From: Phycisphaeraceae bacterium | GTDB lineage: Bacteria > Planctomycetota > Phycisphaerae > Phycisphaerales > Phycisphaeraceae | Direction of reading: 5' to 3' | DNA: 64,000 nucleotides | NCBI GenBank assembly: GCA_002686995.1 | Contig: NYZC01000333.1 | Location: 1-64,000 of the forward strand | In this document: positions 1 through 64,000 of the stretch, piece by piece | How positions within the stretch are numbered: the first letter of the stretch is position 1 | How the letters are laid out: each line of letters begins with the position of its first letter | The notes under the pieces: model-generated | Seen by the model: only the letters and a program-made list of their open reading frames with translations | Databases searched by the model: none | Told to the model about the DNA's origin: nothing | Position numbers and translations under genes: made by a program

Positions 1-74
1 ACTTCCCGGTTCATGAATAACACATCGAGCCCCCATCAAAATTCGGTAACTTATTGTTTTGCGCGCCCTAAACC

Positions 75-1376
75 ATGGCTGGTCTCGCTAAAGAAACCCG
101 CAAGGACCGCACCTACTACCGCATCACGTTATACGATCGTGACGGCCGCCGTCGATTCATCCGCATCGGCGACGTGACCGAGCGGGACGCGGAGCGGATC
201 AAGGACAAGGTCGACTCGTTAGTTTCGGCGTCGATTGCCGGGACGGCACCCGATCAACCGACAGCACGATGGGTGGCGAAGATCGGTGACGAGCTGGCCG
301 ACAAGCTGGCCACTGCCGGCCTGATCGAACCTCGGCAGAGGGCCACACTCGGCGGGTTCCTCGATGACTTCATCGGCCAGCGCACGGACCTGAAGCCGTC
401 GACGCGGACGAAGTTGGGGATGTCGCGACGGAAGATGGTCGATTTCTTCGGCACCGAGAAGGACCTGCGCGATATTGACGACGGCGGCGCCGATAACTTC
501 CGGCAGTCCCTCGTCGATGCCGGCCTGGCCGAAGCGACGATCGGCCGGACGATCCGCCACGGCCGACAGTTCTTCAAGGCTGCTGTCCGCAGGGGCCTTG
601 CCGAGCAGAACCCGTTCGTCGATGTTGCGGCCGGCAACGAGGCCAACGACGCGCGCCAGAGGTTTATCGATGCCGCGATCGTGGACAAGGCCATCGAGCA
701 GGCGCCGGATCACGAATGGCGGCTGATCATCGCCCTATCACGATATGGCGGCGTTCGAACACCGAGCGAAACCCTGCGGCTCAAGTGGTCCGACATCGAC
801 TGGGAACACGGCCGATTCACGGTCACGTCCCCGAAGACCGCGCGGAAGGGCAAGCCGTACCGCGTCACTCCGCTGTTTCCCGAACTGCTGCCCTACCTCC
901 AGGAAGCGTTCGATCTGGCCGAGTCGGGAGCAGACTACGTCATCACTCGATACCGGGACGCTGCCTGCAACCTCCGCACCCACTTCCTGCGCATCCTGCG
1001 CCGCGCCGGCGTCGAGCCCTGGCCGCGCCTGTTTCACAACATGCGGGCAAGCCGGCAGACGGAACTGGTCAACCGGTTCCCGTCCCACGTGGCTGCGGAG
1101 TGGCTCGGCAACACGGAAGCCGTCGCGAACCGTCACTACCTGCAGGTGACCGAGGCGCACTTCGAGCAAGCCGCTGCTGGTGGCACACATGGTGGCACCG
1201 TTGTGGCACCACAGATGGCACCGCACCGCGCCGCCAATGATCGCACGGATTCGCACAAACCTTCGCAAGCCTCTGTTGACAACACTGTTACGCGATGCGA
1301 CGCGATCGACGGCGACGAGGTGCGAAACCGCGAAATGGTCCGTACTGGGCTCGAACCAGTGACCTGCCGCGTGTAA
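75..1376 (+). CDS. Tyrosine recombinase / phage-type integrase
   Basis: 433 aa; C-terminal catalytic pattern GVRTPSETLRLKWSDID, HNMRASRQTELV (HxxR) and EWLGNTEAVANRHYLQV (H..Y). The 3' end overlaps the tRNA-Val gene antisense. Confidence 0.9.
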   Translation: MAGLAKETRKDRTYYRITLYDRDGRRRFIRIGDVTERDAERIKDKVDSLVSASIAGTAPDQPTARWVAKIGDELADKLATAGLIEPRQRATLGGFLDDFIGQRTDLKPSTRTKLGMSRRKMVDFFGTEKDLRDIDDGGADNFRQSLVDAGLAEATIGRTIRHGRQFFKAAVRRGLAEQNPFVDVAAGNEANDARQRFIDAAIVDKAIEQAPDHEWRLIIALSRYGGVRTPSETLRLKWSDIDWEHGRFTVTSPKTARKGKPYRVTPLFPELLPYLQEAFDLAESGADYVITRYRDAACNLRTHFLRILRRAGVEPWPRLFHNMRASRQTELVNRFPSHVAAEWLGNTEAVANRHYLQVTEAHFEQAAAGGTHGGTVVAPQMAPHRAANDRTDSHKPSQASVDNTVTRCDAIDGDEVRNREMVRTGLEPVTCRV

Positions 1377-1409
1377 GGCGGCCGCTCTAGCCAACTGAGC
1401 TAACGGACC
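1336..1409 (-). tRNA. tRNA-Val (anticodon TAC)
   Basis: Reverse complement GGTCCGTTAGCTCAGTTGGCTAGAGCGGCCGCCTTACACGCGGCAGGTCACTGGTTCGAGCCCAGTACGGACCA folds as a cloverleaf: acceptor GGTCCGT/ACGGACC, anticodon loop CTTACAC, TTCGAGC loop. Confidence 0.95.
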
Positions 1410-1435
1410 GGAAAGGCGCCGCCGGAGGGCGGCAA

Positions 1436-1509
1436 TACGCCCGGGAGGATTCGAACCCCCAACCCTCGGATCCGAAGTCCGATGCTCTATCCAATTGAGC
1501 TACGGGCGC
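1436..1509 (-). tRNA. tRNA-Arg (anticodon TCG)
   Basis: Reverse complement GCGCCCGTAGCTCAATTGGATAGAGCATCGGACTTCGGATCCGAGGGTTGGGGGTTCGAATCCTCCCGGGCGTA; anticodon stem TCGGA/TCCGA, loop CTTCGGA. Confidence 0.93.
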
Positions 1510-1644
1510 GCAGTTCGGCGGATCGCGGACTGTGACACATCCTGAGTCCGCCGTCAAGATCATTCCGATCCCGTTCCCGTTCCCGAATCCCCAACCCGCG
1601 CCGCATTGCGGGATCGGTTACGGGACTGATCCATCGCGGAATCT

Positions 1645-4600
1645 TCACACGATTCGCGCGATCAGGTTTCCGTCGATGGGGGTGTCGCCGGGCGCCGGGT
1701 CGTTCAGGCGCAGGCGCCCGTCGGCGTTGCGGTAGCTGATCCGGTCGATCACGAGGGCCGAGAAGCCCTGCGGGCCCGCGGCGGCGTCCGCAGAGAAGCC
1801 CGCGTCGATCTTCCCGATGCCTGCCGATGCGACGAACACGTTCTGCATCCAGACCGCCACTTTGCGGTCGCCGCGCACCTTGAACTGGCCGAGGCCGGGC
1901 GGGTCGGCCGCCGTGCCGCCGCCCACGAACGCGAGACCGTCAACCGGTATCGTGCCCGGCGCCACGTCGAAGATGGCGATGAAGATGGTCGTGTCGAACA
2001 CGAGGCGACCTTCGAACTTGCCGACGCGGCCGTTGGACTGCAGGTTCACGCCGCGAATCTCCCGGTTCGACTTCAGGCTCTTCAGTGCCTGGGCGCGCCG
2101 GTCCGCGGGATTGATCACGCGCTCGAGCGTGAAGCTGGTGTTCAGAATGTCTCGCCGGGAGGAGATCGTCCCCACCGCGTCGGCGGTGATGTCGCTGTCC
2201 GCGATATCCAGCTTCGTCGAGATGCCCTTGACCTCGGTGAAGTCCGCCGTCAGCCCGGTAATCGATTCGGCGCTGATCTTTCCGGTTGCGGCAAGCACGT
2301 CCCACTGCCCCCCCTCGAACGCGCCGAGTCGGGCCTTGTTCAGCGCGACGTCGCGCGGCGCGTCCAGGCCGCTCAACTGCAGCGCAAACGCGGCGCGCTG
2401 CTTGACCGTGATCGACTTCGAGTACGTCGCGACCAGGCCGTCCGTCTCCGGATTGTCGTTGAGCCACAGGTCGCCCTGGACGTCCACCGGGCCGTCCGAG
2501 TCGATCGTCAGGTTGCGCGCCTCCTCGAAGCGGACCTTCGTCAGCGTGGGTTCCGCGCCGCTGCGGATCACGATCATGCTGTCGTCGAACGTCGCCGATC
2601 GCGCCGATCGCAGCGGCCCGCCGATGTCGAGGGTCGCGCCTTCGAATGCGACATGACGCCCGTCAACGGTGCCAAGACCGCCGTCGGAGGTGATCGAGCC
2701 CACGGTGATCATCCCGTCGTCGACGCCGTTGCGGCTGTTCCTCGCCTTGAACGTCAGCTTGCGCGAGTTCACGCGCATCTCGGGATCGACGGTGATGACG
2801 ATCCGGTCCACGGACACGTCCGTCGCCGTCGACGCGATGCTCACCGAACGTCGATCGAACTCGGGCACGATGCCGTTTCCGAAGAAGAACACCTCCGCGA
2901 CCGCGCCGCGCACCGACACCGAGCCCTGCGTCCCGTCCTGCTCGAAGTAGGTGACCGTGCCCGGATTGTCGCCCCCGATCAGCACGGACACCGAGTTCTC
3001 GATGGTGAACAGCGTCTCCGCCCCGCCGCCGAGAAGATTACCGGCAACGTCGCTGATCCCGGAGCCGGCGCCGAGGGTCAGCACGTAGTCGCCGTTGGGC
3101 GCCGTGAGGTCCGTCAGCAGTCCGAGCGTGAAGCTCATGCCGTCGGCCGTCGCGAGGTTCTGCTGCGCGGTCAGCAGGTCGCCGCCGCCGCTGCGCGTGA
3201 GCGCGAGATCTTCGCGCTCGAACTGCGCGACCGACTCGCTGAACTCGATCGCAATCTCGTCGACCGGGTCGCTGCGCCGATCCGGCACGACATCGACGAT
3301 GTCGCCTGTCGGCGCCGTCGTGTCGATCGTCACGACCAGCGGCGCGGACGCGTCGCTCACGTTGCCGGCGTCGTCGGTGGCGGTTGCCGTGAACGTGCGG
3401 GCGCCTTCGGCGAGCCCCGCGACCGGGATCGACCACGGGCTGTTGACCGTCGTCTGCCCGACCACGGTTCCGTCGACGAACAGGCGGACCATCGTGCCCG
3501 ACTCGGCATCGCCGTCGATGTCCACCGCCGTCACGTTCGTGATGTCATCCTGGTTGCTGGCGCCGGAATCGTCGGCATCGTCAAGATTCAGATCCGTCGG
3601 CGCGTCGGGCGCGGTCTGATCAATCGTCACGACCAGCGCATCCGAGGGATCGCTCACGTTGCCGGCCACGTCCTCGGCGGTCGCCGCGAAGGAGAGCACG
3701 CCTTCGGCCAGTCCGTCGACGTCGATCGACCAGGGACTGTTCGCCGTGTCCTGGCCCGCCTCCGCGCCGTCGAGGAACAGTCGCACCAGCGCATTGTCCT
3801 CGACGTCTCCGGAGAACGTCAGCGTCGACAGCGACGTGAGATCGTCCGTATCGCTCGAACCGCCGTCGGACAGGGCGTCGAGATCGGGTGCGCCGGGCAC
3901 GGGGGGCGCGGTGAGATCGACCGTGATCGCGAGCGGCGGGGAGGGATCGGTGGTCTGGGCGCCGATCTCCGCCGTCGCCGTAATCGTCCGCGTGCCCTCC
4001 GCGAGCGCCGGGTTGAAGTCGACCGTGCCGGCCGGCGCCACGGCGGAATCCACCTCGACGCCGTCGACGAACAGGTGCACCGTCGCGCCATCGTCGGTCG
4101 TCACGCGCACGGTCGGCGCCGGATCCATCGTCACGTTGTCGTCGTCATGTCGGCCCGTATCGCCCGACGGCAGCAGGTCCACGATCGGCACGTCGGCGTT
4201 CGAGAGGACCGTGAACGCGCCCAGCGCGTCCTGGTCGAGCAGGTTGCCGGCGGCATCGCTGATCTGGGCGCCGGATGCGGTCAGGCTGAGCGCGTAGCTT
4301 CCCGGACCGCCGGTCAGCCCTGTCAGCGCTTCGAGCGTGTGCGTGACGCCGTCGGCGGTCGTCACCGTCTGGGTCGGCGTCAGCAGGTTGCCCCCGCCGC
4401 CGACCGTCAGCGAAAGATCGTCGGCCTCGAACCCGAACACGGGCTCGTCGAAGACGATCGTGGCGTCGTCGACCGGGTCGGCGCGCGGATCCGGCACGAA
4501 CGGATCGATCGTCGCGGTCGGCGCCGTGGTGTCGACCATCACCGAAATGGGCGCCGTCGGCGCGCTGCCGTTGCCCGCAACGTCCCGCGCGGTCGCCGTG

Positions 4601-5754
4601 AACTGGTGCGTGCCTTCGGTGAGTCCGGAGACCTGGATGGACCAGTTGCCGCCCGGCGCCGTGCCGACCTGGTTGCCGTCCATGAACAGGGCCACCTCCG
4701 ACCCGGCTTCCGCGGTGCCTTCGATCGTCACCGTCGTCAGCGAGGTCAGCCCGTCGCTGTCGCTCTCGCCCGTGTCGCTGGCGGTCGCCAGGGCGAGCTG
4801 CGTCGGAGACGCGGGCGCCGTCGCATCGATGGTGATCTGCAGGGGCGCCAGCGGCATGAGCGTCCGCGCCCCGACCAAGGCCAGCACGGAGATTTCGCGC
4901 GTCCCCTCGGAGAGCTGGTTCAGCGTGAACGGGACCGACCCGTCCGATTCGACGACGGGCCCCTGCGGCACCCCGTCGACGGAGATCTGGATATCGACGC
5001 CGGCGAAGACGCGCGCGTGGACCGTCGGAGTCCGGTCGTGAGTCACCAGGTCCTCGTCGCTCGAGCCTGAGTCGCTTGCCGGATCCAGCGAAATCGGCGT
5101 CGTCAGCACCACGCGGCCGTCGACCACGAGTCCGAGAAGGTTCGCCTGGATCCCCGGGTTGCCGGTCAGGGACGACAGCGCCCAGGAACCCTGGGCGTCG
5201 TCGGACAACGAGACGCGGGCAAGCTGCAGGAGTCCGATATCCGTCGTGTTCGCCGTGAACCAGGTCAGGCCGAGCGCGTCCGTGTCGAATTCGGGTCCCC
5301 CGGTCACGTCATGCTGGATGATCAGCGGCGTGCCCACGCCGCCCGAGGCAACGTAGGTGTCGAACTCGGCCGTCGGGTCGACGACGAGTTCCGCCGGGCT
5401 CGGCGGTATTCGATCGCCGCCCGATGGCGCGAACGGACGCGCGTCCTGGAAGATGCTCCCCGAGTCGAGCTCGAGACGAAGCTGCGCGAGCGTCCAGTCG
5501 ATGCCCGCGCCGGTGTTGAACATCAGGTCCTGCGTCACGAACCCGGCGAGCTCCGGCGCCGACGAGTTATCGACCAGGTCCCACGTCACGGTGCCGTCGA
5601 GCAGCAGGCGCCCCTCGAGCGATTCGAGCACCGCCGGCGGCGCGGCATCGGCGCTGCGATGCGCGAACCGCGACCCCCGTCCCGACCTCTTCCAGCGGCG
5701 AATCAGCTTCATGAAGGGTTCTCCGCCCCGCAGGTCTGCTGCGTCTCTCTTCAA
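1645..5754 (-). CDS. Large Ig-like repeat extracellular protein with LEPxLL-like N-terminal motif
   Basis: 1369 aa; N-terminal AVLESLEGRLLLDG; repeated Ig-like units (e.g. LVRLFLDGAEAGQDTANSPWSIDVDGLAEGVLSFAATAEDVAGNVSDPSDALVVTIDQTAP). The true start may be the internal Met of MKLIRRWKR. Confidence 0.85.
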   Translation of the reverse strand: MKRDAADLRGGEPFMKLIRRWKRSGRGSRFAHRSADAAPPAVLESLEGRLLLDGTVTWDLVDNSSAPELAGFVTQDLMFNTGAGIDWTLAQLRLELDSGSIFQDARPFAPSGGDRIPPSPAELVVDPTAEFDTYVASGGVGTPLIIQHDVTGGPEFDTDALGLTWFTANTTDIGLLQLARVSLSDDAQGSWALSSLTGNPGIQANLLGLVVDGRVVLTTPISLDPASDSGSSDEDLVTHDRTPTVHARVFAGVDIQISVDGVPQGPVVESDGSVPFTLNQLSEGTREISVLALVGARTLMPLAPLQITIDATAPASPTQLALATASDTGESDSDGLTSLTTVTIEGTAEAGSEVALFMDGNQVGTAPGGNWSIQVSGLTEGTHQFTATARDVAGNGSAPTAPISVMVDTTAPTATIDPFVPDPRADPVDDATIVFDEPVFGFEADDLSLTVGGGGNLLTPTQTVTTADGVTHTLEALTGLTGGPGSYALSLTASGAQISDAAGNLLDQDALGAFTVLSNADVPIVDLLPSGDTGRHDDDNVTMDPAPTVRVTTDDGATVHLFVDGVEVDSAVAPAGTVDFNPALAEGTRTITATAEIGAQTTDPSPPLAITVDLTAPPVPGAPDLDALSDGGSSDTDDLTSLSTLTFSGDVEDNALVRLFLDGAEAGQDTANSPWSIDVDGLAEGVLSFAATAEDVAGNVSDPSDALVVTIDQTAPDAPTDLNLDDADDSGASNQDDITNVTAVDIDGDAESGTMVRLFVDGTVVGQTTVNSPWSIPVAGLAEGARTFTATATDDAGNVSDASAPLVVTIDTTAPTGDIVDVVPDRRSDPVDEIAIEFSESVAQFEREDLALTRSGGGDLLTAQQNLATADGMSFTLGLLTDLTAPNGDYVLTLGAGSGISDVAGNLLGGGAETLFTIENSVSVLIGGDNPGTVTYFEQDGTQGSVSVRGAVAEVFFFGNGIVPEFDRRSVSIASTATDVSVDRIVITVDPEMRVNSRKLTFKARNSRNGVDDGMITVGSITSDGGLGTVDGRHVAFEGATLDIGGPLRSARSATFDDSMIVIRSGAEPTLTKVRFEEARNLTIDSDGPVDVQGDLWLNDNPETDGLVATYSKSITVKQRAAFALQLSGLDAPRDVALNKARLGAFEGGQWDVLAATGKISAESITGLTADFTEVKGISTKLDIADSDITADAVGTISSRRDILNTSFTLERVINPADRRAQALKSLKSNREIRGVNLQSNGRVGKFEGRLVFDTTIFIAIFDVAPGTIPVDGLAFVGGGTAADPPGLGQFKVRGDRKVAVWMQNVFVASAGIGKIDAGFSADAAAGPQGFSALVIDRISYRNADGRLRLNDPAPGDTPIDGNLIARIV

Positions 5755-6014
5755 TCGTGCACGGTGGGTCCTGAACCTGCGGTTCCGATCGCGACGTCGC
5801 GCCGCATCCGCATGTTACCGGTCCCCGGTACCGCCCGATCTTCTGCGGATCCTATGGGTCAAACCGTCCGTTTTCAAGTGTCTGATTACCGGCCGGCACC
5901 CACACTCCATCGGCCGTCCACCCACCCGATTCAACTGATACAGCCGTCCTTAAGTAATCAACCCATCCCGTCGATACGACAGTTGAAATTCGGAATAGCC
6001 GCCCAACTGGAGGA

Positions 6015-6680
6015 GTGGTGTTGCAGCCGCGCAAGTCAGCCGATCCGTCTCGCCCGCGCCCGATCGACGGCGCCGGCTCCCTCGGGGAGCCCGGTCCGGC
6101 GTTCTCCGCGGTAAAACGCGCCGTCGACGTCACCGGCGCGCTGGCCGGGCTGCTGACCGCGAGCCCCCTGCTGGTGCTCTGCATGCTCTGGATCAGAACC
6201 GTCAACCCGGGCCCGGCCCTGTTTCGCCAGTGGCGCGTCGGACGCCGCGGATGGCTTTTCCCCCTCTACAAGCTGAGAACGATGTCGCTGGACGCCGAGT
6301 CCAACGGCGTCCAGTACGCACAGGCGAACGACCCGCGCGTGCTGCCGGGCTGCGCCTGGATGCGCCGCAGTCATGTCGACGAGTTGCCGCAGCTCTGGAA
6401 CGTCCTGGTCGGTCAGATGAGCCTCGTCGGCCCGCGCCCGGAACGTCCGGAAATGGTCGAGCGGCTGCGCCGGCACATCCCGCGCATCGATCGCCGTCAT
6501 GTCAGTCGCCCCGGCCTGACCGGCCTGGCCCAGGTCGTCAACGGGTACACCAACGACCTGCGCGGGTCACGGCGGAAGATCGCCTGCGACCTGCGTTACC
6601 TGCGCCGCCGCAGCGCGCTCGGGGAGTTCAAGCTGCTGCTGCGAACCACGACCCGAATATGGGACCCCGCGGCCCTCTGA
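6015..6680 (+). CDS. Sugar transferase (undecaprenyl-phosphate sugar phosphotransferase family)
   Basis: KRAVDVTGALAGLL, LYKLRTM, SHVDELPQLWNVLVGQMSLVGPRPERPE, RPGLTGLAQV: canonical bacterial sugar transferase motifs. Confidence 0.9.
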   Translation: MVLQPRKSADPSRPRPIDGAGSLGEPGPAFSAVKRAVDVTGALAGLLTASPLLVLCMLWIRTVNPGPALFRQWRVGRRGWLFPLYKLRTMSLDAESNGVQYAQANDPRVLPGCAWMRRSHVDELPQLWNVLVGQMSLVGPRPERPEMVERLRRHIPRIDRRHVSRPGLTGLAQVVNGYTNDLRGSRRKIACDLRYLRRRSALGEFKLLLRTTTRIWDPAAL

Positions 6681-6694
6681 ACCGGAACTCGACG

Positions 6695-7462
6695 ATGAGC
6701 CACTTACACGCCCGCTCCGCCTGCCTCCGCTTCGCGGCCGCCACCTGCCTGGTCGCCGCGCTGGGCGGATGCAACTCGACCTACACCGACTACAGCGCGT
6801 TCGTCTCGAGCCCCGGCCCGGTGGTCAGCGCCGAGGAGTATCGCATGGCCCCACCGGACGTGATCAAGATCACGTCGAAGCGCGTGCGCGAGATCAACAA
6901 CCACCGCGAGCAGATCCGCTCCGACGGCATGATCACGCTGCCGCTGCTCGGGGACTTCTACGTCGCGGGCCGAACCGCCGGCGACGTGAGCGCCGAGCTC
7001 TCGCAGTGGGCGCGCCAGTACTACGAGGACGCCGAGGTCACCGTGCGGGTCGTCGGCTACAACAGCAAGAAGATCTACGTGTTCGGAGAGGTGTCGGCGC
7101 CGGGCCCCTACAGCTACCACGGCGCCAACACGATCCTGCGCACGCTCGCGCGGGCCCAGCCTTCGCGCCTGGCCGACCCGAACCGCATCCAGATCCTGCG
7201 CCCCGGGCGCAACGGCGAGATGATCCACCGGATGACGATCAGCCTCAATCGAATGGTCAGGGAAGGCGACGTATCCCTCGACACGGTGCTCGAGGAGGGC
7301 GACATCATCTTCGTACCGGCCAATACGCTGGCCACCCTCGGCCTGGGCCTGCAGCAGCTTCTGCTGCCCATCACGCCGGCGGCGTCGGTCGCATCCGGAC
7401 CGGTCGATATCGATCAGTCGCTGCGCAGCTCGCCTTACGCGAAGGAAGAAACGCTTCGCTGA
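6695..7462 (+). CDS. Polysaccharide export lipoprotein (Wza-like, SLBB)
   Basis: Start reassigned to internal ATG MSHLHARSACLRFAAATCLVAALGGCN (lipobox); YRMAPPDVIKI, GMITLPLLGDFYVAGRT, VFGEVSAPGPYSY. Confidence 0.85.
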   Translation: MSHLHARSACLRFAAATCLVAALGGCNSTYTDYSAFVSSPGPVVSAEEYRMAPPDVIKITSKRVREINNHREQIRSDGMITLPLLGDFYVAGRTAGDVSAELSQWARQYYEDAEVTVRVVGYNSKKIYVFGEVSAPGPYSYHGANTILRTLARAQPSRLADPNRIQILRPGRNGEMIHRMTISLNRMVREGDVSLDTVLEEGDIIFVPANTLATLGLGLQQLLLPITPAASVASGPVDIDQSLRSSPYAKEETLR

Positions 7463-7484
7463 TTCGCAACTGAACGGCAGAACC

Positions 7485-9155
7485 ATGGAACGTACGTCCA
7501 CGCAAAACCGAGCCGTCGCAGATCTCATCGACGCCGCCCTGCGCTATCGCTGGCGCCTGATCGTCCCCGCGTTCCTGGCCACCACCGCCGTGCTGAGCGT
7601 CAGCATGATCCTGCCGCGCAAGCACAAGGCGGAGGCGATCTTCGAGCGCCGCACCCGGATGGTGATGGAGCAGATGATGGCCAAGGGCGCCCCCGAGTCC
7701 ATCGACATGCCCCATCAGTCTCTGGCCGAGGAGATCGCCGGTGAGACCGCGCTCGACGAGCTGTTCGCACAACTCGGCCCCGTGCTCAGCAGCCCGATGC
7801 ACCATTATTCCGGCCACTACGACGCGCGACGGCTGCGCGAGCAGCTCAAGAAGGAGGTGGTGATCCGGCCGGTCCTCTCGACCAAGTCGCTGGTGCGCGT
7901 GAGCGTGAGCTACGTCGCCGAAGATCCGGATGTCGGGCGGACAATCGTCAACACACTCGTGCGCAACTACATCGAGCGTACCCGCACCCGGTTGCAGGAG
8001 CGCCTGGCGCAGTCGGCGGCCTTCTTCGAGTCGGAGGTGGCGCGCGGCAAGACTCTGATCGAGGACCTCGAGAACCGGAAGCTCGCGTACGAGATCGAGC
8101 ATGCCGATCTGCTGCCCGATCACGCGGCCAACCATCGCATGATGATCTCGGACCTCGAGGCGGAGCTGTCGCTGCTGGAGCAGAAGCGCGAGTCGGCGCG
8201 GCAAAAGGTCGCGATGCTCGAGCAGCGGCTGGCGGCGACGCCGAAGACGCACTCGACCGACGTGACCGCCCCGAACCCCGAGCTCGTGCGCATCGAGAAG
8301 AAAAAGCAGGACCTCGAGGCCCAGGCGGAGCGTTTCGTCGACCAGATGGGCATGACCGACCGGCACCCCGCCCTCATCAACCTGCGGCAGCGGATCGCCG
8401 AGATCGACCGCGACCTGGACCGGACGATGCGGACGGTCGTGACCGAGCAGCACGTCAGCAACAACCCGAAGTTTCACGAGTTCGAGCTGCTGCTGACCGC
8501 CGCCACCGCCGACGCCGACGGGTTCGACAAGGAGCACGTGGTGATCGGGCAGCGCATCAAGGCGCTCCAGGCCGACGTCACGAACATGTTCCCGGTCCGA
8601 AGCGACTATCGGAAGCTCGTCCGGGGCATCGACGACCTGCAGCGCCAGCAGGCGTTCTGGGAGGACAACCTGCGCCGCATCCGTCTGACCAGCGCCGCCG
8701 AGAACCAGGAGGCGGGCATCGACCTCGACTTCATCAAGCCCTGCACGCAGATCAACAAGCCCGTGTCGCCGAATCTCAGCCAGGTGATCCTCGTCGCGAT
8801 CGCGCTGGGCCTGATGACCGGCGCCGTCAGCGTGTTCTCGGCCTGCCGAACGGACGAATCGTTCAATGACGGCGAGCAGCTCTCCGAGGCGGTCAACCTG
8901 CCGCTGTTCGGGTCGGTCAGCGAGATCATCTCGCATCACCGCCGGCGGATCCGCCGTGTGCGAAACATGGTGCTGTACCCGACCGGCGCCGTCGCGATGG
9001 CCACCGTACTGGTCTCGCTGACCGCGGCGCTGTACCTGAGCCTGGAGCATCCGGCCAGCCGACCCGAAACGGCCACCGTCGCACCCGAGCCCCCTCAGCC
9101 GGCCCCCGACCGCGGCGCCGAACGGCGCGACCAGGAGGAGTCCGCGGATGTATGA
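7485..9155 (+). CDS. Wzz/GumC-like polysaccharide chain-length determinant
   Basis: 556 aa; N-terminal TM (LIVPAFLATTAVLSVSMIL), long coiled coil, second TM pair near the C-terminus (LSQVILVAIALGLMTGAVS); position between wza-like and kinase genes. Confidence 0.8.
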   Translation: MERTSTQNRAVADLIDAALRYRWRLIVPAFLATTAVLSVSMILPRKHKAEAIFERRTRMVMEQMMAKGAPESIDMPHQSLAEEIAGETALDELFAQLGPVLSSPMHHYSGHYDARRLREQLKKEVVIRPVLSTKSLVRVSVSYVAEDPDVGRTIVNTLVRNYIERTRTRLQERLAQSAAFFESEVARGKTLIEDLENRKLAYEIEHADLLPDHAANHRMMISDLEAELSLLEQKRESARQKVAMLEQRLAATPKTHSTDVTAPNPELVRIEKKKQDLEAQAERFVDQMGMTDRHPALINLRQRIAEIDRDLDRTMRTVVTEQHVSNNPKFHEFELLLTAATADADGFDKEHVVIGQRIKALQADVTNMFPVRSDYRKLVRGIDDLQRQQAFWEDNLRRIRLTSAAENQEAGIDLDFIKPCTQINKPVSPNLSQVILVAIALGLMTGAVSVFSACRTDESFNDGEQLSEAVNLPLFGSVSEIISHHRRRIRRVRNMVLYPTGAVAMATVLVSLTAALYLSLEHPASRPETATVAPEPPQPAPDRGAERRDQEESADV

Positions 9156-10029
9156 GTCGTTCTATCACCTGGCGTCTCTGCCGTTCGAGAACACGCCGGA
9201 TCCGAAGTTCTTCTTCGCCAGCGAGCCGCACCGCGAGGCCCTTGCGGCGATCGAGTACACGATCCGCATGCGCAAGGGGTTCGTGGTCGTGACCGGCGGC
9301 GTCGGCACCGGCAAGACGACCGTCGGCCAGGCCATGCGCGCGCGCTGCGGCAACAAGGCGGATATCGTCGCAGTCACCTACGGGCACACGCGCCGGGACG
9401 GCCTGCTGCGACAGGTGCTGCGCGCCCTGAAGATCGAGCACGACCCGGCCGACGACCACGCGGTGCTCGTCGAGCGCGCGGAGCAGTACCTGCTCGAGCA
9501 GATCGGGGTCGATCGGCCGGTGGTGCTGTTCGTGGACGAGGCGCAGACGCTCGCGGACGAAGCGCTCGAGGAGCTGCGCCTGCTGACGAACCTCGACACC
9601 GCGACGTCGCGGCTGATCCAGATCGTCCTCGTCGGCCAGCCCGAGCTGCGCCCGCGCCTGAACGCGCCGCAGCACGCCGCCCTGCGTCAGCGCATCGTGA
9701 TGGCCAAGCAGATCCATCCGCTCGGTCTCGAGGAGACCGCGGCCTACATCCGACACCGGCTCGGCGCCGCGGCGCTGGATCCCGAATCGGCGCGCGGCAC
9801 GTTCAATGCCGCCGCGATTCAGGCCGTCTACCACAGCACCGGCGGCATCCCCAGACTGATCAACATCACCTGCGATAACTGCCTTCTCATGGGCTACGTG
9901 CGGGAGCAGCGCGTGGTGACCGACTCGACCGTCAACAAGGTCACGTTGGAAATGATGCCGAACTTCGAGATCACAGAGGATTCGGCGCCTCAAAGCCGCC
10001 CGGCGCTCGCGCTGGCAGGGGGTGCGTGA
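9148..10029 (+). CDS. ExeA/GspA-like AAA ATPase (of the type found in XrtA/PEP-CTERM EPS loci)
   Basis: MYESFYHLASLPFENTPDPKFFFAS; Walker A GGVGTGKTTV; Walker B VVLFVDEAQ; overlaps the upstream CDS by 8 nt. Confidence 0.85.
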   Translation: MYESFYHLASLPFENTPDPKFFFASEPHREALAAIEYTIRMRKGFVVVTGGVGTGKTTVGQAMRARCGNKADIVAVTYGHTRRDGLLRQVLRALKIEHDPADDHAVLVERAEQYLLEQIGVDRPVVLFVDEAQTLADEALEELRLLTNLDTATSRLIQIVLVGQPELRPRLNAPQHAALRQRIVMAKQIHPLGLEETAAYIRHRLGAAALDPESARGTFNAAAIQAVYHSTGGIPRLINITCDNCLLMGYVREQRVVTDSTVNKVTLEMMPNFEITEDSAPQSRPALALAGGA

Positions 10030-10982
10030 TGGGCCTGATCTTCGACGCGATGAGCCGACATCCCGATGACGAGCCGCCGCGCGATCCGAAGCAGGTCGAG
10101 CCCGCGGACGATGCGACGCCGTCGCCGGCGCTCGAGGCCGGCGCGCCCGGAACACCGGACGCCGCCGCGTCGATCAGCGCGCCCCTCGGTCCGCACGACC
10201 GGCGCCCGGACAGCCGCGACGAGCCGTCGCGCCGATCCCGGCATGACGACGACCGGCGCAGCCGCCACAGCGTCGACGACCGGCTGGTCGCCCTCACCGA
10301 GCCAAGCAGCGTGATGAGCGAGGAGTACCGCGCGATCCGCACCGGCATGCTCGCCCGCTGGGAGCACAAGCGTCATCTCGTGCACACGATCACCAGCGCG
10401 ACCCCGCAGGAAGGCAAGACGATCACGAGCCTCAACCTCGGGCTCAGCTTCGCGGAGCTGCGCAACCGCCGCACGCTCGTCGTCGAGGCGGACCTGCGCC
10501 TGCCGCAGTTCAGGAAGCTGCTTTCGCTGCCCGATCAGCCCGGCCTGCTGAGCGTGCTCGAGAACAAGGCGAGCCTGTCCGACGCGATCATCGAGGTGAG
10601 CCAGACGAGCCTGGACATGATCACCGCCGGCGGACGCGCGAACAACCGCGCCGTCCAGCTCCTGCACAGCAACCGCATGATCGAGCTGCTGCAGGAGGTG
10701 CGGCAGCGATACGACCACGTCATCATCGACACGCCCCCGGTCGTCGAGCTCGCCGACGCGGGCATCATCGGCGCGATGAGCGACGACGTGCTGATGATCG
10801 TGCGCATGAGCCGCACGCCTCAGCCGCTGGTCGAGCAGGCGATTCGCACGCTGACGAGCTACCACGCGCCCGTGGCCGGGCTCGTGGCGACCGACCAGAC
10901 GCGCTACCGCGGCCGGTACTACTACAAGTACGGCTATCGCTACCGCTACCGCTACCACTACACGAGCAAGCAGGCGGCCTGA
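10026..10982 (+). CDS. CpsD/CapB-family tyrosine kinase (BY-kinase)
   Basis: ITSATPQEGKTITSLNLGLSFAELRNRRTLVVEADLRLPQ; YDHVIIDTPPVVELADAGII; C-terminal Tyr cluster YRGRYYYKYGYRYRYRYHY. Start may be GTG 10026 or ATG 10029. Confidence 0.88.
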   Translation: MMGLIFDAMSRHPDDEPPRDPKQVEPADDATPSPALEAGAPGTPDAAASISAPLGPHDRRPDSRDEPSRRSRHDDDRRSRHSVDDRLVALTEPSSVMSEEYRAIRTGMLARWEHKRHLVHTITSATPQEGKTITSLNLGLSFAELRNRRTLVVEADLRLPQFRKLLSLPDQPGLLSVLENKASLSDAIIEVSQTSLDMITAGGRANNRAVQLLHSNRMIELLQEVRQRYDHVIIDTPPVVELADAGIIGAMSDDVLMIVRMSRTPQPLVEQAIRTLTSYHAPVAGLVATDQTRYRGRYYYKYGYRYRYRYHYTSKQAA

Positions 10983-11011
10983 AGTCGTCGCGAACCCGAG
11001 TCAGGAAACCC

Positions 11012-11137
11012 ATGAGTACGAAGAAGAAACAGAACGAACGGCGGCGGCGCTGCGCCCTCATCGACCCCGCGGGGTCCCAGGGTGCGACGCGCCGGGCATA
11101 CGGCAACGAAGGTCCGAAGAAGATCAACGGGGCGTGA
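11012..11137 (+). CDS. Possible small basic protein (41 aa)
   Basis: Short ORF MSTKKKQNERRRRCALIDPAGSQGATRRAYGNEGPKKINGA between BY-kinase and GT-like gene; no recognisable family. Confidence 0.25.
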   Translation: MSTKKKQNERRRRCALIDPAGSQGATRRAYGNEGPKKINGA

Positions 11138-11150
11138 GGGGAGTGAGGCA

Positions 11151-11729
11151 ATGCTTTCCGGGGAAGTACCGAAGGTGCTCATGCTCGGGCACTGTTTTCC
11201 CGACGGTGAGTCGTCGGGGCCGCGCGAACGGGCATGGCAGCTTCTGGAGACACTGCGACCCATGGCGCGGGTGCATCTGGTCGCCGCCGAGGACGGCCCG
11301 ATCCACCTGAGTCACTGGCGCCGATTGCGGGCCATGGTCGAGCACCTCGAGATCGTGCCGCGCCATCCGCTGACGCGGATGCTCGGCCGCACGCGACGAC
11401 GGTGCGTCGAGGCGATCGCGCGGGACTGGTGCGGACGGACGCGCTTCGACGCGCTGGTCTGCACTGAGGCGGCGCTCGGCAGGGCGCCGGTCATACGAAG
11501 CATTCCGATGCGACTTTGCGACGTCTCGAGCCGAGACCGTCTCGATCTGCGGCGCATCGCGGAGTTTGACTGGCTGATCACGGACGACGTCATCCAGGCG
11601 GTCGCCGCCCGCAAGCTCGGGTTCAAGACGTGGCTGGTCTCCGCGCAAGCCGCGGAATCGGAGCGCCTCAGTCGGCCATGGTCGATCGAGGAGCAGGTTC
11701 CCCAGGACTACTACGCGCGTGCGGCGTGA
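11151..11729 (+). CDS. Short glycosyltransferase-like protein resembling only an N-terminal GT-B half
   Basis: MLSGEVPKVLMLGHCFPDGESSGPRERAWQLLETLRPMARVHLV...; internal ATG start; only about 192 aa. Confidence 0.5.
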   Translation: MLSGEVPKVLMLGHCFPDGESSGPRERAWQLLETLRPMARVHLVAAEDGPIHLSHWRRLRAMVEHLEIVPRHPLTRMLGRTRRRCVEAIARDWCGRTRFDALVCTEAALGRAPVIRSIPMRLCDVSSRDRLDLRRIAEFDWLITDDVIQAVAARKLGFKTWLVSAQAAESERLSRPWSIEEQVPQDYYARAA

Positions 11730-11747
11730 ATGGCAGAGTCGAAGGCT

Positions 11748-13085
11748 CTACGGTCCCGCCGTCTCGTCGACCTCGGCCGTGCGATGGATCAGCGGGGCGC
11801 CGACGATCTGGATCGGGTGACCGTCGCGAAGGCGCGTGAGACCCTCGACGACGACCTGGTCGAATCCCTCCGGCACGTCGCGCACCAGGTAGAAGTCACG
11901 ATCGAACACCTCGGGTTCGAACGCCACCCGGCGCGCGACCGTCGTCGGCACGTCCACCTTCGCCTCGCCGAGGTTTCCCAGGTCGAGACCGATCGGGAAT
12001 CGCCGTTCGACGAAGTAGGCGTACGCCGCGTCGCCCGTGCGGACCGCCGCGTCCGCGGGAATGGCGACCGCCGTGGTCTCGCGCACCGTGACGACCGCCT
12101 TCGCGACCATGCCCGGGCGGAGGTCGGCGTCGACCTCCGCAAGCTCGATATGCACCTTGAACAGGCCGCTGCGCGGATCGGCCGCCGGCGGCACGACCGT
12201 CACGACGCCGCGACGCAGGCGCGCGGCCGACTTGCGGTCCCGAAGCATCCGGGCGTGCGCGGCGAGGGCGAGCACCTCGATCTCCACGCGCTGACCTTCA
12301 CTGAGAAGAGGGAGCTTGCGCTCGACGACGCCGATCACCAGCTTGAGCCGCCCCTGGTCGATCAGGCTCATGATCGTCTGCTGCGGCGCGATCATCTGCC
12401 CGATCTCGGTCGGCATGTCGGCCACGAGTCCGTCGATCGGCGACTTCAGCGTCGCGTCGTCCCGGTCGACCTCGGCGAGGTCGTGGCTGGATTCGGACGC
12501 CTGGTAAGCGGCCTCGGCCGACTCGAGGCGGGCCTCGGCCGCCATGACCGCCGCCTCGGCCCGCTGATGACGCAGCTTGGCCTCGTCAAGATCGTTGGCG
12601 TTCGCCGCCTGGCGCGCGGCGAGCGCGCTGACGCGCTTGAGCTTTCGCTCGGCGTCGGCGAGCGTGGCCTTCGCGTCGGTGATGCCCGCCTCGGCCTCGC
12701 GCAGCGCCGCCTTCGCCGCCGTCGTCCGCGCTCTCGCATGAGCGACCAGCGCATCGTAGCGCTCGGGCTCGAGCCGGGCGATCACGTCACCGACCTCGAC
12801 CCGGTCGTTCTCGCGGAGCATCCGGTCGGCGCCGGGGCCGAGCTGGGCGATCCGGCCTGGAACGCGAAACGCCATGTCGACACGCACGTTCGCCTCGATC
12901 GTGCCGTAGAAGGATTCGGTCACGCGGTACGGCCGCGGCTCGAGCGGCATGCATCGCACGACGGCGGGCTTGATTACGGGCGCCGGGTGCGCCGCTCGGA
13001 CCTGGCGCAGCCGCACGGTCGCGAAGAGCAGCACGAATGCCACACAGCAGGCGAACACCAGGAGGATCTTCTTGCGTGACTTCAT
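11748..13085 (-). CDS. HlyD/RND-type periplasmic adaptor (membrane fusion protein)
   Basis: N-terminal TM; YGTIEANVRVDMAFRVPGRIAQLGPG; coiled-coil Ala-rich hairpin; VDRDDATLKSPIDGLVADMPTEIGQMI. Confidence 0.88.
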   Translation of the reverse strand: MKSRKKILLVFACCVAFVLLFATVRLRQVRAAHPAPVIKPAVVRCMPLEPRPYRVTESFYGTIEANVRVDMAFRVPGRIAQLGPGADRMLRENDRVEVGDVIARLEPERYDALVAHARARTTAAKAALREAEAGITDAKATLADAERKLKRVSALAARQAANANDLDEAKLRHQRAEAAVMAAEARLESAEAAYQASESSHDLAEVDRDDATLKSPIDGLVADMPTEIGQMIAPQQTIMSLIDQGRLKLVIGVVERKLPLLSEGQRVEIEVLALAAHARMLRDRKSAARLRRGVVTVVPPAADPRSGLFKVHIELAEVDADLRPGMVAKAVVTVRETTAVAIPADAAVRTGDAAYAYFVERRFPIGLDLGNLGEAKVDVPTTVARRVAFEPEVFDRDFYLVRDVPEGFDQVVVEGLTRLRDGHPIQIVGAPLIHRTAEVDETAGP

Positions 13086-13293
13086 GCGGGAGCAGGTTTC
13101 GGGGTCCGGGGTCCGGGAATCTCAGGATTCAGAGTTCAGGGGGATCGCACGCGCCTTCGGCTCGCCCGGCAGGATTCGCGACGCGGGGACGACCTCTGAA
13201 CTCTGAGCACTTCTTAAGATAATCGGACGGCAGGGATCAGGTCATTGATGTAACCCGCCCGGGCCGGAACCGGCCGGACCGATCGCGAGGGTC

Positions 13294-14253
13294 CTAGCGG
13301 TTATCCGGGAACTCCAGCGTGCCGATCACCTCCTTGATCGATCGCCGGCCATGATCGATGAGCCATCGAGCCAGGCCGTCGGCGACGGTGACGGGCGTCG
13401 CGGGATCGACGAACAACGCGGTGCCGACGGCGAGTCCCGACGCGCCCGCGATCAGGAACTCCGCCGCGTCCTGCCAGTACTGAACGCCGCCCATCCCGAT
13501 GATCGGCACGCCCGCGGGCTGGGCCACCTCACGGTAGACACGCCCGACCAGGTGCACCGCCAGCGGGCGGATCGCCGGCCCGGAAAGCCCGCCCGTGCCG
13601 TTGGCCAGCCGGGGCCGGCACCTTTCGATGTCGACGGCCATGGCCGTGAACGTGTTGATCATGCTCAGAATGTCGGCGCCGCCTTCGACGGCCGCCCGAG
13701 CGGTCTTCGTGATGTCCTGCACGTTCGGCGACAGCTTGACGATCAGCCGGACCTCGTCGCGCACCTCCTGCCGCACCGTGCGGACGAGCGGCTCGAGCAA
13801 GTGCGGCGTCGTGCCGAAATCAAGCCCGCCCGCGACGTTCGGACACGACACGTTCAGCTCGATCGCATCGACGCTTTGCTCCTGCGCGATCCGGGAGGCG
13901 ACCGCGGCGAACTCGTCGGCGTCGTGACCCGCGACGTTGACGATGATCCGCGGCCCGAGCGCGCGGAGGCGGCGCAGACGTGGCATCTTCTCGGCAAGGA
14001 AGGCTTCCATGCCGACGTTCGCGAGGCCGATGGCGTTAAGCATGCCGCCGCGCGTCTCGACGATGCGGTAGGCCTCGTTGCCGGGACGCGGCTTCGCAGT
14101 CACGCTCTTGGTGACGAACGCGCCGAGGCGCGACATGTCCATGAAATCGGCGTACTCGTCGGCGTACCCGCAGGTGCCTGACGCGGTCATCATGGGGTTC
14201 GACAGCCTTAAGCCGGCGAGGTCCACGGAGAGATCGACGTGAGCGCCGCCCAT
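13294..14253 (-). CDS. pyrD: Dihydroorotate dehydrogenase
   Basis: Start reassigned to internal ATG: MGGAHVDLSVDLAGLRLSNPMMTASGTCGYADEY; MLNAIGLANVGMEAF; ELNVSCPNVAGGLDFGTTP; VKLSPNV; PIIGMGGVQYWQDAAEFLIAGASGLAVGTALF. Confidence 0.92.
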   Translation of the reverse strand: MGGAHVDLSVDLAGLRLSNPMMTASGTCGYADEYADFMDMSRLGAFVTKSVTAKPRPGNEAYRIVETRGGMLNAIGLANVGMEAFLAEKMPRLRRLRALGPRIIVNVAGHDADEFAAVASRIAQEQSVDAIELNVSCPNVAGGLDFGTTPHLLEPLVRTVRQEVRDEVRLIVKLSPNVQDITKTARAAVEGGADILSMINTFTAMAVDIERCRPRLANGTGGLSGPAIRPLAVHLVGRVYREVAQPAGVPIIGMGGVQYWQDAAEFLIAGASGLAVGTALFVDPATPVTVADGLARWLIDHGRRSIKEVIGTLEFPDNR

Positions 14254-14344
14254 CGCGGCATTGTACGAGAGGTCTGGGGGCGAGGGGCGCGCGGCGGGGG
14301 ACGATCCGAGAACACGGACCCTGCGCGCCAGTACCATCAAGCCT

Positions 14345-15112
14345 ATGGACGACGTGGAACGGGATCTCTGGCTTTCGCTTCGACTGCCTGAGCCGCGGGC
14401 GCGTACTCGGCTCTTCTGCCTGCCCTTCGCGGGGGGTGGGAGCCAGATGTACCGGCGCTGGCGCGGGCGGCTTCCCGAGGCCATCGAGATCTGTCCCATC
14501 CAGCTGCCCGGGCGCGAGGGCCGCGTCCGCGAGCGGCCCATCGAGGATCTCGACGAGCTTGTCGCCTCGATCGCCGGGGCGATCTCGGGTGTGCTCGATC
14601 TGCCGTTCGTCCTGTTCGGCCATTCGATGGGCGCGATGCTCGGCTTCGAAGTGGCAAGGCGGCTTCGCGACCAGGAACTTCCCACCCCGCGCGCGTTGAT
14701 CGTCTCCGGGCGACGGGCCCCGCACGTACCGAACCCCGATCCGCCGATCGGCGACCTCCCGGACGACGGTTTCCTCGAGGAGATCCGCCAGCTCAACGGC
14801 ATTCCCGACGGTGTCCTGCAATCCGCGGAGCTGGTCGAGCTGATCCTTCCGGCACTTCGGGCCGACTACCGCATGTGCGAGACCCGCGAGCACCAGGCGG
14901 GCGCGCAGCTCGATTGTCCGATATTCGCATACGGCGGTCTCAGTGACGCGAAAGTGGATCGCCCGTCGCTCGACGCATGGCGCGAACACACGACCGGCCC
15001 ATTCGTGATCCGCATGTTCCAGGGCGACCACTTCTTCCTCAATGATCCCCGCTCCATGTTCCGCCAGGCGCTCTACACAGACCTCGACACGATGTTGGGC
15101 GACCGCCGGTAG
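14345..15112 (+). CDS. Type II thioesterase (alpha/beta hydrolase, GrsT-like)
   Basis: LFCLPFAGGGSQMYRRW, IQLPGREGR, FVLFGHSMGAMLGFEVAR (GHSMG), C-terminal GDHFFL. Confidence 0.88.
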   Translation: MDDVERDLWLSLRLPEPRARTRLFCLPFAGGGSQMYRRWRGRLPEAIEICPIQLPGREGRVRERPIEDLDELVASIAGAISGVLDLPFVLFGHSMGAMLGFEVARRLRDQELPTPRALIVSGRRAPHVPNPDPPIGDLPDDGFLEEIRQLNGIPDGVLQSAELVELILPALRADYRMCETREHQAGAQLDCPIFAYGGLSDAKVDRPSLDAWREHTTGPFVIRMFQGDHFFLNDPRSMFRQALYTDLDTMLGDRR

Positions 15113-15285
15113 CACTCCAAAAAACGCATTCGACATATGGTTTATAACGCAGCCATGAGATTTCGACTCAAATCCACTTCCCACATAAGTCGCATCACAA
15201 AAACCACTTAAAACAACAACGCTCGGTTATCGCACCTGACTCCGGGAAAACCCGCCCCAAACCCCATGGAGCGACGATTCTCTCC

Positions 15286-15314
15286 TTGACAACGTGCCGG
15301 TTTGAGCCAAACTA
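15286..15314 (+). promoter_or_regulatory. Possible sigma-70 promoter upstream of second sugar transferase
   Basis: Perfect -35 TTGACA (15286-15291) in an AT-richer intergenic region, 17-nt spacer, poor -10 candidate (AAACTA). Confidence 0.3.
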
Positions 15315-15470
15315 GTCATCGTAGCCGGCGACTGTGAGCGCCGACCCAACTGTGGGTTTCGAGAGACCCCGCCCGAGATTGAGGCTCCCGGAAGCACCGC
15401 GATTCGATGCCGTGCCCCGGAGAGCGGCCGGCCATCGACCATCGATCCGGCCACCGACGAGAGGTGCCAG

Positions 15471-16232
15471 GTGGGAACGGAAGAGACCCGGATGAGCAGC
15501 ACGGCGATCCTCGATCCGCCCGGCGAGGGCGCCCCGCTCATCAATTCCGACCCGTTCGCCGGTAACGGCGCCGCGGTGATCTCGATCACCGCGGCGCCCC
15601 CGCCTGCGGCCGTCGCGCCGCCTCACCGACTCTACGACGGCGCGAAACGAGTCGTTGACCTGACCGCGAGCGCGATCGGGATCCTCATGTGCCTTCCCCT
15701 GCTGCTTCTGATCGCGATCGCGATCAAGTTGAGCTCCCGCGGCCCCGTGTTCTTCCGCCAGCGAAGGCCTGGCCGCGGCGGACGGCAGTTCCGGATCCTC
15801 AAGTTCCGCACGATGTACCTCGACGCCCATCGGCGGTTCAAGAAGCTCTCCCCCGAGCAGCAGCGCGAGTTCAACGAGTACGGGAAGATCTCCACCGACC
15901 CCCGGGTGACGCCGGTCGGCCGCTGGCTGCGGCGATTCAGCGTCGATGAGCTTCCCCAGCTCATCAACGTGCTCCGGGGCGAGATGAGCCTCGTCGGTCC
16001 CCGGCCCTATCTGAACATGCAGCTCAAGCAGATGGGCGCGCATCGCCGGACCATCTTCGAGGTGGCGCCGGGGCTCACCGGCATCTGGCAGGTCAGCGGG
16101 AGGAACGAGATCTCCAGCGAGCAGCGGCTCGAGATGGACGTCGAGTACGTGCTCAGCCGCTCGATCCGCAACGATCTCGCCATCCTTGCCCGGACGCCCC
16201 TGGCCATGATTTCCGGCACCGGCGCATATTGA
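15471..16232 (+). CDS. Sugar transferase (second paralogue)
   Basis: YDGAKRVVDLTASAIGILMCLPLLLLIAIAIKL, FFRQRRPGRGGRQFRILKFRTM, DELPQLINVLRGEMSLVGPRPY, VAPGLTGIWQVSGRNE. Start GTG 15471 or ATG 15492. Confidence 0.92.
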   Translation: MGTEETRMSSTAILDPPGEGAPLINSDPFAGNGAAVISITAAPPPAAVAPPHRLYDGAKRVVDLTASAIGILMCLPLLLLIAIAIKLSSRGPVFFRQRRPGRGGRQFRILKFRTMYLDAHRRFKKLSPEQQREFNEYGKISTDPRVTPVGRWLRRFSVDELPQLINVLRGEMSLVGPRPYLNMQLKQMGAHRRTIFEVAPGLTGIWQVSGRNEISSEQRLEMDVEYVLSRSIRNDLAILARTPLAMISGTGAY

Positions 16233-16348
16233 GCAATACGCCGGGTCACGAGTCGCGAGCACGAGTTGAAGGGAGCGAGCAACGGGGCGTCTCGCCGTTC
16301 AGGCGGTACAATCGCGTTCCCGTCATCGATCCCGACGAAGGCCACCCG

Positions 16349-17155
16349 ATGCGAAGACGTGTCACCATCCAGACCGATCACGGTGCCGTGGCGCGGTGCG
16401 TCATCGTGATGCTGATTGCCGCCTTTGCGACCGCCGGGTGCCGCCAGCCGAAGAAGGAGGTGGCCTCGACATTTCCTCCCCTGCCGCCGATCCGCCTCAA
16501 CTCCAGGGAGATTCCCCTCGGACCGGGCGACGAGATCGAGATCCGCGTCTACCGTCACGATGACCTCAACCAGGACGTCGTCGTGGGGCCGTCGGGCATC
16601 GTGTTCGTACCGCTCGCAGGGGAGTTCGACGTGCGCGGAAAGAGCGCTCACCATCTGCGCCGCGAGCTGACGAACCGGCTCGACCAGTACGTTCGCGATC
16701 CGCAGGTCAACGTCATCGTGAGGAGTCGGCTCAGCCAGCGCGCGGTCGTCCTCGGCGAAGTGCGCCAGCCCGGCGTAGTGACGATGGATCGTCCCATGAC
16801 CGTGGCGGAGGTCATCGCCCGCACGGGCGGTTTCAACGTCGAGGCCACCCGGGAGCAGGTCATCCTGGTCCGGGTGGAGAACGACAAGCCCGCCCGCTAC
16901 GTGCTGGACGTCGGCTCGGCGATCGCGATGGGCACCCCCGAGGGCAATCCGGAGATCCTCGAAGGCGACATCGTCTACGTCCCGCCGAGCACGCTGACGA
17001 ACATCGACCGCTTCGCTCAGCACCTGATCACCTGGATGACGCCCATTCTCCAGGTGCAGCAGGGCATCATCCTCGGCTTCGACATCAAGGACGACATCGA
17101 CGACGACTTCAATATCAGCAACGAGGTCGTGTTCCCGCCGCCGGCGGCGCCTTGA
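16349..17155 (+). CDS. Polysaccharide export lipoprotein (Wza-like), second paralogue
   Basis: Internal ATG start with signal/lipobox IAAFATAGCRQPKK; IPLGPGDEIEIRVYRHDDLN; GIVFVPLAGEFDVRGKS; VVLGEVRQPGVVTMDRP. Confidence 0.87.
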   Translation: MRRRVTIQTDHGAVARCVIVMLIAAFATAGCRQPKKEVASTFPPLPPIRLNSREIPLGPGDEIEIRVYRHDDLNQDVVVGPSGIVFVPLAGEFDVRGKSAHHLRRELTNRLDQYVRDPQVNVIVRSRLSQRAVVLGEVRQPGVVTMDRPMTVAEVIARTGGFNVEATREQVILVRVENDKPARYVLDVGSAIAMGTPEGNPEILEGDIVYVPPSTLTNIDRFAQHLITWMTPILQVQQGIILGFDIKDDIDDDFNISNEVVFPPPAAP

Positions 17156-17192
17156 GCGTCTGACGGTTCACGCGTAACGAGCAAACCTTCGC

Positions 17193-18262
<1,070 letters not shown>

Positions 18263-18263
<1 letters not shown>

Positions 18264-19063
18264 TGCGACTTCCCTTCGCCTTCATCAAGCGCGATTTCCT
18301 CATCGCCACCAGCTACAAGACCGCGTTCGGTGGCCAGATGCTCGGCATCCTCGCGTCGGTGCCCATGTACTACTTCATGGGCGAGCTGTTCAAGGGCACG
18401 GGCTCCGGCCTGCTCGGCGAGTACGACGGGGACTACTTCGCGTTCCTGCTGATCGGCATGGCCTTTCTCGACTACCACGCCGTCAGCCTCCACACCTTCA
18501 ACCAGAGCCTGCGCGAGAGCATGCTCATGGGCACGCTGGAGACCGTTCTTCTTTCTCCGACCACGCTGGCGCGCCTCCTGTTCTACTCCTCGCTCTGGGT
18601 CTACCTCTTCACGACGTTTCGCTTCTGCATCTACATGCTGACGGGTCTCGTGTTCGGGCTCGATCTCGGCGACGCCAACCTGCTCGGCGGCATGGCCGTG
18701 CTCCTGCTGGGCATCGTCTGCTTCGCGTCGTTCGGCATCATGTCCGCCAGCGCGATCATGGTGATCAAGCAGGGCGACGTGTTCAACGTGCTCGTCTCGA
18801 CGGCGTCGCTGTTTCTCGGCGGCGTCATCTATCCGATCAGCCTTCTCCCGGACTGGCTCCAGTTCCTGTCGCAGTGGATTCCCATCACGCACGCCCTCGA
18901 AGGCATGCGCCTCGCCCTGATGAAGGGCTACTCGCTGGGCGACCTGGCGCCGCAGCTTCTCATCCTCTGCGCGTTCGCGGTGGTGCTGCTGCCGATCTCG
19001 CTGATCATGTTCTCCCTCTCGGTGAGATGGACCAAGGTCGCCGGCACGCTGGCTCAATACTGA
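18263..19063 (+). CDS. ABC-2 type transporter permease
   Basis: 266 aa hydrophobic multi-TM protein overlapping the end of the ATPase gene. Confidence 0.88.
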
Positions 19064-19140
19064 AAGCGTCGAAGTGTCAATGCTTCAGGAAACAAGGCGC
19101 GAGCGGAAGGGATCAAGGGACACGGGTGCACCTTGCCGTC

Positions 19141-19189
19141 TACCCCTTCTCCCCTTTCTCCTTGACAGCTGACCCTTGACACTTCTCCC
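19141..19189 (+). repeat. Degenerate heptad leader abutting PIG-L start codon
   Basis: TACCCCT TCTCCCC TTTCTCC TTGACAG CTGACCC TTGACAC TTCTCCC | ATG(19190). Confidence 0.5.
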
Positions 19190-20029
19190 ATGCGCAGCCT
19201 CCTCCAGAGTCTTGTTCGCAGCACCTACCGCGCTCTCATGCCGCCCGGCGCCAAGAACACGCTGCGCCAGTGGCTGCTTCTCGAGGAGCGTGACAAGCCG
19301 CCAGTGCCCATCGAGGACTTCAGCGAGGGTCGCGTGCTCGTCCTTGCCCCGCACATGGACGACGAGATCATCGGCTGCGGCGGCGCCCTCTGTCGCCACG
19401 TGAACGCGGGCGCCCCCGTGACGGTTGTATGGCTGACCGACGGCAGTCGCGGTGATCCGAATCTGGGCCTGCTCCCCCCGTCGTCATCCCTGACATCCGA
19501 ACAGAAGCGCCTCGTCGCCACGCGGCATCACGAATCGACCTCGGCCGCGGACACCATCGGCGTACAGGAACGAATCTTTCTCGACGAGCCGGACGGCGCC
19601 CTCTCGCCGTCGCCACGCGTGATCGAGCGCCTGCGCGGCATCATCGGCGACAGCGACCCCGCGGTCATCTACCTGCCGTCGCTGCTCGATACGCATCCGG
19701 ACCACTGGGCCGCCACGAGCATCCTTTATGAATGTGCGACCGCCCTGCCGAATCCTGGTCCGCGAGTTCGCCAGTACGAAGTCTGGTCGCCGCTGCTGGC
19801 CAACTGCCTCGCCGGCATCGGCGACCAGGTCGACGTCAAGCGCCGTGCGCTCGAGCAGTTCACCAGCCAGCTCGCGAACCTCGACCTCGTCGAATGCACG
19901 CTCGGCCTGAATCGCTACCGGGCCCTGCACCCCGCGGTCGACTCCAACTACGCCGAGGCCTTTTTCGAATCGTCGATCACCGAATTCCGCACGCTTTACG
20001 AACGGCTGGCGGCGCCCCCTGAGCCATGA
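19190..20029 (+). CDS. PIG-L family deacetylase
   Basis: VLVLAPHMDDEIIGCGGALCRHV (PHxDDE), TRHHEST, YLPSLLDTHPDHWA. Confidence 0.9.
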   Translation: MRSLLQSLVRSTYRALMPPGAKNTLRQWLLLEERDKPPVPIEDFSEGRVLVLAPHMDDEIIGCGGALCRHVNAGAPVTVVWLTDGSRGDPNLGLLPPSSSLTSEQKRLVATRHHESTSAADTIGVQERIFLDEPDGALSPSPRVIERLRGIIGDSDPAVIYLPSLLDTHPDHWAATSILYECATALPNPGPRVRQYEVWSPLLANCLAGIGDQVDVKRRALEQFTSQLANLDLVECTLGLNRYRALHPAVDSNYAEAFFESSITEFRTLYERLAAPPEP

Positions 20030-21267
20030 AGATCCTGCACGTCCATGACAAGCCCTTCGATCTTCCCGCGAACCGGACCGACGCGCCAGGGCTGACGGAG
20101 GACGGCGGCGGCGTTGGGATCTACCTCCGGCAGGTTGCGCACGGATTGCGGGGTCGCGGATGCAAGATCGCGTCAGTCCGGCTCGCCGCCGACGGCGCCG
20201 ATGAGCAGCCTGTCGTCAATGGACAGCATCGCGTGCGCGCGTTTCGGTACTTCTACCGGCGACAGTCCGTAGCGGCGTTCGAGCGCATCATCCGCGACGA
20301 ACGTCCCGACATCGTGCATCTTCATTCCGTGTTCGAAGGGATGCACCCGCTGATGCTGCGCCGGGCGGCACGGGTCGCACGAGTGGTCTGCACGTTTCAC
20401 GATGTCGGTCCCACCTGCTTCTGGCATACTCGTATCCGGCCGGACGGGTCGCTCTGCACGACGCCGGTCGGCCTCCGATGCGTCGGTCGCGGCTGCTACC
20501 GCATCGGCGCGATGGAACGAGCGACCGGCGACGTCGCCCGGCTGCTCGGCCACCGCTTCTACCTGCGCATGTATCAGCGCCTTCCGGTCATCGTGCCGAG
20601 CCGATACATGCACGGCCTGTTCGTCGCCAACGGGTTTCGCCAGGATCGCCTGCGGGTGCTCCCCCTGTTCACGCGCTTCGAGCCGGAACCTTCGGAGGCA
20701 GCTCCGTCCGATCCACCGACGATCCTTCACGTCGGACGCATCGAGCCGGAAAAAGGCGTGGTCACGATGATCGATGCGCTCGCCCTGATGGCCGACCGAT
20801 CATGGCGCGCCGTGATCGTCGGAAAGGGCACCGACCTGGAGCGCGCAAAGGGCGCGGCGCGCGAGTCCGGCATCGAAGATCGCATCGAGTTCGTCGGCCA
20901 TTGCAATCCCGACGAGCTTGCAGCGCGTTACCGTTCAAGCAGCTTTGCCGTCATACCGTCGCTCGTGGCCGAATCTTTCGGCCTCGTCGGCGTCGAAGCC
21001 ATGAGCTTCGCGCGGGCCGTGATCGCATTTCGTTCAGGTGGCGTGACCGAGTGGCTGGACGATGGTGCCAATGGCTTTCTGGCACGACACGGCGACACGG
21101 CGCATCTGGCGCTGCTGATGCGGCGCCTCCTCGACGACCCCGCGCTGTGCCGCCGTCTCGGCACAGCCGGCGCCGCCATGGTATCGGCGCGATTCACGCT
21201 GGACCACCACCTCGATGCGCTCGTCGCGTTGTACGAAGCGCAGACGGGTGACGGCGCCCGCAGATAA
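20026..21267 (+). CDS. Glycosyltransferase family 4 / group 1
   Basis: N-terminal GGGVGIYLRQVAHGL; ILHVGRIEPEKGVVTMIDAL; SFAVIPSLVAESFGLVGVEAMSFARAVIAFRSGGVTEWL. Confidence 0.92.
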   Translation: MKILHVHDKPFDLPANRTDAPGLTEDGGGVGIYLRQVAHGLRGRGCKIASVRLAADGADEQPVVNGQHRVRAFRYFYRRQSVAAFERIIRDERPDIVHLHSVFEGMHPLMLRRAARVARVVCTFHDVGPTCFWHTRIRPDGSLCTTPVGLRCVGRGCYRIGAMERATGDVARLLGHRFYLRMYQRLPVIVPSRYMHGLFVANGFRQDRLRVLPLFTRFEPEPSEAAPSDPPTILHVGRIEPEKGVVTMIDALALMADRSWRAVIVGKGTDLERAKGAARESGIEDRIEFVGHCNPDELAARYRSSSFAVIPSLVAESFGLVGVEAMSFARAVIAFRSGGVTEWLDDGANGFLARHGDTAHLALLMRRLLDDPALCRRLGTAGAAMVSARFTLDHHLDALVALYEAQTGDGARR

Positions 21268-21272
21268 CGCCC

Positions 21273-22307
21273 ATGCTCTTCTGCACCCACGAAGATCGCC
21301 CCGAAGCCCTCGCCGGTATCAAGCTCCTCGCCTTGAGCCTCCGGCGGCACTGTCCGCAAGCGAATCTCGTCGTCAGCTATCCGCAACCCGACGACGAATT
21401 CGTCCGGTGGTGCGCGAAGCACGACGTGCGTGTGCTGTCGAACGAATCATGGCGTCACGCGGGCTGGAACATCAAGCCGTCCCTGCTCCGACACCTGCTC
21501 GACGAAGGTCACGAGGCGATCACGTGGATCGACGCCGACATCGCGCTGGCCGGCGCGCTGCCCGCGATCATGCGCGGCCTCGATGCGGACACCCTCCTCG
21601 TTTCACAGGTGTGGGCCTGGGACTACTTTCCCGGCGGCACGGTCCGGACCGCGCTCTGGAATCTCGAGCCTGGCCGTGCGTTGGCCGGCACGGCGAGCAG
21701 CGGCGTGGTCCGCGCCACCTCGGCGCATCGCGAGCTGCTCGAAGCGTGGCAGGAATTGCTCGAAGCTCCGGCCTACCTTGGCGCCCAGGCGCGCCCGGTG
21801 TCTGAACGGCCGATCCACATGATCGGGGACCAGGACGTGCTTACTGCCCTGCTCGGTTCACGCCGATTCGGCACGATCCCGCTCGCGTGGCTCGACCGCC
21901 GTCGCGACATCGTGCTGTGCGTCGGACCCGCAGGCTACACCGCCGGCCAGCGCCTCGGGCATCGTCGATCGACGATGCCGCCGCTGATCCACGGCGCCGA
22001 GCCCAAGTACTGGGAGGCTTCAACAAGTCCGACGTTGCTGCGACGACCGCGCGATTATTACTGGCGCGTCTGCCTGGAGACCTCTCCCTACGCCTGGGTC
22101 GCGCGACAGTATCGTGACGAGCTTGGCGACGAGGTCGCCTGGGCCGATGCGCGCACCACCGTCGGTCGTCTTCTCGCGACGGTCACGGGCGACCACCCGG
22201 CGCTGGCGGGACTTCCGCAGGCACTCTTTCATGGCATAGGCAAACGCATCAAGAAGATGCTGGGTATCACCGCCTGGCCGGACGCCCACGCCCACGTGGA
22301 CCCGTAG
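21273..22307 (+). CDS. Putative GT-A-like nucleotide-sugar transferase
   Basis: 344 aa; AITWIDADIALAGALPAIM (DxD-like), GDQDVLTALLG; genomic context with other GTs. Confidence 0.55.
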   Translation: MLFCTHEDRPEALAGIKLLALSLRRHCPQANLVVSYPQPDDEFVRWCAKHDVRVLSNESWRHAGWNIKPSLLRHLLDEGHEAITWIDADIALAGALPAIMRGLDADTLLVSQVWAWDYFPGGTVRTALWNLEPGRALAGTASSGVVRATSAHRELLEAWQELLEAPAYLGAQARPVSERPIHMIGDQDVLTALLGSRRFGTIPLAWLDRRRDIVLCVGPAGYTAGQRLGHRRSTMPPLIHGAEPKYWEASTSPTLLRRPRDYYWRVCLETSPYAWVARQYRDELGDEVAWADARTTVGRLLATVTGDHPALAGLPQALFHGIGKRIKKMLGITAWPDAHAHVDP

Positions 22308-22457
22308 CCGAAGTCGCCAGACATCAGACGCACGCGCGAATCGCCAGGTCGAATCCGAAGTGTGGCCACTTCGGCTACGAGTTCGGTGCGCGCATGGAGG
22401 TGACGACCGCCTTAATGTCCTGGGCGCAGTCCTCTGAAGTCTGGCGACTTCAGCTAC
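22304..22457. repeat. Three-copy hairpin repeat cluster between convergent genes
   Basis: Copies: GTAGCCGAAGTCGCCAGACATCAG (22304-), CCGAAGTG-TGGC-CACTTCGG-CTAC (22355-22378), CTGAAGTC-TGGC-GACTTCAG-CTAC (22434-22457). Outer arms are 18/19 inverted repeats. Confidence 0.85.
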
Positions 22458-24199
22458 ATCTGCTCGACCACCTGGATGCCCAGCAGATCGAGACCCGTCG
22501 CGAGGGAGCGCGCGACCAGGTCGCAAAGCACGACGCGGCTGTCGCGCTGCGCTTCACTGTCGGCGGTCAGCACCGGGCACTGCTCGTAGAACTGGTGGAA
22601 CTGCGATGCAAGCTCGTACAGGTACGTGCAAAGCCGATGCGGTTCGAGACTCTGCGCCACCGAGTCGATCACGCCCGGCAGTTGAAGCAGGCTGACGGCC
22701 AGGGCGCGCTCCGCCGGAGCACTGAGCTCGACCGGCTGCCGCGCCAGGGCGGACGGGTCGACGCCGCCCTTACGGAAGATCGAACGGATACGGACGTATG
22801 CATTGATCAGGTAGGGCGCGGTGTTGCCCTCCATCGCCAGCATCCGATCCCAGTCAAACACGTAGTCCTTGATCCGATCGCTGCTCAGGTCGGCGTACTT
22901 CAGCGCGCCGATGCCGACGCATTCGGCGATGGCCGCGCGCTGGCCCTCCGGGATGTCCGCGTTCTTCTCCGCGAGCACCGAGCCGGCGCGCTGCGCCGCC
23001 TGATCGAGAAGTTCGACGAGCTTGACGGTGCCGCCGGCGCGGGTTCGGAAAGGCTTGCGGTCGGACCCGAGCATCGACCCGAAGGCGACGTGCTCGAGTC
23101 GCGTCTCGTCCGGCGCCCAGCCGCATTGCCTCAGAATCTGAAAGACCATCGCCATGTGCTGCGCCTGGGGCGCACCGATGACGTAGACGACGCGGCTCGC
23201 GCCCAGCACGTCCATGCGGTAGCGGGCCGCGGCCAGATCGGTCGTCGCGTAGAGGTAGCCGCCGTCGGTCTTCTGCACGATGACCGCCATCGGCTCGTCC
23301 TCGCGGTCGGTGAATCCTTCCGGGTAGACGACCCTGGCGCCGCGGCTCTCATGAAGCTGTCCGGCGCCGTCGAGCGCTTCGACGGTCGCGGACAGATCAT
23401 CGTTATAGGCGCTCTCCGGACGCACGTCCTCGGGTTCCAGCAGCACGCCGAGGCGCTGGTAGATCTTCTGGAAGTGGCTCTGCGACACGTCGACGAGCCG
23501 GCGCCACAGCGCCCGCGTCTGCTCGTCGCCCGATTGCAGGGCCACGACGCGCTGGCGGCTGCGCTCCGCGAACGCCTCGTCCGCGTCGAACTTCTCCTTC
23601 GCCTGGCGATAGAAGCTCTCGAGGTCGCTGACCGAGTCGTCCCGCCCCGCGCCCTCGCCCTGCAGAATCAGCATCTCGATGAGCATGCCGAACTGGGTGC
23701 CCCAGTCGCCGAGGTGATTCTGGCGGATGACGCGATGACCGAGGCACCCCAGCACGCGGCAGATGCAGTCGCCGATCACCGTCGAGCGAAGGTGGCCGAC
23801 GTGCATGTCCTTCGCCACGTTCGGACTGGAGTAGTCGACGACGACCGTGACGGGATCCGATGCCGGCACGATGCCGAGCGAAGCGTCCGCGGCGAGCCGG
23901 TGCACCGCGTCGACGAGGTAGCTTCCCGCGAGCGTCAGGTTCACGAATCCAGGTCCCGCGATCTCGATCCCGTCGCACACGCCGTCGAGATCGAGCGCCG
24001 CGACGATCTCGCCCGCCACGTCGCGCGGCTTGCGCTTCAGCTTCTTGGCGAGCCCCATGGCCACGTTGGCCTGGTAATCCCCGAACTTCACGTTCGCCGA
24101 CGGACGGATGAGCGGATCGACGCCGGCGTGCTCGCCGCCGAAGGCGCGCACGATCGCCGCCTGGAAACGTTCGGTGAGAATCTGATCGATCGCGGGCAT
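22454..24199 (-). CDS. argS: Arginyl-tRNA synthetase
   Basis: VVDYSSPNVAKDMHVGHLRSTVIGDCICRVLGCLGHRVIRQNHLGDWGTQFGMLIE (class I HVGH signature); C-terminal DALR-type anticodon-binding domain. Start reassigned to internal ATG MPAIDQIL. Confidence 0.95.
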   Translation of the reverse strand: MPAIDQILTERFQAAIVRAFGGEHAGVDPLIRPSANVKFGDYQANVAMGLAKKLKRKPRDVAGEIVAALDLDGVCDGIEIAGPGFVNLTLAGSYLVDAVHRLAADASLGIVPASDPVTVVVDYSSPNVAKDMHVGHLRSTVIGDCICRVLGCLGHRVIRQNHLGDWGTQFGMLIEMLILQGEGAGRDDSVSDLESFYRQAKEKFDADEAFAERSRQRVVALQSGDEQTRALWRRLVDVSQSHFQKIYQRLGVLLEPEDVRPESAYNDDLSATVEALDGAGQLHESRGARVVYPEGFTDREDEPMAVIVQKTDGGYLYATTDLAAARYRMDVLGASRVVYVIGAPQAQHMAMVFQILRQCGWAPDETRLEHVAFGSMLGSDRKPFRTRAGGTVKLVELLDQAAQRAGSVLAEKNADIPEGQRAAIAECVGIGALKYADLSSDRIKDYVFDWDRMLAMEGNTAPYLINAYVRIRSIFRKGGVDPSALARQPVELSAPAERALAVSLLQLPGVIDSVAQSLEPHRLCTYLYELASQFHQFYEQCPVLTADSEAQRDSRVVLCDLVARSLATGLDLLGIQVVEQM

Positions 24200-24440
24200 G
24201 GCCTGGTTCCAGGATGAGCGGCGCCATGAATATACCGCGCCGGGCGACGCATTCCGCGGTTCATCACGCGGCGCCACGAACCAGGTGCTGCAGACCGCAG
24301 CCGCGATCGGCGCCCGAACGACACCGCGCCTCGATCTGCCGGCCAGATCTGGAAGCAAGGCGGTCTGGCTCGATGAACCGGACGAAGAGACGCTCTTCGA
24401 TTCCTGACCGGCCCCCGATCGGAAACAAGAAAGAATTGAC

Positions 24441-25274
24441 CTACTCGGCTTCCGCCTGGAGGTCCTTGCTGCGATGGTTGAGCTGCGCCTTCAGCCGGGC
24501 CAGGATCGAGCTGTGCATCTGGCTGACGCGCGATTCGGAAAGGTCGAGCGTGACCCCGATCTCCTTCATCGTCATCTGCTCGTAGTAGTAGAGGATGACG
24601 ATGAGCCGCTCGGCGCGGCTGAGCCCCTGCGTGATCAGGTTCTTGAGGTCGCGGCGCTGCACGGCCGACAGCGGATCGATCTGCTTGCCGTCCTCGAGCA
24701 CGTCGATCTCACGGACGTCCTTGTTCGAATCGGTCTCGTACCACTTGCGACTGAGCGACACGACGCCGACGGCGCCCGCGTCCTTCTTGATCTTCGCGTA
24801 CTCGTCCTTCGACACGGCCATCTTCTCGGCGATCTCGTCATCCGTCACCACCCGGCCCAGCTGCATCTCCAGGCTCTTGCGCGCCGTCTCGACCTGGCTC
24901 GACCGGGACCGGACCAGCCGCGGCACCCAGTCCATTGCGCGCAGCTCGTCGAGAATCGCACCGCGGATGCGCGGCGCGCAGTAAGTCTCGAACTTGACGC
25001 CGCGCGTGAGATCGAATGCGTCGATGGCGTCCATCAGGCCGAAGATCCCGGCGCTCATGAGGTCCTCGATGTCGACCTCGTCCGGGAGCTTCGCGTGAAT
25101 GCGCTCCGCGTTGTACTTGACGAGGTTGAGGTATCTCTCCATCAGGCAGTTGCGCAACTCCTCCGTCGCGTTCTTCTTGTAGAGGGGCCACAACTCCGCA
25201 ATGTCCATGCCGGCGTGATTGCCGGTCTTGACTCGGGCGGCGGGCCTTTTCTTAGCGACGCTCGTTTTCGCCAT
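24441..25274 (-). CDS. fliA: RNA polymerase sigma factor, FliA/WhiG type
   Basis: DLMSAGIFGLMDAIDAFDLTRGVKFETYCAPRIRGAILDELRAMDWVPRLVR; C-terminal MTMKEIGVTLDLSESRVSQMHSSILARLK; SD AAGGAG upstream. Confidence 0.92.
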   Translation of the reverse strand: MAKTSVAKKRPAARVKTGNHAGMDIAELWPLYKKNATEELRNCLMERYLNLVKYNAERIHAKLPDEVDIEDLMSAGIFGLMDAIDAFDLTRGVKFETYCAPRIRGAILDELRAMDWVPRLVRSRSSQVETARKSLEMQLGRVVTDDEIAEKMAVSKDEYAKIKKDAGAVGVVSLSRKWYETDSNKDVREIDVLEDGKQIDPLSAVQRRDLKNLITQGLSRAERLIVILYYYEQMTMKEIGVTLDLSESRVSQMHSSILARLKAQLNHRSKDLQAEAE

Positions 25275-25331
25275 GGTCTACTCCTTGGACTGGCGACTCG
25301 ATTCAGAAACCTGACGGCTGGCCATGGGACC

Positions 25332-25361
25332 GCATCGAACTGCATCGAACTGCACTGATCT
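25332..25361. repeat. 10-bp tandem repeat (about 3 copies)
   Basis: GCATCGAACT GCATCGAACT GCACTGATCT. Confidence 0.7.
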
Positions 25362-25387
25362 GCCGAATCACGGAAGAGCAAGCCTCG

Positions 25388-25464
25388 ACACCTTCAAGAC
25401 ACCTTCAAGACACCTTCAAGACATCTTCAAGACACCTTCAAGACATCTTCAAGACACCTTCACG
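25388..25464. repeat. 11-bp tandem repeat, 7 copies
   Basis: ACACCTTCAAG x3, ACATCTTCAAG, ACACCTTCAAG, ACATCTTCAAG, ACACCTTCACG. Confidence 0.95.
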
Positions 25465-25490
25465 AAACCGAGGCAACCTCTGCCGCATGC

Positions 25491-25961
25491 TCACACTCCC
25501 GCCCCCACGGCCGCTTCCGCCGTCCGGCCCCCCGGAACGGTCTCTGCGCCGCTGTCCTGATCGATCGCGATCCCCCCGGCCGACGGCGCCGCGCCGGCCG
25601 GCGCGGCCGCGGCGTCTGCGCCGCGATCACCACCGTCGTCGTCGACTGCCGCCGCATCCCCGACTGCATCGTCATCGCCGGTGGGCGCCGCCAGCGCGGC
25701 CTGCTCGTCCGGAATGGGATGCGCCGATTTGTAGAGTTCGATCTCGTCCTCGACGGTGCGCTCGAGCAACCACCCGAAAGCGCGACCGATCATCCAGCAC
25801 GCGGCCATCGAGATGATCGCGCGCACGATGACCGTCTCCGCCTGGATGCTGGCGATCAGACCGATGACGATCGCGGCCGCAAAGCCGACGAGCCCGAAAC
25901 ATGTCGCGATAACACGCGCGGGAACCACGGGGTTGAGCATTCCTTTGCTCAGAGAAATCAA
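25491..25961 (-). CDS. Hypothetical small membrane protein in flagellar locus
   Basis: 156 aa; two predicted TM segments (VIATCFGLVGFAAAIVIGLIAS, VIVRAIISMAACWMIGRAFGWLL), acidic linker, Ala/Gly-rich disordered tail. Confidence 0.6.
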   Translation of the reverse strand: MISLSKGMLNPVVPARVIATCFGLVGFAAAIVIGLIASIQAETVIVRAIISMAACWMIGRAFGWLLERTVEDEIELYKSAHPIPDEQAALAAPTGDDDAVGDAAAVDDDGGDRGADAAAAPAGAAPSAGGIAIDQDSGAETVPGGRTAEAAVGAGV

Positions 25962-26021
25962 TCCGTTAGGAAAATACTAACGAGTCGCCATGCGCTTGGG
26001 AAGCCTCCGGGAATATTTTTT

Positions 26022-26909
26022 TCAGCCCGACAGCCAGCCCGCGACCCGACGAAGAAGGCCCGCCTGATCCGGGTCGGCGCCGTGCCGGACCATTTTCTGG
26101 GCCAGTCGGCTGATGCATCCGCTCGCATCGCAGCGCGGACTCGAGATCACGAACGGCACGCGCTGCCGGATGGCCGCCGCGACCCGCCCGTCGTGCACCA
26201 CGTGCCCGGCGTATCCCGGCGCGAGATCGAGAAACCGTCGACAGACCGCGTCGATCCGTCCGAACACCGCCCGACTCTCCTCGTCGTCGCGGGCCATGTT
26301 GACCAAAACCCTAACATCGACGTCCGGTCGGCGCCGGTGGGCGACCTTGATCACGGCGTAGGCGTCCGCAATCGCGGTCGGCTCCGGCGTCGTCACGACC
26401 AGCAGCTGATCGCATCCGGTGGCGAAGCTGAGCACCGCCGGTCCGATGCCGGCGCCCGCGTCGACCAGGAGCAGATCGACGTCCCGCGCGGCGATGTGCA
26501 TCTGGTCGAGGATGCGGTCGCGCTCGACCTCGCCGAGCGCGGCGATCTGGGCGAGCCCCGATGCCCCCGGGATGAGCCGGAAACCGCCCGGGGCGTCGAT
26601 GATGACGTCTTCGAGCCGGCACCTGCCGACCAGGACGTGGGCGAGCGTGTAGGAAGGCGAGACGTTGCAGATGACGTCGAGGTTCGCCGTCCCGAGGTCG
26701 CCGTCGAGCACGGCGACGCGCCGTCCCATCCGGACCAGCTGCACCGCCAGGTTCGCCGCGATGCTCGACTTGCCGACGCCGCCCTTGCCGCTCGTTACCG
26801 CGACCGTGCGCACGCGCCGCTCTCCCGATGGTCGACGCCCCGCGCTCTGGCGCTTCGTTTCCGAAACGAGCTGGCGCAATGCCTGCGCCTGATCGGTCAA
26901 CATGGCCAT
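26022..26909 (-). CDS. flhG: FlhG/FleN (YlxH)-like MinD-family ATPase
   Basis: TVAVTSGKGGVGKSSIAANLAVQLVRMGRRVAVLDGDLGTANLDVICN; adjacent to flhF. Confidence 0.9.
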   Translation of the reverse strand: MAMLTDQAQALRQLVSETKRQSAGRRPSGERRVRTVAVTSGKGGVGKSSIAANLAVQLVRMGRRVAVLDGDLGTANLDVICNVSPSYTLAHVLVGRCRLEDVIIDAPGGFRLIPGASGLAQIAALGEVERDRILDQMHIAARDVDLLLVDAGAGIGPAVLSFATGCDQLLVVTTPEPTAIADAYAVIKVAHRRRPDVDVRVLVNMARDDEESRAVFGRIDAVCRRFLDLAPGYAGHVVHDGRVAAAIRQRVPFVISSPRCDASGCISRLAQKMVRHGADPDQAGLLRRVAGWLSG

Positions 26910-28203
26910 GCCCCCTTGGCCATTGCCGTCGCCGTATCGATCCGCTCACGCCCCAGCAGCAGCGCCGCGAGCCGGTCCGGCCGGCTCGGCTCGATCTCGT
27001 GGGGCACCTCCTGTCCGGTCGTCACGTAGCTCAGCAGCTTGTTCACCTGCCGCGCCACGTTCAGCAGGACGCCAAAGCTTACCGCCTCGTCGAGCTTCGT
27101 GAAAATGATCCGGTCGGTCTGAATGCGATCGAAGCGCTCGATCGTGTCGAGCAGCACCTGCTGTGAGCACGTCGAGGACAGGACGAGGTGGACCTCGTGC
27201 GGCTGCGCGGCGCGGATGAGCCCCGCGAGCTGTTCGAGCTTCGGATCGTCGCGCTGCCCGCGCCCCGCGGTGTCGATCAGCACGAGTTCGCTGCCCTGAC
27301 AGTCCGCCAGCGCCTGCTCCATCTGCTGCGGCGTCGTCACGACCGTCAGCGGCACGCCGATGATGTTCGCGTAGGTCTGAAGCTGGTCCACCGCGGCGAT
27401 GCGATACGTGTCGACGGTGATCAGCCGCACTCGGCGCTTCTGCTTGAGCTTGAAGTTCGCGGCGAGCTTCGCGACCGTGGTCGTCTTGCCGACGCCGGTC
27501 GGGCCGATGAGCGCGACGACGCGCGGTCGGCCGTCCTCGGTCGGGTCGAGGCGCCCGGCGCCCTGGTCGGTCGGAATCAGCTTCGCCGTGGCCGCCAGCA
27601 GCGCCTCCTGGACGCGGGCGTCTCCGTCCCCGGCGCGATTCGCAAGGTCCGTTCGTGCCTCGTCGACGACCTTCAGCGCGAGCTCTTCCGCGACCTCGTG
27701 GTTCAGCAGTTCGACGTACTCGTTGAACAGATCGTCGCTGCGCGGCAGCGCCGCCGCGCCGTCCTGCCCGCTGACCGCCTGCCGGTGAATCATGCGTCCG
27801 ACCAGCTGGCGCAGCGACTTCATCTCGTTGGCGAGCCCCTCCGCCTGCAGGCCGGACGACGCGACCGCCACCGAGGGTCCCGCGCCGTCGTCGCTCTGCC
27901 GCGCCGCCTCCTGGCACGCCACCTCGTAGGTGCGCCGGATCAGGTCGCCCGCCGACTCCCGGCTCGCCGGAGGACGCCGCGCCGGGCGCGGCGTCGACAC
28001 GGGCTTCTGCCGCGCGGCGCGGCGCCGCCGTCCCACCTCGCGGCCGTCCGACGCGATCACCTCCACGACCGTGCGCGCTCCGAGCCCGAGGATGCCGCCG
28101 CGACGCACCTTGCGCGTGTGCAGGATGACCGCGTCCGATCCGAGATCGCTCTTGACCTGGGCGAGCGCGTCCGCCATGCTCGCCGCCGTGTACGTCTTCA
28201 TGT

Positions 28204-28207
<4 letters not shown>
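26897..28207 (-). CDS. flhF: Flagellar biosynthesis GTPase FlhF
   Basis: MKTYTAASMADALAQVKSDLGSDAVILHTRKV; VVALIGPTGVGKTTTVAKLAANFKL; VRLITVDTYRIAAVDQLQTYANIIGVPL. Confidence 0.95.
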
Positions 28208-30402
<2,195 letters not shown>

Positions 30403-30451
30403 ATCAGAACTCAGAAACTGAATCGCAAATAAGAATCAGGAATCAGGAACT
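30403..30451 (-). repeat. Degenerate heptad leader of flhA
   Basis: Coding strand ...GTTCCTGATTCCTGATTCTTATTTGCGATTCAGTTTCTGAGTTCTGAT|TTG. Confidence 0.5.
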
Positions 30452-30452
30452 T

Positions 30453-31523
30453 CTAGGCCGACTGTCTCCCGCTCAGCCGGTACACGTACGCCAGAATTTC
30501 GGCGACCGCGCCGTAGTACTGCGGCGGCACCTCCTGCCCGACCTCGACGGTCCGGTAGATCCCCTGCGCCAGCTCGCGCCGCTCGACGATCGGCACGCCG
30601 TGGGCGATGGCGATCTGGCGAATGCGCTGCGCCAGGAAGTCCGCGCCCTTGGCAACCACGCGCGGCGCCTTCATCGTCTCCGCGTCGTACTTCAGCGCCA
30701 CGGCGTAGTGGGTGGGGTTCGTCACCACGACGTCGGCGCCGGGGACCGTATGACCGACCCGCTGCATGGTGAGCTGCCGCGCCACCCGCGCCCGGCGCTG
30801 GCGGATGAGCGGGTCGCCTTCCATGCGCTTCATCTCCTCCTTGACGTCCTGCTTGGTCATCCGCAGGTCGCGCTGCCGCTGCATCCGCTGAAACGCGTAC
30901 TCGAACACCGCCAGCAGCACCAGGATCAGCGCAAGCTTGAGCGCGAGCGCGAAGACGAGGCCGGTCGCCGCGGCGTAGATCGGTCCGGTGTCCATGCGCG
31001 CCAGGTGGACGACGCCCGGCAGATCGTGGGCGATCACGATCGACGCGACCGCCGCGATGATCACCACCTTCGCGATGCTCATCACCAGGCGCACCGCGGC
31101 GCGGACGTCGACCAGGTTGCGAATGCCCCGAATCGGAGACAGGCGCGAGAAGTTGGGCTGCAGCGGTTTGGCGGTCAGGAGAAAGCCGACCTGCGCTATC
31201 GTGACCGCCATCGCCACGACGAACAGCCCCAGCACGATGGGACCGGCGGACTTCAGCATCACCTGGCCCGACACCGACAGCAGGGAGCCGATGTCGTCCG
31301 CCCGCGCCGGATGCGACGCGGCGTCCTGCTCCAGCGTCCGCAACAGCGTGGTGCGCATGCCCCTCAGCATTCGCGCCCCGAACGCATAAAGAAGGAGGAT
31401 GGCCGCCAGCAGCACGCACGCCGCGGTCAGGTCGTTGCTGCGCGCGACGTTGCCCTCCTGCCGCGCCTCTTCGAGTCGGCGCGGGGTCGGGGCTTCGGTT
31501 CTTTCCTGGTCCTGTTCCGCCAT
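30453..31523 (-). CDS. flhB: Flagellar export protein FlhB
   Basis: ERTEAPTPRRLEEARQEGNVARSNDL; autocleavage motif VVTNPTHYAVALKYD. Confidence 0.96.
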   Translation of the reverse strand: MAEQDQERTEAPTPRRLEEARQEGNVARSNDLTAACVLLAAILLLYAFGARMLRGMRTTLLRTLEQDAASHPARADDIGSLLSVSGQVMLKSAGPIVLGLFVVAMAVTIAQVGFLLTAKPLQPNFSRLSPIRGIRNLVDVRAAVRLVMSIAKVVIIAAVASIVIAHDLPGVVHLARMDTGPIYAAATGLVFALALKLALILVLLAVFEYAFQRMQRQRDLRMTKQDVKEEMKRMEGDPLIRQRRARVARQLTMQRVGHTVPGADVVVTNPTHYAVALKYDAETMKAPRVVAKGADFLAQRIRQIAIAHGVPIVERRELAQGIYRTVEVGQEVPPQYYGAVAEILAYVYRLSGRQSA

Positions 31524-31526
31524 GGG

Positions 31527-32336
31527 CTATCCGGTTCCGGGACTCCCTCCCGAGACGAACGTCGCCAGCGCCGCCAGCGTCCGGTGCATGGTGTCGATGA
31601 ACGCCTGGACCTGCGCGTGGTGTGCGGCCAGCAGCAGCATCCCCCCGAGCAGGATGCGCATCGCGAAGCCGACGCTCAGAATGTTGATCTGCGGCACGGT
31701 CCTCATGATGAAGCCCGTCGCGACCGTTTCGAGGAACACGAGGCACAGCAGCGGAGCGGCCACGCGCAGCGAGAGGTCCAGCATCGAGTCGAGCAGGCCG
31801 ATGACGAGGTCGAACACGGAGCGGTCTACGCGAAAGCCGCCGAGCGGCACGTGATCGAAGCTGCTGACCAGGATGCGCACGAGCACGAGATGCCCGTCGA
31901 TCGCGACGAAGACCGAGAGCGCCACGAGCAGGAACAGGGCGCTGACGAGTCCCGCCTGCTCCTCGCCGGGACTGAATATTTCCGCCAGGCCCAGTCCGAT
32001 CTGCTGGGCGATCATGCGACCGCCCATCTGCATCGCCATCAGCGGCAGCGTCGCGCCGTAGCCGATGAGCCAGCCGATGGTCAGCTCGGCCGCGACCATC
32101 GCGCCCATCGACCAGAACGAGAAGCCGGAGCCGACGACGGCGGTCACGTGCCCGGCGGAGGCGGGCGACTGAAGGAGCATGGGATAGACGCAGAAGCTGA
32201 GGCCCAGCGCCGTCATGATCTTGATGCGCATCGGGATCACGCGGCTGCTGAGCATCGGCGCCGCCAGAAACAGGCCGCTGAGCCGAAACAGCACCAGCAG
32301 CCAGGCCGGCACGTGATGGATCCATGCTTCGAGCAT
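31527..32336 (-). CDS. fliR: Flagellar export protein FliR
   Basis: 269 aa multi-TM; RLSGLFLAAPMLSSRVIPMRIKIMTAL; between flhB and fliQ. Confidence 0.93.
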   Translation of the reverse strand: MLEAWIHHVPAWLLVLFRLSGLFLAAPMLSSRVIPMRIKIMTALGLSFCVYPMLLQSPASAGHVTAVVGSGFSFWSMGAMVAAELTIGWLIGYGATLPLMAMQMGGRMIAQQIGLGLAEIFSPGEEQAGLVSALFLLVALSVFVAIDGHLVLVRILVSSFDHVPLGGFRVDRSVFDLVIGLLDSMLDLSLRVAAPLLCLVFLETVATGFIMRTVPQINILSVGFAMRILLGGMLLLAAHHAQVQAFIDTMHRTLAALATFVSGGSPGTG

Positions 32337-32342
32337 TCACAT

Positions 32343-32600
32343 TCAGGCGCCCCCGGCGAACATGCGCTGGGCGAACTCCATGATCATCTTGCCGATCCAG
32401 GGCATCACGGTGATCGCGATGACGCCCATGCCGAGAATCTTGGGTACGAAGCTGAGAGTCTGCTCCTGGATCTGCGTCGCGGCCTGGATGATGCTGATGA
32501 CTAGGCCGATGATGAGCGCGGCGATGAGGATGGGCGCGCTGACGACGAGCATCACCGTGAGCGATTCGCGGACGAGGTCAGTAGCTTGATCAACGTTCAT
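32343..32600 (-). CDS. fliQ: Flagellar export protein FliQ
   Basis: 85 aa; LVRESLTVMLVVSAPILIAALIIGLVISIIQAATQIQEQTLSFVPKI. Confidence 0.95.
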   Translation of the reverse strand: MNVDQATDLVRESLTVMLVVSAPILIAALIIGLVISIIQAATQIQEQTLSFVPKILGMGVIAITVMPWIGKMIMEFAQRMFAGGA

Positions 32601-32656
32601 GGGGTCTGGGATCTAGGGTCTGGGGTCTGGGGTCCGGGGTCTGGGGTCTAGAGTCC
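32601..32656 (-). repeat. 8 x 7-bp tandem repeat directly abutting fliQ start codon
   Basis: + strand GGGGTCT GGGATCT AGGGTCT GGGGTCT GGGGTCC GGGGTCT GGGGTCT AGAGTCC; coding strand (AGACCCC)n-ATG. Confidence 0.95.
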
Positions 32657-32670
32657 GAAGAGCCATTCGT

Positions 32671-32702
32671 GTTCATCCGTGTCCATCCGTGTCCATCCGT
32701 GG
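32671..32702. repeat. 10-bp tandem repeat CATCCGTG family
   Basis: GTTCATCCGT GTCCATCCGT GTCCATCCGT GG. Confidence 0.9.
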
Positions 32703-32740
32703 TTCTTTCCCCCCGCGTCGGGGCATCGGATCCTTCCTCG

Positions 32741-33601
32741 CTATCCGGCTCCGGGCACCGAGAAGCTTGCGAGCAGGTTGCCCGCCACGAGGTGCCAGCC
32801 GTCGACGAGCACGAACATCAGAAGCTTGAACGGAAGGCTGATCAGGACGGGCGGCAGCATCAGCATGCCCATGCTGATCAGCACGCCGGCGACGACCATG
32901 TCGATGATCAGGAACGGCAGGTAGATGCGGAACCCGATCAGGAAAGCGACCTTCAGCTCACTCAGCACGTACGCCGGGATGAGTGTCAGCATGTCCACGT
33001 CGCCGTAGCGAAGCTCCTCCGGCGCCTTGTGGATGCCGCGGTAATCCAGAATCATGTGGACGTTCGACCAGTTGTCCGCGTAGTCGATCTGGCGAAACAT
33101 GAACGCGCGCAGCGGCTGCTTCGCGGCGTTCCAGGCCTGGATTTCGTTGATGGTCCCGTCCTGAAGCGGCGTGATCGCCGTGTCGTTGATCTGCTTGAAC
33201 GTCGGTCCCATGATCATCAGCGTCATGAACAGCGCCAGCCCGGTAAGCACCTGGCCCGGCGGCAGCGACTGCGTCCCGATCGCCTGGCGCAGCAGCGCGA
33301 GCACCACGACGATCCTGGTGAAGCTCGTGCACAGGACGAGCAGTGCCGGCGCGACGGACAGGATCGTCAGCAGCAGCAGGATCGACATCGTCGCGGGCAT
33401 GCTGCCGCCCGCCTCGAGCCCCTCCGCGTCCTCTTCGGCGCGCATGCTGTCGAGCAGCGTCGACGCACCGCGCACGACGCCGAACGGATTGGCAAGATCG
33501 GTCACGACCTCCGTCTTCGCGTCGTCGGCGCGCAACGGCGGTGCCGCAAGCAGAACGACCGCCGCGGTCAGCATCAGCGGCAACGCGCGGGCGGCGTTCA
33601 T
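32741..33601 (-). CDS. fliP: Flagellar export protein FliP
   Basis: ILLLLTILSVAPALLVLCTSFTRIVVVLALLRQAIGTQSLPPGQVLTGLALFMTLMIMGP. Confidence 0.96.
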   Translation of the reverse strand: MNAARALPLMLTAAVVLLAAPPLRADDAKTEVVTDLANPFGVVRGASTLLDSMRAEEDAEGLEAGGSMPATMSILLLLTILSVAPALLVLCTSFTRIVVVLALLRQAIGTQSLPPGQVLTGLALFMTLMIMGPTFKQINDTAITPLQDGTINEIQAWNAAKQPLRAFMFRQIDYADNWSNVHMILDYRGIHKAPEELRYGDVDMLTLIPAYVLSELKVAFLIGFRIYLPFLIIDMVVAGVLISMGMLMLPPVLISLPFKLLMFVLVDGWHLVAGNLLASFSVPGAG

Positions 33602-34545
33602 GACCGCACCCCCTGCGCGAAGCGTCGAAGTCGCGATCGAAGTTCCGAGACGCCATCGGAAGCGCGATCCGTAGCGTATTCATGATCGTCCGCGCCCTCG
33701 TCGGCGATCCGGTCGACCTCCCCGTACTGCCGGTTGAACCGCCCCATCACCCGCGCGAAGCCCCCGCTGACGCTCGTCGGCTCGGCCGCCGACACGGAAG
33801 CGAGCAGATCGGCGATGTCCTCGTTGTCATCGAACTGGGTCAGGGTGCGCAGGCCGGCCGGCGACTCGCCCACCGCGATGATGCGCGACCCCAGGCGCAG
33901 TAGCAGTACGTGACAGCGCGGCGCGACGCCGACCCGCGACAGCACCTCGACCGCACCGCGACGCGGCGACGCGTATCCCGAGGCCGATCTCGACGACCAG
34001 CGCGAGATGCCGGCCCGAAGCAGCAGAATAAGACCGATGACCAGACCCAGCGCCGCAATAGTCCTGAGCCACGATGAGCTGGACGTCGCGGGACCGTCAC
34101 CGCCCGTTTGCTGGACCGCCCCGGCGGGGCGCTGAACCGGCTGATCGTCCGCGTAGCGTCCTCCCGCGGTGGTCCCGGGCAACCCCTCCGCCGTCTCATC
34201 GACATCGAGCGCCTGGGTGCCCGCATCGTCAGTCGCTGGTGGCGGCACCGATGCGGCGCTCCGGGCGTCGATCGTCGCGGACGCGTCGTCGCCCGCCGAT
34301 TCCCTGACCGGTTCCGGCGAGGTCGGCAATTCTGGCGCGCTCGGCGTCACGGGCGCCTCGGGCTGCGCCGGCAACGACTCCTCGATGCTCAGCGGGCCGG
34401 TCGAGAGCTGGCGTGCCAGGCGCTCAAGGCGATCTGCGGTCGCGGGATCCGCCTGCTGCGCCTGCGCGCTCAGGGTCAGTGCCGCGGCGGCGCAAAACGA
34501 ACCAATAATGATGATGCGTTCGGGCAACGGGCCATCCTTGGCCAT
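33598..34545 (-). CDS. fliO: FliO-like flagellar protein (long Pro/Ala-rich periplasmic region)
   Basis: Signal-like N-terminus, one TM (WLRTIAALGLVIGLILLLRAGI) followed by VEVLSRVGVAPRCHVLLLRLGSRIIAVGESPAGLRTLTQF; position upstream of fliP. Confidence 0.75.
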   Translation of the reverse strand: MAKDGPLPERIIIIGSFCAAAALTLSAQAQQADPATADRLERLARQLSTGPLSIEESLPAQPEAPVTPSAPELPTSPEPVRESAGDDASATIDARSAASVPPPATDDAGTQALDVDETAEGLPGTTAGGRYADDQPVQRPAGAVQQTGGDGPATSSSSWLRTIAALGLVIGLILLLRAGISRWSSRSASGYASPRRGAVEVLSRVGVAPRCHVLLLRLGSRIIAVGESPAGLRTLTQFDDNEDIADLLASVSAAEPTSVSGGFARVMGRFNRQYGEVDRIADEGADDHEYATDRASDGVSELRSRLRRFAQGVRS

Positions 34546-34591
34546 GCGGCCGCCGTGCGGCGGTCGGCTCGGGGCGCATCCTGCGCCCGGT

Positions 34592-35026
34592 TCAGGCTTC
34601 GACTTCGGTCGGCTCCTCGACCGCCGCCTGCGCCTGCTGCTCCAGGTCCTCCACGATCTCGCTGACGCGGATGCAGAAGTTATCGTTCAGCACCAGCACC
34701 TCGCCGCGCGCGACGAGGCGGTGGTTCACGTAAATATCGACCGGGTCGCCGGCAAGCTTGTCGAGCTCGACGACGCTGCCTTCACCCAGCTTGAGCACGT
34801 CCTCGACCATCATCCGGGTGCGCCCCAGCTCGATCATCACGTTCAGATCGACGTCGCCGAGCAGCTGGATGCCGCCGGGATCCGAGACCGCGGCGGTGTC
34901 CGACGGCGCCGGGGCGCCGTCCGCGCTCCCCGCCGGCGTCGCGGCGTCGCTGATTTCATCAACAGACTGCTGCACGTCCGACATCGCGTCGTCGACCATT
35001 TTCTGCACGTCCTCGGATTCGGACAT
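34592..35026 (-). CDS. fliN: Flagellar motor switch protein FliN
   Basis: [71 protein letters not shown]. Confidence 0.96.
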
Positions 35027-35051
35027 GTTCAGGGCTCCAACTTCTACTCGA

Positions 35052-35582
35052 TCACTGATCGGCCTTGAACGGCATACAGCGCTTGATGAACACCTCGTCG
35101 ATCCGTGACACCTCCTCGACCGGATCGAGGCCGACCCGCTGGTCGACCGCGTCCCGGATCTGTCGCGTGAGCGTCACGAGCGCCGCCTCGGCGAAATGGG
35201 CCGGCTGCGCCCGGCTCACGATCGCCGCGATGTCGGTCGTGATCCGGGCCTTCATGGACTCGATCGAGGCGGCGACCTGCTCGTGGTGCTTCTGCTTGAC
35301 CGTCACCCAGATCTCCATGTCGTAGATGAGGGTCTGCCCGGTCTTGAGGTTCGAGAACTTCTCCTCGACGATGAGCTCCTCGATGAGCGTCTCCTCCGCG
35401 ATCGTCTCCGGCGTCACCACGGGTTCGGCCTTGACCGGCGCGGGCTTCGGGCCGATGAGGAGCACGACGACGACCGTCGCCACCTCCATCACGAGCACGA
35501 CGGCGACGATGATCAGCGTCTTGATCGGCAGCCGTTTCTTCGCCGGCGCCGCCTGCTCTTCGGGGTTCTGCTGTTCTGCCAT
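35052..35582 (-). CDS. fliL: FliL-like flagellar basal body-associated protein
   Basis: 176 aa; N-terminal TM; C-terminal [19 protein letters not shown]; located next to fliN and motB. Confidence 0.75.
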
Positions 35583-35603
35583 GCTCGTTCCTCGCGGCCT
35601 TCG

Positions 35604-36356
35604 TCAGTTGGACGAATTCAATTCCGGCCGGCTCATCTCGTCGACGAGGCGGTCGCTGACCATCACCTCGGCTCTACGGTTGGTCTTCAGCTGCTCGGGG
35701 TCGTAGACGTCCCAGATGAGCTTCTCCGCGTCGGCGTTGGCGACCACCTTCAGCCGGACGGCGCGGATGCCGCACTCGTCGACCAGGTACCCGCGCACCG
35801 TCAGCGCCCGCTGGTAGCTGAGCGCGAGCATGCGCTCCTGGGCGTCGTCGCCGCGGAACTCGCCCGTATCGGCGTGGCCGCCGATTCGGACCTTGTAGTT
35901 GTAGCCACGTATCAGGTTCGCCATCGTCGCCAGCCGCTTGCGCATCTGTTCATTGAGATCGGCAGATCCCGGCTCGAAGGTGACCCGCCCCCCCTCGATA
36001 TGGGTCCAGGTCGGTCGCACGTGGGTCACGCGCTCCTGCGGACCCTCCATGCCGGGCGTCGGGGTATCGGACTTTTGCGGCTCCTTCCGGCTGATCAGCT
36101 GCAGGGCGCGAATGCGCTCGATGAAGCTCAGCTCCGGGTCGTCCTTCGTCGGCACCTTGCCGCCGCCGCCGTGCATGCCGAAGGCCTTCTTGACCTCCTT
36201 CACGATCGCGCGGAACTCGTCCTCCTTCTTGATCTCGCTCAGCGAAAGGAGCAGGATGAAGAAGGTCAGCAGCAGAGACATCATGTCTCCGAAGGTCATG
36301 ACCCAATCGGGAGCCCCTGCCGGCGGACATTTCGGGCATTTGCACTCTTCTGCCAT
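35604..36356 (-). CDS. motB: Flagellar motor protein MotB (OmpA-like domain)
   Basis: CPKCPPAGAPDWVMTFGDMMSLLLTFFILLLSLSEI; IGGHADTGEF; ALSYQRALTVRGYLVD. Confidence 0.95.
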   Translation of the reverse strand: MAEECKCPKCPPAGAPDWVMTFGDMMSLLLTFFILLLSLSEIKKEDEFRAIVKEVKKAFGMHGGGGKVPTKDDPELSFIERIRALQLISRKEPQKSDTPTPGMEGPQERVTHVRPTWTHIEGGRVTFEPGSADLNEQMRKRLATMANLIRGYNYKVRIGGHADTGEFRGDDAQERMLALSYQRALTVRGYLVDECGIRAVRLKVVANADAEKLIWDVYDPEQLKTNRRAEVMVSDRLVDEMSRPELNSSN

Positions 36357-36375
36357 GACTTATCGGACTGTGCGG

Positions 36376-37152
36376 TCATGCCGCCTTGGCCGCCTCCAGG
36401 TCTCTGCGCACCGCCGGAGGCAGGAACGTGCGCAGCTTCTGCTCCACGATGCGCGGATTGTCTCCGCTCTGAATCGCCATCACCCCCTTGATGATGATCG
36501 TCTTGGTCAGCACCTCCTCGCTCGAGCGCCGGCCCAGCCGATCGGCGAGCGGCAGCGCGACCGCGTTGGCGATCAGCGCGCCGTACATCGTCGTCAGGAG
36601 GGCGACCGCCATGCCAGGGCCGATCTTGGCGGGATCGGACATGTTCTGAAGCATGATGACGAGGCCGACGAGCGTGCCGATCATGCCGAAGGCAGGCGCG
36701 TACTTGCCGATGGAGTCGAAGATCCCCTTGCCGATCTCGTGACGCTCGACCAGGTTTTCCAGCTCGTTGGACATGATCTGCTCGATCATCTCCGGATCGG
36801 TGCCGTCGACCGCCATCTGGATGCCACGGACGATGAACTCGTCCTTGATGTCCTTCGTCGTGTTCTCGAGGCTGAGAATGCCGTCCCGCCGCGCGATCTC
36901 CGCGTAGTGAACCATGTTCTCGATGAGCTTCTCGACCGGGTCACTCGAGTGGAAGTAAATCTTCTTGAGGATGGCGAAGACGCTCTTCACGTAGCGGATC
37001 GGCGTCGCGTACATGATGACCGTGGCCGAAGCGCCGACGACGAGAATCATGCTCGGCACGTCAATGAACATCAGCACGTCGCCGCTGGCCAGCAACGCCC
37101 AGCCGATGAGGACCCAGGTCCCCAGGAAACCAAGAAGAATGCCCAGATCCAT
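36376..37152 (-). CDS. motA: Flagellar motor protein MotA
   Basis: 258 aa; DVPSMILVVGASATVIMYATP; GKYAPAFGMIGTLVGLVIMLQNM; ALLTTMYGALIANAVALPLADRL. Confidence 0.96.
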   Translation of the reverse strand: MDLGILLGFLGTWVLIGWALLASGDVLMFIDVPSMILVVGASATVIMYATPIRYVKSVFAILKKIYFHSSDPVEKLIENMVHYAEIARRDGILSLENTTKDIKDEFIVRGIQMAVDGTDPEMIEQIMSNELENLVERHEIGKGIFDSIGKYAPAFGMIGTLVGLVIMLQNMSDPAKIGPGMAVALLTTMYGALIANAVALPLADRLGRRSSEEVLTKTIIIKGVMAIQSGDNPRIVEQKLRTFLPPAVRRDLEAAKAA

Positions 37153-37228
37153 CGCGCACCTCAGGTGGGTTGAGAACGACCCGTCTCCGATTTATCGGTC
37201 GCGGGGCTTGAGTTCGTTTAACGGAAAT

Positions 37229-37330
37229 GGGCGCCGGCTTCGCCGGCGTGGGTCAATGCGTGGATGGGTCACCGGGTGAGCGCCCATTCACCCATTCACC
37301 CAACCACGCATGCCGGCGAAGCCGGCGCCC
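37229..37330. repeat. 102-bp element bounded by 19-bp perfect inverted repeats (REP-like)
   Basis: GGGCGCCGGCTTCGCCGGC (37229-37247) and GCCGGCGAAGCCGGCGCCC (37312-37330); interior contains ATGCGTGG/CCACGCAT and GGGTGA/TCACCC complements. Confidence 0.9.
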
Positions 37331-37336
37331 GCCTCC

Positions 37337-37534
37337 CTACGTCGGGGGAAGGAGCTTGCGCAGCATGCGGCCGTATTCGATCGCGCGGGAGACGACCTCG
37401 TCCATGGACTCCTTCACGATCATGTGGTCGCCGTTGATCAATGTCAGCGTCGTGTCCGGATTGGCCTCGACCGTGCGGATGAGCTCGGCGTTGACGACGA
37501 AGCGCTGACCGTTCAATCGCGTCACGGTGATCAT
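37337..37534 (-). CDS. flbD: FlbD family protein
   Basis: 65 aa; MITVTRLNGQRFVVNAELIRTVEANPDTTLTLINGDHMIVKESMDEVV. Confidence 0.92.
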   Translation of the reverse strand: MITVTRLNGQRFVVNAELIRTVEANPDTTLTLINGDHMIVKESMDEVVSRAIEYGRMLRKLLPPT

Positions 37535-37562
37535 GGCGAGTCACGAATAACGAGTCACGAGT
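37535..37562 (-). repeat. 4 heptads abutting flbD start codon
   Basis: GGCGAGT CACGAAT AACGAGT CACGAGT (+ strand). Confidence 0.75.
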
Positions 37563-37564
37563 CG

Positions 37565-39292
37565 CTAGCGGATCGTGGCCAGGAGCTCCTGGATCAGCCG
37601 TTCGCTGGTCGAGAAGACCCGCGAGTTGGCCGTGAAGCCCGTGCTGGCGGTGATCAGGTTGATGAACTCCTGGCTCAGGTCGACGTTCGCCAATTCGAGG
37701 GCCCCGCCGATGACGCGGCCGGTACCGGCAGTGTTCGCCTTGACGACCGACGCGATGCCGCTGGCGAGGGTCTCGCGGTAGAGGTTGCCGCTGACCTCCC
37801 GGAGACCGAGCGGGTTGACGAAGGAGGCGAGCGGAACCTGGCCCAGCACCTTGGTGGTGCCGTTCGAGTACAACCCGACGATCTCCCCGTTGCCCACCTT
37901 CGGATCGAAAGTAAAGTCGTCGAGCGTGCCGCCCGCGAAGCCGTCCTGGAAGAACGCGGTGATCTGGCTGGTGCCCTGGCCGTCGTTCACCGCCGATACC
38001 GCGTTGTCCGGATCGTCGAACTCGACTTCGAAGATCTGGGGGGTGAACGCCCCGGTGTCGTTGCGGTCGATCGTGAACGAGGAGTTGTTCAGCGTCACCA
38101 GGCGACCGTTGGTGTCGAACACCGCGCTGCCGTTTCCCAGCACGGGGCTCAGGTCGCTGTCGTCCTCGCTTTGAAGCATGAAGCGCCAGGTCGTGCCCAG
38201 GTCGCTGCGGTCTTCGTACACGATGCTCATCCCCAGGACGAGCTCGTTGCCGAGGCTGTCGAACGCCACCACCGTGGTCGCCGCCGACGTGCCGTCGGAG
38301 TCGTGCTTCCGCTCGATCATGAAGGGGTTCGTCTGGTCCGGCGTGTCCTTGTTCACGAAGATACTGCTGGTGTCGAGCGACAGGTTGTTGTCCTCGCCGA
38401 TGTTGCCCTCGAAGTTCAGCACGCCGTCGACGTCGATGCTGACCCCGCCGTTGACGTCCGTGTCAATACCGAGCAGGTCCCGGAAGAAGTCCATCATCTC
38501 CTGCAGCGAGGTGCCGTGGGCGTCGCTCGCGGTCGTGTTGTCGGGACCGACTTCGAAGGTCTTCGTGGGGATCGTCGTGCCGCCCTTTCGGGCGTCGGTG
38601 ACGGTGACGATGTCCCCGGTCTCGAAGAGCATGTTGCCGTCAACGTCGAACAGGCTGTCCAGCGCATCGGTCGCGAGCGCCGGCGCGGTCGCCGTGGCGT
38701 CGGAGTAGATGGCGTCGGCCGTATGCAGCGAGCCCTGGGTCGCCGGATCGCCGCCGGAGTTGAGCACCCCCGAGAACTTGATGGTCTCGGTCTTCTGCGC
38801 GAGCGTCTGGGTGCCCAGCGGGATCCGGATGTTGCCCAGCACGCCGTCGATGAGGTCGAAGTTCTCGTCGACGCTGTAACCCTGCACCAGGCCGCCGTCG
38901 CTGTTCACCAGCCGGAAGTCGGCGTCGAGCGAGAAGTTCCCGGCGCGCGTGTAATGGCTCGTCCCGTTCAGGTCGACCACGAAGAAGCCGTTGCCCTCGA
39001 CCGCCAGGTCGGTGTTGACGCCCGTCGTCTGGAGCGAGCCGTTCTCGAAGTTGCGCGTCACCGACCCGATCCGCGTGCCCAGGCCGACCTGGATCGGATT
39101 CGTGCCGCCCGCTTCGGCCGAGGGGCCCGATCCGCCCGAGATGAGCTCGGAGATCTGCGTCTCGAACGAGATCCGGCTGCTCTTGTAGGCGGTGGTGTTG
39201 ACGTTGGCGATATTGTTGCCGGTGACGGTGATCGCCTGCGAGTTGGCGTCCAGGCCGCTCAGGCTCGTATACAGCGCGGTAGTCAGGCCCAT
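37565..39292 (-). CDS. flgE: Flagellar hook protein FlgE
   Basis: MGLTTALYTSLSGLDANSQAITVTGNNIANVNTTAYKSSRISFETQ; C-terminal LANVDLSQEFINLITASTGFTANSRVFSTSERLIQELL. Confidence 0.96.
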   Translation of the reverse strand: MGLTTALYTSLSGLDANSQAITVTGNNIANVNTTAYKSSRISFETQISELISGGSGPSAEAGGTNPIQVGLGTRIGSVTRNFENGSLQTTGVNTDLAVEGNGFFVVDLNGTSHYTRAGNFSLDADFRLVNSDGGLVQGYSVDENFDLIDGVLGNIRIPLGTQTLAQKTETIKFSGVLNSGGDPATQGSLHTADAIYSDATATAPALATDALDSLFDVDGNMLFETGDIVTVTDARKGGTTIPTKTFEVGPDNTTASDAHGTSLQEMMDFFRDLLGIDTDVNGGVSIDVDGVLNFEGNIGEDNNLSLDTSSIFVNKDTPDQTNPFMIERKHDSDGTSAATTVVAFDSLGNELVLGMSIVYEDRSDLGTTWRFMLQSEDDSDLSPVLGNGSAVFDTNGRLVTLNNSSFTIDRNDTGAFTPQIFEVEFDDPDNAVSAVNDGQGTSQITAFFQDGFAGGTLDDFTFDPKVGNGEIVGLYSNGTTKVLGQVPLASFVNPLGLREVSGNLYRETLASGIASVVKANTAGTGRVIGGALELANVDLSQEFINLITASTGFTANSRVFSTSERLIQELLATIR

Positions 39293-39340
39293 ACAGGGGT
39301 CTCCTCAGCGTGTCGGTTCACTCATCTCGCCCCTTCACGA

Positions 39341-39372
39341 ACCACGGATGAACACGGATGGAAACGGATGGG
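39341..39372. repeat. 10-bp tandem repeat, inverted copy of the CATCCGTG family
   Basis: ACCACGGATG AACACGGATG GAAACGGATG GG; reverse complement matches 32671-32702. Confidence 0.85.
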
Positions 39373-39412
39373 TCAGGAAACCGGACGCCATCGCTGTTCA
39401 TCCGTAGCGCTC

Positions 39413-39838
39413 CTACGACTCTCCCTCCGATCCATCGTCCGCCGCGATCGTGAGCACCCGGCTCATGTCGATCGTCCGACCGTCCGCGAGGCCGAGCACG
39501 GCCTTGCCGTTCTGCACCCTGACGGACGACACCAGCCCCTCGACCTGGGCGCCCGCGCCGTCCAGACCCGTCACGCGCCGGCCGATCAGCGCGCCGGCGA
39601 CCGAAATCTGGTTCTGGACGAGCATCTGCTCCAGCTTCTCCTGGAGCGAAAGCTGACTCTCGATGTTGCGCAGGCTGCTCAGCTGCTCGAGCATGGCGCC
39701 GGAGTCCTGCGGCTCGAACGGATCCTGGTTGGAAAGCTGGCTGACCAGCACGCGGATGAAATCCGCCGACTCCATCTGCGCGAACTGGTTCACGGGCGCG
39801 GCCTGGGCGGTGCTCGCGGAACCGATGGCTGCTGACAT
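39413..39838 (-). CDS. flgD: Flagellar hook assembly protein FlgD
   Basis: FAQMESADFIRVLVSQLSNQDPFEPQDSGAMLEQLSSLRNIESQ; SVAGALIGRRVTG. Confidence 0.93.
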   Translation of the reverse strand: MSAAIGSASTAQAAPVNQFAQMESADFIRVLVSQLSNQDPFEPQDSGAMLEQLSSLRNIESQLSLQEKLEQMLVQNQISVAGALIGRRVTGLDGAGAQVEGLVSSVRVQNGKAVLGLADGRTIDMSRVLTIAADDGSEGES

Positions 39839-39849
39839 CCGGCGTTTCC

Positions 39850-40944
39850 TTATGCCACTTCGTTCAATCGCTGCGCGAACGTGCGCAATTCCTGCGCCTC
39901 GGACGGACGGTCGCCTTGATCACGCGGATCGGCCTCCTGGTCGAACGCACCCCGGCTGCGCCCGTCGGGCGTCTCCTGATCACGCCCGGAATCGTCCCTG
40001 GTGGCCGTTGATTCGTCTTCGAACGTCTGCACGTTGAGTCGCTCCACCTGCAGCCCCTGGCCTTCCAGTGCCTGGCGCAGCTGCCCGATCTGTTGTTGTA
40101 GCAAATGGCGTACCGATTCCTGCTCGGTCAGCAGCGCGACGCGCACCGTGTTCTCGTTCATCTGCATCTCGATCCGCATGACGCCCAGTTCGGGCGGATG
40201 AAGCCGCATCGTGATCATGCCGCCCTGCTGCTGAACGGCGTTGTTCAGCGCGCGAACGACGCGTGCCACGTTCGTCTGCTCCTCCGGCCCGCCGGCCGCG
40301 GGCGCCGCGGCGGGTGTCGGCGCCGCATTCCCGACTCCGCGGGCGCCGGCGCCTTCGACCTGGTCGCCGCCGGCAGTCAACGCCGAGGCCGACTCGGATC
40401 CCGTACCGGCAAGCGGCAGCGCGGTCGACGGCCCCGGCGCGGTCCCCTGCCCGGCGCTCTGCCCTCCCGGCTGTCGGCCCGAGCCCGCGGCGGCATCCTC
40501 ACCGGTGGCTCCCTGGCCGCTCGAGCTCTCGACCTGCGCCTGCACTGCCGGCGTGGTCTCGGCTTCGGAAGTCGTCGTCGCCGGCGCGACGGGCTCCGGC
40601 GTGCCAGCGACGACGCCTGCGGCACCCGAGGTCGCCGTCTCCGATTCCTCCGATGCCGACGCAGCGGCTTCGCCCTGCTCCGCATCAACCTGGCCTTCCG
40701 AGGCCGACGCGTCCGTGTCCGACTCGCCCTCCGTCCGTTCGGACGATTCCACGTCGTCGGAATGATCCTCGGATTCGACCGCGTCGGTCGGCGTCTCGAT
40801 CCGCGCATCTTCGTCGAGGTCCCGGCCCGCCCGATCGAGCGAGGCGTCGAAGGGCTCGTCCCGAGGCGCCTGAGCGTCGCGCGACGCGGAACGATTCTGC
40901 GGAACGCGTGCGGGAAGAACGGCTGCCGCATCGATTGACATCAA
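39850..40944 (-). CDS. fliK: Flagellar hook-length control protein FliK
   Basis: Low-complexity N-terminus; C-terminal GGMITMRLHPPELGVMRIEMQMNENTVRVALLTEQESVRHLLQQQIGQLRQALEGQGLQVERLNV. Confidence 0.9.
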   Translation of the reverse strand: MMSIDAAAVLPARVPQNRSASRDAQAPRDEPFDASLDRAGRDLDEDARIETPTDAVESEDHSDDVESSERTEGESDTDASASEGQVDAEQGEAAASASEESETATSGAAGVVAGTPEPVAPATTTSEAETTPAVQAQVESSSGQGATGEDAAAGSGRQPGGQSAGQGTAPGPSTALPLAGTGSESASALTAGGDQVEGAGARGVGNAAPTPAAAPAAGGPEEQTNVARVVRALNNAVQQQGGMITMRLHPPELGVMRIEMQMNENTVRVALLTEQESVRHLLQQQIGQLRQALEGQGLQVERLNVQTFEDESTATRDDSGRDQETPDGRSRGAFDQEADPRDQGDRPSEAQELRTFAQRLNEVA

Positions 40945-41669
40945 TTGACTCCCTTGTTGGCCGCTTCTCCGCCGCCGGCGCCGCCGGAAGCGCTTCGCAG
41001 CCCTTCGATGAGGCGCGTGGCGAGCGTCACCTCCTCCGGCTGCTTGAACTGCTTGAGCACCGCGGCCGCCTGGCGCGGCGGAATGGCCGACAGGTATTCG
41101 ATCACGCGATCGACCTGCCCCCGGGCCACGAGGTCCATGAACATCTGCTTCACCTGCTTCGGCTTGCTCTGCGCGTAGAGCTGCACTGCCTTGCGGAAAC
41201 CCTCGTCATCCTTCTTCTTCGCCTGCTCCTCGAGGCGCCTCTCGAATTCCAGGCGCTGCGCGACCAGCTGCTTCTGCAGCCCCTCGATCTGCTTCCGGTA
41301 GTTCGCCATCGCGTCGAGCAGCGCCTGCCGGTCGCGCTCGAATCGTTCCGTCTGCTGCCGCGACAGCTGCTCCTCCTGCTCGCGCTCGTTCAGCCGATCT
41401 CGGTTCGGCCGCGGACCGTCACTGACGCTGGTCAGCCACTGCTGCCGGGCCGCCACCTGCTGCGTCCGAATCGCGAGCTCGTCGGCCTTCTCCTGCTCCT
41501 CCTGCTCCTCCTGCTCCGCCTGGATCGTCGTTTCGAACACGGCGACCGCCGCCTGAAGCCGATCGCCGTCGAGGCGTCCGCTGGTGTACAGCCAGCCCGC
41601 GAGCCCGGCCGCGCCCAGGACGTGGATGAGCAGAAGCACTGCGAAGACGTTCCAGAGCATCCTGATCAT
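40941..41669 (-). CDS. MotE-like / MgtE-N-domain-like coiled-coil flagellar protein
   Basis: N-terminal TM, coiled coil, C-terminal VKQMFMDLVARGQVDRVIEYLSAIPPRQAAAVLKQF; between fliK and fliJ. Confidence 0.65.
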   Translation of the reverse strand: MIRMLWNVFAVLLLIHVLGAAGLAGWLYTSGRLDGDRLQAAVAVFETTIQAEQEEQEEQEKADELAIRTQQVAARQQWLTSVSDGPRPNRDRLNEREQEEQLSRQQTERFERDRQALLDAMANYRKQIEGLQKQLVAQRLEFERRLEEQAKKKDDEGFRKAVQLYAQSKPKQVKQMFMDLVARGQVDRVIEYLSAIPPRQAAAVLKQFKQPEEVTLATRLIEGLRSASGGAGGGEAANKGVN

Positions 41670-42124
41670 GCGTGCTCCAATCCGCCTTCCCGGCCGAACC
41701 GCTGAATCGCGGCCTCGTCAAGCCGCGCGCCCTCGAGTCGTCGTTGACCGCGCCGCCACTTGGATTCGTCGCGGTCGCGGAGGACGTCGAGCGCCTTGCG
41801 GGCGCGGGTGACTTCGGCGAGGCGATGCTGATCCTGCTGAATCTGCTTCTCGAGCGCCGCGAGCCTCATGACGAACTGCTGGGCGCGGACGGTGAACTGG
41901 CCGCTGCTGCGCGCGAAGTGGGCGACGCGGTCCATGGCGACGCGTCCGACGAGACCGTCGGCGAGCGCATGCCTGGAGTCCGTGATGGACTGATGCATGG
42001 AGCGCAGCTGGGTCTGCAGCACCATGCGCTCGCGGAGGGATCGGGCGAGGTCGCGCTGGCATTCGTTTTCCGCCGCCTGTCGCTGGCGGAGGACGGCGTC
42101 GTATCTGAAATTGAATCGTGCCAT
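41666..42124 (-). CDS. fliJ: FliJ-like flagellar export chaperone
   Basis: FNFRYDAVLRQRQAAENECQRDLARSLRERM; coiled coil, located after fliI. Confidence 0.78.
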   Translation of the reverse strand: MARFNFRYDAVLRQRQAAENECQRDLARSLRERMVLQTQLRSMHQSITDSRHALADGLVGRVAMDRVAHFARSSGQFTVRAQQFVMRLAALEKQIQQDQHRLAEVTRARKALDVLRDRDESKWRRGQRRLEGARLDEAAIQRFGREGGLEHA

Positions 42125-42173
42125 AGGGATCAGGGTCTGGGGCCTGGGGCCTGGGGCCTAAGGTTCAGGGTCG
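42125..42173 (-). repeat. 7 heptads abutting fliJ start codon
   Basis: + strand AGGGATC AGGGTCT GGGGCCT GGGGCCT GGGGCCT AAGGTTC AGGGTCG. Confidence 0.93.
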
Positions 42174-42255
42174 ATCGCGGGCTCGCATCTCACACCAGCG
42201 GTTTCCGATCGCGCGCCACCGCAACCGCCGCAAGACGGCGCGTTGCCTGGAAACC

Positions 42256-42276
42256 GAACACTGAACACTGAACACT
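42256..42276. repeat. 3 x GAACACT heptad near fliI stop
   Basis: GAACACT GAACACT GAACACT. Confidence 0.9.
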
Positions 42277-42285
42277 GAGCACGTC

Positions 42286-43650
42286 CTACTCGCTCGCCTG
42301 CCGCCTGAGCTGCTCCATGTGCTCGGCAAGCTGCCGCGCCAGCGCGACCGTCAGGTCGCGCGTCTTCGTGAAGTTCGAGACGTCCGATTCGTTCCTGCCC
42401 TGCAGGAGCAGGGTCCCGATGGCCTCCGCGCCGTCGATGCCGGTGTCAGCCGCGGGGTTCGCGCCCTTGACGTACGCCTGGATGTTCACCAACTCCTCGA
42501 CTTCGCGGTGCGCGCTGATGATCTGGCGGATGAACCGCGCCGCGGCGCGATGGTCCGCGTCGATCACGTCGTCGCTCACACGGCTGATCGAGTTGATGAC
42601 GTCGATCGCCGGCCAGCGGCCCTGCTGCGCCAGGCGGCGGCCGAGCAGGATGTGCCCGTCGAGGATGCCGCGCACCGCGTCGGTCACGGGGTCGTCACCG
42701 GCGTCCTCCGGATCGCCTTCGGTCAGCACGGCGTAGAAGCCGGTGATCGAGCCGCGCCGCGTCCGACCCGAACGCTCGAGCAGTCGCGAGAGGACCGCGA
42801 ACGTGCTCGGCGGATAGCCGCGCGTCGCCGGTGGCTCGCCCGCGGCCAGGCCGATCTGCCGCTGCGCATGACAGAACCGCGTCACCGAATCCATGATCAG
42901 CAGGACATCCTGTCCCTGGTCGCGAAACCATTCGGCGATGGTCGTCGCCAGCAGCGCCGCGCGCAGCCGAAGGATGGCCGGCTCGTCGCCGGCGGCGCAG
43001 ACGACGACGCTTCGGGCCAGCCCCTCCCGCGTCAGCTCGCGCTCGATGAACGCATTCACCTCGCGTCCCCGCTCGCCGACCAGCGCGATCACGTTGACGT
43101 CGGCCGCCGTGCCGCGCGCCATCATCCCGAGCAGCACGCTCTTGCCGACGCCGGGCTCGGCGAACACGCCCAGGCGCTGACCGCGCCCGACGCTCGCCAT
43201 TGCGTCGATAGCGCGGATGCCCGTGGCAAGCGGCTCGTCGATCAGCGGCCGGTCGAGCGGATCGATCGGGTCGGGCGTCAGCGGGCGGTGCACGGTGTCG
43301 CGAATCGGCCCGCGCTGGTCGATCGGTTGTCCCGCTCCGTTGAGGACGCGCCCGAGCATCGAGGCGCCGACGCCGACGCGCTGGGCGAACTGCTCGGCGA
43401 CGACGCCATCGCCGCGACGCCCCCCCGCCGTGGCGCCGATCGGCATCACGATCGTCCGGTCGGCGTCGAAGCCGACGACCTCTCCGGCCAGGCGCGCCCC
43501 GGACGCGGTTTCGATCGTGATCGTCGCGCCCACCGGCACGGGAAGACCGACGACGTGCACCGCCAGCCCGCGCGCCTCGAGCACGGTGCCCCGAAGGGCC
43601 ACGGGGACGGCGCGATCGAGTCGCGCCATCGGTTCGGCCAGCAGGCTCAC
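42286..43650 (-). CDS. fliI: Flagellum-specific ATPase FliI
   Basis: Walker A GVFAEPGVGKSVLLGMMARG; DVLLIMDSVTRFCHAQRQIGLAAGEPPATRGYPPSTFAVLSRLLERSG; GTG start overlapping fliH stop. Confidence 0.96.
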   Translation of the reverse strand: MSLLAEPMARLDRAVPVALRGTVLEARGLAVHVVGLPVPVGATITIETASGARLAGEVVGFDADRTIVMPIGATAGGRRGDGVVAEQFAQRVGVGASMLGRVLNGAGQPIDQRGPIRDTVHRPLTPDPIDPLDRPLIDEPLATGIRAIDAMASVGRGQRLGVFAEPGVGKSVLLGMMARGTAADVNVIALVGERGREVNAFIERELTREGLARSVVVCAAGDEPAILRLRAALLATTIAEWFRDQGQDVLLIMDSVTRFCHAQRQIGLAAGEPPATRGYPPSTFAVLSRLLERSGRTRRGSITGFYAVLTEGDPEDAGDDPVTDAVRGILDGHILLGRRLAQQGRWPAIDVINSISRVSDDVIDADHRAAARFIRQIISAHREVEELVNIQAYVKGANPAADTGIDGAEAIGTLLLQGRNESDVSNFTKTRDLTVALARQLAEHMEQLRRQASE

Positions 43651-44441
43651 GATGAGGAGGTCTCCGGCTCGGGTGGCTCGTCCGGCAGTGCCGACGCGGC
43701 GGCCGTCGCCATGACGGGCACCGCCTCGTCGTGCGCGGGCTCGATCATTTCCGGTTGAATCAGCGTCGCGATCCGTGCGCACTGCGTTTCGATCGCGGCG
43801 TCGACCTCCCCTTCCGCATGCGTCACCCGGCATCCTCCGCGCGACATCGAGTCATCATCGATCATACGCACGCGCTCGACCCCGTCGACAAGCGTGGTCA
43901 GCTGCGGCAGCGCCGCCTCGACGAGCGGCCGGTCATCGTGATGAATTCGAATGGCGACGTCGCAGGGCGAAAGCACATGGCCGATCGCCGCGCGCACCTG
44001 GTCGACGACGATCGTGTCGTCAAGCTCGATCGTCCGATGCACGATCTTGCGCCCCAGCTTCAGCGCGAACGATACGATCGATGCTTCCGCGCCTCCGGCG
44101 ATCTCGTCGCAGCGCGTCTGCCAGCCCTTCAGCGCCTCCCCCCATGCCGACGCCAGCTGCTCGAGCGCGCCCGAGTGCTGCGCGAACGCTTCCTCGCGTC
44201 CCTGGCCGCGCCCCTCCTCGAGGCCGCGAGCCCGCCCCTCCTCGAGCCCCTGCGCCGCGCCCTCGCCGCGAGCCTGCGCGCGCACCGTCCCGGCGTCGGC
44301 TTCCGCCTGCTCGACGATCTGCTTCGCCGTGCTCCGCGCCTCGGCGACGATCCGCGCCGCCTCGCGCCGCAGGTCGCCCAGGTCCAGCACGATCGCGCTT
44401 TGCGTCGCGGCTTCGGCTTGTGCGCGCTTCAGAACTGGCAT
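43647..44441 (-). CDS. fliH: FliH-like flagellar assembly protein
   Basis: Coiled coil with repeated GARGLEEGRGQGREEAF (GxxxG) segments, between fliI and fliG. Confidence 0.82.
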   Translation of the reverse strand: MPVLKRAQAEAATQSAIVLDLGDLRREAARIVAEARSTAKQIVEQAEADAGTVRAQARGEGAAQGLEEGRARGLEEGRGQGREEAFAQHSGALEQLASAWGEALKGWQTRCDEIAGGAEASIVSFALKLGRKIVHRTIELDDTIVVDQVRAAIGHVLSPCDVAIRIHHDDRPLVEAALPQLTTLVDGVERVRMIDDDSMSRGGCRVTHAEGEVDAAIETQCARIATLIQPEMIEPAHDEAVPVMATAAASALPDEPPEPETSSS

Positions 44442-44478
44442 CAGGCGCCTCGCTCCGAACCGGCGCGTGCCCCCGTGC

Positions 44479-45510
44479 TCATACGATCAGCTCCTTCTCG
44501 CCGCCGCGCCCGGCGATAATGATCTCGCCCGCGTCCTCGAGGCGGCGAACGATGTCGACGATCCGCTGCTGCGCCGTCTCGACGTCCGAGACGCGCACCG
44601 GCCCCATGAACTCCATCTCCTCCTTGATGAGCCCCGCCGCGCGCTCGGACACGTTGCGGAACACCTTGTCGCGCAGGTCCTCGCTCGCGGTCTTGAGCGC
44701 CAGCGCCAGCTCGTCGTTGTCGACCTCCTTGAGGACCGCCTGGATGCCCTTGTCGTCGACGAGCAACACGTCCTCGAAGACGAACATGAGCCGGCGGATC
44801 TGCTCGACCAGGTCCGGGTCCTCGCCTTCCAGGCCCTCCATGATGCCCTTCTCCGTCGTGCGGTCGACGAGATTGAGCATCTCGGCCACCGACTCGACGC
44901 CGCCGATCTTCTTGAACGATTGGGCGAGCAGGTTGGCGAGCCGTGCTTCCAGGCCCTTCTCGACCTCGGAGATGATCTCCGGGTTCGTCCGATCCATGTT
45001 CGCGACCCGCTTGACGACCTCGATCTGCTTCGGGACGGCCAGGCCGTTGAGGATCTCGGCTGCCTTGTGATAGGCCATGTGGCTGACGATCAGCGCGATC
45101 GTCTGCGGGTGCTCGTCCTGGATGAAGGTCAGCAGGTTCTGCGTCTCGGCCTTCTGGAGAAACGCGAACGGGGCCTTCTGCACCTGCTGGCTGATCTGCT
45201 GGAGAATCCGCTCGGCGATCTTCGGGTCGAGCGACTGCTCCAGGAGCTTCCGTGCGTAGTCGAGACCGCCTTCGTTGGCCCATTTCTGCGCGAGCACGAG
45301 CTCGTAGAACTCGTCCAGCACCCTGTCGCGCACCTTGTCCGGGATGAAGCCGAGCGATGCGAGCTCGCGCGTGACCTCCTCGACGCGCTTGGGCTCGAGC
45401 TGCTTGAGGACGAGCGTGGAGGCTTCCGCGTCGATCGCGAGCAGCAGGACCGCGGACTTGGTCAGTCCGCTGAGATCCTCGTAGACGAGTTGCTGGTCAC
45501 GTTGGGGCAT
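44479..45510 (-). CDS. fliG: Flagellar motor switch protein FliG
   Basis: LTKSAVLLLAIDAEASTLVLKQLEPKRVEEVTRELASL; LTFIQDEHPQTIALIVSHM; LMFVFEDVLLVDDKGIQAVL. Confidence 0.97.
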   Translation of the reverse strand: MPQRDQQLVYEDLSGLTKSAVLLLAIDAEASTLVLKQLEPKRVEEVTRELASLGFIPDKVRDRVLDEFYELVLAQKWANEGGLDYARKLLEQSLDPKIAERILQQISQQVQKAPFAFLQKAETQNLLTFIQDEHPQTIALIVSHMAYHKAAEILNGLAVPKQIEVVKRVANMDRTNPEIISEVEKGLEARLANLLAQSFKKIGGVESVAEMLNLVDRTTEKGIMEGLEGEDPDLVEQIRRLMFVFEDVLLVDDKGIQAVLKEVDNDELALALKTASEDLRDKVFRNVSERAAGLIKEEMEFMGPVRVSDVETAQQRIVDIVRRLEDAGEIIIAGRGGEKELIV

Positions 45511-45552
45511 ACCGAATCAAACACCAGGAATCAGGAATCAGGAATCAGGAAT
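45511..45552 (-). repeat. Heptad array in fliG leader (4 exact CAGGAAT copies)
   Basis: ACCGAAT CAAACAC CAGGAAT CAGGAAT CAGGAAT CAGGAAT; coding strand (GATTCCT)n. Confidence 0.92.
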
Positions 45553-45565
45553 CGAACAACTCAAC

Positions 45566-47218
45566 CTACTCCTCCACCTCCACCCACTTGCCGACCAGGA
45601 TCGCGGCCTCCTCGGGCTTCTCCTTGATCAGCTCGCTGATCTGCTCGGCCACCTGCCGGGCGCGGACGCTTTCCTCGTCCAGCTCCAGTCCGGGCATCGC
45701 CGCTTCGGACTCCTCGGCCTCGCCGATCAGGTCCTCGTCGTCGGGCAGGATCGGCGGCACGCCCGCGAGCTCCTGGGCGGTCGGCAGCGAAGGATTGTGC
45801 GTCGCCTTGCGCACCATCGTGAGCATGAGCCCGACGGCCGTGAGCACGAGCAGGCCGAGGCCCGCCGGTCGTACCCAGTCGCCGAAGCGCGCCACGAAGC
45901 CCGCCGGTCCGGCAAGCTGCGCGGCCAGCGCCTCGCGCATCGGCCCGTCGTTGAAGACGCCGACGTTGACGTCGCCCTTGTGGTCGAGCGTGTCGATGAT
46001 CGGCTGGATCCCCTGCTCGATCTTCGCCAGCTCCGCCTTGACGAACGCGCCGTCCGGTGCCGGCGGCGCATTCTGCACGTCGCCACCGGCCGCGTCGGCC
46101 GCACCGCCCTTCGAGACGTCGAAGCTCCTCTGGATGAAGCTGCTCGGCACGCTGATGGAGACGTTGATCTTCTTCGTCGTCTGACCCACCATGCGCGTCT
46201 GGCTTTGCTGGACCATCGGCTTGCCGTCGTACTCGGTGCGCTCGGTCTCCTCGGTCTCCAGGTCGAGGTCGCCCCCCGTCGACGCGATGTTCGCCCCGAC
46301 GTTCGAGCGCGTGCCCGGCTCACCGTCCTGACGCTGATTGCGCCGCTCCTTCGTCGTCGAATCCTGGCTCTTGAGCGTCTCGGTCGACTCGTACTCGTAG
46401 GCACTGACCGTCTTCGCCCCGACCGGCTCGATCTGCACGTTGACCGTGACGATGACGCCCCGGATGTAGTGCAGGTGCTCGGAGATCTTGCCCTGGTGGT
46501 ACTGCTCGCTCTCCTGAACGGCCGCGAGCGCGTCCTCGGGCCCGAACTCGCCCATCTCTTTCACCGTGAACTGCCGGGCTTCGTTCGCGTCGATCACCAC
46601 GACGTCCTGGATCTTCATGCTCGCGACGGCGCTGCTCACGAGGCCTGCGATGGCCTCGACCATGCGCCGGTCGACCCGTCGCGAACCGTCCATGATGACG
46701 TTGACCGACGCGCTCGGACGAACGTGCGAGCGGCCGAACCCCACCCCATCGGGAATGTCCAGAACGACATTGGCGGAACGCACGCCACTGAACGTCGCGA
46801 TGATCTGGGCAAGCACCTCCTGGCGCGCCCACTTCTCCTTCACCGCGAACTGGCGGTTGCTCTGCCAGAGGCTCCCCTCGATGAGCTTGTCGAACGTCTT
46901 GAACGCGGTGTCGGACATCAGGTCGCTGGACGCGAGGATCTGCAGCGCGAGCCAGCGCTGATCGCTAGGCACCATGATCTGGCCGTCGCGGAGGCGAACC
47001 TTGACGCCGGCGGTACGCAGTCGCATCTCGACCTCACCCGGCCGGTTGGAAGCGAACCCCTCGATGGGCACTTCGGACGGCGATCCCGCGAACGTGAGCA
47101 CCAGCAGCAGCAGCGCGATCATGCAGATCAGCGAGACGCCAATGAGCCACTTGACGTTCGCCGGCCACTGGCGCACCTGGTCGTGCACCTGCTGCCAGGA
47201 TCTCTTGAGAAACTCCAT
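45566..47218 (-). CDS. fliF: Flagellar MS-ring protein FliF
   Basis: 550 aa; two TMs; FAVKEKWARQEVLAQIIATFSGVRSANVVLDIPDGVGFGRSHVRPSASVNVIM. Confidence 0.93.
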   Translation of the reverse strand: MEFLKRSWQQVHDQVRQWPANVKWLIGVSLICMIALLLLVLTFAGSPSEVPIEGFASNRPGEVEMRLRTAGVKVRLRDGQIMVPSDQRWLALQILASSDLMSDTAFKTFDKLIEGSLWQSNRQFAVKEKWARQEVLAQIIATFSGVRSANVVLDIPDGVGFGRSHVRPSASVNVIMDGSRRVDRRMVEAIAGLVSSAVASMKIQDVVVIDANEARQFTVKEMGEFGPEDALAAVQESEQYHQGKISEHLHYIRGVIVTVNVQIEPVGAKTVSAYEYESTETLKSQDSTTKERRNQRQDGEPGTRSNVGANIASTGGDLDLETEETERTEYDGKPMVQQSQTRMVGQTTKKINVSISVPSSFIQRSFDVSKGGAADAAGGDVQNAPPAPDGAFVKAELAKIEQGIQPIIDTLDHKGDVNVGVFNDGPMREALAAQLAGPAGFVARFGDWVRPAGLGLLVLTAVGLMLTMVRKATHNPSLPTAQELAGVPPILPDDEDLIGEAEESEAAMPGLELDEESVRARQVAEQISELIKEKPEEAAILVGKWVEVEE

Positions 47219-47403
47219 CGGACCTCATGTCCCGAGTGGGGTCACACCCAATCCAGTTCGGTACGGAATCGCGGTGTGTTCATTGAATGAGCGTCACCGA
47301 GCCGGACCGGGCACCGCCCGGGTCGGCGGTGCACGTCGAACGTCCGGGATCGCGGATGCACGGGAAACGGATTCCCGCGAGATCCGTGCCGGACAGGATT
47401 GGG

Positions 47404-47715
47404 TCACACACGCATCTGCTTGATCTCGTCGTAGGCGCCGACCAGCTTGTTTCTCACCTGCAGCAGCATGCGGAACGCCATGTCCGCCTTCTGCTTGGCG
47501 ATCAGCACGCCGTCCACGTCGTCGCGCCGCCCTGCCACCAGGTCACCGATCGCCGTCTCCGCGTCCTGCTGGAGACGATTCACGTGCTCGATCTGTTGCT
47601 TGAGCGCGTCGGCGAAACTGGCCTGCGGCGCCGCGCCGTCGAGACCCGGCGGTTTCGGCGCCTGCGGCGTCTGCACCGGAAACGTGTTGCCGATCAGTCC
47701 CAGGGGGTCGGTCAT
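47404..47715 (-). CDS. fliE: Flagellar hook-basal body protein FliE
   Basis: C-terminal DDVDGVLIAKQKADMAFRMLLQVRNKLVGAYDEIKQMRV. Confidence 0.93.
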   Translation of the reverse strand: MTDPLGLIGNTFPVQTPQAPKPPGLDGAAPQASFADALKQQIEHVNRLQQDAETAIGDLVAGRRDDVDGVLIAKQKADMAFRMLLQVRNKLVGAYDEIKQMRV

Positions 47716-47789
47716 CGTCGCGCTCGCATCACGCGTTCGAACAAATCAGAAATCAACCAGTATCAGATTTCAATCATCAGCAATTCACT

Positions 47790-48194
47790 TCACGCCAGCA
47801 GTCTCAGGCTGGTCTGCAGCATGCTCTTGGTCGCCTCGGCGGCCGTGATGTTGGCCTCGTACGCGCGGCTCGCCTCCACCGCGTTGATCATCTCGATGGA
47901 CGGATCGATGTTGGGCACCTGCACGTAGCCGTCCTCGTCCGCGAAGGGGTGCCCCTCGTCGTGGATCTTCCGGAAGGGCGCCTGGTCGTACAGGATCTCC
48001 TTCAGGTGGACGCCTTCGCGGCTCCCCGACACCGGATCGCCCGGCGCGAAGATGGCGACGCGCCGGCGGAAGTCGTCCGGGTCCGCGTTCGGGTCGACCA
48101 CGGTGCTGCCGAGCGCGACGTTCGCCGAGATCGCCGTCAGGCGCTGGCGCTGGGCGACCAGGGCGGAGGTCGAGATGTCCAGGGCGCCGAACAT
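47790..48194 (-). CDS. flgC: Flagellar rod protein FlgC
   Basis: MFGALDISTSALVAQRQRLTAISANVA; EMINAVEASRAYEANITAAEATKSML. Confidence 0.95.
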   Translation of the reverse strand: MFGALDISTSALVAQRQRLTAISANVALGSTVVDPNADPDDFRRRVAIFAPGDPVSGSREGVHLKEILYDQAPFRKIHDEGHPFADEDGYVQVPNIDPSIEMINAVEASRAYEANITAAEATKSMLQTSLRLLA

Positions 48195-48197
48195 GGA

Positions 48198-48632
48198 CTA
48201 GGCACGCTCCTCGATGGCTCGTCCGATCATGTCGAACTGGTTCTTGACCAGCTCGATCCCCACCTGGTGACTCACCGTGTTCTCGGCCAGGTGCTGCATC
48301 AGTCGCTCGAGATCACGGTTGTTCTGGTCGTGAAAGAGGATGTTGCGGTGAACCGGGTCCGGGCGGACGTCGATGCGGTCCGGCTCGAATCGCAGCTGCC
48401 GGGTGTTCTGCATCTCGAGCGGGCCGCGGATCGGCGAGACGGTCTTCCGCCGCCGGTCGATCGCGTCCGCCAGCGCCGACTGGAACGCCTTCGGATCCAG
48501 GTCGCGCGGCTTGTAGAACGGCGTCGAGAGGTTCGCGATCCCGTCGGCCAGCACCCGATGGCGGCGAGCCGTGAACTGCACCAGCCGCTCGGCGGCCGGC
48601 AACGCACCGGAGTCGAACATGCCGTGAATCAT
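48198..48632 (-). CDS. flgB: Flagellar rod protein FlgB
   Basis: ARRHRVLADGIANLSTPFYKPRDLD; C-terminal QVGIELVKNQFDMIGRAIEERA. Confidence 0.93.
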   Translation of the reverse strand: MIHGMFDSGALPAAERLVQFTARRHRVLADGIANLSTPFYKPRDLDPKAFQSALADAIDRRRKTVSPIRGPLEMQNTRQLRFEPDRIDVRPDPVHRNILFHDQNNRDLERLMQHLAENTVSHQVGIELVKNQFDMIGRAIEERA

Positions 48633-48749
48633 GCGAACCTCACCGTGGATCCCGCCGCCTCACCCGCCTGCGACGAATAGCAATCGGCGCGCCAACGACG
48701 ACCATCGCGCATTCGACCCGATGACGCCCTCCAAACCGCGACGCCGCCA

Positions 48750-48766
48750 GGCACGCGGTTTGCCAA
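48750..48766 (-). promoter_or_regulatory. Candidate sigma-54 (-24/-12) promoter upstream of flgB
   Basis: Coding-strand TTGGCAAACCGCGTGCC: GG-N10-GC spacing, about 120 nt upstream of the flgB start; NtrC-family regulator encoded next door. Confidence 0.6.
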
Positions 48767-48917
48767 TGCGCAAGAATTGCGCGGTCCGCGACCTGAAAGA
48801 GCGCACGAATCAACCGGGGTCGACGGGGCCTTCGGGTTGGCCGGCTCGAGATCATTGACCTGCAATTCGCCATACGTGATTCGCTCGCCCGGAATCCCGA
48901 CTCCCGCCCCGCCGTCC

Positions 48918-50300
48918 CTAGACGGTCTGTGCCACCAGGTTGGACTGCTTCCACTTCTTGAGCTTCAATCCGAGCGTGCGCACGCAGATGCCCAGCGCCT
49001 CGGCCGTGCGCTGCCGATTGCCGTTGAACGTGTCGAGCGTCCGGAGGATCTGCTCGCGCTCGACGTCCTCGAGCCGCGCGATCGGCCGCGCGGCGCCCGC
49101 GGCATCCCCTTCGGCCGACGGGTCGGGCCGCGCCGCGAGCCAGGGCTGCACGATGCTGGCGCGAATGACGCCGCCCCGCGTGAGCACGCTCGCGCGCTCG
49201 CAGATGTTGCCCAGCTCCCGGAGGTTGCCGGGCCAGTGGTAACCCATGAGTAGTTCCAGGGCCTCGCCGTCGAACACCGGCGCGTCGCGCTGCTCGCGCA
49301 GCGAGACCTGGCTCAGAAAGTGCTCCGCGAGCAAAGGCACGTCCTCGATACGGTCTCGAAGCGGCGGCAGGTGCAGTGGCAGCACGTTCAACCGGTAGTA
49401 CAGGTCCTCGCGAAAGGAGCCGTCGGCGACGCACTCCACGAGGTCGCGGTTGGTGGTCGCGATCACCCGCACGTCCACCTGGATCGTCATGCTCGAGCCG
49501 ACGCGCTCGAACTGCTGCTCCTGGAGCACGCGCAGCAGCTTCGCCTGCAGCGGCGGCTCGATCTCGCTGATCTCGTCGAGCAGGATCGTGCCCCCGTCCG
49601 AGAGCTCGAACCGGCCCTTCCTCAGCACGTCGGCGCCGGTGAACGCCCCGCGCTCGTGCCCGAACAGCTCGCTCTCGAGCAGGCTGCTGGACAGCGCGGC
49701 ACAGTTGAGGAACATCAGCACGGCGTCGCGGCGCGGGCTGTGGGCGTGGATCGTCCGCGCGACGACCTCCTTGCCCGTGCCCGATTCTCCGCTGATCATC
49801 ACCGTGCCCTGGCTGTGCGCGATCTGCTGGATCTGCTGCGCAAGCTGGCGCATCGGGTCGGAACGGCCGACCAGCATCGGGGCGCCCGTGCGCTGCGGCT
49901 CGCTGCCGCGCAGCGCGACGTTCTCCTGGAGCAGCCGGCGGTGCTCGACCGCCCGGCGCACGGCAAGGAGCAGCTGGTCCCCCTCGAACGGCTTCTGCAG
50001 GAAGTCGAAAGCGCCCTCCTTCATCGCCTCGACGGCCGTGTCCACGGTGCCGTAGGCGGTCATGATCAGCACCGGCACGTTCTCGTCCGCCGTCCGCAGT
50101 CGGGTGAGCAGCTCGAGCCCGTCCATCTCCGGCATCTTGAGATCCGTCAGGACGACGGCGGGCCGGTGTCGCGCGAGCAGTCCGAGCGCCGCGTCGCCGG
50201 ATCCGGCTGCGACGACCTGGTAGCCGCCGCGCTGCAGCGTGCTGCCCACGCTGTCGCGCATCATCTGCTTGTCGTCGACCACCAGGATCTTGTCGCTCAT
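48918..50300 (-). CDS. Sigma-54-dependent response regulator (NtrC family; FlrC/FleR-like)
   Basis: Receiver ILVVDDKQMMRDSV...VVLTDLKMPEMDG; AAA+ GESGTGKEVVART; GAFTGA motif FGHERGAFTGADVLRKGRFE; C-terminal Fis-type HTH. Confidence 0.95.
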   Translation of the reverse strand: MSDKILVVDDKQMMRDSVGSTLQRGGYQVVAAGSGDAALGLLARHRPAVVLTDLKMPEMDGLELLTRLRTADENVPVLIMTAYGTVDTAVEAMKEGAFDFLQKPFEGDQLLLAVRRAVEHRRLLQENVALRGSEPQRTGAPMLVGRSDPMRQLAQQIQQIAHSQGTVMISGESGTGKEVVARTIHAHSPRRDAVLMFLNCAALSSSLLESELFGHERGAFTGADVLRKGRFELSDGGTILLDEISEIEPPLQAKLLRVLQEQQFERVGSSMTIQVDVRVIATTNRDLVECVADGSFREDLYYRLNVLPLHLPPLRDRIEDVPLLAEHFLSQVSLREQRDAPVFDGEALELLMGYHWPGNLRELGNICERASVLTRGGVIRASIVQPWLAARPDPSAEGDAAGAARPIARLEDVEREQILRTLDTFNGNRQRTAEALGICVRTLGLKLKKWKQSNLVAQTV

Positions 50301-51241
50301 GATCCGGCTCCGGTCTCCGCAAGCGGTGCCAGAGGCAGGTTCAGCGTGAACACGGCGCCGCCGTCGTTTGCGACGGCGATCGCGCCGCCATGGGCGTCGA
50401 CGATGCGATGAACGATCGCCAGCCCGAGCCCCGTCCCCGTGTTCCGGGTCGTGAAGAACGGGTTGAAAATTCGATCGACGTCCTCGGTCGCGATGCCCGA
50501 ACCCGTGTCGCGCACCGCGATGATCAGGCGCGCGGCGGCCGTCCGCGCCGAAAGGGTCAGGGCGCGGGCATCGTCCGGCCGTGAAGGCGCCGGCTCCATC
50601 GCCTCGACGGCGTTGCGGATCAGGTTCAGCAGCGCCTGGTGAATCAGGACCGGATCGACGGCGACCCGCGGGGTCGGGGAAGGCACCTCGATCCTGAGAT
50701 CGATCCCCGCGGCATCGATCGCCGGCCGGTGCACGTCCGCGGCCTTGAGCAGCACCGCCCGAAGATCGGTGTCCACCGGACGCGGCTGGATGTCACGAGA
50801 AAAGCTCAGGACGTCGCTGACCACCGCGTTGAGACCGCGCACCAGGCCGCAAATCTTCTCGGCGTTCGTCGCGGCCGAGCGCATTCGCTCGGGCGGCACG
50901 GCCGCATCCGAATCGTCGGCGCCGTCAAGATCCTCGACCAGCATGCCTGCGTAGAGCTGGATCGCCGCGAGCGGATTGCGAATCTCGTGGGCGATGCCCG
51001 CGGCCATGGCGCCCAGCGCCGCGAGCCGCCGCGAGCGCTGAAGCTGCGCATCGCTGCTGGCCAGCTCGTCCTGGAGCCGCAGCACCTCGGTGCCCAGCGC
51101 CTCGTGGCTCTTCAGCAGCTTCTCCGTGGCCTCGTTGTATGAGCTGATGATGCCGGCGAGCTCCGTGACGCGCCGCGGATCGGCGCTCTCGGTCGGCCCG
51201 ACCATCATCGTCTCCGTCAAACCTGCAACGTCCACCACCAT
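50297..51241 (-). CDS. Sensor histidine kinase (soluble, FlrB/AtoS-like)
   Basis: H-box AAGIAHEIRNPLAAIQLYAGML; N-box LLNLIRNAVEAM; FTTRNTGTGLGLAIVHRIVDAHGG; no TM segment; overlaps regulator gene. Confidence 0.93.
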   Translation of the reverse strand: MVVDVAGLTETMMVGPTESADPRRVTELAGIISSYNEATEKLLKSHEALGTEVLRLQDELASSDAQLQRSRRLAALGAMAAGIAHEIRNPLAAIQLYAGMLVEDLDGADDSDAAVPPERMRSAATNAEKICGLVRGLNAVVSDVLSFSRDIQPRPVDTDLRAVLLKAADVHRPAIDAAGIDLRIEVPSPTPRVAVDPVLIHQALLNLIRNAVEAMEPAPSRPDDARALTLSARTAAARLIIAVRDTGSGIATEDVDRIFNPFFTTRNTGTGLGLAIVHRIVDAHGGAIAVANDGGAVFTLNLPLAPLAETGAGS

Positions 51242-51248
51242 CTTCCGT

Positions 51249-51722
51249 TCATCCCTGGCGATTCGTGAAACGATTGGCCGGCGCGGCCGCCGAGGCCGTG
51301 TAGGCCTGCCGCGCGGCGCCGGCCTGCTTGACGTGGCCGATATCCGCAGCGGTGCGCTCCTGGGTCTCCTTCAGGACGTGGCAATCGTCGTCGTCCGACT
51401 TCATGATGCGCTGGAGCTGGTCTTCAGCGCGACGCACCAGCGCACCCACCCGATCGCGCTGACCGGCGTCGAGGCGCGCCACGACCTCGTTCCAGCGCGC
51501 CCGATACGGATCGAGCTCGCCGTGAATCTCCTGAAGCTGGTCGATCAGCGCCTGTCGCCGGTTCAGCAGGTCGAGCAGCTCGGTGGCGCGGCCCTTGCTG
51601 GCCAGTTCGGCCTGCTCGGGCCCTTTCGCGCACAGATCGCCGAAGAGCGCGTCCTGGCGCTGCAGGAGATCGATGAGCCGGTCGATGTCGAGGTCGCAGG
51701 AGGTGGTGGTCGATGCGGTCAT
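51249..51722 (-). CDS. FlgN-like flagellar chaperone (tentative)
   Basis: 157 aa helical; IDRLIDLLQRQDALFGDLCAKGPEQAELASKGRATELLDLLNRRQALIDQL; position in flagellar operon. Confidence 0.5.
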   Translation of the reverse strand: MTASTTTSCDLDIDRLIDLLQRQDALFGDLCAKGPEQAELASKGRATELLDLLNRRQALIDQLQEIHGELDPYRARWNEVVARLDAGQRDRVGALVRRAEDQLQRIMKSDDDDCHVLKETQERTAADIGHVKQAGAARQAYTASAAAPANRFTNRQG

Positions 51723-51840
51723 CCATGACCCTTCCGCAAGCGGAGCATCCGCGCCGGGCTCGATCCATCGGCCCGGGGAACGACGCTGGAGTTATCGGCT
51801 ATTTGTCCCCGACGTCCTCAATCATTCGCAGAAGGTTCAG

Positions 51841-51870
51841 CGCATCCCAGCGCATCCCAGCGCATCCTAT
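51841..51870. repeat. 10-bp tandem repeat, 3 copies
   Basis: CGCATCCCAG CGCATCCCAG CGCATCCTAT. Confidence 0.9.
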
Positions 51871-51944
51871 TGATACGAGAATCCGTCAAGGAGATATGCC
51901 CCCACCCCTCCTTATGAACGGGGGACTTCGGAGCCCCGATCCTG

Positions 51945-54377
51945 TCACTCCGCCTTCGACATCGACAGGTCAAGCTCGCTCGACCACCGCAGCCAGTCGC
52001 GCCAGTGATCACGGTTCATCGGCAGCGACTCGTCGTCGAACGCCTCGTCGGGGATCCGCTTGAGATGGAACCGGGCCCGCTCGTTGGCCAGTCGGGCCTG
52101 CTCGAAATTGCCCTGCTCGGCGTGGGCGTTGACGATCTGGACCAGGGCCACCAGCGACGCCGGCTGGCCCTCCCAGCGCTTGGCCGCGAGGTCGTACAGC
52201 GTGATCGCCTCGTCCCACTGCCGAAGCTGGAACGCGCAGTCGCCCCGGTAGAAGTAGCTGTTGCGCAGGTGCGTCAATTCGACCTCGGTGAGCAACTCCG
52301 CGGGCCGCTTTTCGAGCCGATCGATCACGCGGTTATATAAGGATCCGGCCTCCTGGAGCCGCTGGGTCCGCTCGCGCTGCAGCACCCTCTGCTGCGACTG
52401 GGGCAGCACCTCCTCCAGCTTCGCGTCGATGCCGGCGACCGAGCGCTGGTAGGAATCGGCGAGATGGAACAGCAGGGCCGCCGCGTCGCGGGCGGACCCG
52501 TCCGGATCCTCGGGAACGAAGCGGGTCACCGCGGTGGCGAAGCGCGCGATCGCGTCCGCGTACTCGCCAAGCCGGAAATGCAGGCGTCCGGCCTCGACCA
52601 GGGCGAGCCGGTACTGCTCACTGTCCGGGGTGATGGTCGGGTGATCGGAGAGGACCGCCGCGAGACGGTCCTTCGCCTTGTCGTGCTCGCCAAGCTCGAC
52701 CAGGCACTGGACGAGCGGCAGAATGCTCTCGATCGCGACCTGCGACTGCGGCTCGGCGTCGATGACCTTCTGGAACTCCGTGATCGCGGGCCCGTACTGC
52801 TGGTCGGCCTGGAACGCCCGGCCCAGGCGATAGACGGCCCGCGGGTGGCGCGGATCGGACGCGCGGGTGCTGACGAACTGGGCGTAGGCGTCGATGGACT
52901 TCGCCCACAGCTCGGCGTCGTCATAGCAGACCGCGGCCTGCCACAGGCTGTGACCGTGCGCCTGGTCGTCGCCGATGGTGACGACCTCGGCGTGCTCGAG
53001 GTAATACTCCGCGGCCTTGCTGAACTGGATCGCGGCCTCCTGAAACGCGACGCCCGCTCCCTTGCGCGAGCCGTCCTTCAGCGATTCCGCCTTGCGCAGA
53101 TGATCGCGGGCGATCTGCTCGTGGGTGACGGCGAACCGGAGCGTCAGGTCGGCGGGCAGCTCGGCGTACAGCGGCACGAGCAGCACCAGGTAGCTCAGCG
53201 CCCGATCGTATTCGCGCTTGTCGAAGTTCAGGGCGTGGTGCGACCGCGCGATCCGCATCAGTTCGGCGCGCCGGGGATCCTCGGGCCACCCCGACTCGAC
53301 GAGACCGCGCGCCGCCTGCCCGAGGTGATCGATCGAATCGACGTGCCAGCCGAGCTTGGCCTCGCAGTCGCCCATGCCCATCAGCGCTTCGATCGTCACC
53401 GGCGCCCCGGGGAACTCCGTGACCACGCGGTTGAACGTGGACCGTGCCGACTCGACATCGTCGGACCCCGACAGGTCAAGCTGGCCGAGGCCGACGAGCA
53501 CCTCGGCGTTGAGGCCGTCGGTCGGCTCGAGGATCCGGCTGGTCTTCTCGAAATAGTCGCGTGCTTCGCCGAAGTCGCCCTTGCGCTGATGCGCCTGGGC
53601 CAGCAGCAGGAACAACCGGGCGAGATCGTCATGGCCGCCCTCCGTCGCGAGGCGCTGGATCTTCCGGTTGAGCTGGTCGATCGCGAGGACGATCTCCTCG
53701 CCGGTGATCCGCAGCTCCGCCCACTCGATCGCCGACCAGATCTCGCTGCCACGCCGCGCGGCGGCCTCGGCCTCGAATCGCAGCTCGTCGTCGTAGCGGG
53801 TCAGAAGCTCCATCAGCGCGTCGGGCGGCAGCGCCGACTTCTCCCGCCGGCGCTCGATGATCGTCCTAACCAGGCCGTAACGTCGCGACCGCGGCTCCTC
53901 TTCCATGCGCTCCACGATTCCAACCGCGTCGTCGAATCGGTGGAGCCCGATGTAGGTCATCGCCAGCCGCTCGAGCTGATCCGCGTCCGGCTTCGCGCCC
54001 AGCTCCTTCGCCCTCACGTAATAGTCGAGCGCGTTCTTGTGGTTGACGTCGAGATCCACGCCCATGTGGCGCTGCCGCAGGTAGATCAGGTCGGCACGCG
54101 CCATCCAGTGCTGCGCCTGCTCGGTCATCGAGGCCTCGGCGATATGCTCGGTGATCTTGTCCAGCTCGGCCTTCGCGCGGTCGAAGTCGGATGCCGCCAG
54201 CGCCGCCTCGGCGGATTTCAGCACGCCCGGGAAATCGTTCTCCTGCGGCTCGGGCAGCGAGAGCCAGATGCCCCCGACGAGCATCAAGACACCGGCAAGC
54301 AGCGTCGGCAGATGCCAGACCTGCGACCAGGAGGCTGCGTCGGCCTGAATGTCCTCGGTCTGATCCGCCATCGTCAC
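51945..54377 (-). CDS. TPR-repeat protein with N-terminal TM
   Basis: 810 aa; LLAGVLMLVGGIWL TM; multiple TPR-like helical pairs (AVYRLGRAFQADQQYGPAITEFQKVIDAEP). Confidence 0.8.
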   Translation of the reverse strand: MTMADQTEDIQADAASWSQVWHLPTLLAGVLMLVGGIWLSLPEPQENDFPGVLKSAEAALAASDFDRAKAELDKITEHIAEASMTEQAQHWMARADLIYLRQRHMGVDLDVNHKNALDYYVRAKELGAKPDADQLERLAMTYIGLHRFDDAVGIVERMEEEPRSRRYGLVRTIIERRREKSALPPDALMELLTRYDDELRFEAEAAARRGSEIWSAIEWAELRITGEEIVLAIDQLNRKIQRLATEGGHDDLARLFLLLAQAHQRKGDFGEARDYFEKTSRILEPTDGLNAEVLVGLGQLDLSGSDDVESARSTFNRVVTEFPGAPVTIEALMGMGDCEAKLGWHVDSIDHLGQAARGLVESGWPEDPRRAELMRIARSHHALNFDKREYDRALSYLVLLVPLYAELPADLTLRFAVTHEQIARDHLRKAESLKDGSRKGAGVAFQEAAIQFSKAAEYYLEHAEVVTIGDDQAHGHSLWQAAVCYDDAELWAKSIDAYAQFVSTRASDPRHPRAVYRLGRAFQADQQYGPAITEFQKVIDAEPQSQVAIESILPLVQCLVELGEHDKAKDRLAAVLSDHPTITPDSEQYRLALVEAGRLHFRLGEYADAIARFATAVTRFVPEDPDGSARDAAALLFHLADSYQRSVAGIDAKLEEVLPQSQQRVLQRERTQRLQEAGSLYNRVIDRLEKRPAELLTEVELTHLRNSYFYRGDCAFQLRQWDEAITLYDLAAKRWEGQPASLVALVQIVNAHAEQGNFEQARLANERARFHLKRIPDEAFDDESLPMNRDHWRDWLRWSSELDLSMSKAE

Positions 54378-54473
54378 CCCGGCGAGCGCGCCATTCGACT
54401 CCCGGCGATCGATAGATGCACCGACCGCGCTACAGGGTTATCGGCACGAAGTCCCCCCAGGCTTTGGGATTAC

Positions 54474-54494
54474 CCGGAAAGGTGGTCTTTCCGG
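54474..54494. terminator. Perfect 8-bp stem hairpin between PEP-CTERM gene and TPR gene
   Basis: CCGGAAAG-GTGGT-CTTTCCGG; no T-tract, so intrinsic terminator status is uncertain. Confidence 0.45.
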
Positions 54495-54533
54495 TCGCGA
54501 GCGCACACGAATCGAATCTCCGCGAAATGCGTG

Positions 54534-55511
54534 TCAAACGGGATTGAATTCCTCCCCCTCGACCGGACCGCGAGCCAGCCTCCCACCGTGCCTGCGGACA
54601 ATCAGCGGCACCCATCCCGCAAGCAGCGCCGCCAGCGCTCCGGGCTCGGGCACGATGCGCAGAATGGTCCCCGAGTCTCGCTGCCCGACGTACAAGGCGC
54701 CGTCCGGTCCGAACGCAATGCTCGTCAGCGGCTCGAAGCCCGAGCCGATCGTCGTCTTGTTTCCCTGCGCGTCGATGCGAACGATCGTGCCCGTCGGGTT
54801 GGTGGCCACGTAGAGATCGTTCCCCCAGATGCCGCCGGGCCCGATGGCCGGGCTGGGAACGGCCGGAACGTCATCCAGCGTCACGAACGGATAGGAGATT
54901 TCCGTCCCGTCAGCCTCGTAGTACCCGATCGTACCGTTCGTATACGCCGTGTAGAACCGGTTCTGCCCGTCGACGGCGATCTTGTGTGACCTGCGATTCG
55001 CTCCGCTCACGATCAGTTGATTCACCGTATAGGGCGCTGCGGCTCCGACGACCTCGTAAACGCCGTTCGGCGCCTGGGACGAATCCGCGAACAGCAAGCG
55101 ACCGTTGTTGTCGAAGGCCATGCCGTCCGCCTTTTCGGAGTACGTGACAAGGTTGGTCGCCGTCGCGCCGTCGATCCGCGATATGTACGCGCGTCCGCCG
55201 GCAATCACGCTGCCGGGGGTTCCCGAGAACGCGCCGACGCGGTCGACCTGCACCGAGATGGGTTCCGTGGGAAACAGCGGCCCGAACGTCTCGACCGGCG
55301 CGCCGCCCGGTCCGATGCGACGAATGAAGCTGTTCGGACCGCTCTTCGCGACGAAAAGCTCGCCTGCAGCATTGAACGAAAGCTGCATCGGCGGCGCCGG
55401 CACCGTGGCATAAGGCGAGAACGAGAAACCGGGGTCGAGCGTCTGGCCGAACGCGGAACCGGCGACGACGACGGCGATGAACAGAGACAGGGGGTCCTTC
55501 CAGCAGCGCAT
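54534..55511 (-). CDS. Secreted NHL/beta-propeller-like protein with PEP-CTERM-like sorting signal
   Basis: Signal peptide MRCWKDPLSLFIAVVVAGSAFG; C-terminus VPEPGALAALLAGWVPLIVRRHGGRLARG. Confidence 0.75.
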   Translation of the reverse strand: MRCWKDPLSLFIAVVVAGSAFGQTLDPGFSFSPYATVPAPPMQLSFNAAGELFVAKSGPNSFIRRIGPGGAPVETFGPLFPTEPISVQVDRVGAFSGTPGSVIAGGRAYISRIDGATATNLVTYSEKADGMAFDNNGRLLFADSSQAPNGVYEVVGAAAPYTVNQLIVSGANRRSHKIAVDGQNRFYTAYTNGTIGYYEADGTEISYPFVTLDDVPAVPSPAIGPGGIWGNDLYVATNPTGTIVRIDAQGNKTTIGSGFEPLTSIAFGPDGALYVGQRDSGTILRIVPEPGALAALLAGWVPLIVRRHGGRLARGPVEGEEFNPV

Positions 55512-55736
55512 CGTGAATCCTTTCAGATGGGAAACCTGGATGGAGATGCGATGACGCCGCAACCGGCGCGCATGCCCGGCCACCTGGAATCCTGCCGGAC
55601 CACCGATCGCAATCAGTTGATCGCGTCCCGCATCTCGCCGATCGTTCGCCGTGCGTTAACACGACTTGCCCAATTGAAAGGAAGGTAACGATCAGACTAA
55701 TGACGTGTCAAACGGAAGCTGGCATGCTGTGGCGTA

Positions 55737-56249
55737 TCAGGACGGGAGCACATCGTCCGCGCCGGTGGCGCCCATCGATTCACGGATTTGCCGCTCGAGA
55801 CCGTGCGGAGAGTAATCGCGACGAACCGGAATCCTCAGGAGAGGGAGTCCAGCAACCCTTAGCGCCTCTTCGACGAAAACGTCTCGTTCCTTGCGATCTC
55901 GACGTGAATGTGACGCGTCATCCAATTCAATCGCCAACATCGGTCGGATCGATTCAAGTTCACAAAGAACAAAGTCGACATGCTTCGATCGAATTCTGTT
56001 GAAATAAGACTGCCGACGCTCGGTTCCGCGAGGAATGTACACCAGGTCGGCAAGGCGAACCATCGCAAAGACATGAAACCGACCACCAGCCACATCAAAA
56101 AGTGCATGAAAGAAAGAACGCTCCGCCTTCGTCAGAAGATAGTCCTTTCGCAGGTAGGGAAGAAGACCGGCCGCTTCTCCTGACGCCTGATTGATTCCCA
56201 GGAATCGAAGTACCGAAGGCAGGCAGCCTTGTGAAGCTTCGCGGGCCAT
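55737..56249 (-). CDS. DUF2726-domain protein
   Basis: YLLTKAERSFFHALFDVAG, RSKHVDFVLCELESIRPMLAIELDDASHSRRDRKERDVFVEEALRVAGLPLLRIPV. Confidence 0.8.
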   Translation of the reverse strand: MAREASQGCLPSVLRFLGINQASGEAAGLLPYLRKDYLLTKAERSFFHALFDVAGGRFHVFAMVRLADLVYIPRGTERRQSYFNRIRSKHVDFVLCELESIRPMLAIELDDASHSRRDRKERDVFVEEALRVAGLPLLRIPVRRDYSPHGLERQIRESMGATGADDVLPS

Positions 56250-56292
56250 ACGATTGTCTTGTTACGCCAAATCGGACCGGATTCGGATGCCC

Positions 56293-57418
56293 TTACCCGC
56301 TCCCGGCCTTCGCCCTTCGCTTCAGCTCCGCGTCGATGAACCCCATCACGTCGCCGTCCAGGACGCGCTGCGGATTGCCCATCTCGAAGCTCGTCCGGTG
56401 GTCCTTCACGCGGTTGTCATAGATGACGTAGCTGCGGATCTGCGTGCCCCAACCCATGTCGAGCTTGCCGCCGGTCGCCGCGGTAAGCTCGGCCTGGCGC
56501 TTCTGCTCCTCGAGAAGCTCGAGACGGCCGCGGAGAATGGAGATCGCGCGCTTCTTGTTCTGCTCGAGCTTGCGCTCGACCGAGCAGACGATCATGATCG
56601 ACGTCGGCTTGTGCACGAGTCGGACCGCGGTCGCCAGCTTGTTGACGTTCTGGCCACCGGGCCCCGACGAGCGTGCGAACGGCGTGATCTCCAGGTCGTT
56701 ATCGTCGATTTCGAGCTCACCGTCGTCGTCGAACTCGGGCACGACCTCGACCGCGGCGAAGCTCGTCTGCCGCTTGCCCTGCGCGTTGAACGGCGACACC
56801 CGCGCGAGCCGGTGCGTGCCGCGCTCCGCCGAGAGGTATCCGTACACCATCGGACCCTTGATGTAGAGCGTGACGTCCTTGAGTCCGGCCTCCTCGCCGA
56901 TCGTCTTGTCGACTTCAGTGGCCTTCCAGCGCATCTGGTCGCAGCAGCGCAGGTACATGCGCATCAGCATCTCGGTCCAGTCCTGGGCTTCGGTCCCGCC
57001 CTCGCGCGAGTAGATGGAAAGGTAACAGTTGCGCGCGTCGTACTTGCCCGACAGCAGCGACATCGACTCGACGCGATCGATGTCGGTCCGCAGCGCGGCG
57101 ATCGACTGGTCGACCTCGGCCCGCGTGTCCTGGTCGTCGGCCTCTTCGGCCATCTCCCACAGCAGCGCGGCCTCCTCGATGGCCTCGCCGGCCTGCTCGA
57201 CCGGCTCGATCTGAGCTTTGATCGCCTTGAGCTGCGCGACGGTGTCGTTCGCCTTCTTGGGATCGTCCCAGAATTCCGGCGCGTTCATCTTCGCTTCAAG
57301 CTGCTGGAGCTCGGACTGCTTCTGGTCGCAGTTAAAGAGAGTCGCGGATCGTTAAAATCCGCGCCTGCAGGTCCTTCAGGAGAGAAGGAATATTCTCGTT
57401 CTGGAAGGTCTCGCCCAT
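56293..57418 (-). CDS. prfB: Peptide chain release factor 2, predicted +1 programmed frameshift
   Basis: Main ORF 56293-57288 contains [18 protein letters not shown]-type motif ([12 protein letters not shown]). Upstream zero frame from ATG 57418: [28 protein letters not shown]-stop(TAA); +1 shift at CTT-TAA-C continues [30 protein letters not shown], matching RF2 N-terminal architecture. Confidence 0.9.
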
Positions 57419-57478
57419 GTGGGCATGCTAACCGGTCTGAAGACGGCGGTCCAGGGGCGAGGGCGGAGGGGAAAAATC

Positions 57479-57579
57479 AAGCTATTCGTCATTAGCCCAT
57501 CGTTATTCTTCAATTCGGACTCGGTGTCCGGCGCGCGTCCGAAATGAACAATAACGATTGGCTTAATGACTAATAGCTT
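57479..57579. repeat. AT-rich long imperfect inverted repeat (arms about 41 bp)
   Basis: Left AAGCTATTCGTCATTAGCCCATCGTTATTCTTCAATTCGGA; reverse complement of right arm AAGCTATTAGTCATTAAGCCAATCGTTATTGTTCATTTCGGA. Confidence 0.85.
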
Positions 57580-57598
57580 AATGACTAGAATGATCTCC

Positions 57599-58144
57599 AT
57601 GAAAGACGCCGCGACGGACAAACCCGTTCGGCTGGCGCTGCCCGGCTGGAAAAAGGGGCTGCTCATCGGCTCCGTCGCGATGATGGTCGTCGGCGGCGCC
57701 GCGACGCTGGCGGGAACGCTCCTCTCGGATGGGGGCGCCGCGCCCGCTTCGAACCGCAATCCTGCACTGCCGATGCCGCACGGGTTCGCCGCCGAGGTGA
57801 CAACGGACGAATCCGCCGATGACGGTGAGCCCGAGGAGGGCAGCATCTGGTCGCCGTTCATCTTCAGGATGGGCTTCAGCTTCTTCGTGGGCTTCTGCAT
57901 CGCGTACGCCGTGCGCACGTTCTTCAAGATCACGATGCTCGTCGCGGGCGTCGTGCTGCTCGCGATCTTCGGGCTCCAGTACGCCGGCGTGGTGGACGTC
58001 GACTGGCAGGCCATGAAAGGACACTTCGATAACATTTCGGGATGGCTGCTCGACCAGGTCAGCAGCTTCCGCGGTTTCATCTCGGGCATGCTGCCCTCGA
58101 GCGCCGCCGGCGCCGCGGGGATGGTGATCGGGTTGAAGAGGTAG
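57599..58144 (+). CDS. FUN14-like membrane protein
   Basis: MGFSFFVGFCIAYAVRTFFKITMLVAGVVLLAIFGLQYAGVVDVDW ... GMLPSSAAGAAGMVIGLKR. Confidence 0.65.
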   Translation: MKDAATDKPVRLALPGWKKGLLIGSVAMMVVGGAATLAGTLLSDGGAAPASNRNPALPMPHGFAAEVTTDESADDGEPEEGSIWSPFIFRMGFSFFVGFCIAYAVRTFFKITMLVAGVVLLAIFGLQYAGVVDVDWQAMKGHFDNISGWLLDQVSSFRGFISGMLPSSAAGAAGMVIGLKR

Positions 58145-58188
58145 CCTTGGATCTTCTTGCAGACGGCGCGAACCTGCAGTTCGAGCTG

Positions 58189-60129
58189 ATGCGCGCCAAG
58201 CCGGCCGCGCAGCTTCGTGATATTCCGTTTGGCGAGATGGCGTCACCGTCCCGAGTGACCGACAACGGTTTTCGAGTCGCCTTCGAATCGGGATGCACGC
58301 TTCTCGTGACGCTCGATCCGCGCTCCGGCCCGTTCCGCGCCGGCGTCTGCACGATCGAATCGTGCGACGTCGACGAGCCGTTCATCATCGTGATCCGTGC
58401 AAACCTGCGCAATCGCACGCGTCCTTACTTCATGGTGCCCGGCACGCTCTACGGCACGAACAACGCGGATCGAGGCGTCATCGGCGACCACCCGCTCGAA
58501 ACGGGCAGCGATCCCAAGCTGACCTGGCGCGGCAATCGCGTCAAACGATTCTTCTCGCACAGCTGGCACTTCCGGGCCGACCATGGCAGCGTGCCTTCCG
58601 TCAGCGCCAACTTCGACGGTCGTTTCGTCGCGCTCGGCATCGAGGAGGCCTCGCAAGCGCCCTCGGGCAACTGGGTCTACAACGGGCTGGGCCTCTGGAC
58701 CAGCGCCGAACATGGTGATTCCATATCGATCACGATCGGGGCACTGGATTGGCCCGGCCGCTTCACGTCCCACCAGTTCCGCTCGGGTCGGGTGTTCGAG
58801 CCGCTGACGCGCGACACAGCGACCGGGATGTCGTGCCGCATCGGCTTCCACGCAAGTCTTGCCGACGACCTGTTCGCATACGAACCATTCATCGCTGCCT
58901 GGTACGACCGCATCCACGAACCGCCGCGCCCTGGCGCGGACCTCGAAATCGCGATGCGCGACGTCGCCGGCGCGCTGGTCGAGGACGGCATCGATCCGGA
59001 AATGAACTACTTCCACATGTTCATGACGCCGGACGGCATCTGCGACTCAGTGACGCTCCTGGCCTGGGCCGGCGTGCTGCAGATCGCCCGACCGCTGCGG
59101 CGCGTCGCGCAGTGGCTGGACGAGCAGGCGTGGGTCGACCGGATGACCGACATGATCGATCGCGCGATCGCCGAGTCGGTCAGTCCCGACAACGGCCTGT
59201 TCCTCGACACCGTGCACCACGGCAAGTGGAAGCCGAATACGTGGTGGCCCGGCATCGGGCAGGCCGCCCTGGTGAACGGCCATGCCTGCTACCTGCTCAT
59301 GAAGCTCGCCAGCGACACGGACGGGCGGCCGGCGTGGGCCGACACCGCCCAGGAGGTGCTCGCGCGCATGGTGACGCATCAGCGCGACGACGGACGTTTC
59401 CCTGGCGGCTTCGATCCCGAGCACGGCGCGCCGACGACGTACGAGACATTCGGCGGATGCTTCCTGGTCGCGCCCCTGCTCCTGATGCACGCGCGCGCTA
59501 CGAATCCGAACGCCCGCGACGCGGCGATCAGGGCCATCGAGCATTACTGGAACGAGTTCACCCGCCTTGAATGGGTCGGCACCGACATGGACTGCGCCGG
59601 CGCTGTCGACAGCGGATCAAGCTATGCCCTCGTCCGCGCGCTGGTCGAACTTCATCGACAGGAGGGTGGTGAGGAGGTGCTCGACCGGATCGGGCACGTG
59701 CTGCACTATGCCTTTACCTATCGCCTGGGACACAACACGCGTCATCGGCACGCGCCGTGCGACTGGTCGAGCTGCGGGTCGAAAGTCACCAGCACGCAGA
59801 ACGTCCACCTCGACGCGATGGGCGGCGAGGTGCTCGAGGATCTGCTCTACTTCCTCGGTCAGCGCGACGATTCGTACCTGCGCCGGCGCCTTGCCGACTC
59901 ACTGGCGTGGGCGCGCCAGGCCTACAACCGCACCGAGGCGGAGTACGGCTGGGGCAAGGTCGGATACGTGACAGAGCAGTTCTATCACACGTATGACTAC
60001 TACCAGAGCTATGTCGGCGACGGCGCGGTATGGGTGGGATACTTTCCGTGGGCCGCGGGTTCACTGCTGAACGCGTTCCTGGTCGAAGCGATGGGACAGG
60101 GTGTGACGCACGGGGAAGGCACTCGGTGA
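58189..60129 (+). CDS. Putative carbohydrate-active (alpha/alpha-toroid-like) protein
   Basis: About 646 aa; helical repeats with conserved aromatic/acidic residues (VLARMVTHQRDDGRFPGGFDPEHGAPTTYETFGGCFLVAPLLLMH); adjacent to glycan-related genes. Alternative TTG start at 58147. Confidence 0.5.
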   Translation: MRAKPAAQLRDIPFGEMASPSRVTDNGFRVAFESGCTLLVTLDPRSGPFRAGVCTIESCDVDEPFIIVIRANLRNRTRPYFMVPGTLYGTNNADRGVIGDHPLETGSDPKLTWRGNRVKRFFSHSWHFRADHGSVPSVSANFDGRFVALGIEEASQAPSGNWVYNGLGLWTSAEHGDSISITIGALDWPGRFTSHQFRSGRVFEPLTRDTATGMSCRIGFHASLADDLFAYEPFIAAWYDRIHEPPRPGADLEIAMRDVAGALVEDGIDPEMNYFHMFMTPDGICDSVTLLAWAGVLQIARPLRRVAQWLDEQAWVDRMTDMIDRAIAESVSPDNGLFLDTVHHGKWKPNTWWPGIGQAALVNGHACYLLMKLASDTDGRPAWADTAQEVLARMVTHQRDDGRFPGGFDPEHGAPTTYETFGGCFLVAPLLLMHARATNPNARDAAIRAIEHYWNEFTRLEWVGTDMDCAGAVDSGSSYALVRALVELHRQEGGEEVLDRIGHVLHYAFTYRLGHNTRHRHAPCDWSSCGSKVTSTQNVHLDAMGGEVLEDLLYFLGQRDDSYLRRRLADSLAWARQAYNRTEAEYGWGKVGYVTEQFYHTYDYYQSYVGDGAVWVGYFPWAAGSLLNAFLVEAMGQGVTHGEGTR

Positions 60130-60200
60130 ACACCGCCAATCGAGTTTTGATCATCACCAGCTAGTCGTCAGAGCCGGTCGGTCAAAGGAACCGCAACACC

Positions 60201-62498
60201 ATGCGCGTGTCATCTTCCACCCTCTGCATCCGGATCCTGCTCGCCTGCATCGCCGCCCTCGCTCCCGCTCGCGCCGTCGCGTCGGCATCGGACGAGACCC
60301 TCGTCCTCGCCCGGGATGGCACGACGAACCATTCGATCGTGATCGCCGCCGACGCGGCGCCGCAGATCGTCAAGGCCGCCGAGGAGCTGTCGTATTTCCT
60401 CGAACGCATGACCCGCGCCAAGTTCGCCGTCCGGCGGGATGACACGCCGAAGGCGGAGCACGAGATCGTCCTCGGCCCGACGAACCGCAAGGCGCTGGCC
60501 GACGTGCCGGAAGCGCTGCAGCCGAGCGCCTGGGAAGGCTTCGTCATCCTCCCCGAGGACAGGAGCCTCTACATCATGGGCGGCCAGATTCCCCGAGGGA
60601 CGCTCTACGGGGTCTACGACTTCCTGGAGCAGGACCTGGGTGTGCGCTTCCTGGCGCCGGAGGCCAACCACGTTCCGCGCCGAGCCGTGCTGCACGTACC
60701 GGTTCGCGCGCGGGTCTACGATCCGCCGTTCGAGTATCGCGCCCATTTCCCGCCGAACAACCAGCGGCGCGGCTATGGCGAGTGGACGGGGCGCAGCCGC
60801 ATCAACAGCATCGCGCAGGGATACGGACACGTGAGGCGCGTCGGTCACACCGTGCACACTTTCCATTACCTCGTGCCGCCCAGCCCGCACTTCGACGAGA
60901 ACCGCGAGATGTTCGCCCTGATCAACGGCAAGCGCACGCCGCGCGAGCTGTGCCTGAGCCATCCGGAAACCCTGCGCGTCGCGACGCGCAAGGTCCTGGA
61001 CTGGGCGGAGGGAGCGCCGGACGACCCGGGCATTCGCAGCATCATTCAAGTCAGCCAGAACGACACCGGCTCGACCGGCTGTAAGTGTCCCCGCTGCGCC
61101 GCCGCTGACGCGGAAGAAGGAGCGCAGTTCACCGGACAGCTCATCCGCTTCGTGAACGCGATCGCCCGCGTGGTCGGCCGCGACCATCCGCAGATCTACG
61201 TGGAGACGCTGGCGTATCACCGATCGGAGTACCCGCCGCAGAAAGCGGTGGCCGAGCCGAACGTGGCGATCTGGTTCGCGCCGATCGGCCAGGACCTCGG
61301 ACGGCCGCTGGACGAGCAGCCGAAGCACTGGAACAACCTGCAAGGCTGGCGCCGTGCCACCGGGCGCATCTTCGTCTGGGACTACACGCAGGGCTTCCAC
61401 GATCTGCTGGCGCCGTTTCCCTCGCTCTGGACCGTGGCACGCAACATCCAGCTCTACGCCGAGAACGGCGCGCAGGGCTACATGCCACAGCAGCCGACCA
61501 GTGACGGCACCGAGATGCGCTACCTGCGCAACTACATGATGGCGCAGCTCCAGTGGCGACCGGACCAGGACTACCGGAGGCTGGCCGAGGAGTTCTGCCG
61601 CCTCTACTACGGCCTCCGGGCCGGCGCGCAGATCATGCAGTACGTCGATCTGCTGCACGACTCATTCCAGCGGGCGAACCTGCCGCTGAACCGGCACGGC
61701 AGCTTCAAGGATGACGCGTTCGTCGTCGAGGCCGATCGGATTCTCACCCGCGCGTCCGAGATGGCGGAGCTGCCGGAGCAGGCACGGCGCATCGCCGAGT
61801 TCAGGCTGCCGATATGGCGCCTGATGCTCATCCAGGCTTTCGGGCGGCACGGCAAGGTGATGTCGCTTCCGCAACAGTGGTGGCACCGGCAGTTCGAGGA
61901 GGGCGCCGACGACTCGGAAGACTTCAGCGCCACGACCGATTTCGGCAATTGGCAGGAGGTGCGGATCCCGATCATCCCGGCGGCGGACTACGACAAGGGG
62001 GGCGGCCTCGGACCCGGCTGGTACGGCACGAGCTTCAACCTGGCCGACGCCGGCGGAGCACCGCTGGCGCTGCACTTCGAGTCGATGCAGGGAACCTGGG
62101 ACGTCTGGATCGACGGCAGGTCGGTGGCCACGGCGATGCCGTCCGGTCTCGGTCTCTATCGGGAGAAGGAGGTGCCGTACGTGCGGATCGGCGACGGCCT
62201 GTCGCCCGGACACCACGTGATCGTGGTGCGCGTCCGCGGCGGCTCGGGATTCTACAAGGCCGAGCAGTACCAGAACCCACGCTTCACGACCGCGGACGCC
62301 GCGACGATCGTGGACATGTCCCAACCGCTGCCGCCGGCTTTGCGCGCGGCCGCCGAGGGCTTCCTGCCCGCCTGCTCGGGCGCGGGCCTCGTGCGCATCT
62401 CCTACGGCTACGGACCGACGCCGACGACGTATCTGAAGGATCTGCTGTGGCCCAAGGTGCGCTTCCTGCTGACGCACGGGAATGCGCAGCGTCGCTGA
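60201..62498 (+). CDS. DUF4838-type secreted protein (glucuronidase-like N-domain)
   Basis: Signal peptide; IMGGQIPRGTLYGVYDFLEQDLGVRFLAPEANHVPRR; SIIQVSQNDTGSTGCKCPRCAAADAEEGAQFTGQLIRFVNAIA; ETLAYHRSEYPPQ. Confidence 0.8.
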   Translation: MRVSSSTLCIRILLACIAALAPARAVASASDETLVLARDGTTNHSIVIAADAAPQIVKAAEELSYFLERMTRAKFAVRRDDTPKAEHEIVLGPTNRKALADVPEALQPSAWEGFVILPEDRSLYIMGGQIPRGTLYGVYDFLEQDLGVRFLAPEANHVPRRAVLHVPVRARVYDPPFEYRAHFPPNNQRRGYGEWTGRSRINSIAQGYGHVRRVGHTVHTFHYLVPPSPHFDENREMFALINGKRTPRELCLSHPETLRVATRKVLDWAEGAPDDPGIRSIIQVSQNDTGSTGCKCPRCAAADAEEGAQFTGQLIRFVNAIARVVGRDHPQIYVETLAYHRSEYPPQKAVAEPNVAIWFAPIGQDLGRPLDEQPKHWNNLQGWRRATGRIFVWDYTQGFHDLLAPFPSLWTVARNIQLYAENGAQGYMPQQPTSDGTEMRYLRNYMMAQLQWRPDQDYRRLAEEFCRLYYGLRAGAQIMQYVDLLHDSFQRANLPLNRHGSFKDDAFVVEADRILTRASEMAELPEQARRIAEFRLPIWRLMLIQAFGRHGKVMSLPQQWWHRQFEEGADDSEDFSATTDFGNWQEVRIPIIPAADYDKGGGLGPGWYGTSFNLADAGGAPLALHFESMQGTWDVWIDGRSVATAMPSGLGLYREKEVPYVRIGDGLSPGHHVIVVRVRGGSGFYKAEQYQNPRFTTADAATIVDMSQPLPPALRAAAEGFLPACSGAGLVRISYGYGPTPTTYLKDLLWPKVRFLLTHGNAQRR

Positions 62499-62549
62499 CG
62501 TGACGCGAACGAAGTGCGTGGATTTCTCCCATCCCACGCAGGGCGGCTC

Positions 62550-63728
62550 CTATCCCGTCGCCACCGAACGCGGCGCGAAGAACCCTCCCTTCGACACTTC
62601 CTCGCGTGACGGCGGCTTCCAGCGCAGCACCGAAAGCTTTACGTGATCCGTGTTGCGCCCGTCATGCACCGTCACGATCGTGTCGTCGGGCAGCACGACC
62701 GAATTGGCGTAGAGCCCACCGTGGTGAAGCTCGTACACCGTCCGACTCCACGTCTCGCCCTCGTCAAGACTCACCATGACGCGTTGGCCGAATCGCTTGC
62801 CGTCCACCTCCGTCTTGTGTCCGAACGCAAGAATCACCATGCCGTCGGACAGGCGGATCAGGCATCCGGTCTGCTGCAGCCAGCCCGTGACCAGCATCGG
62901 CGCGCTCCACGTCACGCCTCCGTCGTCGGACTTCATGATTGCTGTCTGCTTGAATACGCTGTGTCCGCCGACCTTGTTGCTCATGTCCATCGGCGAAGCG
63001 AGATCCGGCGGATCGGCCGGAAGCTTCACGCGCTGAAAGCGCGTCGCTGCCAGGAGCCCTCCTGACGGCAGCGAAAGAACATCGGATTCACACGTGTAGT
63101 TTCCGAGGTTGCCGATCGCCTGCCATGTTTTGCCTTCGTCCGCCGAGCGATACATCAACGACCGGAAGTACCACTCGGACTGAGGCATGAGATGGTCCGG
63201 CGTCGACTGCTGCCACGTCTCCATCGGCACCGCGATCGAACCGTCGTCAAGGCGCGCGAACCGGGCGCGGCCCGTGCCCACACAGTTGTACGGCGACGGC
63301 GGGTGGACACGGATGCGCGGCGACCAGGTGCGCCCGTCGTCCTCCGAGCGCATTACGTACATCCAGGCCTGGTGGCTTTCGTCCTGCCAGTCCGCATGGT
63401 CGCGACCGTCGTTGTGCTGAATCGTGAAATGGACCAGCAGCGTGCCGGCCGTGGTGACGCCCACGCCGTCATGCGTCACCGACTTGAGGTGGCGACCCTC
63501 CGGGATGGCGCCGTCGACGGGCACGCGACACTTCACCGACCAGGTACGACCGCCATCGGTCGAGTGGAGGAGCGTGTCCTCGGCATTCGTGAGAAGCGTG
63601 CCGTCGGCGCTGGAAACGATGACCGGCTGGCTCGAAGCGAAATCGGTATGAATCGATTCGCACGGCCAGGGCGCCATCGGGCCTTCGAATATCTCGGCAA
63701 CTTCCGGGTAGTAAGAGGTCCAGATCAT
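62550..63728 (-). CDS. Sialidase/BNR-repeat family protein
   Basis: BNR/Asp-box motifs STDGGRTW, SEDDGRTW, SADEGKTW, SDDGGVTW, LDEGETW; start reassigned to MIWTSYYPEV. Confidence 0.85.
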   Translation of the reverse strand: MIWTSYYPEVAEIFEGPMAPWPCESIHTDFASSQPVIVSSADGTLLTNAEDTLLHSTDGGRTWSVKCRVPVDGAIPEGRHLKSVTHDGVGVTTAGTLLVHFTIQHNDGRDHADWQDESHQAWMYVMRSEDDGRTWSPRIRVHPPSPYNCVGTGRARFARLDDGSIAVPMETWQQSTPDHLMPQSEWYFRSLMYRSADEGKTWQAIGNLGNYTCESDVLSLPSGGLLAATRFQRVKLPADPPDLASPMDMSNKVGGHSVFKQTAIMKSDDGGVTWSAPMLVTGWLQQTGCLIRLSDGMVILAFGHKTEVDGKRFGQRVMVSLDEGETWSRTVYELHHGGLYANSVVLPDDTIVTVHDGRNTDHVKLSVLRWKPPSREEVSKGGFFAPRSVATG

Positions 63729-63796
63729 GCTGGTTTCCTGGGTTCGTGGTGCATGAACTCTCCGCACTCTTCATGGGCACAGAGGGCCGGCCACGT

Positions 63797-64000
63797 CGTC
63801 ATCGCACGAACCAGCGGATGTCGCAGCGATCCTCGCTCTTGGTGAATTGAAGCGTGTATGGATTGCCCAGCCAGCGACTCACATGGCCGTCGGTGCGGGG
63901 CATCAGCCACCCGAAGTCCCAGCCACCGCTGGCGTACACCATCGGGATCGTCGGCCGCACGCGGACGGTCGGCTGGGCGCCCGCGCTGAACAGTCCCTGG
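63797..64000 (-). CDS. Partial CDS running off right edge (unknown)
   Basis: Open frame of 67 codons plus stop: ...GWDFGWLMPRTDGHVSRWLGNPYTLQFTKSEDRCDIRWFVR*. Confidence 0.5.

Follow-up and report, generated by a model that had tools for sequence, protein, structure and literature searches.

The repeats closest to those described here are the GTAG REPs, a superfamily defined by Di Nocera et al. in 2013 (PMC3733652), with Planctomycetes named among its hosts. As in the repeat at the present locus, its members carry an unpaired GTAG at one end of a hairpin with an 8-bp stem and a short loop; inverted dimers of unlike units, a location in convergent or unidirectional gaps and termini that often give a TAG stop to the flanking ORFs are also common to both. 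Inverted REP pairs with a preferred spacing, able to fold as one long hairpin, have been described as REPINs (Bertels and Rainey 2011, PMC3116915), and RAYT, or TnpA-REP, genes bounded by REPs as REPtrons (PMC2817692, PMC8266576). How REPs spread and come to be sited at gene ends is poorly understood (PMC8266576). Since stop provision by GTAG REPs was already reported in PMC3733652, the kind of element treated here is a known one. What is new is that the stop codons overlapped by the REPs are native; the comparison of protein ends with relatives, the search for displaced stops and the anchoring of pairs by a single edge, all given below, were not found in the literature searched.

The window, a stretch of 64,000 nucleotides from a Phycisphaeraceae bacterium (contig NYZC01000333.1), contains three such hairpins between argS and a convergent gene encoding a 344-aa protein (Table 1). 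They had been noted in the first-pass annotation, and direct reading of the sequence confirms them. The outer copies are alike, two 19-mers agreeing at 18 of 19 positions, and the ORFs bear out the proposal that the GTAG edges supply the TAG stops of both genes. As hairpins the copies are unequal: copies 2 and 3 have perfect 8-bp stems, whereas the 3' arm of copy 1 is damaged (GACATCAG) and its own hairpin is weak. Folded as DNA, copies 1, 2 and 3 have energies of -1.4, -8.8 and -7.4 kcal/mol, respectively, and copy 1 pairs with copy 3 or with copy 2 rather than folding alone; over the 34 nt of the outer arms, 22304-22337 and 22424-22457, complementarity is 82% (copy 1 with copy 3). The tags face outward, with the plus strand carrying copy 1 and the minus strand the other two. 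Copies 1 and 2 make up a canonical outward-tagged pair, spaced 51 bp apart. The name "GT gene" given earlier to the 344-aa gene finds no confirmation, its product having no Pfam match at E<=0.001.

Table 1. Positions of the hairpin repeats and their flanking genes in the window, and of the Y1-type transposase genes elsewhere in the assembly.
Feature	Location	Strand	Details
REP copy 1	22304-22327	+	GTAGCCGAAGTCGCCAGACATCAG; GTAG tag 22304-22307; 3' arm degenerate
REP copy 2	22355-22378	-	GTAGCCGAAGTGGCCACACTTCGG; perfect 8-bp stem, GCCA loop on own strand
REP copy 3	22434-22457	-	GTAGCTGAAGTCGCCAGACTTCAG; perfect 8-bp stem; GTAG tag overlaps argS stop
344-aa gene	21273-22307	+	ends CCG-TAG; stop TAG is the tag of REP copy 1
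argS (arginyl-tRNA synthetase)	22454-24199	-	ends ATG-TAG; stop TAG is the tag of REP copy 3
Composite REP cluster	22304-22457	.	convergent genes either side; outer arms complementary
IS200-like tnpA	contig C119, contig end		typical
Long Y1 protein	contig C289		
Intact RAYT	contig C102, L033:1363-1839	-	bounded by own inverted repeats of ~35 bp (GAGTTTGCGGCCTCGCGGGAGCTCGGCCCTCCAGG)
RAYT-like gene	contig C231, L098:9110-9794	+	double-tagged REP at 9859-9886, 65 bp past stop

In the window alone, the repeat is mildly unusual, at least three near-matches arising in 5 of 100 shuffles. That it is more than chance follows from its genome-wide excess over the reversed pattern: GAAGTCTGGCGACTTC, allowing up to two mismatches, has 194 matches in the 7.8-Mb assembly compared with 8 for the reversed pattern, and the GTAG-tagged form has 161 compared with 0. 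Context statistics were taken from 1.05 Mb fetched around the REPs and annotated with a home-made hexamer-model gene caller (831 genes, 88.5% coding). These regions hold 174 mapped copies, 144 of them with an exact GTAG tag. The 8-bp stem and 4-nt loop lie inside the bounds of the GTAG REP superfamily (stem 5 to 13 bp, loop 2 to 20 nt); the tag, being GTAG, places the repeat outside the CGTC REP superfamily, and an Rfam search returned no match. Outward-tagged neighbours less than 200 bp apart number 35, with a spacing peak at 49 to 53 bp. Unlike in REPINs, about 120 of the 174 copies lie outside such inverted pairs, and the spacers within pairs differ in sequence. Copy number, tag, short stem and inverted pairs together support the earlier description of a REP-like element. 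A looser repeat, GCGGCGTCGCGGGAGCTCCGCCCTCCA, also occurs in several intergenic regions (L060, L064, L117 and others); in one of these, L117, it lies immediately next to a REP.

The repeat is absent from the 120 close relatives searched, apart from one degenerate match, and in a class sample of 397 genomes the others have at most one match per strand, each with one mismatch. We are therefore dealing with a lineage-specific repeat population; compared with the GTAG REP superfamily by description, the stem CYGAAGTS with a 4-nt loop was seen in this genome only. We read the three hairpins as non-autonomous mobile elements such as RAYT (HUH/Y1) transposases move in trans, and the spacing suggests that copies 1 and 2 are a REPIN-type pair and copy 3 a separate unit. 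The reading that we favour, with a probability of roughly 0.6, is that lineage-specific GTAG-tagged REPs, mobilised in trans by a RAYT, have come to lie at native stops via pre-existing (Y)GTAG.

By site, the 174 copies divide into 73 in co-directional gaps, 63 in convergent gaps, 18 in divergent gaps, 11 in genes and 9 at contig edges; per base, convergent gaps are over-represented and divergent gaps under-represented. A same-strand gene lies upstream of 108 copies. The tally of stop codons that the first-pass annotation had called for, taken over these regions, gives a general association rather than a peculiarity of this locus: far from other copies lacking a link to stops or gene ends, the TAG of the tag is the exact stop codon in 43 of the 108 (~40%). 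All other distances from tag to stop up to 100 nt together account for 40 copies, and the spike at distance 0 has p ~ 1e-63 against a uniform spread. Relative to the report in PMC3733652, the stop overlap is here quantified and placed at native ends. Such an overlap could be held to arise after the fact, with REPs inserting anywhere downstream of genes, the stop-abutting hairpins being kept for mRNA 3'-end stability or termination tuning, and the tag being kept as the stop. Copies elsewhere are free to decay, as a tag serving as a stop codon is not; convergent and unidirectional gaps are indeed preferred over divergent ones; and work cited in PMC12306157 reports that ribosomes can be stalled by E. 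coli REPs lying no more than 15 nt from a stop. Alone, selection of this kind accounts neither for a spike at exactly 0 instead of a spread over 0 to 15 nt nor for single GTAGs at native ends, and we regard it as an unlikely explanation of the whole pattern; selection after insertion may contribute to the overlap.

The claim that the element creates stop codons leads to a second alternative, insertional truncation, in which the element lands in the last codons of a gene, its GTAG or GTAGCTGA becomes the new stop, and only short truncations survive. GTAGCTGA contains stops in two of the three frames; a further 10 genes run 4 nt on and stop at its TGA, mostly with an element-encoded Arg-Ser tail. 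The CTGA variants divide 18:10 between TAG and TGA, with no clear difference from 1:1. Protein ends speak against truncation. ArgS has the same C-terminal Met in 29 of 29 relatives checked as in the window's own protein, and the argS stops in these relatives are a mix of TGA, TAA and TAG. PhoH-like, aminotransferase and other conserved genes stopped by a REP end exactly where their relatives do. Usable relatives were available for nine REP-stopped genes: six share their exact end with one relative or more, and seven differ by no more than 2 aa; for six control genes without REPs, the corresponding values are 3/6 and 6/6. Two genes deviate, one falling short of its relatives by 4 aa, as truncation would have it, and one exceeding them by 3 aa; these could have altered ends.

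Moreover, an element that brought its own GTAG into a last codon would be expected to leave the old stop directly behind it. Such a displaced stop was seen behind 0 of 13 pairs and 1 of 30 singles, and no lost coding tail was found at the expected position. These results show that, in the testable genes, the REP-overlapped stops are the native stops and the proteins are not shortened. The creation of stop codons is thus not supported for conserved genes, and truncation seems slightly less probable still than the selective explanation. The companion claim, that the element targets stop codons, is consistent with the native protein ends and the missing displaced stops, but is not proven by them.

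A bidirectional terminator, also suggested in the first-pass annotation, is very improbable as an ordinary intrinsic signal rather than mobile DNA: the genes are convergent and the RNA fold of the cluster is strong (-81.4 kcal/mol, z = -6.4), but a scan of 22150-22650 found no terminator-like site and no T-run or U-tract, an unpaired GTAG tag is conserved on one side, and about 190 near-identical copies are present here, compared with none in the 120 close relatives and at most a single one-mismatch match per strand in the class sample. A sigma-70 promoter scan found none.

The spacing of the edges bears on how REPs reach native stops. In the ten convergent pairs spaced 45 to 57 bp, exactly one edge is at a stop in eight and both edges are in none (our own tally). 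Both edges lie on stops in three cases, including this window, and their spacings differ from 45 to 57 bp, as expected from two separate insertions. The fraction of GTAG sites occupied by a REP is 28% at stops and 22% in intergenic DNA (p=0.18), compared with 0.4% in coding DNA. Sampling around REPs inflates these fractions, to the same extent in the two non-coding classes. The ratio would also fit tags that the element itself supplied at sites other than stops. A pyrimidine is favoured before the tag at occupied sites, in the stop and intergenic classes alike. As a separate observation on the fetched regions, G is the preceding base at 107 of the 167 TAG stops that lack a REP and at only 139 of the 494 TGA stops, perhaps reflecting CTAG avoidance.

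The first-pass annotation had also suggested looking for an associated REP-type (Y1) transposase. A search with PF01797 and NF047646 found four relevant Y1-type genes in the assembly (Table 1). The protein encoded on contig C231 keeps the HxH motif and has Arg at the position of the catalytic Tyr, in an alignment made by eye to the NPV motif. The intact RAYT on contig C102 was set aside as the cognate enzyme because of the separate inverted repeats on either side of it; several more copies of GAGTTTGCGGCCTCGCGGGAGCTCGGCCCTCCAGG lie near this gene and on contig C52 (L137), making this a TIRtron-like element that has a repeat family to itself. RAYT-like genes are thus present, but none that is both intact and REP-flanked was found in this 87.6%-complete assembly, a difference from the described REPtrons. 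RAYTs are frequent in the family, and in sister genomes several have GTAG hairpins of this same build, with 8-bp stems, on their flanks. From the class to which the repeat belongs, a RAYT would be its mobilising enzyme.

A sister genome of the same family but another genus, G009, carries about 33 fresh, near-identical REPIN pairs (GTAGGTCAGGCATGCYTGCCTGAC, spacing 45), none of which occurs in two congeneric genomes. They represent a recent burst and are suitable for studying REP insertion. The pairs lie around RAYT genes on its contig C1 (L298-L347). The REPIN edges are GTAG...CTAC, and with their flanks read pyrimidine-GTAG...CTAC-purine. Most genes end 7 to 30 nt short of the element, and no more than about three of the edges resemble genuine TAG stops, one being that of the RAYT gene itself; strong stop overlap is therefore not universal for such repeats. 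Congener orthologues are mostly 50 to 80% identical in protein, too far for intergenic DNA to be expected to align. For the window itself, no orthologous empty site close enough to read was found: the 120 relatives searched include no congener, and the nearest genome contig match has an ArgS identity no higher than 63%.

Returning to the favoured reading, the simplest mechanism would be insertion at, or merging with, an existing (Y)GTAG. Insertions would survive where this sequence serves as a stop or falls in an intergenic gap, and REP copies would accordingly persist at gene 3' ends. More specifically, and tentatively, since we hold it at somewhat under even odds, pre-existing (Y)GTAG would be the insertion target and G-preceded amber stops its main safe harbour, so that the element, by docking onto TAG stops native to convergent genes, would alter neither protein. 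Either transcript would then have a hairpin beginning 1 nt past its stop; shielding of the 3' end or slower termination by ribosomes, as reported for E. coli REPs, would be plausible consequences.

The sharing of TAG with native stops in ~40% of the copies that follow a same-strand gene makes docking at existing GTAG stops a directly testable hypothesis. It also counsels caution: repeats of this kind at gene ends are not to be taken as a sign of truncated genes.

Follow-up and report, generated by a model that had tools for sequence, protein, structure and literature searches.

The fliQ leader and other repeats of the window

Within the window, i.e., the whole 64-kb stretch of DNA that was analysed, the gene fliQ is preceded by a tandem array of heptads that separates it from the upstream gene fliP (Table 1). 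The period-7 tract is present at 32600-32656 and ends at the fliQ ATG, the A of which carries on the period; TRF reports period 7 with 7.1 copies and 86% matches. On the fliQ coding strand the unit is C-rich (AGACCCC), which corresponds to a G-rich GGGGTCT on the plus strand, where the fliQ-fliP gap opens with TGGGGTCTGGGATCTAGGGTCTGGGGTCTGGGGTCCGGGGTCTGGGGTCTAGAGTCC. With regard to this G-rich strand, the array has its 5' end at the fliQ start, and 85-91 nt separate its 3' end from the fliP stop. It shows seven GGG tracts within 50 nt, i.e., at least four G-tracts, such that it would by sequence be capable of forming a quadruplex. Folding of the leader is not strong (z=+1.09), and we found no Shine-Dalgarno (SD) motif in it. 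Part of the remaining gap is occupied by an array of the decamer CCATCCGTGT.

The original prediction had described the leader as eight exact heptads in register with the start codon and lacking an SD. The array is real, it does end at the fliQ ATG and the SD is indeed missing, but the register is trivial, since any period-7 tract that abuts an ATG divides exactly into heptads in this way, and the outermost unit (GGACTCT) is degenerate. We also checked 30 fliQ orthologues from the same family. Their alignments start at an ATG, on residue 1 or directly beside it, and the first Met of FliQ matches position 1 in nearly all of them, which shows that the fliQ start call is right. Heptads are absent from the leader in about 27/30 of them (present in about 3/30), and several array-free orthologues use the same ATG with an SD-like GGAG. 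Among the other leaders, those of G015 and G028 contain other C-rich heptad-like tracts, and that of G011 has AAAAGTT-like heptads further upstream.

Similar arrays had also been predicted in front of fliJ, fliG, flbD, an hlyD-like gene and a PIG-L gene. Such arrays are seen, but the PIG-L leader holds about two units and the hlyD-like one 2.6. Arrays that abut stops had been overlooked, i.e., those at the fliI-like and flhB genes as well as the 'flbD' array, which lies at the flgE-like stop (the names flhA and flhB are assigned from gene order). Three of the seven heptad arrays of the window are closer to a stop than to a start, and one more has about the same distance to both.

Table 1. Genes and tandem repeats discussed for the window (positions in the 64-kb stretch).
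Feature	Position	Strand	Remarks
Heptad array upstream of fliQ	32601..32656	-	about 8 units, GGG tracts in most of them
fliQ	32343..32600	-	85 aa; Pfam Bac_export_3/FliQ, E=1e-27; ATG conserved in family orthologues
fliP, upstream gene	32741..33601	-	Pfam FliP, E=3e-73; its stop is the far boundary of the gap
Decamer array, same gap as fliQ heptads	32663..32701	.	TRF; separate repeat class
Heptads CAGGAAT x4.1	45525..45553	.	55-nt fliF-fliG gap; 14 nt to fliG start, 12 nt to fliF stop
Heptads GGGGCCT	42133..42159	.	8 nt before fliJ start; C-rich on fliJ coding strand
Heptads GAACACT	42256..42282	.	3 nt past stop of fliI-like ATPase gene, 131 nt from fliJ start
Imperfect CGAGTCA-like heptads	37543..37563	.	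8 nt before flbD start, 1 nt past flgE-like stop
Short heptads GAATCAG x2.4	30433..30449	.	3 nt from flhB stop, 30 nt from flhA start
Short heptads CGGGGTC x2.6	13100..13117	.	14 nt before HlyD-like start

Repeats of other periods occur beside the heptads. The decamers ACACGGATGG/AACACGGATG (32663-32701, 39344-39371) are the commonest period-10 units of the sampled genome, in which the decamer core CACGGATG is found about 93 times per Mb. An 11-mer (GACACCTTCAA, 6.9 copies) is located at 25387-25462 in the spacer adjoining a sigma-70 family gene (24441-25274, minus strand), and three exact copies of the decamer CAGCGCATCC lie between called genes at 51834-51873.

Heptad arrays in the host genome

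The host genome of the window (G000) is a planctomycete-like MAG of 7.8 Mb in 446 contigs (88% complete, 5.5% contamination). We sampled 1.3 Mb of it at first and 1.87 Mb later, with 1.42 Mb from contigs not chosen by motif; 20 contigs were chosen for holding GGGTC arrays, which enriches the sample for one motif. Genes were called by a codon-model script made for this analysis, such that some starts are wrong.

In the first sample, period 7 is the top period among 4 to 16. Its arrays are intergenic in 63 cases (44.6 per 100 kb) and coding in only 4 (0.3 per 100 kb). No array passes the same threshold in order-3 Markov sequence simulated at five-fold intergenic length, i.e., the arrays are far from what chance would give. 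Three arrays (G000:C169:3434, G000:C93:14376, G000:C212:2566) enter the 3' end of a gene by 8-22 nt and provide its TAG stop together with repeat-coded C-terminal residues.

The units are diverse. We count about 39 distinct heptads in G000, namely AAGGTCG (16 arrays), ACCCCAG (7 arrays, the fliQ type) and 37 others. A GAYYC core, claimed earlier to be common to all arrays, is enriched among the distinct units (11/39 vs. 2.5 expected from shuffles) but occurs in only 24/85 arrays; the fliJ array, named as one of its carriers, consists mostly of AGGCCCC and has no GAYYC. The unit GAAGGTC, with 180 matches in G000, is found in 2/391 other genomes of the phylum. The heptad units are lineage-specific.

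Arrays at starts and at stops

The arrays had been thought to be tied to translation starts. We compared their distances to genes with a null model that places each array randomly inside its own gap. Arrays within 1 nt of a stop number 10 (2.1 expected) and those within 1 nt of a start 6 (2.0 expected). The enrichment of abutment at stops is at least equal to that at starts, and the proposed tie to starts is rejected by this test. Neither a common unit nor a common phase is found among the arrays at starts, i.e., the suggested start-codon phase preference does not show as a sequence register shared across starts. Since the arrays of this genome-wide class, the fliQ array among them, press on gene ends and starts alike, they are not a new translation start signal.

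This bears on the suggestion of a dedicated SD-independent element for ribosome recruitment at fliQ and comparable starts. It can draw on the conserved ATG without SD at the end of the array, on the TAACTGA heptads before Maribeggiatoa starts (PMC4679880) and on the leaders themselves, nearly all of which lack an SD when they carry an array: the proposed check of SD content gives an SD-like motif in 1/30 array leaders vs. 283/875 other leaders. This scarcity arises because the C-rich array fills the SD window. Given the abutted stops, the missing common unit or phase and the roughly 27/30 fliQ orthologues that initiate at the same ATG without an array, the element is largely refuted as a general function, and we regard it as very improbable for fliQ and its like.

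Strand polarity

Beside their position, the arrays share an orientation. In four genomes, the G-rich strand has its 5' end on the side closer to the gene edge in 108 arrays and on the more distant side in 22 (e.g., G000 66:10, G015 27:7, G035 14:5). This also holds for the G000 contigs that were not picked by motif (29:9, p=0.0017). The G-rich strand's 5' end is within 6 nt of a gene in 40 arrays, compared to 10.9 expected by random placement, while the respective 3' end is that close in 5 arrays only. Split by gap type, the polarity is 28:1 for convergent, 60:12 for co-directional and 20:9 for divergent gaps. Convergent gaps contain no start codon and stops are independent of start calling, such that neither initiation nor start mis-calls can produce the ratio of 28:1.

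GGG is absent from 61/149 arrays. Units without GGG show the same polarity (38:8), and quadruplex capacity is therefore rejected as its sole cause. For the non-GGG unit GAAGGTC, the two other genomes that contain it are too few for a phylum-wide repetition of the test. Among other periods, 8 shows the polarity as well (15:2), while 6, 9, 11 and 12 do not. Random windows in array-free gaps have a weaker polarity of 58-62%, i.e., composition contributes. Within the arrays, no clear polarity of unit divergence or decay was found; the in-phase match past the array ends is 0.367 at the 5' and 0.317 at the 3' end. This polarity of the DNA is the actual regularity of the arrays, i.e., a fixed facing toward the nearest gene.

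Sister species and other phyla

We also compared sister species from the genus of G035 for four loci picked for having arrays in G035. Upstream of obgE, C-rich heptads or heptad-like tracts are found in 6/6 species, with units that vary among them (AGACCCC, GATACCC-like, GTACCCC/GATCCCT). Past the stop of HPr, all 5/5 sister species have an array, the units being GGTCTGG, GTTGGGG, GATCGGG and GGGTCCG/GGGATCT. For galE, the array is restricted to G035 (1/6 species), and the G-rich last codons GGGTATGGGGACGGG of its sisters look like a seed of the G035 array. That is, position is mostly kept while the unit is replaced. A second, A/T-richer heptad series (GTTAGCC ATTAGCT GTTAGCT) lies about 50 nt upstream of obgE (L334-L339), farther out than the C-rich one, and most species of the genus have retained it.

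Two further readings can be judged from these data. An array of binding sites for a DNA- or RNA-binding protein would fit the regular spacing and the enrichment of GAYYC among units; with about 39 units in one genome and full unit turnover at one locus between sisters, we consider it highly improbable. The same applies to a contingency (phase-variation) locus, in which the number of units would tune fliQ expression. Repeats directly before starts can do so, as for Moraxella uspA2 in the account given in PMC4679880, but the same arrays stand beside genes of unrelated function (obgE, HPr, galE), and Rehm et al. thought such a role unlikely for the repeats of Xanthomonas and Nostoc (PMC4692102). 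We rate it as very unlikely.

A scan of GTDB genomes for GGGTCTRGGGTCTRGGGTC shows, among the matches listed, loci in Planctomycetota, Verrucomicrobiota, Acidobacteriota, Pseudomonadota, Bacteroidota, Cyanobacteria, Actinomycetota, Omnitrophota, Sumerlaeota, archaea and others. When genes are called after training on loci of similar G+C, the polarity among these listed matches is 43:15, and 23:1 for arrays within 15 nt of an edge; with crude greedy ORFs, the same matches show only a trend (27:16, p=0.13).

Origin of the arrays and of their polarity

The arrays are confined to spacers, are built from many interchangeable units and have the G-rich 5' end at the nearest gene edge, be it a start or a stop. 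Most probably, the fliQ leader array is one of the start-side members of this genome-wide class of intergenic heptanucleotide SSRs, maintained by slippage; among the three explanations first put forward, i.e., an initiation element, a binding array and a slippage-generated spacer, it is the last that gains support. Short G-tracts at gene edges would be the seeds from which replication slippage generates and homogenises the arrays; in coding DNA, steps of 7 bp would be eliminated as frameshifts. Slippage at G-tracts combined with the removal of frame-shifting growth would account for spacer confinement, 7-bp steps and unit homogeneity. Planctomycetes tolerate SD-less starts, and at fliQ the array stands where many orthologues have an SD-bearing leader, which leaves an SD-less start.

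Slippage alone leaves the strand polarity unaccounted for, and an additional component is needed, i.e., a bias in the seeds, selection on the RNA, or growth or retention of a polar kind. We favour a cause at the DNA level without considering the matter settled. Growth or retention may be strand-polar, with arrays starting at the gene edge and lengthening into the spacer along the G-rich strand, 5' to 3'. In its general form, a strand-polar DNA process, independent of unit sequence and gene direction, would grow or retain arrays at the edge that faces the G-rich 5' end, across many bacterial phyla and some archaea, with the units turning over. We put this forward tentatively, as a real possibility that falls short of probable.

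Selection at the mRNA level would instead tolerate or favour C-rich heptads before starts and G-rich ones after stops and purge the opposite orientations, with an unstructured leader friendly to ribosomal protein S1 on one side and an RNA quadruplex or 3'-end protection on the other. The coding strand of the arrays is C-rich in a ratio of 18:1 within 15 nt of starts and G-rich in a ratio of 22:4 within 15 nt of stops. The C-richness of bases -5 to 0, which is typical of genes in general, the weak folding of the fliQ leader, the little use planctomycetes make of SD (PMC5397173) and the persistence of array positions among sister species also agree with such selection; position kept over species divergence could reflect selection for a function. 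However, two separate rules are invoked where one DNA rule is enough, the polarity is maximal in convergent and minimal in divergent gaps and also exists without GGG tracts, and the fourfold abutment excess does not obviously follow from purging alone. As a result, we consider mRNA-level selection conceivable but rather unlikely.

The analysis replaces a tempting but wrong interpretation, i.e., a new translation-start element, by a testable rule on the position of spacer repeats. In such genomes, leaders and C-termini can stem from repeats, with consequences for the calling of start sites.

Comparison with known repeats

A literature search for planctomycete heptads turned up nothing specific, and we compared the arrays with repeats from other groups. 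The STRR of cyanobacteria are short tandemly repeated repetitive heptanucleotides in spacers and resemble our arrays in this regard, the comparison being by description, in part from the citations in PMC4692102. For Maribeggiatoa, MacGregor 2015 describes TAACTGA direct repeats just before start codons, rarely with an SD, of which 147/170 sets are directed toward a start and 12 toward a stop (PMC4679880). Our heptads are likewise found directly before starts where an SD is rare; in contrast to that single, start-directed unit, they comprise many units and occur at starts and stops alike, and none of the 39 units sampled in G000 is TAACTGA. The long SSRs with units of 5-11 nt studied by Mrazek et al. 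2007 (from the summary in PMC4679880) are most often heptanucleotides, and slippage was proposed for them. Both the commonest class and the proposed origin agree with our reading; what that summary conveys is a genome statistic, with no gene-edge rule.

The closest match are the G-rich heptameric repeats GGGNATC / GGGGA(C/T)T of Xanthomonas and Nostoc (Rehm et al. 2015, PMC4692102), whose G-rich strand is the antisense strand ahead of ORFs or the sense strand past their stops, closer to the 5' ORF, and for which no function was found. Both sets are 7-bp tandem units over-represented in non-coding DNA, with positions conserved among relatives while length and sequence vary. They agree in geometry and strand orientation (see the polarity counts above), which the fliQ array fits, and the latter also has at least four G-tracts. 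The arrays differ in their planctomycete host, in full unit turnover between sister species and in their units, i.e., GGGGTCT at fliQ and some 38 others, many without GGG, which is missing from a sizeable share of our arrays. The rule known so far for Xanthomonas and Nostoc now also covers a planctomycete family, dozens of units, some without quadruplex G-tracts, and arrays from many phyla.
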